DNA from: Acidiferrobacterales bacterium | Lineage (GTDB): Bacteria; Pseudomonadota; Gammaproteobacteria; Acidiferrobacterales; Sulfurifustaceae | Reading direction: 5' to 3' | NCBI GenBank assembly: GCA_919902925.1 | Contig: CAKKRZ010000107.1 | Location: 1 to 40,262, forward strand | DNA: 40,262 nucleotides | Part shown: piece by piece, positions 1 to 40,262 of the stretch | Layout of the letters: every line of letters starts with the position of its first letter | How positions within the stretch are numbered: the first letter of the stretch is position 1 | Made by a program: the position numbers and the translations under genes | The notes under the pieces: model-generated | The model's input: the letters and a program-made list of their open reading frames with translations, nothing else | What the model was told of the DNA's origin: nothing | Database searches by the model: none

Positions 1-1136
1 CACGTGGCTTTCTCAAGATCGGTGCCATGAGTTACGGCGGCCCGGCCATCATGGGCCTCATGCAGACCGAGTTCCAGGAAAAGCGCGCGTGGTTGTCGAA
101 GGAGCGATTCCTGGAAGGGTTGGCGTTGGTGAGCATGCTGCCAGGCGCCGGCGCGACCCAGCTCGGTATCTACCTCGGTTATGTGCGCGCCGGCTGGTGG
201 GGCGGGGTGCTGGCCGGGCTCTGCTTCATCGTGCCGGCCTTTGCGATCATGCTGACACTCACGGCCGCGTACGCCGAATACGGCGCACTGCCGGCGGCCA
301 AGGACGTGTTCTACGGTCTCGGGCCGGTCGTCGTGGGCATTTTTATAGTCGCGGTGTATCGCCTCGGCAGCAATGCCGTGGGTGATGCCTGGCAGGGGGG
401 ATTTGCCGTCGGCGCGGCGCTGTTGGCGGCATTTACGCCATTCGGGATTGTGCCGACACTGTTGCTGGCCGGCGCGCTCGGCGTGGCGCGCTACGGTCAT
501 CGCCGCGCGGGTATCACGGCCGCCGTCACGGTGCTGGTCATCGCCGGGCTGGCGCGCTGGGCCGGTAGCACGCTCGATCCGGCCGCACTGACGCTCGCCA
601 ATGATGGTCAGACCGGGCTTGTCGACATTGCGCTCTTTTTCTTCGGCGTCGGCGCCTTCACCTTCGGTGGCGGTTTGAGCATGCTGGCTTTCATGCAGGA
701 CCAGGTGGTGAACCAGCTGCACTGGCTGACGGATCGCGAGTTTCTCGATGGTCTGGCGCTCGGGCAACTGACACCGGGACCGATCCTGATGGTGGCGGCC
801 TTCGTTGGCTACAAGCTTGCCGGCGTGGTTGGCGCCATGGTCGCGGCGCTGGCGATCTTTCTGCCGTCGTTCCTGCTCATGCTGTCGATCCTGCCGTGGA
901 TGGCCCGGATCAAGGAGTGGCGCTGGATGAAGGCGGCACTCAAGGGCATCGGCCCGGCCGTGATCGGGTTGCTAATTGTGGCGCTCGGGCAGATGTTGCC
1001 GGCGGCGGTGACTGATGTCTTTACCGGATTGCTGATGCTGGCGGCGGTTGCCGGCCTCATGATCTGGCGCATCGGGCCATTGCCGCCGATGCTGGTCGGC
1101 GGCGCGGCCGGCCTGGTCGGACGACTGGTACGCTAA
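1..1136 (+). CDS. chrA: Chromate transporter ChrA, 5'-truncated by window edge
   Basis: Inner-membrane chromate efflux protein of the CHR family, with two homologous halves. The first half begins with RGFLKIGAMSYGGPAIMG at the window edge. The second repeats the signature as GAFTFGGGLSMLAF followed by LALGQLTPGPILM, which is diagnostic of ChrA. About ten hydrophobic segments are visible. The frame is open from base 3, and the residues before the first in-frame ATG (27) still match the family, so that ATG is internal and the true start lies left of the window. The gene heads a same-strand run with the Fe-SOD, rhodanese and ChrB-domain genes, 19 bases before the SOD, as in known chr operons. 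Confidence 0.93.
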   Translation, partial: RGFLKIGAMSYGGPAIMGLMQTEFQEKRAWLSKERFLEGLALVSMLPGAGATQLGIYLGYVRAGWWGGVLAGLCFIVPAFAIMLTLTAAYAEYGALPAAKDVFYGLGPVVVGIFIVAVYRLGSNAVGDAWQGGFAVGAALLAAFTPFGIVPTLLLAGALGVARYGHRRAGITAAVTVLVIAGLARWAGSTLDPAALTLANDGQTGLVDIALFFFGVGAFTFGGGLSMLAFMQDQVVNQLHWLTDREFLDGLALGQLTPGPILMVAAFVGYKLAGVVGAMVAALAIFLPSFLLMLSILPWMARIKEWRWMKAALKGIGPAVIGLLIVALGQMLPAAVTDVFTGLLMLAAVAGLMIWRIGPLPPMLVGGAAGLVGRLVR

Positions 1137-1155
1137 CTTTGCTGGAGATTACTGA

Positions 1156-1746
1156 ATGATCTACTCGATGAAACCCCTCGGCTGCGATCCGGCGAAGCTC
1201 AAAGGACTTTCGGAAAAGCTCATCGTCTCGCACTATGAGAACAACTACGGCGGGGCGGTAAAGCGCCTCAATGCCATCGCCGAGCAATTGGCGGCGCTTG
1301 ATTTTGCCAAGGCCGCGGTGTTCACGATCAACGGCCTCAAGCGTGAGGAGCTGATCGCCACCAATTCGATGATCCTGCACGAGTTGTATTTCGACGGGCT
1401 TGGCGAGTCGGGTGGTCCGACCGGCAAGCTGTCCGATGCAATCAAGAAAGACTTTGGCAGCATTGAACGCTGGCAGGCCGAGTTTTCCTGCATGGGCAAG
1501 GCGCAGGGCGGAGGCTCGGGCTGGGTGCTGCTGACCTATTCGCATCGTGACCGGAAGCTTGTCAATCAGTGGGCGGCCGATCACACTTCTAATCTTGCCG
1601 GCGGCACGCCGATACTGGCGCTCGACATGTACGAGCACAGCTATCACATGGACTATGGTGCCAAGGCGGCCGCCTATGTCGATGCCAGCATGAACAACAT
1701 CAACTGGGCGAATGTCGCCCGTCTCTACGAGGAGTGCGCGAAATGA
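1156..1746 (+). CDS. chrC: Fe/Mn superoxide dismutase family protein, ChrC type
   Basis: A 196-residue member of the iron/manganese superoxide dismutase family. The expected metal ligands are present at H26 (SHYENNYGG), H75 (ILHELYFDGL), D157 and H161 (DMYEHSYH), with classical spacing. GSGWVLL and the C-terminal NNINW stretch also fit. Such SODs are encoded in chromate operons as ChrC, where they are thought to remove superoxide formed by one-electron reduction of Cr(VI). Its place between chrA and a rhodanese/ChrB pair supports that role over a housekeeping SodB. Its stop overlaps the next start (ATGA), indicating translational coupling. Confidence 0.9.
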   Translation: MIYSMKPLGCDPAKLKGLSEKLIVSHYENNYGGAVKRLNAIAEQLAALDFAKAAVFTINGLKREELIATNSMILHELYFDGLGESGGPTGKLSDAIKKDFGSIERWQAEFSCMGKAQGGGSGWVLLTYSHRDRKLVNQWAADHTSNLAGGTPILALDMYEHSYHMDYGAKAAAYVDASMNNINWANVARLYEECAK

Positions 1747-2063
1747 GCCGTACCATTACCCCGAATGATCTTAAACCGCTGGTCGAGAACAAGTCTGTGA
1801 CCGTGCTCGATGTCCGGCGTCAGAACGATTTCGACGCCGACCAAGTGAAGCTGTCCGGTGCCCAGTGGAAGAATCCAGAGCAGCTGGCCGAGTGGAGCAA
1901 GGGCATGCCGAAGGACAAGGAGGTCGTGATCTACTGCGCGCGCGGCGGTTCCGTCAGCAACTCAGTGCTCGATCATCTTCTTGGGCAGGGCCTCAAGGCT
2001 CGCTTCATCGAAGGCGGCATCGAGGCGTGGAAGGCCGCAGGCGGGTCGACGGCGAAGAAGTAG
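1743..2063 (+). CDS. Single-domain rhodanese (sulfurtransferase)
   Basis: A 106-residue protein made of one rhodanese domain. VLDVRRQNDFDADQ is the N-terminal signature and VVIYCARGGS the active-site loop, with catalytic C65 expected to carry a persulfide. I chose the ATG at 1743, which overlaps the SOD stop as ATGA and has GAGGAG just upstream, over the GTG nine bases earlier. The ChrE proteins of characterised chromate operons are also rhodanese-like, so this is probably its counterpart. A role in releasing chromium-thiol complexes is inference. The ChrB-domain gene follows after two bases. Confidence 0.88.
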   Translation: MSRTITPNDLKPLVENKSVTVLDVRRQNDFDADQVKLSGAQWKNPEQLAEWSKGMPKDKEVVIYCARGGSVSNSVLDHLLGQGLKARFIEGGIEAWKAAGGSTAKK

Positions 2064-2065
2064 CC

Positions 2066-2542
2066 ATGAAATGGGTCACGCGCGAACGCCCGAAGATCGA
2101 CCGCATCGCCTGTCCGTGGCTGATCGCACGCTTCATCGACCCGCAGGCCGAATTCTTGTATGTGCCGGTGGCGGACGTGATGCGAGTCGCGAATGAGCGG
2201 GGCGCCACGCCATATGACATTCCGGGCGTGGAGTATGGACATGTCGGCGAGCTGTGTTCGTTCGATGCGTTTCTGAACAAGCACAAGCTTACCGATCCGG
2301 CGCTGCACAAGCTCGCCGCCATCGTGCGCGGTGCCGATACCGGCAAGCCTGACCTGACCCCGCAGTCGCACGGCCTGCTGGCCATCTCGCTCGGCCTCTC
2401 GCGCACGATCCCCGACGACCATGAGATGCTGCGTCACGGGATGATAATCTACGATGCGTTGTATGCATGGTGCCGTACCGGAGAGTCTGGGCAGCACGGC
2501 CAGGCGAGTTCCACGGATACAGGAGGCGGACATGAAGCTTGA
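2066..2542 (+). CDS. ChrB-domain chromate resistance protein, short form
   Basis: A 158-residue protein matching the C-terminal domain of chromate-resistance protein ChrB. The opening WVTRERPKIDRIACPWLIARFID, shown here only in part as RIACPWLIARFID, is highly characteristic, followed by FDAFLNKHKL and ADTGKPDLTPQSHGLLA. Full ChrB proteins have about 300 residues with an N-terminal regulatory domain; that domain is absent here, so this form may act as an enzyme or metal-binding accessory rather than a chromate sensor. It begins two bases after the rhodanese stop, and its 3' end overlaps the next gene's start by 11 bases. Confidence 0.85.
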   Translation: MKWVTRERPKIDRIACPWLIARFIDPQAEFLYVPVADVMRVANERGATPYDIPGVEYGHVGELCSFDAFLNKHKLTDPALHKLAAIVRGADTGKPDLTPQSHGLLAISLGLSRTIPDDHEMLRHGMIIYDALYAWCRTGESGQHGQASSTDTGGGHEA

Positions 2543-3371
2543 AAAGTACAACCAAATCATCTGGGCAGTAATCGGTAGCGGTACGATCCTGCTGGTGGCC
2601 ATCGGCGTCGTAATTGCCCTGGTTTCGGCGCTGTTCTTCGGGCGTGACCGGGGTGTTCCAGTAGAGGTCGTAGAGGGTGAGGGCACGGTTGAACGGGCAA
2701 CGGCCGGGACACGTCATGATTTCTGTATCCCGATTTCTATTCCCGATTCGCCCTACCAACTCATCCGGGTTACAGTCGACCGCGTCGTGGTCAAAGGTGG
2801 GGCAGTGGCGGCCAAGGGCTTCTCCAGCAGCAATTATGACGAGGCGCCGCTGACGCGCGGGTGCGGCTATTCCGGCTCAGGCGAAACCCAGGCCATCGGC
2901 AATATTCTCGCTCGCCACACCGGAACCGGGCAGATACGACCGATCCTTCAACAGAATGCGGTTATCCATACTCTCGAATACCCAAGCGGTCGGGCGGAGC
3001 GAACGGATCGCCGCGCCTTTCCGCCATCCGGCGTGCTTTACTGGGAGATCGCATTCGCGGATTCCAATGGCGACGGCCGCATCGACGAGTATGACGACTT
3101 TGGCGCCTATCTTTCCGATGTGGATGGACGAAACTTCAAGCGCATCACGCCCGGAGCGAGTCGGGTGCTGGAAAAGGTTTACGACGAGCCACGCGGCACT
3201 CTCTATCTCAAGATTCTGTACGAAACGACGGGAGACAAATCGCTCGATCGGCAGGACGGGACCGCTCTGATCGAAGTGAACGTTCAGCGCCGCGAAATCG
3301 TGCGCACTGTAGTCAACCGCGAGCAGTTGCGCGGTCTGCTGCGACCCGTCGAGATGTCGCAGACGCGCTGA
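2532..3371 (+). CDS. Unknown membrane-anchored extracytoplasmic protein
   Basis: A 279-residue protein I do not recognise. Residues about 8-36 form one strong membrane segment (IIWAVIGSGTILLVAIGVVI), followed by a largely beta-rich region likely outside the cytoplasm. DSNGDGRIDEYDD resembles a calcium-binding DxDxDG loop, and YLSDVDGRNFKRIT resembles a beta-propeller blade strand as in TolB-like proteins. The ATG at 2532 follows a perfect AGGAGG (2521-2526), so the longer frame starting upstream inside the ChrB-domain gene is rejected. The overlap with the ChrB-domain gene and the 15-base gap to the MFS gene suggest one transcript, but a part in chromate resistance is not shown. Confidence 0.7.
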   Translation: MKLEKYNQIIWAVIGSGTILLVAIGVVIALVSALFFGRDRGVPVEVVEGEGTVERATAGTRHDFCIPISIPDSPYQLIRVTVDRVVVKGGAVAAKGFSSSNYDEAPLTRGCGYSGSGETQAIGNILARHTGTGQIRPILQQNAVIHTLEYPSGRAERTDRRAFPPSGVLYWEIAFADSNGDGRIDEYDDFGAYLSDVDGRNFKRITPGASRVLEKVYDEPRGTLYLKILYETTGDKSLDRQDGTALIEVNVQRREIVRTVVNREQLRGLLRPVEMSQTR

Positions 3372-3386
3372 CCGCGCAGCGTACAC

Positions 3387-4595
3387 ATGAGGGATCGTCG
3401 CCTGTTGTATGCCAACGCCTTTCTGCGCGCGCTGGCGACTGGCTTGATCGGTGTGTTGCTGGGTCTGTATTTGGCACAGCGCGGGTTCCCGGCGTCGGTG
3501 GTGGGCCTGGTCGTTGGCGCCGGACTCAGCGGCGCCGCGCTCTCGGCGCTGATTGTGACCTATCTGGGTGACCGTCTAGGCCGCCGCCGCACGCTGGTGG
3601 TGTTGTCACTGCTCTCGGCCGCGGGCGGTATCGGTCTGATCCTCACCGATAACATTCTTGCCGTCTGTGCCGTTGCCTTTGTCGGGATGGTCAACGGCAT
3701 GGGCCGTGACCGCGGCGCCTCGCTGGTGCTCGACCATGCCATCCTGCCGTCGACGGCGAGTCAACGCGAGCGTACTCAAGCATTTGCCTGGTACAACGTG
3801 CTGCAGGACATCGGCCATGCCCTCGGCGCCGTTGCCGCCGCTTTGCCTGTGCTGCTCAGAATGGCGTTCGATTTGCCGGAAGCGCAGGGCTACGCCGTGG
3901 CGTTGGGGGTGTATGCGCTGCTCATGCTACTCACGGCCATCTTGAATCTTTCTTTGAGCCCGGCGGTGGAAGCGAATGGCGGTGCTCCCGCCCCGGCCTT
4001 GGCGACCGTAACGCCGGAAAGCCGGCGCATGGTGCGGCGAATCTCCGGCCTGTTCCTGATCGACTCGCTGGCTGGCGGATTCCTGGGTACGGCCCTGCTG
4101 TCGTACTTCTTCTTCGAACGGTTTGGCGCCAGTGCCGGCGCGATTGCCACGCTCTTTTTCTTTGCGCGCGCGGCCAATGCTGTCTCGCACCTTGGTGCTG
4201 CCTGGCTGGCGGCGCGCATCGGCCTCGTCAACACCATGGTGTTCACCCACATCCCGTCCAGCCTCATGCTGGTGGCCGTCGCGTTGGTGCCGGAATTCTG
4301 GATGGCGGCGGCGTTGTTTATCGTCCGCGAATTGCTGGTCGAGATGGACGTGCCCACGCGCCAGTCCTACGTGATGTCCGTGGTACGGCCCGAAGAACGC
4401 ACCTGGGCTTCGGGCGTGACCGCGTTGGTGCGCATGGGCGGTTGGGCGGTGGCGCCGTTCGCGGCCGGGTTTCTCATGCAAGGTGTGGCGCTGGCTGTGC
4501 CATTACTGATCGGCGCTGGCATGAAGATCGGTTACGACCTCATGCTCTGGAAATCCTTCCATGACCTCAAGCCCCCGGAAGAACAGGAAAAGTAA
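3387..4595 (+). CDS. Major facilitator superfamily transporter
   Basis: A 402-residue polytopic membrane protein with about 11-12 hydrophobic segments. The loop GDRLGRRRTLVV after the second segment is the MFS motif A (GxxxDRxGRRR type). RDRGASLVLDHAILPSTASQRERTQAFAWYN in the middle, abbreviated here to its first half, and MDVPTRQSYVMSVVRPEER near the C-terminus recall drug/metabolite efflux MFS members. The substrate cannot be read from sequence. It lies 15 bases after the unknown anchored protein on the same strand. Its last 35 bases overlap the DNA glycosylase gene. Confidence 0.85.
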   Translation: MRDRRLLYANAFLRALATGLIGVLLGLYLAQRGFPASVVGLVVGAGLSGAALSALIVTYLGDRLGRRRTLVVLSLLSAAGGIGLILTDNILAVCAVAFVGMVNGMGRDRGASLVLDHAILPSTASQRERTQAFAWYNVLQDIGHALGAVAAALPVLLRMAFDLPEAQGYAVALGVYALLMLLTAILNLSLSPAVEANGGAPAPALATVTPESRRMVRRISGLFLIDSLAGGFLGTALLSYFFFERFGASAGAIATLFFFARAANAVSHLGAAWLAARIGLVNTMVFTHIPSSLMLVAVALVPEFWMAAALFIVRELLVEMDVPTRQSYVMSVVRPEERTWASGVTALVRMGGWAVAPFAAGFLMQGVALAVPLLIGAGMKIGYDLMLWKSFHDLKPPEEQEK

Positions 4596-5244
4596 ACCGC
4601 GCGCGAGCCTGCGCCAGATCTATCGCCGCCTGTTGGCGGCGCATGGACCGCAGCACTGGTGGCCGGGCGGTTCGCGCTTCGAGATCATGGTCGGCGCGGT
4701 GCTCACGCAAAACACCGCCTGGACCAATGTCGAGCGAGCCGTCGCCAATCTGAAACGGGCGAAGGCGTTGAGCCCGCCGGCCATCCTGCGTGCGAGCCCG
4801 AAACGCCTGGCCGGTTGGCTGAGGCCTTCCGGTTACTTCAACGTCAAGGCCAAGCGGCTCAAGGCCATGTGTCACTGGCTGGTGGAGCAGGGCGGTGTGA
4901 GATCGCTTGCTCGTCTCAACACCCACGACCTGCGCGCCGGTCTTCTCAGTGTGAACGGCATCGGTCCGGAGACCGCCGATGATATTGTTCTCTACGCCTT
5001 CGAGCGTCCGGTATTTGTTATTGACGCCTATACTCGGCGGATCTTCGCGCGGTTAGGGCACATTCGCGGGGATGAAGGATACGAAACACTGCGCCACCTG
5101 TTCGAGAACATCCTCGGACCGGATGTACCGGTCTTCAACGAGTACCACGCCCTGATCGTTGCACACGGCAAGGACATCTGCCGCGTGAAACCGCGCTGCG
5201 CCGAATGCGCCCTTGCCCGCTCCTGTCCCGGTGCGGTGAAATAA
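4561..5244 (+). CDS. Endonuclease III-like DNA glycosylase (HhH-GPD, Fe-S)
   Basis: A 227-residue base-excision-repair glycosylase of the HhH-GPD superfamily. The hairpin is LLSVNGIGPETADDIV (129-143), the catalytic aspartate is D155 (VIDAYTRR), and a C-terminal Fe-S motif C-x5-C-x2-C-x5-C uses C207, C213, C216 and C222. Endonuclease III has a lysine (GRKTAN) for its lyase step; here the aligned residue is E137. The enzyme is therefore probably a monofunctional glycosylase like MagIII-type relatives that remove alkylated bases. The ATG at 4561 lies 35 bases inside the MFS gene and has a weak ribosome site, so the exact start is uncertain. Confidence 0.82.
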   Translation: MTSSPRKNRKSKPRASLRQIYRRLLAAHGPQHWWPGGSRFEIMVGAVLTQNTAWTNVERAVANLKRAKALSPPAILRASPKRLAGWLRPSGYFNVKAKRLKAMCHWLVEQGGVRSLARLNTHDLRAGLLSVNGIGPETADDIVLYAFERPVFVIDAYTRRIFARLGHIRGDEGYETLRHLFENILGPDVPVFNEYHALIVAHGKDICRVKPRCAECALARSCPGAVK

Positions 5245-5276
5245 TGGTCCGGCGGCAGCACGTGTGGTCGCGGGAC

Positions 5277-6746
5277 TCAATCAATCTTGAGCTGGTTCCA
5301 CAGATCATCCACGCGCTTTCTGATTTCCACGCTCATCTCGATCGGCTTGCCCCACGCGCGCGTGGTCTCCTGCGGCCACTTGTTGGTGGCGTCGAAGCCG
5401 ATCTTGCCGCCGAGGCTCTGTTGCGGGCTCGCAAAGTCGAGGTAATCGATCGGCGTGTTGTCCACAATCAGGGTGTCGCGTGCCGGGTCCATGCGCGTGC
5501 TCATCGCCCAGATCACGTCTTTCCAGTCGCGCGCGTTGATGTCGTCGTCCACCACGATCACGAACTTGGTATAGGTGAACTGGCGCAGGGTCGACCATAC
5601 GCCGAACATCATGCGCCGCGCATGTCCCGGGTAGCGTTTCTTGATGGCTACTACCGCCACCCGGTACGAGCACGCCTCGGGCGGCAGATAGAAATCCACG
5701 ATCTCCGGAAACTGCTTTTGCAGGATCGGGATGAACACCTCGTTCAACGCCATCGCCAGCACCGACGGCTCATCCCACGGCGAGCGGCCCATGTAGCTTG
5801 AGTGGTAAATGGGGTTGTCGCGGTGTGTGATGCGCTCGACGGTGAACACCGGGAAACGGTCCTGAGCGTTGTAGTAGCCGGTGTGGTCGCCGAACGGCCC
5901 CTCGAGCGCGGTCTCGCCCGGGTAAATGTGACCCTCGAATACGATCTCGGCACTCGCCGGGATGCTGAGTGTGCCGGAACGGTCGGTGACTACCTCGCTG
6001 CGCGCTCCGCGCAGCAGCCCGGCGAACTCGAACTCTGAGATCGTGTCCGGGATCGGTGTCACCGCCGCGAGCAGCGTCGCCGGGTCGGCACCGATGACGA
6101 CCGCGAGTGGAAACGGCTTGCCCGGGTTGGCCTCCTGGAATTCGCAGAAATCGATCGCGCCACCACGGTGGTGCAGCCAGCGCATGATCACCTTGTTCCT
6201 CTCGATCACCTGCTGGCGGTAGATGCCGATGTTCTGGCGCTCCTTGTGCGGACCCCTGGTGATGACGAGTCCGAAGGTGATGAGCCGTCCGGCATCCTCC
6301 GGCCAACAGTGCTGGATCGGGAACCGGGCGAGATCAACGTCGGGGCCCTCGATCACGTGTGTACGGCACGGCGAGTTGTCCCGCAAGCGCGGGCGTGCGT
6401 GCAGGATGCTGCGCAGCAGTGGGAAACGCTCCATCAACTCTTTTATCCCGCGCGGCAGGCGTGGTTCGCGCAGCCAGGCGAGCATCTCGCCGATCTCGCG
6501 GAGTTCCGAGATGTCCTGCCGCCCGAGCGCGGCCGCCACCCGTCGGGTCGAGCCGAACAGATTCCCGAGCAGCGGGATCGAGGAGCCCTTGGGATTCTCG
6601 AACAGCAGCGCCGGACCGTTGCGGCGCAGGGTGCGCTGGCAGATCTCGGTGATCTCCAGCGCCGGGTCAACCGGGACCAGCACGCGCTTGAATTCGCCGC
6701 GACTCTCCAGGTGATCGAGAAAATCGCGCAGGCTGGAAAAACTCAT
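5277..6746 (-). CDS. ubiD: UbiD 4-hydroxy-3-polyprenylbenzoate decarboxylase
   Basis: A 489-residue prenylated-FMN-dependent decarboxylase of ubiquinone biosynthesis, close to the usual UbiD length. Residues 170-200 hold the cofactor-binding [14 protein letters not shown] and [13 protein letters not shown], and 282-292 [12 protein letters not shown], both UbiD signatures. It is convergent with the glycosylase gene (32-base gap) and divergent from ubiT. The 87-base divergent spacer contains an FNR-type site at 6781-6794. Clustering with ubiT, ubiU and ubiV suggests a locus for quinone synthesis, although UbiD itself works with or without oxygen. Confidence 0.96.
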
Positions 6747-6780
6747 GGCCAGACGTTACGGGAGACACAGGCTGCTGGAT

Positions 6781-6794
6781 TTGATCCAGGTCAA
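6781..6794. promoter_or_regulatory. FNR/Anr-type site upstream of ubiT
   Basis: TTGATCCAGGTCAA matches the FNR consensus TTGAT-N4-ATCAA at nine of ten positions. A CACAAT hexamer at 6817-6822 lies about 32 bases downstream of the site centre, the class II activator geometry (site at about -41.5). That puts transcription start near 6829, only about five bases before the ubiT ATG, so ubiT may have a nearly leaderless message. The site also lies upstream of the divergent ubiD. Confidence 0.65.
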
Positions 6795-6833
6795 AGGGTT
6801 GCGGGCTGACTGCGGTCACAATCCGCGCGGTCC

Positions 6834-7418
6834 ATGAACGCCCTTGAACCCATTTTGTCGGTACCGCTCAGGCTGGTCCCGGGCGTCGTGCACGCGGAAA
6901 TTATCGCGCGCGCCTTTAACCATTTGATGCGCGGCCAGACGCTGGTCGAGCGTCTCGGCGAGCTCGACGGTCGCGTGGTCGGGATCCAAGTCGAGGATAC
7001 CGGCACGCACGTGGCCTTCCGCATTTCCGGCTCGCGGCTCGCGGCGGCGTCACCCGGGGAGGCGATGGTGCACATCCGCGGTAACCTCGCCGAGTTCCTC
7101 AAGCTCGCCACGCGCACCGAGGATCCGGACACGCTGTTCTTCCAGCGCAGGCTGGCGATCGAAGGCGACACCGAGACCGGTCTGCACGTGAAGAACCTGC
7201 TCGACGGGCTCGACTACGACTGGGACGCGCATTTCCGCGCCGTGCTGCCGGGGACGTTTGCCGCGTTGGCTAGCCGGCTGCGCCATGACTTGGGTTCATT
7301 CCTGGCAGGCCATGCCAGTAGCCGTCGCACAAATCCACCTGCGCGAGCCGCGCGATCTGCGCGCCAGCCTCGGCCGGCGCCTGCCGTCCGTCCAGCACCG
7401 CGCGAAACGACCGGATAA
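6834..7418 (+). CDS. ubiT: UbiT, SCP2-domain factor for O2-independent ubiquinone synthesis
   Basis: A 194-residue SCP2-like lipid-binding protein. ILSVPLRLVPGVV near the N-terminus and DPDTLFFQRRLAIEGDTETG around residue 100-118 match UbiT. In E. coli, UbiT works with UbiU and UbiV in anaerobic ubiquinone synthesis, both of which are encoded just downstream on the other strand. The SCP2 fold ends around residue 160; the Arg/Pro-rich tail after that lies antisense to the 3' end of ubiV (149-base overlap) and looks like a frame running on by chance. An FNR-type site precedes the gene. Confidence 0.88.
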   Translation: MNALEPILSVPLRLVPGVVHAEIIARAFNHLMRGQTLVERLGELDGRVVGIQVEDTGTHVAFRISGSRLAAASPGEAMVHIRGNLAEFLKLATRTEDPDTLFFQRRLAIEGDTETGLHVKNLLDGLDYDWDAHFRAVLPGTFAALASRLRHDLGSFLAGHASSRRTNPPARAARSARQPRPAPAVRPAPRETTG

Positions 7419-8169
7419 CCTCCGCCGTCGCGCGCGGCAGCGGCGGCGCGAGCCGCAGCACGTCCACGCCGAGCGCGCGCAGATCCTCGATCTCCCCGAG
7501 CAGGCTATAGACCGCCGCCGACTGCACCTGGATGCCGTTCACGGTCAGGAATGTTTTTTGCTCTTGGGTTTGCAGTGGCATGCCCTCGGGATAGTCGCGG
7601 CAGCGGAAACCGCAGTCGTCCTTAGGCAGGTTGTAGGCGCGCGCGGTGAAGCAGCGTGCCGAGAACGCCAACGGCAGCCGCCCGAAGGCCAGCATCTCGG
7701 TCTCGATGCCGGCCGGCCGCGCGGCCAGAATCTTCTCCAGCATCGTGCGCGACAACTCGAACGGGACCACCCAGCGGCGGGCGCCAGCCTCGGCCATGAG
7801 TGCCAGCGCCTCGAGGTTATAGACGTTGATGTGCGGGCCGCTCACGAAGCGTTTGCCGTGAGCCATGTTCACGGCCCCCAGATCGTTCGCCTCGACGGCA
7901 AAGCGGCCGTTCTCGATCACGCGCCGCATGGCCGAGACCTCGGACTCGGCCTCGATCAGCGTCAACGTCGACAGCACTACTTCTTTCCCCGTGGCCGCCA
8001 GACGTTCACCGATTTCCAGCCAGTCCTCGGGCCGGAGCGCGCGGCGCTTGGAGCACACGGTCTCGCCGAGATAGACGATGTCCACGGGCAGGTCTTCCAC
8101 CTCGCGGTAGTAGTCAAAGACCGTTCCGCGGTCCCAGTAGTACTGGATAGGGCCTAAAGACAGTTTCAA
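7270..8169 (-). CDS. ubiV: UbiV, Fe-S U32-family protein for O2-independent hydroxylation
   Basis: A 299-residue U32-peptidase-family protein that, with UbiU, carries out O2-independent hydroxylation of the ubiquinone ring. Cysteines C39 (GETVCSKRRAL), C173, C186 and C190 have the spacing of the four [4Fe-4S] ligands of E. coli UbiV (C-x12-C-x3-C for the last three). EMLAFGRLPLAFSARC is a family signature, and the C-terminal LCDGYWHGLPGM shows the frame is real to its end. The gene follows ubiU on the minus strand after 71 bases containing a REP-like palindrome. Its 3' end overlaps convergent ubiT. Confidence 0.95.
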   Translation of the reverse strand: MKLSLGPIQYYWDRGTVFDYYREVEDLPVDIVYLGETVCSKRRALRPEDWLEIGERLAATGKEVVLSTLTLIEAESEVSAMRRVIENGRFAVEANDLGAVNMAHGKRFVSGPHINVYNLEALALMAEAGARRWVVPFELSRTMLEKILAARPAGIETEMLAFGRLPLAFSARCFTARAYNLPKDDCGFRCRDYPEGMPLQTQEQKTFLTVNGIQVQSAAVYSLLGEIEDLRALGVDVLRLAPPLPRATAEVIRSFRAVLDGRQAPAEAGAQIARLAQVDLCDGYWHGLPGMNPSHGAAG

Positions 8170-8240
8170 GCTGGAAGCTCCAGGCTACAAGCCAACACCG
8201 CGCGCCGCTGGCCACTGGTAGCTTGTGGCTTGTAGCTGCG
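8166..8240. repeat. REP-like palindromic sequence between ubiU and ubiV
   Basis: The ubiU-ubiV spacer contains GCTACAAGCC (8184-8193) and its exact reverse complement (8227-8236), flanked by further AGCTTG/CAAGCT variants. This is typical of extragenic palindromes scattered in gammaproteobacterial genomes. As RNA it would fold into a stem that could attenuate or protect the transcript between the two genes. No other copy is seen in the window. Confidence 0.5.
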
Positions 8241-9287
8241 TTATTGCCATGGTCGGTTATATGCCCCGAGGGTATGGGTACTGCCCTCGGCCATGCGATC
8301 GAGCGCCGCGATCCACTCATGGCGCGGAGTGAAACCTGACGGATTTTTCAGGCACTCGTCGATTGCCGCGCGCAGCACGCGCGTGATCTGGGCGACGTAG
8401 GCGGGGCTGCGCTGGCGCCCCTCGACCTTGATCGCCGCCACTCCGGCCTCGTAGAGTTGTGGCAGGATGTCGAGCGTGCTCAGGCTGGTCGGTTCCTCGA
8501 GCGCGTAAAAGGGTTTATCGGCGACCTCGGCCGTGCCTGCGCATTCTTCACTCGTGGTATCCGTGCATCCCTGTACAGCAAAGCGGCCCTTGCACAGCGT
8601 GGGGTAGCCGGCCGGTTCACCCTGGCGATACACGTCGATCAGCACGCCGTTCAGCCGTGAGCGGCGCGAGGTCGCGTCTTCCTCCCAGCGCACGGCCTTG
8701 GCCGGCGAGCACACGCCGCTCAGGTTCGGCGACTCGCCGGTAACATAGGACGACAGCTGGCAGCGACCCTCGACCATCACGCACAGGCTGCCAAAACCGA
8801 ACACCTCAATCTCGACCTTCACACGCTTGAGGATGTTCTTCACCTGCGCGAGCGACAACACACGCGGCAACACCACCCGTTGCACACCGAAGTGGCGTGC
8901 ATAGAAATCGATGGCCTCGAAATTGGTGGCCGAGCCCTGCACGGAGAGGTGCAGGCGCTGCTGCGGGTGGCGGCGCGAGAGATAACGCAGCAGGCCGAGA
9001 TCGGCGACGATCACCGCATCCGCGCCCAGCTCCACGGCGGCATCGGAGGCGCGGCACGCACCCTCCCACTGCAATGGCGAGGGGTTGGTGTTGAGCGCGA
9101 CCAGCACCTTGGCGCCGGCGGCGTGCGCGTAGTCACGCCCCTTGCGTGCTTCATCCTCGCTGAAGTTCAGCCCCGGGAAATTGCGCGCATTGCTCGCGCC
9201 GCGAAAGCCCAGGTAGACGGCATCGGCGCCATTATCGATCGCGGCCTTGAGTGCGGGCAGCGTGCCCGCCGGACAGATGAGTTCCAT
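8241..9287 (-). CDS. ubiU: UbiU, Fe-S U32-family protein for O2-independent hydroxylation
   Basis: A 348-residue U32-family partner of UbiV. C169, C176, C193 and C232 match the numbering and spacing of the [4Fe-4S] ligands of E. coli UbiU (SLCVMVEGRC, SGVCSPAKAVRW, YPTLCKGRF). The N-terminus MELICPAGTLPALKAAIDNG is typical. The protein is somewhat longer than E. coli UbiU at its C-terminus. A perfect FNR palindrome lies 160 bases upstream, consistent with induction when oxygen is scarce. It is the first gene of the ubiU-ubiV transcript. Confidence 0.96.
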   Translation of the reverse strand: MELICPAGTLPALKAAIDNGADAVYLGFRGASNARNFPGLNFSEDEARKGRDYAHAAGAKVLVALNTNPSPLQWEGACRASDAAVELGADAVIVADLGLLRYLSRRHPQQRLHLSVQGSATNFEAIDFYARHFGVQRVVLPRVLSLAQVKNILKRVKVEIEVFGFGSLCVMVEGRCQLSSYVTGESPNLSGVCSPAKAVRWEEDATSRRSRLNGVLIDVYRQGEPAGYPTLCKGRFAVQGCTDTTSEECAGTAEVADKPFYALEEPTSLSTLDILPQLYEAGVAAIKVEGRQRSPAYVAQITRVLRAAIDECLKNPSGFTPRHEWIAALDRMAEGSTHTLGAYNRPWQ

Positions 9288-9446
9288 GAAATACCGAAAA
9301 TCGTGAAGGTCAATCGTGATACGAGAGCAAAACAGCGGATTGAGCGGATTTCCACGGTGATTGCCCGGCTTTGCCGTCCTGCCGCCGCATACGCCCGGCT
9401 AGTCGGCTTGCGTGGTGATACTAAACTGCATTTCGTGTTCCGAACC

Positions 9447-9460
9447 TTGATTTGGATCAA
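9447..9460 (-). promoter_or_regulatory. Perfect FNR/Anr box upstream of ubiU
   Basis: TTGATTTGGATCAA is a perfect match to TTGAT-N4-ATCAA. On the minus strand TAGTAT (9418-9423) is centred 33 bases downstream of the box centre and would serve as the -10 of a class II FNR promoter, with a start near 9411 and a leader of about 125 bases to ubiU. No other gene lies between the site and ubiU. Confidence 0.75.
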
Positions 9461-9520
9461 GCCTGGCGGCCACGAACGCGTGACTATTCTGCCCTCTACG
9501 CATGGTGTGCGATAAAAACC

Positions 9521-9712
9521 TCACTCGGAATCGCGGCGCGCCACAATGTCCGGTTGACCGTTATCATCGATACCGATCTGCAAGTGGATGGGCTGGCAGC
9601 ATACCTGGCAGTCCTCGATGTATTCCTGCGGACCAGCAGAGCAGTCGATCGTCAACGTGATCCGCTCCCCGCAGTAAGGACAGCTGATTTCCACCGATTC
9701 CTGGAGGCTCAT
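9521..9712 (-). CDS. Small CPxCG zinc-ribbon-like protein
   Basis: A 63-residue cysteine-rich protein of the CPxCG family. CPYCG near residue 11 and CQVCCQP near residue 35 would form a two-knuckle zinc-binding site. The segment between is acidic. The family is common in proteobacteria and its function is not established. The gene follows the YheT-type hydrolase on the same strand after 33 bases and appears to be the last gene of that run. Confidence 0.85.
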   Translation of the reverse strand: MSLQESVEISCPYCGERITLTIDCSAGPQEYIEDCQVCCQPIHLQIGIDDNGQPDIVARRDSE

Positions 9713-9745
9713 GGGCAGTGTTGATGTTGACAGTGCATCTTGACG

Positions 9746-10702
9746 TCAGGTGACCCACTGCGTGGCCAGGTATTCCGGAATTCGCGTTTCCAGCCAGTAG
9801 TGGGGTTTCCAGGGCCAGAGACCGCCAATAAAGCCAACATGGCCGCCGTGTTCAGAAAGTTCCAGCTGGATGGTGGGTGAGAGTTCCGCGGGTTCCGGCG
9901 CGGTGTGGGGAAACATGAAGCTATCGTCCCGGGCGTGCAGCAGCAGTACCGGTTTACGGATGTGTTTCAGGTACTGACGCGAGCTGACTGTTGAGTAATA
10001 GTGGTCGGCATCACGGAAGCCGTGCAGGGGAGCAGTCACGGCGGTATCAAAATCCCAGAAGCTGCGAATCCGTTCCAGGGCCGGATCGATGGGCATGGGT
10101 ACCCGGGCGTGTTTGCGGCGGAAGGAATCGCAGAGATTCTTGACCAAACGCCACTGGTAGACACGCGAGAAGCCATGCAGCAGCCGGTTGGCGGAATCGG
10201 CCAGTCGGTAGGGTACCGACACGGCCACGGCGGCGTCGATGGGCGCGGCCTCGCCCTGTTCGGCCAGCCACTTGAGCAGCACATTGCCACCGAGCGAGTA
10301 GCCAATCACGGCCAGCGGGGATTCAGGATAGCGTTGCCGGAGCAGGCGGATGATGAAATCGGGATCGCCGGTTTCGCCGCTGTGGTAGCTGCGCGGCAGG
10401 CGGTTCGGTTCGCCGCTGCATCCCCGGAAGTGCATTACCGCCCCGCGCCAGCCGCGTGCGTGCACGGCCTTCATCAGACCCAGCGCGTATTTGGAACGCG
10501 AGGAACCTTCCAATCCGTGCAGGACCAGAACGATCGGTCCCCGGGCGCCCTCGGTCCAGTCGAGGTCGAGGAAATCACCGTCCGGCAGTTCGATACGTTC
10601 GCGCCGCAAGGAAACACGCGGCAGTGTGCGGAAGAAGGTCGGGAAAAGAGTTTGCAGGTGGGCGTTGCGCAGCCACCACGCGGGTCGGAAAGGCCCGCTC
10701 AT
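9746..10702 (-). CDS. YheT-family alpha/beta hydrolase
   Basis: A 318-residue alpha/beta hydrolase of the YheT type (COG0429). The N-terminal FRPAWWLRNAHLQTLFPTF is family-specific. VLHGLEGSS forms the oxyanion region, FRGCSGEPNR follows, and the nucleophile elbow is GYSLGGN with the catalytic serine in the middle. An acid in LHARDDSF and a histidine in EHGGHVGF complete the triad. The natural substrate is unknown; relatives act on esters or lipids. It starts 13 bases after the unknown 147-residue gene, in a run led by uppP and dedA. Confidence 0.9.
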   Translation of the reverse strand: MSGPFRPAWWLRNAHLQTLFPTFFRTLPRVSLRRERIELPDGDFLDLDWTEGARGPIVLVLHGLEGSSRSKYALGLMKAVHARGWRGAVMHFRGCSGEPNRLPRSYHSGETGDPDFIIRLLRQRYPESPLAVIGYSLGGNVLLKWLAEQGEAAPIDAAVAVSVPYRLADSANRLLHGFSRVYQWRLVKNLCDSFRRKHARVPMPIDPALERIRSFWDFDTAVTAPLHGFRDADHYYSTVSSRQYLKHIRKPVLLLHARDDSFMFPHTAPEPAELSPTIQLELSEHGGHVGFIGGLWPWKPHYWLETRIPEYLATQWVT

Positions 10703-10715
10703 GAAGAGGACGGGA

Positions 10716-11159
10716 TCAGTGCCAGAGCGATCGCCACCAACGGCGGCGCGACTCGGGCAGTGGACGGCGGTCTTCGATCTGGACGGGCGGGAGGCGGCTC
10801 ATGATCCAGCCGGGCATGGGCGGGTTGTTGGAAAAGCCGCACGACACGCCGAGATTGTGCGGATCGTAAATTTTGATGAGGGAGGGATTGGTCGGATCGT
10901 CGACGTAGACGATGCCGCAGTAGTCCTCGTGGTGGTCCTTGTGCAACAGAACATCGATGGCATCGATGAATTTCCGCGTGTCGCCGGCGCTGGCGATGCC
11001 ACCCGGGATCGGTTCACCGACGGCGTAGAGGTACCAGCCATCGGCCTGCGCTCGCAGCGTCCGCCACAGGGTGTCGAGGTTTTCCCAGTTCAGCAGGCTG
11101 GAGAAATTGCCGCGGAATCGTTCGAGGAACGGATCCGGCTTTCGAGCGGGTCTGGCCAT
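10716..11159 (-). CDS. Conserved hypothetical protein, 147 residues
   Basis: A soluble-looking 147-residue protein I cannot assign. It opens with a basic stretch (MARPARKPDPFLERF), has a central DAIDVLLHKDHHEDYCGIVY and DPHNLGVSCGFSNN, and ends in a strongly basic, Trp-rich tail (ESRRRWWRSLWH). There is no signal peptide or membrane segment. It sits between dedA (24-base gap) and the YheT hydrolase (13-base gap) on the same strand, which suggests shared transcription and perhaps an envelope-related role. That role is inference only. Confidence 0.7.
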   Translation of the reverse strand: MARPARKPDPFLERFRGNFSSLLNWENLDTLWRTLRAQADGWYLYAVGEPIPGGIASAGDTRKFIDAIDVLLHKDHHEDYCGIVYVDDPTNPSLIKIYDPHNLGVSCGFSNNPPMPGWIMSRLPPVQIEDRRPLPESRRRWWRSLWH

Positions 11160-11183
11160 GGGAAAATTCTAGCCCAGAAAGGG

Positions 11184-11825
11184 TTATCCGGCACGCCGCC
11201 GGTGGCGCAGATATTCCACCAGGCCCGGCAGCAGCGACAGGATGATGATGCCGATGATCACCAGGGCCAGGTTTTCCTTGACGATTTGCAGGTTGCCGAA
11301 CAGGTAGCCGGCCATCACCAGGGATACCACCCACAGCACCGCGCCGACCACGTTGTAGAGCAGGAACCGGCCGTAGGTCATGCTGCCGATACCGGCCACG
11401 AACGGCGCGAAGGTGCGGATGATGGGCAGGAAGCGGCCGATGATGATGGTCTTGCCGCCATGCCGTTCGAAGAAGGCGTGGGTATAGTCGAGGTAGGCGG
11501 GTTTGAAGAACCGGGATTGCCTGTTTCGAAACACCTTCGGGCCGACAAGGTGGCCAACCCAATAGTTCACGGTATCGCCGAGGATCGCGGCGGCGATGAG
11601 CAGGACAACGAGCAGGGCGACGTTCATGCCGCCAGCGGCCGCCAACGTGCCGGCCACGAACAGCAGTGAATCGCCCGGCAGGAAGGGCGTTACCACCAGA
11701 CCGGTTTCGGCAAACACGATCATGAACAGCAGGAAATAAATCCAGCCACCGTGCGATTGCACGAAGGTGGCGAGGTGCTTGTCGAGGTGCAGCACCAGAT
11801 CGATAAACTGGCCGAGGAGTTCCAT
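11184..11825 (-). CDS. DedA-family membrane protein
   Basis: A 213-residue polytopic protein of the DedA family, whose members act as lipid scramblases or flippases, including recycling of undecaprenyl phosphate. The two family motifs are FLPGDSLLFVAGTL and GRFLPIIRTFAPFVAG with its conserved arginine. The start codon overlaps the uppP stop by one base (TAATG). Coupling of an undecaprenyl-pyrophosphate phosphatase to a DedA protein fits undecaprenyl-carrier recycling: UppP dephosphorylates on the periplasmic side, and the DedA protein may return the lipid. Confidence 0.92.
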   Translation of the reverse strand: MELLGQFIDLVLHLDKHLATFVQSHGGWIYFLLFMIVFAETGLVVTPFLPGDSLLFVAGTLAAAGGMNVALLVVLLIAAAILGDTVNYWVGHLVGPKVFRNRQSRFFKPAYLDYTHAFFERHGGKTIIIGRFLPIIRTFAPFVAGIGSMTYGRFLLYNVVGAVLWVVSLVMAGYLFGNLQIVKENLALVIIGIIILSLLPGLVEYLRHRRRAG

Positions 11826-12628
11826 TATTGTTTCGGCCAGAAATACCCGAGCACCAATAATCCAAAGCCAATTCGGTACCAGGCGAAGGGCACGAAGTTA
11901 TGTCGGGCCACGTAGATCAGGAAAGTCTTGACCACCACCAGCGCCACCAGGAACGCGACGATAAAGCCGGTGGCGAACAGCCCGCTGTCGGCCAGCGTGA
12001 GTTTGTCGATGTTCTTCAGGAGGTCGTAAAGGGTTGCCGCGAACATGGTCGGCATGGCCAGAAAGAACGAAAATTCAGTGGCGGTGGTGCGATTGAGGCC
12101 GGTGAGCAGTCCGCCCATGATGGTGGCGCCAGCGCGTGAAACCCCCGGGAACAATGAGAACGCCTGGGCGACGCCGATCTTGAAGGCATCGGCTGGCGTC
12201 AGGGCATCCATCGAGGTCACGCGCTCGCGGCGTGGAAGTTTCTCGATCAGCAGAATGATGAAACCACCCACGATCAGGGCGGCGGCGACTGTGATCGGGC
12301 TGAACAAGTAGCGCTTGATGTATGGGTAGAGCAGCAGGCCGAGGATGGCGGCGGGCAGAAAGGCGATCAACAGGTTTCCCACGAAGCGCTGTTCGTGACG
12401 GCGGTGCAGGCCGAGCAGCAAGTCAGTGACCTTGCGACGGTAGTACCACATGACGCCGAGGATCGAACCGAGCTGGATGAAGATATCGAAGGTCTTGGCC
12501 TTCTCGTCCTTGAAGTCGAGCAGGTCACCGGCAATGATGAGGTGGCCGGTGGAGGACACCGGCAGGAATTCAGTCAGGCCTTCGACGATGCCGAGCAGAA
12601 CGGCCTTGAGCAGCAAGATCAGATCCAT
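11825..12628 (-). CDS. uppP: Undecaprenyl-diphosphatase UppP (BacA)
   Basis: A 267-residue integral membrane phosphatase that recycles the lipid carrier of peptidoglycan synthesis. Its signature motifs are EGLTEFLPVSSTGHLI (catalytic glutamates and histidine) and PGVSRAGATI (catalytic arginine). I chose MDLILLLKAVL (12628) as the start; the upstream extension MWPAAKC... is not part of the family. The gene lies downstream of dksA with 175 bases between them and starts the run to dedA and beyond. Confidence 0.95.
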   Translation of the reverse strand: MDLILLLKAVLLGIVEGLTEFLPVSSTGHLIIAGDLLDFKDEKAKTFDIFIQLGSILGVMWYYRRKVTDLLLGLHRRHEQRFVGNLLIAFLPAAILGLLLYPYIKRYLFSPITVAAALIVGGFIILLIEKLPRRERVTSMDALTPADAFKIGVAQAFSLFPGVSRAGATIMGGLLTGLNRTTATEFSFFLAMPTMFAATLYDLLKNIDKLTLADSGLFATGFIVAFLVALVVVKTFLIYVARHNFVPFAWYRIGFGLLVLGYFWPKQ

Positions 12629-12803
12629 GACGTTTAATATCTGCTGCTGGGGACACTTCGCGGCCGGCCACACCGTGCAGGGCGGGTCATTCCCGCACCC
12701 TCGGGAGTCCGGACGTTGGCGGCATCATCAGTTGGCTGACCCGCCGGGATGGGCATGGCGGGTGATGAGGCTGGTCAAGTCGGGGCAGGCTGGTGCCGCG
12801 ACC

Positions 12804-13280
12804 TCAGCCCATCTGTTTTTCGCGGATTTCGTCGACGGTCTTGCAGTCGATGCACATCTCGGCAGTCGGACGGGCCTCGAGGCGCTCGATGCCGATCTCG
12901 ACACCGCAATTGTCGCAGTAGCCGTATTCGCCGGTGTTGATGCGATCGATGGCTTCGTTGATTTTTTTGATCAGCTTGCGTTCGCGGTCGCGCGAGCGCA
13001 GCTCCAGCGACATGTCGGTTTCCTGGCTGGCCCGATCATTCGGGTCGGGCGGATTCTCGGGCTCATCGCGCATGTTGTGCACGGTGCGCGTGATTTCGTT
13101 CTCGAGTTCCTGCTTCCAGGCGTTGAGCATCTTGCGGAAGTGATCAAGCTGCTTCTTGTTCATGTACTTCTCACCGACCTTGGCGATGTAGGGCTCGATG
13201 CCCTCGACCGGCATGATCGAGGCGGACGGGCCCTTGCCCCGGCTGGTGGATTCTTTCTTCTTGCTACGGCTGACGGTCAT
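12804..13280 (-). CDS. dksA: RNA polymerase-binding factor DksA
   Basis: A 158-residue DksA. The coiled-coil tip carries DPNDRA (79-84), matching the DxxDxA motif that enters the polymerase secondary channel. The zinc finger uses C122, C125, C143 and C146 with the E. coli spacing (C-x2-C-x17-C-x2-C). An N-terminal basic extension (SRSKKKESTSRGK) is about eight residues longer than in E. coli. It mediates the stringent response with ppGpp. A good sigma-70 promoter lies about 60 bases upstream. Confidence 0.97.
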   Translation of the reverse strand: MTVSRSKKKESTSRGKGPSASIMPVEGIEPYIAKVGEKYMNKKQLDHFRKMLNAWKQELENEITRTVHNMRDEPENPPDPNDRASQETDMSLELRSRDRERKLIKKINEAIDRINTGEYGYCDNCGVEIGIERLEARPTAEMCIDCKTVDEIREKQMG

Positions 13281-13337
13281 GGTGACTCCTGAAAAAACGG
13301 GCTGGAAGATCGGATATAGCCCTAAAACAGGCGCGAA

Positions 13338-13366
13338 TCTATACCAGAAAGGGTATGGGGTCGCAA
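13338..13366 (-). promoter_or_regulatory. Probable sigma-70 promoter of dksA
   Basis: On the minus strand TTGCGA (13361-13366) and TATAGA (13338-13343) are separated by 17 bases. The predicted start is near 13331, giving a leader of about 50 bases to the dksA ATG at 13280. Confidence 0.45.
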
Positions 13367-13446
13367 CCGTTTAAGAATTTTTCCGGTTTGCAGTTTTTTT
13401 GCCCGGTTTTTCGTACAGTCATCGGACGGAGGGTCACTAAAATATC

Positions 13447-14205
13447 ATGTTGCAGGCATTGATTTTCGACGTCGACGGCACCCTGGCCGACACCGAGCGG
13501 GACGGCCACCGGCCGGCCTTCAACCGGGCCTTCGAGGAGGCCGGTCTCGATTGGCATTGGGACGTGGCCCTGTATGGCGAGCTGTTGGCCGTCACCGGCG
13601 GCAAGGAGCGCATGCGCCACTACCTCAATTGCTACCGGCCCGACTACCGCCAGCCGGCGGATTTCAACGATTTGGTGATACGCCTGCACGCCGCCAAGAC
13701 CCGTCATTACACCGAGATGTTGGCGACCGGCGCCATCCCGCTGCGGGGTGGTGTGCGCCGCCTGCTCGCTGAGGCGCGTGCCGCCGGTCTGCGCCTGGCG
13801 ATTGCCACCACCACGACGCCGGCCAATGTCTCGGCACTGTTGGCGCATTCTCTTTCCGCCGATGGCGAGTCATGGTTTGAGGTGATCGGGGCCGGCGATG
13901 TGGTGCCGGCCAAGAAACCGGCTCCGGATATCTATAACTATGTGCTCGATCGCCTGGGTCTGTCGCCGAACGAATGTCTGGCCTTTGAGGATTCGGAGAA
14001 CGGACTCAAGTCGTCACGCGGGGCTGGATTGAAAACGGTCGTGACCGTCAACGACTACACGCGCGACCACGATTTCGGTGCAGCGGCGATCGTCCTCGAC
14101 CGGCTCGGCGACCCGGCCATGCCCGCGACCGTGTTGGCCGGACCGGCGTTGAACGGTTCCTGTTGCCTCGATCTTTCAACACTCCGGAAACTGCACGCGG
14201 CATGA
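13447..14205 (+). CDS. CbbY-like HAD-family phosphatase
   Basis: A 252-residue HAD subfamily IA hydrolase. Motif I is FDVDGTLAD with nucleophile D8 and acid D10, motif II is IATTTTPANV, the motif III lysine lies in VVPAKKPAPDIY, and motif IV is FEDSENGLKSS. The CbbY-type cap (GKERMRHYL) points to removal of phosphate from sugar phosphates such as xylulose bisphosphate. No Calvin-cycle genes lie in the window, so the substrate is uncertain. The stop overlaps the aminotransferase start (ATGA). Confidence 0.88.
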   Translation: MLQALIFDVDGTLADTERDGHRPAFNRAFEEAGLDWHWDVALYGELLAVTGGKERMRHYLNCYRPDYRQPADFNDLVIRLHAAKTRHYTEMLATGAIPLRGGVRRLLAEARAAGLRLAIATTTTPANVSALLAHSLSADGESWFEVIGAGDVVPAKKPAPDIYNYVLDRLGLSPNECLAFEDSENGLKSSRGAGLKTVVTVNDYTRDHDFGAAAIVLDRLGDPAMPATVLAGPALNGSCCLDLSTLRKLHAA

Positions 14206-15359
14206 TCGACATCGCCGCGCGTCTGGAGGGAATCGCCCCGTTTCACGTGATGGATATCCTTGCCCGCGCGCGGGCCATGGAGGCGCAGGGGCGGTCCATC
14301 ATCCATCTCGAAATCGGCGAGCCGGATTTCCCGACGCCATCCGCCGTCGTCGAGGCCGGCATCGCGGCGCTGCGCGAAGGTCATACCCACTACACCCCGG
14401 CGCTGGGTCTGCCATCCCTGCGCGCGGCCATTGCCGCGAGCTATCTGCCGGAATGCGCTGTCACTGCCGAGCGTGTCGTTGTTACGCCCGGCGCCTCGGG
14501 CGCGCTCACCCTGATCTGCGCCGCGCTGGTCAATCCCGGCGATGAGGTGTTGATGACCGACCCCGGTTATCCGTGCAACCGCCACTTCGTGCGCCTGTTC
14601 GGTGGTGTGGCCGTGTCGATTCCGGTTGGTCCCAACACCGCCTATCAACTCACACCGGAACTCATCCGTCGTCACTGGACGAAACAAACCCGCGCGGTGT
14701 TGCTGGCGTCGCCGTCCAATCCCACCGGCACGATCATCGCCGATGCGGACATGGCAAAGATCGCCGACACCGTGACTGAGCTGGGCGGCGCACTGATCGT
14801 CGACGAGATTTACCACGGCCTCATCTACGGATCGTCCGTGAAGAGTGCGTTGTGCCACACGCCGGATGTGTTCGTGCTGAACAGTTTTTCCAAGTACTAC
14901 GGAATGACCGGCTGGCGGCTCGGCTGGCTGGTGACGCCAGCGAAGTTCTTGCTCGCGCTCGACCGGCTGGCGCAGAACGTCTTTCTCGCATCCAGTACAC
15001 CGGCGCAATACGCCACGTTGGCCGCTTTCCGAACCGATGTGATGGCGGAGCTGAATCAGCGCCGCGATGTGTTCCGCGAGCGGCGCGATTACCTGCTGCC
15101 GGCCTTGCGGCAGCTCGGCTTCGGGATTCCGGTGACGCCGGAAGGGGCGTTCTATCTGTATGCCGACGCCAGCCGGTTCACAAACGACAGCATGGCGTTT
15201 GCCGAACAACTGCTGGAGAAAACCGGCGTGGCGATCACGCCAGGGATAGATTTCGGCGCGCACCGCGCCAATGAACATGTGCGGTTTTCGTATGCCAATA
15301 CGATGGAAAATTTACGCGAAGCGGTGAAGAGAATAGGGGGGTTTGTCGCGCGGAGTTAA
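14202..15359 (+). CDS. PLP-dependent class I/II aminotransferase
   Basis: A 385-residue fold-type I aminotransferase. Visible signatures are IGEPDFPTPSAVV, VVTPGASGAL, ASPSNPTGTI, VDEIYHGLIYG and the Schiff-base lysine in NSFSKYYGMTGWRLGW. The family covers aspartate, alanine and related aminotransferases, and specificity cannot be read here. The ATG at 14202 overlaps the phosphatase stop as ATGA, and I prefer it to the TTG at 14163. A repeat-rich spacer with inverted repeats follows its 3' end. Confidence 0.9.
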   Translation: MIDIAARLEGIAPFHVMDILARARAMEAQGRSIIHLEIGEPDFPTPSAVVEAGIAALREGHTHYTPALGLPSLRAAIAASYLPECAVTAERVVVTPGASGALTLICAALVNPGDEVLMTDPGYPCNRHFVRLFGGVAVSIPVGPNTAYQLTPELIRRHWTKQTRAVLLASPSNPTGTIIADADMAKIADTVTELGGALIVDEIYHGLIYGSSVKSALCHTPDVFVLNSFSKYYGMTGWRLGWLVTPAKFLLALDRLAQNVFLASSTPAQYATLAAFRTDVMAELNQRRDVFRERRDYLLPALRQLGFGIPVTPEGAFYLYADASRFTNDSMAFAEQLLEKTGVAITPGIDFGAHRANEHVRFSYANTMENLREAVKRIGGFVARS

Positions 15360-15382
15360 TCCGTCGTTGGCGGATTAACTGG

Positions 15383-15634
15383 CTGTCATTGCGAGCGCAG
15401 CGAAGCAATCTCCTGACAAGAGCTTGAGCGCTCTACGAGCGCGATGTAAACATTACTTGCGGGTGGCTGACCCGCGGCAGGTTACCTTCTTTTGTTCCGG
15501 CCAAAAGAAGGACTTTTCTTTGCGCGAACAAAGAAAGTAACCCATGGGTCGGGGGCGGAGCACCCCAGATTAAAATAAAAAGCCGCCGAAGGCGGCTCAA
15601 TCGCGAGATTGCTTCGCGTTGCTCGCAATGACAG
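15383..15634. repeat. MITE-like element bounded by 30-bp inverted repeats
   Basis: A 30-base sequence beginning CTGTCATTGCGAGCGCAGCG (15383-15412) recurs inverted at 15605-15634 with about two mismatches. Between them are further self-complementary stretches: CTTCTTTTG...CAAAAGAAG (around 15486-15510) and CTTTG...CAAAG (around 15518-15538), then the terminator at 15571-15597. There is no coding frame worth calling. The layout resembles non-autonomous elements or large intergenic repeats found in many proteobacteria. It fills the 302-base gap between the aminotransferase and the host-attachment gene. Confidence 0.6.
15571..15597 (-). terminator. Rho-independent terminator
   Basis: On the minus strand a seven-base-pair stem AGCCGCC/GGCGGCT with loop TTC is followed by TTTTTATTTT, a textbook intrinsic terminator. 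It lies 65 bases after the stop of the host-attachment-family gene and probably ends that transcript. Confidence 0.8.
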
Positions 15635-15637
15635 CGA

Positions 15638-15659
15638 GACGCTACCAATCGGTAGCGTC
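15638..15659. repeat. Perfect 9-bp hairpin next to the host-attachment stop codon
   Basis: GACGCTACC and GGTAGCGTC flank the loop AATC, immediately after the minus-strand stop at 15662. There is no T-tract, so it is more likely an RNA 3' stabiliser or part of the repeat element than a terminator. Confidence 0.5.
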
Positions 15660-15661
15660 GC

Positions 15662-16105
15662 TCAAACCACCATCACCCCATCCAAATGCTTCGCCATCTC
15701 GCGCTGGTCTACGCCGCCGAGATCCTTATCGATCGTGGCCAAGACCAGCGAAGCGGTCTCGCGCGACAGGGCGGAGCGCAGGTTGCCGAGAAAGCGCGGA
15801 TCGGCCACCAGTACCAGCCGGCCATAGGCCTGCCGGTTGCGGCCTTCGTCGAGGATGCCGGAGATCTGTTTGGCGAACTGCTCGGCGACGTGGGTGGTGG
15901 ATTCGCGTTCCTTGTCGTAGGCGTGGCGGGCGGCGCCGTGGCTTTCGTAACTACGGCCCGGCTTGTCGGTGTCGATTTCGCGGTTCTTCAGCCGGCCTTC
16001 GGGGTGGTCGATCTCCCGCAGGAGATCCAGCCCCTTGCCGGGGCCTTTGTTCTCGAACACGCGTGCGCCGCCGCGATGGGCGACAACTATCCAGGTCTTG
16101 GCCAT
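15662..16105 (-). CDS. Host-attachment-family protein (PF10116-like)
   Basis: A 147-residue protein of the family named 'required for attachment to host cells'. TWIVVAHRGGARVFEN near the N-terminus, HVAEQFAKQISGILDEGR in the centre and LVLVADPRFLGNLRSAL near residue 105 are characteristic. The fold resembles nucleotide-binding eRF1/Rossmann-like domains, and despite the name the family is widespread in free-living bacteria. The ATG at 16105 was chosen because homology begins there. An intrinsic terminator follows at 15571-15597. Confidence 0.82.
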   Translation of the reverse strand: MAKTWIVVAHRGGARVFENKGPGKGLDLLREIDHPEGRLKNREIDTDKPGRSYESHGAARHAYDKERESTTHVAEQFAKQISGILDEGRNRQAYGRLVLVADPRFLGNLRSALSRETASLVLATIDKDLGGVDQREMAKHLDGVMVV

Positions 16106-16347
16106 GTAATTCCCCTTGTTTATCGTCTGATCCCGGTCGCCTTCATTCTGAGGGAAGCCAGCGCCTGGGTTCTGGCAGATGAGAAACAATTTGTAACCCG
16201 TTGTTTCAGGACAATAACCATAACCCGCCCCAGTTGCCCCTTTTCAGGTCGGCGCTGTGAGTCACCTGTCAGGTCGGTTCGAATATCGTCACTCCCGAGA
16301 TTGCGTGAACTGGCCGGGAAACCCGCCTGACTCAATGGTAGGGGTCA

Positions 16348-16363
16348 TGGCATGACCATTGCT
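16348..16363 (+). promoter_or_regulatory. Sigma-54 (RpoN) -24/-12 promoter
   Basis: TGGCATGACCATTGCT matches the consensus TGGCACG-N4-TTGCW with one difference, and the GG and GC doublets are 12 bases apart as required. Transcription would start near 16374, about 50 bases before the small gene at 16425. The inverted repeat TTGT-N6-ACAA at 16201-16214, about 165 bases upstream, could be an enhancer-binding site. The rest of the 319-base gap 16106-16424 shows nothing else. Confidence 0.6.
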
Positions 16364-16424
16364 TGGTTATGGGTAGTTAAGGCCATGACGTAATGGGCCG
16401 GTAATCGGAGTGCGGAGGTGTGTC

Positions 16425-16646
16425 ATGAATCTGATGAATCTGTTCGAGGGTCTGGTGTCCCATCCGGGTGTTGAACATCCGGAGACCGTGGCCGGCGAGT
16501 CGCCGTATGAGACCGAGGCCATGGTGTGCGTGGGCGATGTCTATGCCTTGCTGGTCGCTCCGGTGGCCGATCGCGAGGTGGCGGTCGCTACCCTGGCCCC
16601 AGCCGCGATTCGCCGTCGCGACCTGGTTTCGCCCTTCCTGCGCTAA
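16425..16646 (+). CDS. Unknown 73-residue protein behind a sigma-54-type promoter
   Basis: A short protein I do not recognise. It begins [20 protein letters not shown], has a central valine-rich stretch ([19 protein letters not shown]) too polar for a clear membrane helix, and ends [11 protein letters not shown]. The ATG at 16425 follows GGAGGTG, a good ribosome site. It is preceded by a convincing -24/-12 element and stands alone, with queD starting 107 bases later. Codon use is GC-rich like the neighbours, which supports it as a real gene. Confidence 0.6.
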
Positions 16647-16753
16647 GCGAGTCGCGCAGTGCCGCCCCGGCCGCGGGGCGGTCCGTAGTTTGTTCTCCCC
16701 ATCGTCCTTCCCGGCCTTTACAATCAGCACTTCCCGCACCCGGAACCACCACG

Positions 16754-17113
16754 GTGGACATCTTCAAGCAATTCACCATCGAAGCAGCGCATCACCTGCC
16801 CCAGGTGCCGGAAGGGCACAAGTGCCGGCGGTTGCACGGCCATTCTTTTCGCATCGAGGTTCATGTCAGTGGGCCGTTGGCGGCGCGCGAAGGTTGGGTG
16901 CAGGACTTCGCCGACCTCGGGCTGGCGTTCAAACCGATCCATGAACAACTCGATCATTACTGCCTGAATGACATTAAAGGGCTGGAGAATCCCACCAGCG
17001 AGAATCTGGCGCGCTGGATCTGGCAACGCCTGAAGCCGCGCCTGCCGATGCTGTCGTCGATCGTGGTGCGCGAGACCTGCACCAGCGGCTGTATCTACCG
17101 CGGCGAAGGCTAA
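16754..17113 (+). CDS. queD: 6-carboxytetrahydropterin synthase QueD
   Basis: A 119-residue enzyme of the QueD/PTPS family that makes 6-carboxy-5,6,7,8-tetrahydropterin for queuosine. The zinc-binding histidines lie in AAHHLPQ and RRLHGHSF. The catalytic cysteine is C24 (HKCRRLHGH), DFADLG is a further family motif, ENPTSENLA the substrate loop, and [10 protein letters not shown] carries the C-terminal glutamate. No ATG exists in frame near the start, and the GTG at 16754 ([14 protein letters not shown]) gives the usual length. No other queuosine gene is in the window. Confidence 0.93.
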
Positions 17114-17244
17114 CTGATGCTCATCTTCATGGCAGGACGAACGAGCGTAGCGAGTAGGGATACGTATCGCACCGCGCCCCTCGGACACGTGTCCCTGACG
17201 TCCCGCCTATTACGTCTCCCATCGGCGACGATTGAGCGCCACTG

Positions 17245-17910
17245 GTGACTGAAACTGACACCCCGCCGGTCGAGGTTGAGACCGGTCCATCACCCACTGC
17301 CAGTATCATCTGGCTTCACGGGCTGGGTGCCGACGGGCATGATTTCGAACCGCTGGTGCCGGAGCTGGGGTCGTCGTCCGTGCGCTTCGTGTTTCCGCAT
17401 GCCCCCTATCGCCCGGTGTCGATCAATAATGGTTACGTCATGCGTGCCTGGTATGACCTGGGCATGGGTCCGGCGGGTTACACCCAGAACAGCGATCACC
17501 TGCGCGAGGCCATTGAAGCGGTGACCAAACTGGTGCAACGTGAGCAGGATCGCGGCATCCCGTCCCACCGGATCCTGCTGGCCGGGTTCTCCCAGGGCGG
17601 GGTGGTGGTCCTGCACGCCGGTCTTGGGTCTGACAAACCACTAGCCGGGATATTGGTCCTGTCTGCCCCGGTGGTGGACCCCGAAGGCCTGTTGGCCAGG
17701 GGTTCAATGGCCGGGCGCCGATGGCCGGTGTTTCTGGCTTACGGGACCGAGGATGGCATGGTCCCCCTGTCGATCGGGCAGAACCTCCGAGACAGGCTCG
17801 TACAGGCCGGGATACCGGTGGACTGGCACACCTATCCCATGGGCCATTCGGTCTCCAGGGAAGAAATCGGCGATATCCGCGACTGGATTGGCAGGATATT
17901 TGCTAGTTGA
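17245..17910 (+). CDS. Phospholipase/carboxylesterase family hydrolase
   Basis: A 221-residue alpha/beta hydrolase of the short carboxylesterase/acyl-protein thioesterase-like family. WLHGLGADGHDF is the oxyanion-hole signature, the nucleophile is S116 in GFSQGG, and D170 (GTEDGMV) and H201 (PMGHSV) complete the triad. It starts with GTG at 17245, as no ATG fits. The 131 bases between queD and this gene hold nothing I can name. It probably hydrolyses short-chain or lysophospholipid esters. Confidence 0.9.
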   Translation: MTETDTPPVEVETGPSPTASIIWLHGLGADGHDFEPLVPELGSSSVRFVFPHAPYRPVSINNGYVMRAWYDLGMGPAGYTQNSDHLREAIEAVTKLVQREQDRGIPSHRILLAGFSQGGVVVLHAGLGSDKPLAGILVLSAPVVDPEGLLARGSMAGRRWPVFLAYGTEDGMVPLSIGQNLRDRLVQAGIPVDWHTYPMGHSVSREEIGDIRDWIGRIFAS

Positions 17911-17955
17911 ACAGGCGGGTACTATTAGGAAACCCGTCTCCGGGGACGGATGTTG

Positions 17956-17984
17956 TTGTGCTTTCCCCGCTGACTAGCTATAAA
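17956..17984 (+). promoter_or_regulatory. Probable sigma-70 promoter of the ankyrin gene
   Basis: TTGTGC (17956-17961), a 17-base spacer and TATAAA (17979-17984) form a plausible promoter. The start would be near 17991, about 38 bases before the GTG at 18029. Confidence 0.4.
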
Positions 17985-18028
17985 AGTGTGGAATACCAAC
18001 CAATAACCAGAGAAACAAGGGTGGACCC

Positions 18029-18676
18029 GTGGTTATTCTGAAAGAAGGGCCTCGTGACTGGATGCTGATCGGCATCGTGATCGTGCTGGCCATTGCCGCC
18101 AATCTGCCGGACAAGTTTACGGCGATGCTGCACATCGAACGTATCTATCTGCTCGGTGGACTGCTGGGTGTGGTGGCAATCTCGCTGGTGCGTTATCTGC
18201 GTTTTACCCTGTTGCTGGTGATCGTGTCGCTGGCCATCGGCGCCAACCTGCCGTCCGATCTCGCCAAGGAGTTCGGCGTCGATCCCCAGATCATGCTGTT
18301 CGGCCTGATCGCCATGGTGCTGGTGTCGCTGGCCAACAAGTTCCTCAAGCTGCCCACCGGGCTCGACAAGACCGGTCGTTCCAAGAGCGCGCACGGCGCG
18401 GCGGCGTTGTTCAATGCCATCCTCAAGGGTCGCACGGCGGTGGTGCAGACGCTGATGGAGCAGGGCGTGAACGTGAACGTGCGCACGGTCAGCGGCAAGA
18501 CACCGCTGATGGCGGCGGCCTACAAGGGCTACGGCGATATCGTCACCATGTTGCTGACCAGCGGCGCCGACGTGAAGATTCGCGACAGCAAGGGCGATAC
18601 CGCCCTCAAGATCGCCGCGCGTGCCGGTTTCAGCCGCGTGGTCGACCAGCTCAAGAAATCCGGCGCAACCGACTGA
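18029..18676 (+). CDS. Membrane-anchored ankyrin-repeat protein
   Basis: A 215-residue protein. The N-terminal half has about three to four hydrophobic segments (MLIGIVIVLAIAANL, IYLLGGLLGVVAISLV, FTLLLVIVSLAIG, IMLFGLIAMVLVSLA). The C-terminal half has ankyrin repeats from about residue 120 (ALFNAILKGRTAVVQTLMEQ, GKTPLMAAAYKGYGDIVTML, GDTALKIAARAGFSRVVDQL). Ankyrin repeats mediate protein contacts, so this may hold a cytoplasmic partner at the inner membrane. It begins with GTG at 18029 behind a modest AAGG. The partner is unknown. Confidence 0.85.
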   Translation: MVILKEGPRDWMLIGIVIVLAIAANLPDKFTAMLHIERIYLLGGLLGVVAISLVRYLRFTLLLVIVSLAIGANLPSDLAKEFGVDPQIMLFGLIAMVLVSLANKFLKLPTGLDKTGRSKSAHGAAALFNAILKGRTAVVQTLMEQGVNVNVRTVSGKTPLMAAAYKGYGDIVTMLLTSGADVKIRDSKGDTALKIAARAGFSRVVDQLKKSGATD

Positions 18677-18791
18677 CCCGGTCTGACGCCGTACAGGCCG
18701 ATCCCGATTCGCCCGGCCAGCCGTGGTGGGGTGGCAGCGTCCTCTGCCTCTTCATGCCCATGAAATAGATCGCGCGTTCTTTTGAGCCCCA

Positions 18792-18822
18792 CTCAAGGTT
18801 TGCCAGTAAAAGGCTCCTTGAG
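18792..18822. repeat. Inverted repeat downstream of tRNA-Glu
   Basis: CTCAAGG and CCTTGAG lie 17 bases apart between the ankyrin gene and tRNA-Glu. A stem in either transcript is possible, but there is no T-tract. The rest of 18677-18865 shows nothing I can name. Confidence 0.3.
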
Positions 18823-18865
18823 CGGTGCAGAACGATGCGATCTTGTGGTGGAAGGGTGTCAGGAA

Positions 18866-18941
18866 TGGTGCTCCCTAGGGGACTCGAACCCCTGTTTTCG
18901 CCTTGAGAGGGCAACGTCCTGGACCGCTAGACGAAGGGAGC
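18866..18941 (-). tRNA. tRNA-Glu (anticodon CUC)
   Basis: A complete 76-base cloverleaf on the minus strand. The acceptor stem is GCTCCCT/AGGGAGC, the anticodon stem TTGCC/GGCGA with loop CTCTCAA, the T arm AGGGG-TTCGAGT-CCCCT, and CCA is encoded. The anticodon CUC reads GAG. The arms match E. coli tRNA-Glu closely. Confidence 0.97.
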
Positions 18942-18985
18942 AGAGGCCGGGTTCATGATGACTCGCCGGCCGGCACAGGGGTGGT

Positions 18986-19013
18986 ATTATACGGACCGGC
19001 CTCGGTGACACAA
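18986..19013 (-). promoter_or_regulatory. Promoter of tRNA-Glu
   Basis: On the minus strand TTGTGT (19008-19013), a 16-base spacer and a perfect TATAAT (18986-18991) precede the tRNA. The start would be near 18979, about 38 bases before the mature 5' end. The region after the -10 is C-rich (ACCACCCC), as in stringently controlled stable-RNA promoters. Confidence 0.6.
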
Positions 19014-19018
19014 CAGAA

Positions 19019-20452
19019 ATGCGGCGGATCCGGCCCTCCCGCCCCGGTGTAACGACCATCAATACTCCCAGAATCATCGCCCGTGCCGAGCACAACGTCT
19101 CGCGCGCCAACATCAGCGAGCATGCCCTCAAGGTCCTCTACCGCCTGAAAGACGCGGGCTATGCCGGCCTGCTCGTCGGCGGGTGTGTGCGCGATCTTTT
19201 GCTGGGGCGCGAGCCGAAGGACTTCGACGTCGTCACCGACGCGCGCCCGGAGCAGATCCGCGATGTGTTCCGCAACGCCCGTCTGATCGGTCGTCGTTTC
19301 CGGCTGGCGCATGTTCGTTTCGGCCGCGAAATCATCGAAGTGGCCACCTTCCGCCGCGCCGGGGTCAACGAAGCGCGCGAGCCCCTGGACCTGGAGGAAG
19401 ACGGCGAGGGCAACGCCCCGGAGCGCGAAGTGGAAGTCGGAGATCGTCTCTTGGACGACGACGGCCGTGTCCTGCGCGACAACGTCTACGGCAACCAGGA
19501 AGAGGACGCCTACCGGCGCGACTTCACCGTCAACGCCCTGTATTACGACGTCCGCGACTTCAGCATCGTCGACTACGGCGGCGGGATGGAGGACTTGCAG
19601 GCCGGCGTTATCCGCAGCATCGGCGATCCGGAGATCCGCTATCGCGAGGATCCGGTGCGCATGCTGCGCGCCATCCGGTTCGCGGCCAAACTCGGTTTCC
19701 GGCTGGAGCAACGCACCGCCGCGCCGATCCGCGACCTCGCGCCGCTCCTGGCCAGCGTGCCGCCCGCCCGCTTGTTCGAGGAAGTGCTCAAGCTTTTCCA
19801 CGGCGGCAGCGCCCTCGAAACCTTCGAGTTGCTGCGCCAGTACGGGCTGTTTGCCCACCTGTTCCCGATGACCGAGCAGAATCTGGCACATGAAGAAGAC
19901 GGTTTCCCGCATACGCTGGTGCCGCTGGCGCTGGCCAATACCGACAAGCGCGTCATTGCCGACAAGCCGGTAACCCCGGCCTTTCTGTTCGCCGCCATGT
20001 TGTGGGAGCCGGTGCGCGAGGAGATTGCACTGCTGACCGCTAACGGTATGTCGCCGCTGGACGCCCAGCAACGGGCCGCCGATCGCGTGCTGCGCGATCA
20101 ACTGAAGCACATCATGCTGCCCAAGCGTTTCAGCGTGCCGATGCGCGAGATCTGGTCGATGCAGGGTCGTTTCGAGCGACGCGGCGGTGCCCAGGCCTTT
20201 CGTCTGGCTGAGCACAAGCGATTCCGCGCCGCCTACGATTTTCTGTTGTTGCGTGCCGAGGTAGGGGAGACCAGCATGGAACTGGCCGACTGGTGGACGC
20301 GCTTCCAGGAAGTCAGTCCGGAGGAACGCCAGACGATGGTGCAGAACCTGTCACCGGAAGCGGGTGCCGGCGGTCAGAAGCGCCGTCGCCGTCGCCGTCG
20401 CAAGGGCGGCGGGGGGCAGGCCAAGACCAATTCATCGCACCAGAGGCCATGA
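19019..20452 (+). CDS. pcnB: Poly(A) polymerase PcnB
   Basis: A 477-residue class II nucleotidyltransferase that adds poly(A) tails to RNA and so promotes decay. The catalytic motif is VGGCVRDLLLGREPKDFDVV with its aspartate pair. RRFRLAHVRFG and RRDFTVNALYYD follow, then YREDPVRMLRAIRFAAKLGF, which separates PcnB from CCA-adding enzymes. The C-terminus ends in a strongly basic RRRRRRRKGGG tail typical of PcnB. Its stop overlaps folK (ATGA), starting a coupled series. Confidence 0.95.
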   Translation: MRRIRPSRPGVTTINTPRIIARAEHNVSRANISEHALKVLYRLKDAGYAGLLVGGCVRDLLLGREPKDFDVVTDARPEQIRDVFRNARLIGRRFRLAHVRFGREIIEVATFRRAGVNEAREPLDLEEDGEGNAPEREVEVGDRLLDDDGRVLRDNVYGNQEEDAYRRDFTVNALYYDVRDFSIVDYGGGMEDLQAGVIRSIGDPEIRYREDPVRMLRAIRFAAKLGFRLEQRTAAPIRDLAPLLASVPPARLFEEVLKLFHGGSALETFELLRQYGLFAHLFPMTEQNLAHEEDGFPHTLVPLALANTDKRVIADKPVTPAFLFAAMLWEPVREEIALLTANGMSPLDAQQRAADRVLRDQLKHIMLPKRFSVPMREIWSMQGRFERRGGAQAFRLAEHKRFRAAYDFLLLRAEVGETSMELADWWTRFQEVSPEERQTMVQNLSPEAGAGGQKRRRRRRRKGGGGQAKTNSSHQRP

Positions 20453-20994
20453 GCTGCGCCGACGGGGTCATCGCCTACATTGGCCTCGGCAGCAATCTGG
20501 GCGATTCCACGGCCCGGGTGCAGGAAGGCATGGCGGCCTTGAGCACCATCCCGGGCGTCCGGGTACAGCGCTGTTCTTCTCTCTATCGCAGCGCACCGGT
20601 GGGCATCACCGCGCAGCCGGATTTCATCAATGCCGTCTGCCAGATTGAAACCACCCTCGACCCGGCCGGCCTGTTGCAGCAACTGCTCGAGGTGGAGCGC
20701 CGGCGCGGACGTGTGCGCGATGGTGCGAAGGGTGGTCCGCGCACGCTCGATCTTGACATCCTGCTGTACGGCGAGCGTGTGATGAATGAACCAAGCCTGG
20801 TTCTGCCCCACCCACGGCTGCATGAACGCGCGTTTGTGTTGCAGCCCCTGTGCGAGATCGACGAGAACCTGCTGATTCCGGGGCGGGGTGCGGTCTGCGC
20901 CTTGCTCAAGTCTTGCCGCGATCAGCGCATCGAACGTCTTTCCACCGGCGCGCGCGATGACCGCGCCGCGACGACCCGATCCTCGTGCCCATGA
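20449..20994 (+). CDS. folK: FolK, 6-hydroxymethyl-dihydropterin pyrophosphokinase
   Basis: A 181-residue folate-pathway enzyme that transfers pyrophosphate from ATP to 6-hydroxymethyl-7,8-dihydropterin. AYIGLGSNLGDS is the N-terminal signature, SSLYRSAPVG and FINAVCQIET follow, and GGPRTLDLDILLYG and LPHPRLHERAFVLQPL are the catalytic motifs. The ATG at 20449 overlaps the pcnB stop; the longer upstream frame is antecedent pcnB sequence. The last 20 residues are a low-complexity Arg/Thr-rich tail. Its stop overlaps the kinase start. Confidence 0.95.
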   Translation: MSCADGVIAYIGLGSNLGDSTARVQEGMAALSTIPGVRVQRCSSLYRSAPVGITAQPDFINAVCQIETTLDPAGLLQQLLEVERRRGRVRDGAKGGPRTLDLDILLYGERVMNEPSLVLPHPRLHERAFVLQPLCEIDENLLIPGRGAVCALLKSCRDQRIERLSTGARDDRAATTRSSCP

Positions 20995-21641
20995 CCGGCC
21001 ATTCTCCCGGCTACCTGGTGGTGGAAGGACCGATCGGCGTCGGCAAGACCAGCCTGGCCCGTCGCCTGGCCGAGGCCTTCGACACCGGCATGCTGCTCGA
21101 ACAGCCGGAGGAAAATCCGTTTCTGGAGCGTTTCTACGCCTCGCGCCGCCATTACGCGCTCCCGACCCAGCTGTTCTTTCTGTTCCAGCGCGCCCGTCAG
21201 ATCCAGTCGCTCAAACAGCGCGACCTGTTCGCCGGCAGCACGGTGGCCGATTTTCTGCTGGAGAAGGACGCCATGTTCGCGCGCGTCAACCTCGACGACG
21301 ACGAGCTGCGCCTGTATGAACAGGTCTACACCCAGATGAGCCTGGAGATGCCGCGACCGGACATGGTGATCTACCTGCAGGCACCCGCCGACGTGCTGCT
21401 CGAACGCATCAACCGCCGCGGTGTCGCCTACGAACGCCGCATGGAGCGCGATTATCTCCAGCAACTGGTCGATTCCTACACGCGCTTCTTTCATCACTAC
21501 ACCGCCTCGCCGTTGCTGGTCGTGAACGCCGCCGAGATCAACATTGTCGATAACGACGCGGACTTTCAGTCGCTGCTGTCGTACATCCGCAAGATCCGCA
21601 GCGGCCGGCATTTTTTTAACCCGCTGGCGACGGCGTCGTGA
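20991..21641 (+). CDS. Deoxynucleoside kinase family protein
   Basis: A 216-residue kinase of the deoxyadenosine/deoxyguanosine kinase family (PF01712). The P-loop is GPIGVGKTSL; LEQPEENPFLERFY, the FLFQRARQIQ helix and the lid LLERINRRGVAYER are family features. It would phosphorylate salvaged deoxynucleosides. Placement between folK and panB is common in gammaproteobacteria, without a known metabolic reason. The ATG at 20991 overlaps the folK stop (ATGA), and I prefer it to the GTG six bases earlier. Confidence 0.92.
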   Translation: MTGHSPGYLVVEGPIGVGKTSLARRLAEAFDTGMLLEQPEENPFLERFYASRRHYALPTQLFFLFQRARQIQSLKQRDLFAGSTVADFLLEKDAMFARVNLDDDELRLYEQVYTQMSLEMPRPDMVIYLQAPADVLLERINRRGVAYERRMERDYLQQLVDSYTRFFHHYTASPLLVVNAAEINIVDNDADFQSLLSYIRKIRSGRHFFNPLATAS

Positions 21642-22438
21642 AACGCGTCACGCTCACCACGCTGCGGGACATGAAGCAGGCCGGCGAAAAGATCGCCTGC
21701 CTGACCGCCTACGATTACAGCTTTGCCGCGTTGCTGGATCGTGCCGGCATCGACCTGGTCATGGTCGGAGACTCGCTCGGCATGGTCATGCAGGGCCACG
21801 ACTCCACGCTGCCGGTGAAGACGGCGCACGTGGTTTATCACTGCCAGTGCGTCGCACGCGGGTTGGCGCGCGCATTGCTGGTGGCCGACATGCCGTTCAT
21901 GAGTTACCAGCAGGGCCCGGAGCGGGCGATTGTCGCCGCCGGCCGATTGATGCAGGACGGCGGCGCGCAGGTGGTGAAACTGGAAGGCGGCGAAGCGATG
22001 GCCGAGACAGTCCGTTTTCTGACCGAGCGCGGCATCCCGGTGTGCGCGCATCTGGGCCTCACGCCGCAATCCGTCCACCAGTTGGGCGGCTACCGCGTGC
22101 AGGGCCGTGAAGCCGGCGACGCCGACCGGTTGCAGCACGACGCCAGGGTGCTTGAACAGGCCGGCGCCGGACTGCTGGTGTTGGAGGCGGTGCCGGCGTC
22201 CCTGGGGAAGGCCATCACCGCCTCATTGAGCATTCCCACCATCGGCATCGGTGCCGGCGTCAACACAGACGGCCAGATCCTGGTATTGCAGGATATGCTC
22301 GGTCTCTACCCGCGCCCGAGCCCGAAGTTTTCGAGGAATTTCATGACCGGGTCGGATTCCATCGAGGCTGCCGTCAAGGCCTATGTTACGGCGGTCAAGG
22401 CACAAACGTTCCCGGGCCCCGAGAACAGCTATGGTTAG
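21638..22438 (+). CDS. panB: PanB, ketopantoate hydroxymethyltransferase
   Basis: A 266-residue enzyme that adds a hydroxymethyl group to 2-oxoisovalerate, the first step to pantothenate. LTAYDYSFAALLDRAG, VGDSLGMVMQGHDSTLPV (metal-binding aspartate) and VKLEGGE are clear motifs, as is PTIGIGAGVNTDGQILVLQD near the C-terminus. It begins with GTG at 21638, overlapping the kinase stop (GTGA). PanC and panD follow, but only after an unrelated exported protein. A weak GGTTAG/CTAACC stem follows its stop. Confidence 0.96.
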   Translation: MKRVTLTTLRDMKQAGEKIACLTAYDYSFAALLDRAGIDLVMVGDSLGMVMQGHDSTLPVKTAHVVYHCQCVARGLARALLVADMPFMSYQQGPERAIVAAGRLMQDGGAQVVKLEGGEAMAETVRFLTERGIPVCAHLGLTPQSVHQLGGYRVQGREAGDADRLQHDARVLEQAGAGLLVLEAVPASLGKAITASLSIPTIGIGAGVNTDGQILVLQDMLGLYPRPSPKFSRNFMTGSDSIEAAVKAYVTAVKAQTFPGPENSYG

Positions 22439-22573
22439 CGTAGGGCGGGTATTTACCCTAACCCCAAATTGTTTTCTGGCGCGTTAGTCTTGGCAGCCTC
22501 ATTACGCCCTCGGTGATGTTTGCCGCGAGTCCAGGGTAAATTTGTTCAACGATCCACTGCTGGAGATAGATAA

Positions 22574-23311
22574 ATGACAAAGAACAAAATCGGTGTGATG
22601 GTGTTTTTGACGACATTCTTTTTGTTGTTTGCACACCTGTCTCGTGCAGATGATCTCGCCCCACTTGTCGATCGCATGCGTACCGGCCAGGCAGAGCTAT
22701 CGGGCATGAATTCACAGTTGGAAAGCCTGACCGGCCAGAATGAACGCGATCTCAAGGAACGCACTGCCTATTATGAGAACTTCGGCCAGATGGAGACCCG
22801 GAAAAAGGCCCTGATCGCCACGTTTCGTACCGACGCCGACCGACGTCTCAAGTCGGCCAACGACATGGTCGAAGACTGGAACCGCCAGTGCGCCAAGGAT
22901 CGCGTCGGTGAACTGAGCAAGACCGCCTTTGATGCTTGCGCCGCCAGGCGGGGGCAGATCGAGCCCACGGTCAGTGGTATCCGCCAAGGCGTGAAACGCG
23001 ACGCCGACGAGTATTTCAAAAAGAATATCGTTCCCATCATTGATATACAGAAGAGACAAGCGCAGGCCATGGACGTGATCGGCGCACGCATGAAAGAGCG
23101 CTTTAAAGTGTGGGAGGCGCTTAAGGCCCGGAGCGACGCTTTGAAGGCTGAACTCATGCGCATACGCACGGCACTGGTAGACGCCTGCAAGACCGCAACG
23201 ACGATAGAAAGCCTCAAGCACTGCCATTCCGTCGGCTGGGACGGCGCCCGTCGGGATCTGCCCCCGCTGACGAACATCGCCCCGCCGAGCCGGGTTACCC
23301 CTAACCGGTAG
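22574..23311 (+). CDS. Exported coiled-coil protein of unknown function
   Basis: A 245-residue protein with a clear signal peptide (IGVMVFLTTFFLLFAHLSRA, cleavage near residue 25). The rest is mostly helical with heptad-like spacing (LVDRMRTGQAELSGMNSQLE) and four to five cysteines, including CAKDRV, DACAARR, DACKTA and KHCHSV, which could pair in the periplasm. I do not recognise a family. It stands between panB and panC, 135 bases after panB and 107 bases before panC. It is not part of pantothenate synthesis and may have been inserted into the pan cluster. Confidence 0.75.
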   Translation: MTKNKIGVMVFLTTFFLLFAHLSRADDLAPLVDRMRTGQAELSGMNSQLESLTGQNERDLKERTAYYENFGQMETRKKALIATFRTDADRRLKSANDMVEDWNRQCAKDRVGELSKTAFDACAARRGQIEPTVSGIRQGVKRDADEYFKKNIVPIIDIQKRQAQAMDVIGARMKERFKVWEALKARSDALKAELMRIRTALVDACKTATTIESLKHCHSVGWDGARRDLPPLTNIAPPSRVTPNR

Positions 23312-23418
23312 GGGTCAATGCAAACGCCGGGCCCGCCGACCACCCGTACACGAGCTGGTCGGTGGGCAAGGCCCGGGTTCACTGGAACTGTATTTCGCCC
23401 ACGTCCCTCCCGTCTACC

Positions 23419-24273
23419 ATGCGGATATTGGAATCGATCGCCGGCCTCAGGCGCGAGCTTGCCTCCCCGCGCGACGGTGGCCGGCGCATCGCCTTCGTGC
23501 CCACCATGGGCAACCTGCACGAGGGCCACCGGCGGCTGATGCACGTCGCGCGCGAACACGGCGATTGCGTGGTCGCGAGCATCTACGTCAACCCGCTGCA
23601 GTTCGGGCCCAATGAGGACCTGGCGGGTTACCCGCGCACGCCGGATGAAGACATCAGGGCGCTGCAGGAAGAGGGCGTCGATCTGTTGTTCATGCCGGGG
23701 GACGCCGAGGTGTATCCACGCGGCCAGGAGGCGATGACGCGCGTCGAGGTTCCCGGTATCAGCGATATTCTCTGCGGTGCCAGCCGCCCCGGCCACTTCC
23801 GCGGCGTGACCACAGTGGTCAATCGCCTGTTCAATCTGGTTCAGCCGCCGGTGGCGGTGTTCGGCAAGAAGGATTACCAGCAGCTTTTTCTGATCCGTCG
23901 CATGGTCGAGGACCTGGGCATGCCGGTCGCGATTGTCGGCGTGGACACGGTCCGGGACGACGATGGCCTGGCGCTCAGCTCGCGTAACGGATATCTGAAT
24001 CAAGCCGAGCGCTCTGCCGCGCCCCAGTTGTATGCCACCCTCAACGGACTGGCGGAACAGATTCGCCGGGCGCACAAATTCCATCCTGAATTCACGGCAC
24101 CCGCCGTGGAACAGCTGCGCCAGGCCGGTTTTCGTCCCGATTACCTCAGTGTGCGCCGGGCCGGCGACCTGGCCGAGGCCGGGGGCGCCGACCGCGCGCT
24201 GGTGATCCTGGCGGCCGCCTGGCTTGGCCGCACGCGCCTGATCGACAATCTGGAAGTGACGCTGCCGGATTGA
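23419..24273 (+). CDS. panC: PanC, pantothenate synthetase
   Basis: A 284-residue ATP-dependent ligase joining pantoate and beta-alanine. [15 protein letters not shown] holds the HIGH-like nucleotide motif; [32 protein letters not shown] and [10 protein letters not shown] (KMSKS-like) follow. I chose the ATG at 23419, because homology begins at [14 protein letters not shown]; the upstream GTG adds unrelated residues. PanD follows 68 bases later on the same strand. Confidence 0.96.
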
Positions 24274-24341
24274 GGTTTGAATCCTGGTCGATTCCGGCCG
24301 ATAATTCGTATATAGGCCGTCGATTTTCCCGGAGATACCCG

Positions 24342-24722
24342 ATGCGTCGCCACTTGCTGAGATCCAAACTGCACCGCGTGCATGTCACCCACTCGGAGCT
24401 CGACTACGAGGGCTCGGTGGCGATCGACGCGCGCCTGCTGGAAGCGGCCGACATCCGCGAATACGAACGTGTCGAGGTCTACAACCTCCAGAACGGCGAA
24501 CGTTTCGCCACCTACGCGATCCGCGCCGAGCCCGGGTCGGGCATCGTGTCGGTGAACGGTGCCGCCGCCCGCAAGGCCGATGTCGGTGATATCGTCATTA
24601 TCTGCGCCTATGCCGAGGTCGAGGAAAAGGAACTGGCCGGCTTCAAACCCCGGCTCGTCTATGTCGATGCCGCCAATCGCATCACCCGTACCAGCAACGC
24701 CATTCCCATGCAGGTCGCCTGA
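24342..24722 (+). CDS. panD: PanD, aspartate 1-decarboxylase proenzyme
   Basis: A 126-residue proenzyme that supplies beta-alanine for pantothenate. Self-cleavage between G24 and S25 (YEGSVAID) creates the pyruvoyl cofactor. [15 protein letters not shown] and [16 protein letters not shown] are family motifs. The ATG at 24342 follows GGAGA and gives the normal length; the longer frame from 24270 overlaps panC and is rejected. A patatin-like gene follows after 48 bases. Confidence 0.96.
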
Positions 24723-24770
24723 CGGCGCCGGCCTTCCCCGGCCGGCCTGCACGACTGGCGGGTCAACCCC

Positions 24771-25754
24771 ATGAGTTTCATCGCCAAGGCCCGCCAACGG
24801 TTTCGGGACCTCGTCTCGCCGCGCCCGGCCGAAGGCATTGTCCTCGCGCTCGGTGGCGGCGGCGCGGCCGGTCTGGCCCACATCGGTGTGCTGGAAGTAT
24901 TGGCCGAAAATGGTATTGCCGTCAGGGCCGTGGTCGGCACCAGCATCGGCGCCGAGATCGGTGCCTTCCTGGCCGCGGGCAAGTCACCATCCGAAATCGC
25001 GGCGATCGCACGCCGTTTCGACTGGATGCGCACGCTGCGGTTATTCATGCCCGATTTTCCCGCCGGCGGAGTCAGCTCCGGTTCGCAGATCGTCCGGTTT
25101 CTCCGTGAAGAGCTCGGCGATCGGCGCATCGAGGAACTCGCCATGGGCTACCTGGCAATCGCGGCAGATGTCGAGTCCGGCGCCATGGTCATCATCGACC
25201 GCGGCAGTCTCATCGAGGCGGTGCGTGCCAGTATTTCACTGCCCGGCCTGATGACGCCGCAGCGCATCGGCGAAAAATATTTTTTCGACGGCGGAGTACT
25301 CAACCCGGTGCCGTTTGACGTGGCGCGCGAGCACTTCGGCGGGCCGGTGGTGGCGGTGGCCGTTCACCCCGGCGTCCAGCCCATGCCGGCGCAGCCCGCC
25401 GAGGGGAAAAGCGAGTGGCCCCGGCGCATGCGTGAACTGCTGGAGCAATCGTGGATGCCGAAGGCACCGGCGCTTCGCGAGTGGCTCGAACAGCACGAGA
25501 GCAATCGGAAGAAGATCCGGAAAGCACAATCACCCTGGAGTACGCGCCGGATGCTGGATCGCGCGCACAACCTGATGTTGAATGAGCTGGTGGAATTGCG
25601 CGCCAGGCTCTCGCCCCCCGATCTGATGATTGCACCGGCGGTGGCCGACATCGGCGTCCTCGAATTCTACCGGGCGGATGACGCCATCGCCGCCGGCCGC
25701 CGGGCCGCGCAAGAACAACTGACCCAGCTGCGGCGATTGGCAGGACGTTCGTAG
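24771..25754 (+). CDS. Patatin-like phospholipase (RssA type)
   Basis: A 327-residue patatin-family lipid acyl hydrolase. GGGGAAGLAHIG is the oxyanion loop, S58 in GTSIG the nucleophile and D173 in FFDGGV the second member of the Ser-Asp dyad. The N-terminus has no signal peptide, so it acts in the cytoplasm or at the inner membrane. The C-terminal 100 residues are charged and helical. Relatives include E. coli RssA; the physiological lipid is unknown. It is on the same strand as panD and may be read through from it. Confidence 0.9.
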   Translation: MSFIAKARQRFRDLVSPRPAEGIVLALGGGGAAGLAHIGVLEVLAENGIAVRAVVGTSIGAEIGAFLAAGKSPSEIAAIARRFDWMRTLRLFMPDFPAGGVSSGSQIVRFLREELGDRRIEELAMGYLAIAADVESGAMVIIDRGSLIEAVRASISLPGLMTPQRIGEKYFFDGGVLNPVPFDVAREHFGGPVVAVAVHPGVQPMPAQPAEGKSEWPRRMRELLEQSWMPKAPALREWLEQHESNRKKIRKAQSPWSTRRMLDRAHNLMLNELVELRARLSPPDLMIAPAVADIGVLEFYRADDAIAAGRRAAQEQLTQLRRLAGRS

Positions 25755-25778
25755 GCAGCGGGAACATCGCGCGGACGT

Positions 25779-25865
25779 TGGTGCCGAAGGTCGGAATCGA
25801 ACCGACATGGTGTTGCCACCACCAGATTTTGAGTCTGGCGCGTCTACCAGTTTCGCCACTTCGGC
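25779..25865 (-). tRNA. tRNA-Leu (anticodon CAA)
   Basis: An 87-base class II tRNA on the minus strand. The acceptor stem is GCCGAAG/CTTCGGC, the anticodon arm CCAGA-CTCAAAA-TCTGG, the variable arm is long (TGGTGGCAACACCA), the T loop is GTTCGATTC, and CCA is encoded. The anticodon CAA reads UUG. A TTGATA motif upstream on the minus strand might serve as the -35. Confidence 0.97.
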
Positions 25866-25951
25866 TGAGGACAGGCTGCCCCAATCGGTTATGATCGGGA
25901 GGTCGGAAAGTATATCAACTCCAAAACCGGACGTCCCAACCATCACCGCCC

Positions 25952-26956
25952 ATGCAAGTTCTGGCAGGAGACATCGGTGGCACGAACACCCGGCTCTGCA
26001 TTACCGAGACGGATGGCCGGCACCATCAGACCTATATCGAGTGTCGCTACGCCAGCGGCGACCATGCGGATCTGGCCGCTATCATTCGTCGCTTCATTGC
26101 CGATGTCGGCAGCCATATCCGTGAAATGCCCGGACTGGCTTGTTTCGCCGTGGCCGGACCGGTTGAGGTGACACCCGCCGGTGAAACGGCGCGCATTACC
26201 AACCTGCCCTGGGTCGTCTCCAGCCAGGTGCTCTCCAAAGAGTTCGGTTTTCGACATGTCCGGGTGATCAATGATTTCCAGGCGGTGGGCTACGGCATCG
26301 AGGGCCTGGGCTCGGGTGGTCTGGCCGCGCTGCAGGAGGGCACGGCGGTGGCGGGTGGGCCACGCGCGGTGCTCGGCGCCGGCACCGGTCTCGGCCAGAC
26401 GGTGTTGGTATGGCAGGGCGATCATTACGAGGCGCTGCCGACCGAGGGCGGACATGTCAGTTTTGCGCCAACCAGTCCACTGCAGGATGAATTGCTGACG
26501 TTTCTGCGTGCCCGGCATGGACGGGTGTCCTGCGAACGGTTGATCTCCGGTCCCGGACTGGTCGCGATCTATGAGTTTCTGCGTAGTCGGGACGAGATGG
26601 CGGAATCGCCGGCGGTGGCCGGGTCGTTGCGTGCGGGTGACCCGGGCGCTGCCATCAGCACAGCGGCGCTTGAAAAGAACGATGCCCTCGCCAATGCGGC
26701 GCTAAACCTGTTTATCGAAATTTATGGTGCCCACGCCGGCGACCTGGCATTGACGATCGGGGCCAGCGGCGGCGTCTATATAGCCGGCGGCATCGCGGCC
26801 AAGATTCTTCCGCGGTTGCGAGAGGGGATTTTCACGCGCGCCTTTAACGACAAGGGCCGCATGCGCCGGCTGACCGAGGCAATGCCGGTGTCCGTGGTGA
26901 CGGCCGATACCGTGGGTCTTATCGGTGCGGCGCTGGCGGCGGCGCGGGTGAATTGA
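25952..26956 (+). CDS. glk: Glucokinase
   Basis: A 334-residue ATP-dependent glucokinase of the bacterial Glk (ROK-related) family. LAGDIGGTNTRL is the phosphate-binding motif, NDFQAVGYGIE carries the catalytic aspartate, LGAGTGLGQTVLV binds adenosine, and LPTEGGHVSFAP and GGVYIAGGI complete the pattern. It makes glucose 6-phosphate, the substrate of the nearby Pgi, and so links free glucose released from glycogen to glycolysis. It is convergent with the GH57 gene, with only three bases between the stops. Confidence 0.95.
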   Translation: MQVLAGDIGGTNTRLCITETDGRHHQTYIECRYASGDHADLAAIIRRFIADVGSHIREMPGLACFAVAGPVEVTPAGETARITNLPWVVSSQVLSKEFGFRHVRVINDFQAVGYGIEGLGSGGLAALQEGTAVAGGPRAVLGAGTGLGQTVLVWQGDHYEALPTEGGHVSFAPTSPLQDELLTFLRARHGRVSCERLISGPGLVAIYEFLRSRDEMAESPAVAGSLRAGDPGAAISTAALEKNDALANAALNLFIEIYGAHAGDLALTIGASGGVYIAGGIAAKILPRLREGIFTRAFNDKGRMRRLTEAMPVSVVTADTVGLIGAALAAARVN

Positions 26957-26959
26957 TCC

Positions 26960-28555
26960 CTACAACCGGGGACTCCGCTGGAAGATGCGGTAATCCATGT
27001 CCGGGAACAGGCTGTCGCGGTCTGAAACTTCACGCAGATAGGGCTCATCGTAGTGATGGTGTTCGGCCATGTCGGCGAGCCGCTGAAAGCGGTGCAGGTG
27101 GGTCTTCTGCCGGCGCACGGCGTATTCGACGGCGGTGCCGGTTTTCATGATGAAGGCCCAGTCGCTGGACTGCGCCAGCAGCAGCTCGCGCGCGGCCTGG
27201 TCAAGCGCCCAGCGGCGCTGCCCGTCGGCGTCGGGAAAGCGTTGGACCAAGGCACTCAGGCGCTCGGCGGCCGCATGCAACAGCGGGTAGATCCATTCGT
27301 TGCTGCCGTTCAGCCAGACCTCGTGGAAGCCACCGGCACCCCAGGAACACTCGGGCGGCGCGGCTGGCTGCAGATCGCCGTGGCGGTCGAGATACTCGGC
27401 CGGCGTGATGGCCACGATGTCGTGCTGGTCGCAGGCCATCTTGCGCATCAGGAAATCGATCCACTGCGGTCCTTCGAACCACCAGTGCCCGAACAGTTCG
27501 GCATCATAGGGGGCGAGCACGACCGGCGGCCGGTCGAAGAACGATGACAGCCACTGAATCTGCTGCTGGCGGTTGGAGAGAAAATGACCGGCGTGTTCGG
27601 CGGCGCGTTCGCGTGCCCAGCCCGGGTGGTAGGGTTCCTTCCAGTCGGTCTTGCCGGTGATGCGGTGATACTTGAGTCCGGTGAAGGTCGGGATGCTGGC
27701 CGGCAGCAGCCGCTGGATATGCGGCTCGCGCACATCGAAACCGGCGTCACGATAGAACTCGCGGTACAGCGGATCGCCCGGGTAGCCATCCTCGGCGGAC
27801 CATACCTGCTTGCTCGATTCGTAATCGCGGCCGAAGGCGGCGGGTCCGGCGGGTGTGCGGATCGGACGGTGCACGCCGTATCGGGGGCGCGGCTCGGCAT
27901 TGAGCAGGCCGTGCGAGTCGAGGACAAAGAAATCGATGCCGAACTCGGCCAGCAAGCGGTCCACACCCGGGGTGTAGCCGCACTCCGGCAGCCAGATACC
28001 CCGCGGCCGGCGGCCGAGGATGCGCTGGTGTGTGCGCACCGCCATCGACAGTTGCGCGTAGAGACTCTCTTCGTTGACGGCGAGCAGAGGGAAATAGCCG
28101 TGCGTCGCACCGCAGGTGATGATTTCAAGGTGCCCGGCTTCCATGAGTCGTCGGAAGGCCTGGGTCACATCGCCGCGGTCTTCCTCCACAAACCGCTGCC
28201 GCAGCCGGTGGAACCGATGACGGTAGAAATCGACCACCGGGCGAAAGTTTGAATCGCGTTCAGTTCGTCGGGCCTCGATCTCCAGCGCTTCCAGGCGCTC
28301 TTCAAGGTAGCGGGTGTAGCGCGCCGTCAGCAGCGGGTCGGTCATCATCGACAGCAGTGTCGGCGTGAGCGACATAGTCACGCGGAAGAAGATGCCGTCG
28401 CGTACCAGCCCTTCGAAAACGTCGAGCAGCGGCAGATAAGTCTCGGTCAGCGCCTCGTAGTACCAGTCTTCTTCCAAAAACCGGTCGTGTTCCGGATGGC
28501 GCACGAACGGAAGATGGGCGTGCAGGACAAGGGCGAAGTAACCTTTGGGAGCCAC
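26960..28555 (-). CDS. GH57 1,4-alpha-glucan branching enzyme
   Basis: A 531-residue glycoside hydrolase family 57 enzyme of the branching-enzyme subfamily. LHAHLPFVRH (11-20) is region 1, THGYFPLL (151-158) region 2, nucleophile E191 lies in WLPECGYTPG, acid/base D351 in APYDAELFGHWW, and the C-terminal WGAGGFHEVWL is region 5. The positions agree well with characterised GH57 branching enzymes (E184/D353 in Thermus). It would introduce alpha-1,6 branches into glycogen and replace GlgB, which is not seen here. It follows the DUF4912 gene on the same strand after 45 bases. Confidence 0.9.
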   Translation of the reverse strand: MAPKGYFALVLHAHLPFVRHPEHDRFLEEDWYYEALTETYLPLLDVFEGLVRDGIFFRVTMSLTPTLLSMMTDPLLTARYTRYLEERLEALEIEARRTERDSNFRPVVDFYRHRFHRLRQRFVEEDRGDVTQAFRRLMEAGHLEIITCGATHGYFPLLAVNEESLYAQLSMAVRTHQRILGRRPRGIWLPECGYTPGVDRLLAEFGIDFFVLDSHGLLNAEPRPRYGVHRPIRTPAGPAAFGRDYESSKQVWSAEDGYPGDPLYREFYRDAGFDVREPHIQRLLPASIPTFTGLKYHRITGKTDWKEPYHPGWARERAAEHAGHFLSNRQQQIQWLSSFFDRPPVVLAPYDAELFGHWWFEGPQWIDFLMRKMACDQHDIVAITPAEYLDRHGDLQPAAPPECSWGAGGFHEVWLNGSNEWIYPLLHAAAERLSALVQRFPDADGQRRWALDQAARELLLAQSSDWAFIMKTGTAVEYAVRRQKTHLHRFQRLADMAEHHHYDEPYLREVSDRDSLFPDMDYRIFQRSPRL

Positions 28556-28600
28556 GACGGACAGCGGGGAGATGGCGTGTGTCGATCCCGGAGGACCGGC

Positions 28601-29452
28601 TCAGCCTTTACGACGGGAGAAGGTCGTGCTGTCGCCCGCTCCGCCGGGACTGCTGGCTGATCCAGGCCAGGCCAGCCGGCCAAGGCGCAATACGCCGCCG
28701 GCGCGCAGGTACATCTCGCGAAAACGGTCGTCATCGATCCACCAGCGACGGTCGATTTCGGCGGAGGCGAACAATCGCGGCGCGCGGGCGATGCCGCGGC
28801 GGATGGCGGTGACGAAGTTTTTGTCACGGTACGAGCCGAGGTGCAGGTAGTAATCACCGCTCGACACCGAGTCGGGTACGTGGAAGTACCAGTGTCCGCG
28901 TGCCGATGACAGGCCGATCTCCTCGACGATCTCGACGCCCTCGGCCGCCAGCCGACCCAGACGCAGACGCAATTCGCCGAGCGGCGCCGGCAGGGGCGGG
29001 GGCAACGCCCAATAGGCGTGCAACAAACCCGGTTTCTGCGGCAGCAAACAGATGACCGGTTCGGAAGCGGAGGGCAGGTGTTCGAGATTCTCGCCAAGGT
29101 CGGCGGCGAAGGACTGCTGAAATGGAAACTGGCCGGGCGGGATCAGTGCGTACTTGCTGCTCTCGACGCGTTGTTCCGCGGGTGCGTCATCGACGGTGGT
29201 CGATGGTCGCGTGGAGACGGCCGCCGCCGGTTTGTTGGTGATCTCGCGCTTGAGGGCGCTGCCGGAGGGTTTTTTGGCTGGACCGGCGGTTTTCTGTTTT
29301 TTGCCGGGCATGGCAGAGGCGGCGGGTTTATCATCCGCTGGCAGCAGGCGAAGCAGTTCGGGCTTGCGCATTTTCGAATACCCGCTCAGCCCGCGACGAC
29401 GGGCCAGCTGGCGCAACTCCTCGACAGTCCTGGTTTCCGGTTTATCTTTCAT
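28601..29452 (-). CDS. DUF4912 protein with N-terminal SAP/Rho-N-like domain
   Basis: A 283-residue protein. Residues about 8-35 (TVEELRQLARRRGLSGYSKMRKPELLRLL, given here in words as a SAP/Rho-N-like helix-extended loop) may bind nucleic acid. A basic Lys/Pro/Ala linker follows (about 38-95). The C-terminal part from about residue 135 (LLHAYWALPPP, GHWYFHVPDS, DYYLHLGSYRDKNF) matches DUF4912, which resembles carbohydrate-binding beta-sandwich modules. DUF4912 genes often stand beside GH57 enzymes, as here. The ATG at 29452 is chosen because the SAP-like region starts there. An FNR-type site lies 82 bases upstream. Confidence 0.8.
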   Translation of the reverse strand: MKDKPETRTVEELRQLARRRGLSGYSKMRKPELLRLLPADDKPAASAMPGKKQKTAGPAKKPSGSALKREITNKPAAAVSTRPSTTVDDAPAEQRVESSKYALIPPGQFPFQQSFAADLGENLEHLPSASEPVICLLPQKPGLLHAYWALPPPLPAPLGELRLRLGRLAAEGVEIVEEIGLSSARGHWYFHVPDSVSSGDYYLHLGSYRDKNFVTAIRRGIARAPRLFASAEIDRRWWIDDDRFREMYLRAGGVLRLGRLAWPGSASSPGGAGDSTTFSRRKG

Positions 29453-29533
29453 GATGCTGGTCCCTGTCGTTGGCGCACTCCAGCTTGCATCGTTCCACTT
29501 TGGGCCGGTGCTGTCAAAAATGATCCCGGAAAA

Positions 29534-29547
29534 TTGATCCCGGTCAA
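29534..29547. promoter_or_regulatory. FNR/Anr-type site between DUF4912 and hibernation factor
   Basis: TTGATCCCGGTCAA matches TTGAT-N4-ATCAA at nine of ten positions. The 215-base spacer is divergent. On the plus strand the position expected for a class II -10 holds only a weak CAAATT (29570-29575), and the minus strand shows none, so direction is uncertain. Confidence 0.5.
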
Positions 29548-29667
29548 ATGACCGATTCGCGCGCTGTGACAAATTCATGGGACCGGGAGAGCCAAAAGAG
29601 AAATTGGCTGGAAGGCAGGAAATAATGCACCCGGAACACGACGCGGACTACTAACCAGGAGAGAATC

Positions 29668-30015
29668 ATGACCATCCCTCTGCAAATCACCTTTCGTGAC
29701 ATGCCGTCCTCCGAGGCCGTCGAGCAGCGGATTCGCGAGAAAGCGGCGAAATTTGAACGCTTCAGCGACCGCATGCTGGGCTGTCACGTGGTGGTGGAGA
29801 TGCCGCAACGGCACAAGCACCAGGGAAAGCTGCACAGCGTGCGCATCGATCTGACAGTCCCGGGGAAGGAGCTGGCCGTCAACCGGGTCGAGCACGAAGA
29901 CGTCTACGTCGCAATCCGCGACGCCTTCAACGCCGCGCAGCGGCAGCTCGAGTCGTTCGTCGAACGCCAGCGCGGTGACGTGAAGACCCACGGGTCTTCA
30001 CGGGTGGGTTCCTGA
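29668..30015 (+). CDS. Ribosome-hibernation factor, HPF/RaiA family
   Basis: A 115-residue protein of the HPF/YfiA (ribosome-associated sigma-54 modulation) family. PLQITFRDMPSSEAVEQRI opens the fold, LGCHVVVEMPQRHKHQGK and HEDVYVAIRDAFNAAQRQLE complete it. Such factors bind the 30S decoding centre and silence or dimerise ribosomes in starvation. It is not beside rpoN, where hpf often lies, but within the glycogen locus and behind an FNR-type site. The ATG follows AGGAGA. The last 89 bases overlap the 3' end of glgA on the other strand. Confidence 0.9.
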   Translation: MTIPLQITFRDMPSSEAVEQRIREKAAKFERFSDRMLGCHVVVEMPQRHKHQGKLHSVRIDLTVPGKELAVNRVEHEDVYVAIRDAFNAAQRQLESFVERQRGDVKTHGSSRVGS

Positions 30016-31462
30016 CCGGCGTCGGGCGCAAGCCGGCGTAGAGCCCGGCATACTTCGCGGCACTGCGCGACCAGCTGAAATCCTGGCGCATCCCCGAGCG
30101 TTGCAGGGCGGCCCAGCGCGTCGGTTGCCGGTACAGCGCGAGTGCGCGATCGATGGCGGCGAGCAAGGCGGCGGGCGTTTCCTGGCTGAAGACAAATCCG
30201 TTCGGTTTTAGCACCGGCGTCGGGTGATCGATATCCGATACGGTGTCGGACAGACCGCCGACACGATGCACGACCGGCACTGTCCCGTAGTGCAGGCTGT
30301 AGAGCTGGTTCAGCCCACAGGGCTCGAAGCGCGAAGGCATGAGAAACAGATCGGCGCCGGCCTCGATGCGATGGGCGAGTCCCTCGTCGTAGCCGATTCG
30401 TACCGCCAGCCAGTCACGGTAGACCGCTGCCACCCGACGCAGGGCGGTTTCATATTCCCGTTCACCATTGCCGAGGATGGCCAGTTGCACGCCGCGACGC
30501 GCGAGCGCCGGCAGCAGTTCCAGCACCAGATCGATTCCCTTCTGCCAGACCAGCCGCCCCACCAGCGCGAGCAGGGGCTGTGGCGATGGCGGCAGGCCCA
30601 GCTCGTTTTGCAACGCCGGTTTGTTGGGCCCCTTGGCCCCGAGCTTCGCGGCGCTGTAGCGACTGACGAGGTGCGGATCGCGTGCGGGATTCCATTCGCG
30701 CCTGTCGATGCCGTTCAGGATGCCGTGCAGGGCATCGCGACGCCAGTGCAACAGCCCGTCGAGGCCGTGCCCGAAACGCGGCGTCTGGATTTCGCGCGCG
30801 TAGTTCGGACTCACGGTGGTCAACCGGTCGGCGTAGACCAGACCGCCCTTGATGAAGGACATCTGGCCGTGGAACTCCAGCGCCTCGAAACTCCACAGCG
30901 ACGGGTCGAGCCGCAGCGCGTCGAACGTGGCACGCGGAAAGATGCCCTGGTAGGCCAGGTTATGAATGGTGAAGACGGTTGCCGGGCGGGCGGGATCGGA
31001 TGCCAGCAGGGCCGGGACCAGGCCGGTTTGCCAGTCGTGGGCGTGCACGATGTCCGGACGCCAGCGCTGGCGGGTCCAACCGAGCGCCAGGGCCACGGCG
31101 GCGCGTGCGAACAAGGCGAAGCGCTCGGCGTTGTCCGGCCAGGGTTGTCCGTCGGCCGCGTGGTAGGGGTTGCCGGCGCGATTGAAGGCCGGCGGACAGT
31201 CGACCAGCCACAGCTTGACGCGCGTGCCGGGCAGTCGTCCTTCGAGCAGGCGGACGGTGGGATGAAAGTAGGGTCGCAAATCGATCGTATCGACCGGCTT
31301 GAGCGGACCGGCCTGCGCCAGTGCGGCTGGATAGGCCGGCAACAGCAGACGCACATCCATGCCGGTGGCCAGCAGCGCCGGTGGCAGACTGCCGCAGACG
31401 TCGCCGAGCCCGCCGGTCTTGATGAGCGGATAGGCCTCGCTGGCGACAAACAGGACCTTCAT
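29927..31462 (-). CDS. glgA: Glycogen synthase GlgA
   Basis: A 511-residue GT5 glycogen synthase that transfers glucose from ADP-glucose. KTGGLGDV (residues 15-22) is the ADP-glucose site, DWQTGLVPALL and NGIDRREWNP are conserved, and SRFEPCGLNQLY holds the catalytic glutamate region. The final 30 residues (Arg-rich, antisense to the hibernation factor) exceed the family length and are probably run-on. It follows pgi by 33 bases on the same strand. Its ADP-glucose comes from GlgC, transcribed divergently. Confidence 0.95.
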   Translation of the reverse strand: MKVLFVASEAYPLIKTGGLGDVCGSLPPALLATGMDVRLLLPAYPAALAQAGPLKPVDTIDLRPYFHPTVRLLEGRLPGTRVKLWLVDCPPAFNRAGNPYHAADGQPWPDNAERFALFARAAVALALGWTRQRWRPDIVHAHDWQTGLVPALLASDPARPATVFTIHNLAYQGIFPRATFDALRLDPSLWSFEALEFHGQMSFIKGGLVYADRLTTVSPNYAREIQTPRFGHGLDGLLHWRRDALHGILNGIDRREWNPARDPHLVSRYSAAKLGAKGPNKPALQNELGLPPSPQPLLALVGRLVWQKGIDLVLELLPALARRGVQLAILGNGEREYETALRRVAAVYRDWLAVRIGYDEGLAHRIEAGADLFLMPSRFEPCGLNQLYSLHYGTVPVVHRVGGLSDTVSDIDHPTPVLKPNGFVFSQETPAALLAAIDRALALYRQPTRWAALQRSGMRQDFSWSRSAAKYAGLYAGLRPTPVRNPPVKTRGSSRHRAGVRRTTRAAAARR

Positions 31463-31495
31463 GCGAACGTCCCCCGGTAGCGCGGTGGCGCTGGC

Positions 31496-32833
31496 TCAGG
31501 TCTGGAAACGTTTGAGGTAATCGCGGGCGAGAACCTTGCCTTCCTCAACCGCCGGCTGATCGAAGGGATCGACGCCGAGCAGCTCGGCCACCACCACCGT
31601 CTCCATTTCCAGCAGCACGATCAGTTCACCGAGGGCCTGGGCATCGTCCGGCAGCAACGACAGGGTGCGATGCGGGCGGCCGTGGCGCGTCAGGGTGGTG
31701 CGGATGGCCTCGAACTCGGCGGCAAACAGTTCGCCCATGGTGTGTCCGGCCAGGATCGCGACCTCCGGAATATCCATGAAGCGCTCGGGGATGCGCGTGC
31801 CGCTCTTCGCCAGCGACGGGCTGGTCAGGAACGTGAACTGCTTGTCGTCCGGGCCAGCGAGGTAGAGCTGCAGCTGCGAGTGCTGGTCGGTCACACCGTG
31901 TGCCAGGACGGGCGTGAGGCCGTGGGCCTTGCCGTGCTGATCGCGTTTGCCGAGCGATTCCGCCCACAACTGCCGATACCAGCGCAGCTCCGGTCGCAGC
32001 CGGTCGCAGTAGGTCATCTGTACGCAGATCGTGCGCCCACGCTCGCCGTGCAGGTGTTGGGCGGCGCCGTTCCAGAAGGCCGGGTTGGTTTCGAGGTCGC
32101 GGTTCTGGCAGCGATCCGCCATGCGCCGTGCACCGGTCAGCACGGCGTCGATATCGACGCCGGCGATGGCCGCCGGCAACAGCCCGACGATCGACAGCAC
32201 CGAGAAGCGTCCGCCCACGGGCGGGTGTTCCAGAATCTCCAGGCCGAGGCGCTCGGCGATCTTGTACAACGGGCCCGCGCGGTTCTCGGTGATGACCTTG
32301 ATGTGATCGCGCAGTCCCTCGGTGCCGATCTGTTTCTCCAGCATCGGCAACACGCTCATCAGCTGGCAGAGGGTCTCGGCGGTGGCGCCCGACTTGGAGA
32401 TAACCAGCAGGCAGGCCCGGCTCCAATCGACCTCGGCCATGTCTTTCAGACTGGCGGGGTCGATGTTGTCGAAGAACCGCACCGGTTGCCGCCCCGCGTC
32501 CCGCGCCAGGATGCTGACCAGCATCTCGCCACCCAGCGAGGAACCACCAATACCGAATACAACCGTCTGGTCGAAGCGTTTGGCAATGTCATCGCCGAGC
32601 CGTTGAATCGCGCGGCTGTCGGTGGTGTAAGGCAGGGACAGGAAGTTGCCGGCGGTCTGTCGCCATTCCGGCAGCCGATCGAGCAGGGGCTGCAGGCGCG
32701 AAGCCAGCGCACGAACGGCGGCAGGATCAATACCTTTTTCGCCCAGCGTCGGCGCGAACAGCGTGTCCGCGTCGATGCGCAAGCGACTGACCGTACTGGC
32801 CGCGTCGCGGGAGGGTGTCTGTGTGGTGGCCAT
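31496..32833 (-). CDS. pgi: Glucose-6-phosphate isomerase
   Basis: A 445-residue phosphoglucose isomerase of the shorter bacterial type. FGIGGSSLGGEML and LLVISKSGATAETL bind the sugar phosphate, and ENRAGPLY and PPVGGRFSVLS are family motifs. It interconverts glucose 6-phosphate and fructose 6-phosphate and so feeds gluconeogenic carbon to glycogen. The ATG at 32833 (MATTQTPSRD) is preferred over an upstream in-frame TTG-type start. It lacks a clear ribosome site; if the FNR-type promoter upstream is used, its leader would be about eight bases. Confidence 0.94.
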   Translation of the reverse strand: MATTQTPSRDAASTVSRLRIDADTLFAPTLGEKGIDPAAVRALASRLQPLLDRLPEWRQTAGNFLSLPYTTDSRAIQRLGDDIAKRFDQTVVFGIGGSSLGGEMLVSILARDAGRQPVRFFDNIDPASLKDMAEVDWSRACLLVISKSGATAETLCQLMSVLPMLEKQIGTEGLRDHIKVITENRAGPLYKIAERLGLEILEHPPVGGRFSVLSIVGLLPAAIAGVDIDAVLTGARRMADRCQNRDLETNPAFWNGAAQHLHGERGRTICVQMTYCDRLRPELRWYRQLWAESLGKRDQHGKAHGLTPVLAHGVTDQHSQLQLYLAGPDDKQFTFLTSPSLAKSGTRIPERFMDIPEVAILAGHTMGELFAAEFEAIRTTLTRHGRPHRTLSLLPDDAQALGELIVLLEMETVVVAELLGVDPFDQPAVEEGKVLARDYLKRFQT

Positions 32834-32874
32834 GTGAAACGATTTGAATACTAACAAAAAAATGTTGCACTTTC

Positions 32875-32888
32875 TTGATGGGGGTCAA
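32875..32888. promoter_or_regulatory. FNR/Anr-type site between pgi-glgA and glgC
   Basis: TTGATGGGGGTCAA matches TTGAT-N4-ATCAA at nine of ten positions. On the minus strand TAGTAT (32848-32853) is centred 31 bases from the site, the class II geometry and the same -10 hexamer as at ubiU, so pgi-glgA is the likelier target. On the plus strand TATAGT (32923-32928) is a separate candidate -10 for glgC, 44 bases from the site centre. Confidence 0.6.
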
Positions 32889-32973
32889 GGCATGAAGGTC
32901 GCCGGGCAGGCAATTTCAAGCGTATAGTGATCGTTACCGGACAAGGATGTTCGCCGCCAGGGAGAGAGACAGG

Positions 32974-34242
32974 ATGGGAGATGTAACCCCGGGACGTTAT
33001 GTCAGCCGCCTGACGCGCGACACGCTGGCGCTGATCCTGGCCGGCGGACGGGGATCGCGCCTGATGCAGCTGACCGACTGGCGCGCCAAGCCGGCGGTCC
33101 CGTTCGGCGGAAAGTTCCGCATCATCGACTTCCCGCTGTCGAACTGCATGAATTCCGGCATCCGCCGGGTCGCCGTGCTCACCCAGTACAAGGCCCATTC
33201 GCTGATCCTGCACATCCAGCGCGGCTGGGGATTTCTGCGCGGCGAGCTGGGCGAGTTCATCGAGCTGCTGCCGGCCCAGCAGCGCATCGAGACCTCGTGG
33301 TACCAGGGCACGGCCGACGCCGTCTACCAGAATCTCGACATCATCCGCAATCACAACCCGGAATACGTGTTGATCCTGGCCGGCGACCATGTTTACAAGA
33401 TGGACTACGGCCCGATGATTGCCTATCACGTTGAGAATCAGGCCGATGTCACCGTCGGCGTGGTCGATGTGCCGATCGCGCAGGCTAAACACTTTGGTGT
33501 GATGTCCGTGGACGGCCAGGGACGTGTCAGCGCGTTCGATGAAAAACCCGATCACCCGACTCACATGCCCGGCAATCCGGAGGCGGTGCTGGCCAGCATG
33601 GGCATCTACGTGTTCAACACCGGTTTTCTTTACGAGCAGCTGATCAAGGATGCCGATACGCACGCATCGCAGCACGATTTCGGCCGTAACATCATCCCAT
33701 CATTGATCGATCGCTACCGGGTCATGGCCTATCCTTTTCGCGACGCCCAGACCGGCCGTCAGTCATACTGGCGCGACGTCGGAACGATTGATGCCTACTG
33801 GCAGGCCAACATGGAGCTGGTCGGGATTACCCCTGAACTCGACATGTACGACGAGGTATGGCCGATCTGGACTTATCAGGCGCAGTTGCCGCCAGCGAAA
33901 TTCGTGTTTGATGACGATGACCGGCGCGGGATGGCGGTCGATTCGCTGGTGTCGGGTGGCGATATCATCTCCGGTGCGACCGTACGCCGCTCCCTGCTTT
34001 TCTCGAACGTGCGAGTCAATTCTTACTCAACCGTTGAGGACTCAGTCATTCTGCCCAATGTCTACGTTGGCCGTTATTGTGAGATCTATCGTGCGATTAT
34101 CGACAAAGGATGCCGATTGCCCGATGGCACGATCATCGGCCAGGATTCCATCGCCGATGCAAAGCGTTTTCACGTCACCGAAAACGGCATCACGCTGGTG
34201 ACACCGGAAATGCTCGGCCAGGAATTGCACCATGTCCGATAA
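32974..34242 (+). CDS. glgC: GlgC, glucose-1-phosphate adenylyltransferase
   Basis: A 422-residue ADP-glucose pyrophosphorylase, the committed step of glycogen synthesis. [20 protein letters not shown] carries the nucleotide motif, [16 protein letters not shown] follows, [12 protein letters not shown] holds the catalytic aspartate, and FDEKP and [13 protein letters not shown] are substrate motifs. The C-terminus has the left-handed helix repeats. I chose the ATG at 32974 because AGGGAGAGAGA lies just upstream; the in-frame ATG at 32947 is possible. Its end overlaps the GH57 amylase by 11 bases. Confidence 0.95.
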
Positions 34243-35923
34243 TCAACGTCTCAAGGTGGTGCTGGCCTGGCACATGCACCAGCCACAGTATCAGGACCTG
34301 TTGAGCGGCGAGTTCCGCTTGCCATGGACCTATCTGCACGCCACCAAGGACTACGTCGATATGGCCGCGCACCTGGAGGCGGTGCCCCAGGCGCGTGCCG
34401 TGGTCAACTTTGCACCGATCCTGCTGGAACAGTTCGCCGAATACAGCGCTCAGATTGAGCGCTTCCAGCGCGACGGGACCCTGATACAGGATCCGTTGCT
34501 GGCAGCGTTGGCGAGTCCTTCGATGCCGGCCGGTCCAGCCAGCCGGACGATGCTGGTTTCCGCCTGCCGTCGTTCCCACGACCAGCGCATGATTGAGCGC
34601 TTTCCTCCCTACCTCCAGATATGTGAACTGGCCGCCCGTGTCGACGAACAGCCGTTCAACATCGCCTATCTGAATGACGAATTTCTGATCGATCTGCTGG
34701 TCTGGTATCACCTGGCCTGGATCGGCGAGACCGTCCGCCGTTCCGATCCGCGCGTGCGCCGGCTGATGGATCGCGAACGCGGCTACAGTCTCTCGGACCG
34801 CCATGAGCTGCTCGGTCTGATCGGAGGATTGATCGCCTCGATCGTGCCGCGTTATCGGGCGCTGGCGGAGCGCGGTCAGGTCGAGCTGTCAGTGACGCCC
34901 TATGCTCATCCCATCCTGCCGTTAATACTCGATTTTGCCAGCGCCCGGGAAGCCATGCCCGAGACGACATTACCACCCGCAATGTACCCCGGTGGTCTCG
35001 ACCGGGCGCGCTGGCATATCCGGCGCGGAGTAGAGGTCTTCGAGAAGTATTTCGGGTTTCGCCCCGCCGGCTGCTGGCCGGCGGAAGGATCGGTGTGCCA
35101 GACAAGCCTGTCGCTGTTCGCCGAGGCCGGCGTTGAATGGGTGGCGACGGGGCAGGGCGTTCTCAGCCACAGCCTGCACGCGGCCGGCCACGCGCCGCAT
35201 GCCATGAAGGAAGCCTGGCTGTATCGTCCGTACCGCACTTCTGGCGGACCAGCCTGTTTCTTTCGTGACGACGATTTATCGGACCGTATCGGATTCCGGT
35301 ATGCAACCTGGCACACGGACGACGCCGTCGCCGATTTTGTGCATGCCCTTGAACAGAGCGCCGGTTGTTGCCAGGACCATCCTGACCGGGTCGTGTCGAT
35401 TGTGCTCGATGGCGAGAACGCCTGGGAGCACTATCCGGAGAACGGTTATTATTTCCTGAGCGCGTTGTATCGTAAACTCGCCGATCACCCGCGACTTGAG
35501 CTCACCACTTTTCACGATGCGCTCGCCACCAGTCCCACGCAGGATCTCACTCACCTGGTCGCGGGCAGTTGGGTCCACGGAAACTTTTCCACCTGGATCG
35601 GCGATCCCCAGAAAAATCACGGCTGGGAGCTGCTGGTCGAAGCCAAGCAGGCCTTTGATGGGGCCGCGATCGCGGCGGATGCGCGCGCGCTGGCCGAGAA
35701 GCAGCTTGCCATCTGCGAGGGATCGGACTGGTTCTGGTGGTTTGGCGATTACAACCCGGCCGCGACCGTGAGTGACTTCGATGCGCTGTATCGCCTGCAC
35801 CTTGCCAATCTCTACCGGATACTGGGTATCGCGGTGCCGGCTACGCTGACGCGAGCATTTGCCCATGGCCATGGCACACCGGCGCACGGCGGTACGATGC
35901 GGCCCGGCTCCGCCTCCAACTGA
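34232..35923 (+). CDS. GH57 alpha-amylase-type glycoside hydrolase
   Basis: A 563-residue GH57 enzyme, distinct from the branching enzyme at 26960. [10 protein letters not shown] (13-22) is region 1, nucleophile E285 lies in [10 protein letters not shown], and D393 in [12 protein letters not shown] is the acid/base. There is no signal peptide, so it acts on cytoplasmic glucan. GH57 amylases also include 4-alpha-glucanotransferases. It starts inside the glgC 3' end (11-base overlap) and precedes malQ, so it probably trims glycogen to maltodextrins for MalQ. The last 92 bases belong to the duplicated segment. Confidence 0.9.
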
Positions 35924-36072
35924 TCATGGTTGATAATCCTTCCGCGCAACCGGTGCTGGACCGGCGACGTGCCGGCGTGCTTCTGCACCCAACCTCGCTG
36001 CCCGCCGGTGACCTCGGCGACGACGCAAGGCGTTTCGTCGATTTTCTGGCCGGCGGCGGTTTTACGGTTTGG
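35832..36072 (+). repeat. 241-bp direct repeat, copy 1
   Basis: This segment recurs at 36634-36874, offset by 802 bases without visible indels and with roughly one base in ten changed. It contains the GH57 amylase 3' end (35832-35923), the intergenic ACTGATCATGG and the first 49 codons of a malQ gene. The similarity ends sharply after GGTTTTACGGTTTGG. Confidence 0.9.
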
Positions 36073-36078
36073 CCCTGA
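35926..36078 (+). pseudogene. malQ: Truncated duplicate of malQ 5' end
   Basis: The ATG at 35926 opens a frame (MVDNPSAQPVLDRRRAGVLL...) whose first 49 residues match the start of the intact malQ at 36728, including LLHPTSLPAGDLGDDARRF. After VW it leaves malQ sequence and stops at once (P, TGA at 36076). It therefore encodes only an N-terminal fragment. Coupled two bases after the amylase stop, it may still be translated. Confidence 0.85.
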
Positions 36079-36568
36079 GCGGCCTCAGGACGATCCGCCA
36101 CTTCGGGTCGGTCGTCGAGGTCGCCGCAGGACGTGACGCGACGATCGTGCCGGTCTTGCCTTTCCAGATGTAGGCGTCCCTGCCGCTGGCTGTTTTCTCG
36201 ACTGGCCGCGGGTCGCCGTACTTGGCAGCCATGGCCGTGACCAGCTCGCTCTCGCCCGCCTGCGTGCCAGAGATATGCACGCGGACGAGCTTGCCGTCCT
36301 TGAAGAACAACATCACTGATCGAACCGGGAAACCGAGGAACGTCGTCTTGCGGATGACCCCTGCCTTCTCGGTCTCCGATTCGAGGTGCGGCGCCGGCGC
36401 GAAGCCAGGGGCCGTTTTCACATCGTCCCACGTCTGACCCAGCGTGAACCCGGCCAGCGAGTCGATGGGCGCGTCGAAGTCCTTGGCGAGCGCAGAGCTG
36501 GTGCCGAGGCACGAGAACAGGGCAAGGCTCGTCACGATAGCGGCTAGCTTGAAACATGGGCGTTTCAT
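36062..36568 (-). CDS. Unknown exported protein inserted before malQ
   Basis: A 168-residue protein I do not recognise. It has a signal peptide (LAAIVTSLALFSCLGTSSALA, in part; cleavage near residue 30), then a compact domain with GFTLGQTWDDVKTAPGF, RSVMLFFKDGKLVRVHISG and AMAAKYGDPRPVEK. That pattern is like small periplasmic alpha/beta proteins. The ATG follows GGAGGGG. The gene lies opposite to its neighbours within 561 bases unique to the space between the two direct repeats. Its final residues and stop (AKP, TAA) are encoded by the antisense strand of the malQ fragment, so the original C-terminus may be lost or altered. Confidence 0.72.
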   Translation of the reverse strand: MKRPCFKLAAIVTSLALFSCLGTSSALAKDFDAPIDSLAGFTLGQTWDDVKTAPGFAPAPHLESETEKAGVIRKTTFLGFPVRSVMLFFKDGKLVRVHISGTQAGESELVTAMAAKYGDPRPVEKTASGRDAYIWKGKTGTIVASRPAATSTTDPKWRIVLRPLRAKP

Positions 36569-36633
36569 TTCCCCTCCGATCGGAGTATAGAGTATAGAAA
36601 GTATAAGCATTTTTTCCTGAAGAGCCACCCATA

Positions 36634-36874
36634 CGGCACCGGCCCAATTGACGCGTGCATTTGCCCATGGCCATGGTACACCAGCACACGTCGGTACGAT
36701 GCGGCCCGGCTCTGCCAGCAACTGATCATGGATAATAATTTTTCCGCGCTGCCGGTACTCGACCGGCGACGTGCCGGCGTGCTCCTGCACCCGACCTCGC
36801 TGCCCGCCGGCGACCTCGGCGACGATGCGAGGCGTTTCGTCGATTTTCTGGCCGGCGGCGGTTTTACGGTTTGG
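36634..36874 (+). repeat. 241-bp direct repeat, copy 2
   Basis: The second copy of the segment at 35832-36072. It contains a degraded remnant of the GH57 amylase 3' end (36634-36725) without its gene body, then the true malQ start. Identity includes GCATTTGCCCATGGCCATGG and CGTTTCGTCGATTTTCTGGC. Confidence 0.9.
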
Positions 36875-38191
36875 CAGTGCCTGCCGCTCGGGCCGACGCA
36901 CGACGATGGATCGCCGTATCACGCGCTCTCGGCGCACGCCGGCAACCCGGCGTTAATCAGCTTATCGCGCCTGCGCGCCTGGGGTTGGCTCAATTCGGAC
37001 GCGGTGTCCTCCGTGGCCGAGGGCCTGACCACGGCGCACCGCGAGGTGTTGGCGGACGCGGCCGTGCGTCAGGAGTATGGAACCTGCCTGGAACGCGAAC
37101 GCGCCTGGCTCGACGACTACGCACTGTTCAGTGTGTTGCGCGAAAAGCTGCATCACGCCCCGTGGTGGCAGTGGCCGGCAGCGCTGCGCGACCATGAACC
37201 ATCGGCGCTGGCTGAGGTGCGAGTGTCCCTGGCCGACGCACTCGAATCGGTACGCTTCGGGCAATTTGTTTTTGACCGACAGTGGCGGGAACTGCGTGTC
37301 TATGCGCACGAACACGGCGTGCGGTTGTTCGGTGACATGCCCATCTTCGTCGCCCACGACAGCGCCGACGTGTGGGCGAACCGGGCCTTGTTCCGGCTCG
37401 AGGCCAGCGGCCTGCCGTCGGTGGTGGCCGGCGTGCCGCCGGATTATTTTTCGGCCGAGGGCCAGCGCTGGGGAAATCCGCTGTACGACTGGAAGGCGAT
37501 TGAGGCCGATGGTTTCAATTGGTGGGTGGCGCGACTGCGAACGGAGTTGCGCCGCTTCGATCTGCTGCGCGTCGATCACTTCCGCGGTTTCGAAGCCTGC
37601 TGGGAGATTCCGGCGAACGAAGCCACGGCCATTCACGGCCACTGGTGCCCGGTGCCGGGCGAACGACTTTTTGATCGTCTGCGCGAAGAGTTCGGCGCCT
37701 TGCCGCTGGTGGCCGAGGATCTGGGCCACATCACGCCCGCGGTGCATGCCCTGCGGCAGCGATTTGGTTTGCCCGGCATGCGCGTACTGCAATTTGCCTT
37801 CGATGGCGGTGCCGACAATCCCTATCTGCCACACGCGCACACACCGGACTCGGTGGTGTATACGGGCACGCACGACAACGACACCACGCGCTCGTGGTTC
37901 GAACGGTTACCGGCCACCACCCAATTGCGGGTGGTCAGCTACCTTGGCTATCCGACCGAACCGATGCCGCAGCCCTTGATCCGCGCGGCACTGGCCTCGG
38001 TCGCCGGGCTGGCCATGCTGCCCATGCAGGATGTGCTGCAACTGGGCCGCGGGCATCGGCTCAACACACCGGGCACGACCGCCGGCAATTGGCGCTGGCG
38101 CTTCAAGTGGGAGTGGCTGACGCCCGAACTTGCCGACTGGTTCCGACAGGCCCTGGCGTTGTATGGGCGGAAGGGTACGGGCGAGGAGTAA
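36728..38191 (+). CDS. malQ: MalQ, 4-alpha-glucanotransferase
   Basis: A 487-residue GH77 amylomaltase, of usual length for the short bacterial type. The nucleophile is D283 (LLRVDHFRGF), acid/base E330 (VAEDLG) and third carboxylate D383 (GTHDNDTT), matching Thermus amylomaltase D293/E340/D395. RRAGVLLHPTSLPAGDLGDD is the N-terminal signature. It transfers glucan chains between maltodextrins and releases glucose, which Glk can capture. It is the third functional gene of the glgC-amylase-malQ unit but is now separated from the amylase by the insert. Its first 49 codons are duplicated upstream. Confidence 0.96.
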   Translation: MDNNFSALPVLDRRRAGVLLHPTSLPAGDLGDDARRFVDFLAGGGFTVWQCLPLGPTHDDGSPYHALSAHAGNPALISLSRLRAWGWLNSDAVSSVAEGLTTAHREVLADAAVRQEYGTCLERERAWLDDYALFSVLREKLHHAPWWQWPAALRDHEPSALAEVRVSLADALESVRFGQFVFDRQWRELRVYAHEHGVRLFGDMPIFVAHDSADVWANRALFRLEASGLPSVVAGVPPDYFSAEGQRWGNPLYDWKAIEADGFNWWVARLRTELRRFDLLRVDHFRGFEACWEIPANEATAIHGHWCPVPGERLFDRLREEFGALPLVAEDLGHITPAVHALRQRFGLPGMRVLQFAFDGGADNPYLPHAHTPDSVVYTGTHDNDTTRSWFERLPATTQLRVVSYLGYPTEPMPQPLIRAALASVAGLAMLPMQDVLQLGRGHRLNTPGTTAGNWRWRFKWEWLTPELADWFRQALALYGRKGTGEE

Positions 38192-38276
38192 TGTGGGGAA
38201 AGTGGCACCATGCTTCGGCTATGACGGTTTAAGGCCAGACATTTCAACAACTCTTGATCCACGTCGGACATGGTGG
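38192..38276 (-). other. Possible truncated terminal cassette remnant
   Basis: Beyond the last attC, on the minus strand, CCCACC-ATG at 38271 opens a frame (MSDVDQELLKCLALNRHS) at the distance normal for a cassette start codon. The frame soon runs into antisense malQ. This may be the 5' stub of a cassette cut at the boundary with the chromosome, but it is too short to prove. Confidence 0.25.
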
Positions 38277-38356
38277 GCTCTAACGCAAAGCTAACCTGCG
38301 AGCTACGAGGCGCGAAGCGCCGACGTAGCGAGTCAGGTTGAGCGCCGTGTTAGCAC
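38277..38356 (-). other. attC recombination site A (80 bp)
   Basis: Read on the minus strand, the site runs from GTGCTAAC (38349-38356) to GTTAGAGC (38277-38284). Inner complementary arms AACCTG/CAGGTT, CTACG/CGTAG and GGCGC-GAA-GCGCC fold into the long imperfect hairpin recognised by integron integrases. It lies five bases after the stop of the TIR gene, as expected for a cassette attC. Confidence 0.88.
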
Positions 38357-38361
38357 TACGA

Positions 38362-38829
38362 CTATTTTCGTTGCAGCGCACGTTGGTATGCTGCCTCTAC
38401 CCAATCGCCGAGATTGGCGTAACCATTGTCATTAACCCAATCGTATGTTTTGAAGCCAGTCCATCCAAGCTCCACAAACGGATCTTTTCCTTTTGCATCA
38501 GTGCGTCGGTTTTGATCTTGTTGGTTGTGAATGTAGATACCGATCAAACCATTTCCTTTTTCCCAGCTGTATTTTATTTCGTATTGAACATATGGGCGGC
38601 TAGCGGTTTCGGCACCGATTAGAACAACCGTTACGGTTGAACCTTCCATCTGTCGGCGAATCCACTGCTTTACAGCGTCTTCGCCCTTTCTCTGTACTTC
38701 TTCCCATGCGGCGGCATCCCAGAAGCCGGCAGATTCCCGGTCTGGCTTAGTAACCCAACTGTTCCGTACCTGACTTGCCCGCCAGTTATCTCGTTCGTAG
38801 TGAAAGCTGAAGAAAACGCGACGTGCCAT
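38362..38829 (-). CDS. ThsB-like TIR-domain protein (cassette gene)
   Basis: A 155-residue single-domain TIR-like protein (PF08937 type). RRVFFSFHYERDNWRASQVR closely follows the N-terminus of ThsB of Thoeris anti-phage systems, VTVVLIGAETASRPYVQYEI holds the core strand and E84 at the likely catalytic position, and SWEKGNGLIGIYIHNQQD is a family signature. Such TIR proteins make cyclic ADP-ribose-like signals from NAD+ or consume NAD+ on infection. It begins four bases after the membrane-protein stop within the same cassette. No ThsA is present, so the membrane protein may be its effector; that is inference. Confidence 0.87.
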   Translation of the reverse strand: MARRVFFSFHYERDNWRASQVRNSWVTKPDRESAGFWDAAAWEEVQRKGEDAVKQWIRRQMEGSTVTVVLIGAETASRPYVQYEIKYSWEKGNGLIGIYIHNQQDQNRRTDAKGKDPFVELGWTGFKTYDWVNDNGYANLGDWVEAAYQRALQRK

Positions 38830-38833
38830 GTTT

Positions 38834-39247
38834 TTACGCTCCCTTGTATTGAAGCAATACGATCATCACGACAATGATCGTGAATAGCACGGACCCATGA
38901 AACATTATCAGTGTCTTAGAAAAGACAGCGTCCAACCAAGACTTCTCGGTTTTTTTCAGTTCGGTAGTATCCATTGAATAGTCAATGGCGTCAGGTGAAT
39001 TCACTCGAACCCGGTCATACAAGGCTCGAAATAGTCTTTCCTGCCAAAGGAAGTAGCCATCAAGCAACCAGAAGACAATACATGGGAAATATGCGACGTA
39101 CACAAACAGTGGTTTCGTTTCCTTTGCAGCGAGCGCAAACAATCCAGACACCAAAACGACCGACCATCCCTTCAGAAGGAATGAGTTGTTTGAGAGCCGA
39201 TTTACAACCCCCTGTATGATCTCAAGATGCGTGTGCTTCGCGTCCAT
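38834..39247 (-). CDS. Small membrane protein, partner of TIR protein
   Basis: A 137-residue protein with three hydrophobic segments: about 26-41 (GWSVVLVSGLFALA), 47-64 (LFVYVAYFPCIVFWLL) and 113-132 (IMFHGSVLFTIIVVMIV). Between the second and third lies a charged cytoplasmic-looking region with WQERLFRALYDRVR. The layout is reminiscent of SLATT/2TM effectors of bacterial immunity, but I cannot assign a family with certainty. The ATG at 39247 lies 24 bases after the attC crossover. The gap to the TIR gene is four bases, so the two are surely co-translated. Confidence 0.78.
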   Translation of the reverse strand: MDAKHTHLEIIQGVVNRLSNNSFLLKGWSVVLVSGLFALAAKETKPLFVYVAYFPCIVFWLLDGYFLWQERLFRALYDRVRVNSPDAIDYSMDTTELKKTEKSWLDAVFSKTLIMFHGSVLFTIIVVMIVLLQYKGA

Positions 39248-39263
39248 GTCGTTTTTCCAAGTA

Positions 39264-39355
39264 GTGCTAACGCCGCGTTGAGACGCGCGGTGCAAGGCCA
39301 TAACAGGAAACGATGCGCTGTCTCACCGCGTCGGCCTCGAACGCGATGTTAGCCG
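39264..39355 (-). other. attC recombination site B (92 bp)
   Basis: On the minus strand the site runs from CGGCTAAC (39348-39355) to GTTAGCAC (39264-39271), with complementary inner arms such as GCGGTGAGAC/GTCTCAACGC around a longer loop. It follows the stop of the exported-protein gene by four bases and begins the TIR cassette. Confidence 0.85.
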
Positions 39356-39359
39356 GCTT

Positions 39360-39833
39360 TTATTGGGTAGGCAGAACATATCCAGCTTTTTCATTTTCTT
39401 TTATATCCATAAACTGAACCAGTGGGTATGCTTTTAATTGCAATGGAATGCGATAGGCCATTCCTTTGTTCGTATAGTTGTAACGAAGCGTTAACCGGCC
39501 AGAGAATTCATGGCCTTTTGGCCTACAAAGCAAGTAGAAATAGGCTACGTTTTTACACCAGTCTTTCTCTTTGGCTCGGGCATGTATTGTCTCCAGACTC
39601 TTTTCATTCTTGGTTGACCGAAACTTTACATACACAGTCTGGTCTCCATAGAGCCCATTTGTTCTAGGCTCAACCTCTACAGAGGTTAGCTCATATAATC
39701 CTTCTAATTCTTTTGTGATCAGTTTAGTGGAATCCTCACGAACCTGTTCATCTGTTAATAGGTGGTCAGTGGCTTGCACCGGGCTAGCTATGAGCGCAAG
39801 GTAAGCGACAAATGGAAGATATATGGATCTCAT
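39360..39833 (-). CDS. Exported protein of unknown function (cassette gene)
   Basis: A 157-residue protein with a signal peptide (SIYLPFVAYLALIASPVQA, cleavage near residue 21). The mature part has ITKELEGLYELTSVEVEPR, a beta-rich centre with QTVYVKFRSTKNEKS, and two cysteines in DWCKNVAYFYLLCRPKG that could pair in the periplasm. I do not recognise a family. The ATG at 39833 fits the signal peptide; longer frames run back through the attC. The DNA is AT-richer than the chromosome to the left, as is usual for cassettes. Confidence 0.72.
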   Translation of the reverse strand: MRSIYLPFVAYLALIASPVQATDHLLTDEQVREDSTKLITKELEGLYELTSVEVEPRTNGLYGDQTVYVKFRSTKNEKSLETIHARAKEKDWCKNVAYFYLLCRPKGHEFSGRLTLRYNYTNKGMAYRIPLQLKAYPLVQFMDIKENEKAGYVLPTQ

Positions 39834-39855
39834 AATTTCGCTCGCATATAAAATT

Positions 39856-39919
39856 TGGCTAACGCTGAGTTCACCGGCGCGCTGCTTTTGCGCGTCCGGG
39901 TTGAACGACGTGTTATGCA
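39856..39919 (-). other. attC recombination site C (64 bp)
   Basis: On the minus strand the site runs from TGCATAAC (39912-39919) to GTTAGCCA (39856-39863). The arms GTTCAACCCGG/CCGGTGAAC and GCGCGC stretches form a compact hairpin close to the classic 60-base attC. The upstream cassette gene's stop codon (TAA, 39913-39915) lies within its first core site. Confidence 0.9.
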
Positions 39920-40143
39920 TCTTTACGCATAAAGCTACCAAGAACATCTAAAAGAAATGAAAACGCCTGACCAAGTATGTACATGACAACAGCAAATACT
40001 ATTCCTCCGACAATCGCTTGCATTAACCAGTGCAGTCGTTCTTTGTCTGGGCGATAGAACTTCATATTTGGGAAGGCAGAGTTAAAGACCCAGAGAACTC
40101 TCTGGTTTAGATACGTCCATGTATTTGAAAATATTAGGAGCAC
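39913..40143 (-). CDS. Small two-segment membrane protein (cassette gene), start uncertain
   Basis: A 76-residue frame if begun at the GTG at 40143, with membrane segments near residues 1-20 and at IVGGIVFAVVMYILGQAFSF, and a basic loop (MKFYRPDKERLHW) between. I do not recognise it. The same frame is open upstream to 40254, encoding a plausible continuation (AIENSFIFAFLFVLLIF) that would complete the first membrane segment, but with no ATG, GTG or TTG. The GTG start cuts that segment and lacks a ribosome site. Real translation may begin at a rare codon (ATT, ATC or ATA) nearer the attC. Confidence 0.5.
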   Translation of the reverse strand: MLLIFSNTWTYLNQRVLWVFNSAFPNMKFYRPDKERLHWLMQAIVGGIVFAVVMYILGQAFSFLLDVLGSFMRKDA

Positions 40144-40240
40144 AAAGAGGAAAGCAAAAATAAAGGAGTTTTCGATTGCTAACCTTGGCGCTATTTTCGC
40201 CGCCGCCGAGGGTGTCCAGAATTTTGTGTAAACGGGTTTT

Positions 40241-40262
40241 CGTTTAACGTCAGCTTAACCCT
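40241..40262 (-). other. attC recombination site D, half site at window edge
   Basis: On the minus strand GGGTTAAGCTGAC-GTTAAACG reads as the inner arm and final core of another attC, cut by the right edge. It implies that the array continues beyond the window. Confidence 0.65.

Follow-up and report, generated by a model that had tools for sequence, protein, structure and literature searches.

Oxygen-independent ubiquinone synthesis and its control have been described in several Pseudomonadota. In Escherichia coli, site changes have shown that FNR activates ubiUV and one ubiT promoter through the sites F1 and F2 (PMC10470549). In Pseudomonas aeruginosa, transcription of ubiUVT is controlled by Anr (PMC10247376). 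According to a survey of Pseudomonadota, 1362 out of 1566 ubiTUV triplets (87%) have a candidate FNR site upstream of ubiU, ubiT or both, from which positive control was inferred (PMC11707229). The ligands of the [4Fe-4S] cluster in UbiU are C169, C176, C193 and C232, and the UbiV cluster follows the pattern CXnCX12CX3C (PMC6747719). FNR-type control of ubiTUV is thus already published, and the locus described here is an ordinary, well-supported new example of it. We analyzed a stretch of 40,262 nucleotides (henceforth the window) from a bacterium of the family Sulfurifustaceae, together with the rest of its genome and a set of related loci. The features of the ubi region are listed in Table 1.

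Table 1. Genes, FNR-type boxes and -10-like elements of the ubi region in the window
Feature	Position	Strand	Details
ubiD-like decarboxylase gene	5277..6746	minus	divergent from ubiT; NF008175 782.2 bits; TIGR00148 above cut-off
FNR-type box before ubiT	6781-6794	+	TTGATCCAGGTCAA; 9/10, one mismatch; ubiD-ubiT intergenic region
-10-like hexamer (ubiT)	6817-6822	+	CACAAT; centre at +32 from the box; 4/6 against TATAAT
ubiT	6834..7418	+	194 aa; SCP2 domain (PF02036); NCBIfam NF047962 128.3 bits, cut-off 46.9
ubiV	7270..8169	minus	299 aa; TTG start; NCBIfam NF047965 393.9 bits, cut-off 275
ubiU	8241..9287	minus	348 aa; U32 family; NCBIfam NF047963 515.6 bits, cut-off 440
-10-like region (ubiU)	9418..9425	minus	TTTAGT (9425-9420) at +31 or TAGTAT (9423-9418) at +33; each 4/6
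FNR-type box before ubiU-ubiV	9447-9460	minus	TTGATTTGGATCAA; perfect, 0 mismatches; minus-strand reading TTGATCCAAATCAA

We assessed the gene identities with family models. UbiT, UbiU and UbiV all exceed the cut-offs of their equivalog models, whereas the UbiD-like protein scores slightly below its equivalog cut-off (788 bits) and passes the family model. The UbiU cluster cysteines C169, C176, C193 and C232 are all present, in positions identical to those of the E. coli protein, and are invariant in the alignment, and the translation of ubiV contains a C-x12-C-x3-C stretch, CFTARAYNLPKDDCGFRC. The genome also encodes two oxygen-dependent Ubi hydroxylases above cut-off and has four COX1-family matches, so an oxygen switch between ubiquinone pathways makes sense in this organism. 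The proteins have some features of their own. In UbiU, 17 residues containing two additional cysteines are inserted at about residues 239-257, just after the cluster cysteine C232; in the near relatives G001 and G010, the insertion has 12 residues and no cysteine. UbiT ends in a proline- and arginine-rich extension of about 30 residues that is absent from the UbiT of relatives (155-170 aa). The 3' ends of the ubiT and ubiV genes overlap by 149 bp (7270-7418); the same junction in close relatives mostly shows short gaps or overlaps.

We searched for FNR-type sites with the palindrome TTGATNNNNATCAA (TTGAT-N4-ATCAA), allowing few mismatches. The ubiT box departs from this consensus at one position and the ubiU-side box at none; their centres lie 46 bp from the ubiT ATG (6834) and 166 bp from the ubiU start (9287, minus strand), respectively. 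Such sites are rare by chance. The 40-kb window contains five sites with ≤1 mismatch, against an expected 0.47 (shuffle mean; the largest shuffle count was 3, and none of 100 shuffles reached 5). By pattern counts, the whole genome (2.23 Mb) contains 10 perfect boxes and 105 with ≤1 mismatch, and the reversed pattern, a lenient control that includes the rare word CTAG, gave none and 10, respectively. Both boxes are confirmed as real sequence signals. An earlier note on this DNA had named the three ubi genes and placed a one-mismatch box and a perfect box before their two transcription units, and all of this is borne out.

Other boxes in the window and the genome were recorded. A one-mismatch box at 32875-32888 occupies the region between the minus-strand pgi gene, which it precedes by 48 bp, and the plus-strand glgC gene. 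We rejected FNR-type control of pgi or the glycogen genes from this box, as no site matching at least 9/10 precedes pgi in 16 relatives. Another one-mismatch box (29534-29547) precedes a Rho_N/DUF4912-like gene of the glycogen cluster. Elsewhere in the genome, contig C32 (locus L003, 1501-1514) has a perfect box with a COX15/CtaA gene on one side and, on the other, a COX2-type gene followed by a COX1-family gene; this box likely marks a further regulon member.

Fourteen loci of the family, that of the window among them, were compared. We counted boxes with a match of 9/10 or better that lie no more than 150 bp from ubiT, or no more than 200 bp from ubiU or from the first gene of its unit. The ubiT gene is preceded by such a box in 11 of the 14 loci (shuffle mean 0.18, maximum 2), and the gene that opens the ubiU unit likewise in 11 (shuffle mean 0.09, maximum 3). 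A box within 200 bp of ubiU itself occurs in one locus only, the window's, because an extra gene intervenes in the relatives. The conservation that the earlier note had proposed to check is therefore found before ubiT and before the ubiU unit, but not directly in front of ubiU. In the near relative G001, the ubiU-side site matches at 8/10 and lies 784 bp before ubiU, and in other lineages, for example in most Thiobacillus loci, no box of at least 8/10 was found. These comparisons bear on whether the boxes might be chance palindromes without a regulatory role. Palindromes of this kind do occur inside genes (a one-mismatch site at 38534 in the coding region of a TIR-like ORF and a perfect one within a long ORF of contig C6). 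However, boxes precede the same genes in relatives far more often than in shuffles and stand at a fixed distance from the -10 elements there, which makes coincidence highly improbable.

The spacing between boxes and -10-like elements was examined in the box-aligned family loci. On average, TATAAT is matched best at +32 in the ubiU unit (4.18 of 6; baseline 1.31, sd 0.49) and at +33 before ubiT (3.55; baseline 1.20, sd 0.36); we note that 8 of the 14 loci belong to one genus that drives these peaks, so that the counts are not independent. Exact placement of a 5/6 hexamer, at +32 for the ubiU unit or at +33 for ubiT, is seen in seven or eight loci, which all belong to this single genus, the seven relatives with the +33 hexamer before ubiT all being among them, and other genera have -10-like hexamers at +31 or +32. 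A spacing of 32-33 bp from the box centre, seen mainly in one genus, supports a predicted class II activator site. Taken alone, the evidence from the window's own -10 elements is weak because a 4/6 match near that position is not rare by chance. The earlier note had read class II geometry from -10-like hexamers 32-33 bases from each box: the hexamers exist and the spacing in relatives fits, but those of the window match at 4/6 only, and the two options before ubiU lie at +31 and +33.

From this geometry, transcription of ubiT is predicted to start near 6829, about 5 nt before the ATG, and that of ubiU near 9412, which would give a leader of about 125 nt. The ubiT mRNA is possibly nearly leaderless, and G001, G007 and G003 look alike in this respect. 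We considered a structured leader or an sRNA-type switch before ubiU and rejected it, as the folding energies were no better than those of shuffled sequences (z of +0.47 and +1.09); the predicted leader had no match in Rfam.

The box before ubiT sits in the common 87-bp ubiD-ubiT intergenic region, and an effect on ubiD is therefore possible. The box might act mainly or additionally on ubiD, perhaps as a site of repression: its centre lies about 41 bp from the start of this gene, and in the family loci where both genes could be read, ubiD and ubiT diverge from starts separated by 85-112 bp. Against this, the conserved -10 element at +33 in relatives points toward ubiT, and the ubiT-side site of E. 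coli activates ubiT. We regard a main or additional role at ubiD as improbable.

The genome has five HTH_Crp_2 matches, and three of its CRP/FNR proteins, on contigs C192, C184 and C181, have FNR-like features. The C192 protein, encoded after hemN, combines an N-terminal C-x2-C-x5-C pattern and an internal cysteine with an ETVSR recognition helix at the contig end. The contig end truncates the protein, yet its score of 223.6 bits on the Fnr model falls only slightly short of the cut-off (228). It thus has the three N-terminal cysteines, the internal cysteine, the E--SR helix and the model match expected of an FNR/ANR protein. The C184 protein has an ETVSR helix and unusual N-terminal cysteines (C-x-C-x4-C-x2-C), and in the C181 protein the cysteines follow C-x2-C-x5-C, but the helix reads ETVCR. 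A perfect FNR-type box is centred about 176 bp upstream of the C184 gene, suggesting autoregulation.

Because three such proteins are encoded, a box does not reveal the identity of its binder, and FNR, ANR and DNR share the same box. The boxes could be real and yet be read mainly by another CRP/FNR protein (C184, C181 or a nitric-oxide-type regulator), in which case the trigger would not simply be oxygen. The number of HTH_Crp_2 matches leaves room for this, as do the helix, the cysteine arrangement and the own upstream box of C184 and the cysteine pattern of C181, despite the helix of the latter. The C192 protein is nonetheless the sole close match to the Fnr model (the others score 90.9 and 78.7 bits), and the proven factor for these genes is Fnr in E. 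coli or Anr in P. aeruginosa. We therefore consider another reader unlikely; the boxes point to an FNR-type activator that is most likely the C192 protein. The statement in the earlier note that the regulation can be read directly from the DNA was overstated, given the weak -10 elements of the window and the three candidate regulators.

Our preferred reading, to which we assign a probability of roughly 0.85, is that both boxes are predicted class II sites for an oxygen-responsive activator of the CRP/FNR family, most likely the C192 protein. As oxygen falls, the [4Fe-4S] dimer would bind both boxes, whose centres would lie about 41.5 bp upstream of the respective transcription starts (ubiT and ubiU-ubiV), and would recruit RNA polymerase as a class II activator. 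Activation would switch on oxygen-independent ubiquinone hydroxylation, and the oxygen-dependent hydroxylases would serve in air. Each unit needs its own site because ubiT and ubiUV converge tail to tail. FNR-type control of both units, as the earlier note had claimed, agrees with the family models, the FNR/ANR-like regulator and the conservation in relatives, although some of its points were overstated and the concept is not new.

The gene that separates box and ubiU in the relatives was also analyzed. Most of the family relatives have a TatD-linked radical SAM gene directly before ubiU (TIGR04038; 249.4 bits against a cut-off of 129.7), and the ubiU-side box sits ahead of this gene, about 670-920 bp before ubiU. 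Some relatives have a gene for a small CxxCH (cytochrome-like) protein further upstream, with a box of its own. The window has no TIGR04038 gene before ubiU, and its box faces ubiU directly. We searched the window's genome (87.6% complete) with the radical SAM protein of a relative and found nothing, and the best score with the TIGR04038 model was 23.8 bits, whereas most relatives exceed the cut-off. The gene is missing at this contiguous locus and, at the given completeness, likely also elsewhere in the genome. In the UbiU+UbiV tree, the window is placed with low support values (81/64, 83/83) among lineages that keep the gene. Loss in the window's lineage is the simpler reading because of this grouping. 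The box regions themselves were compared by eye, and no similarity was found between the ubiU-side box region of the window and the region before the radical SAM gene of relatives outside the box; homology of the two regions was rejected.

The arrangement was also counted in a larger set of loci. We selected 75 loci from named genomes by the similarity of their UbiU to that of the window, requiring enough upstream sequence. In 43 of them, a TIGR04038 gene and/or a YhcC/MnmL-like TIGR01212 gene lies directly before ubiUV on the same strand. A literature search of limited scope returned no paper that connects ubiUV with radical SAM genes of these kinds, although such a paper may still exist. A modest reading of the linkage is shared anaerobic expression. 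A bolder and improbable proposal is that, in the order and in related Gammaproteobacteria, the FNR-controlled ubiUV unit includes, directly before ubiU, one or two radical SAM genes whose products may be accessory to the UbiU-UbiV hydroxylase or to its anaerobic context, and that the lineage of the window lost these genes and kept a box in front of ubiU. The recurring linkage is a lead toward unknown pathway partners.

We compared the locus to the described systems. It resembles that of E. coli in having the same genes, one FNR-type site per unit and two separately controlled units; the E. coli sites lie 33-36 nt before the reported start sites (PMC10470549). The two differ in layout, as the E. 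coli units are divergent and have one common intergenic region whereas ubiT and ubiUV of the window converge. The E. coli sites are degenerate (TTGATTTAAGGCAG, TTGATTTATACCGC), whereas each unit of the window has a stronger, separate palindrome, and E. coli additionally has an FNR-independent ubiT promoter (PMC10470549). With P. aeruginosa, the window would share Anr-type control of transcription of the oxygen-independent ubiquinone genes. There, however, a single ubiUVT operon is present and the small RNA SicX acts on its leader, whereas the window has two units and a predicted ubiU leader without structure beyond that of shuffled sequences (PMC10247376). The genome fits the pattern of the Pseudomonadota survey, and with its strong palindromes it adds an uncultured lineage to the evidence that places oxygen-independent ubiquinone synthesis in the FNR regulon. 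In the survey, the scan covered the 450 bp ahead of each ubi gene (PMC11707229), whereas the ubiU-side box of this family is mostly 670-920 bp away and would be missed because the radical SAM gene intervenes. A scan limited to a set distance upstream of ubiU can thus overlook the promoter of an operon that begins with other genes, and published site counts in such families may be too low.
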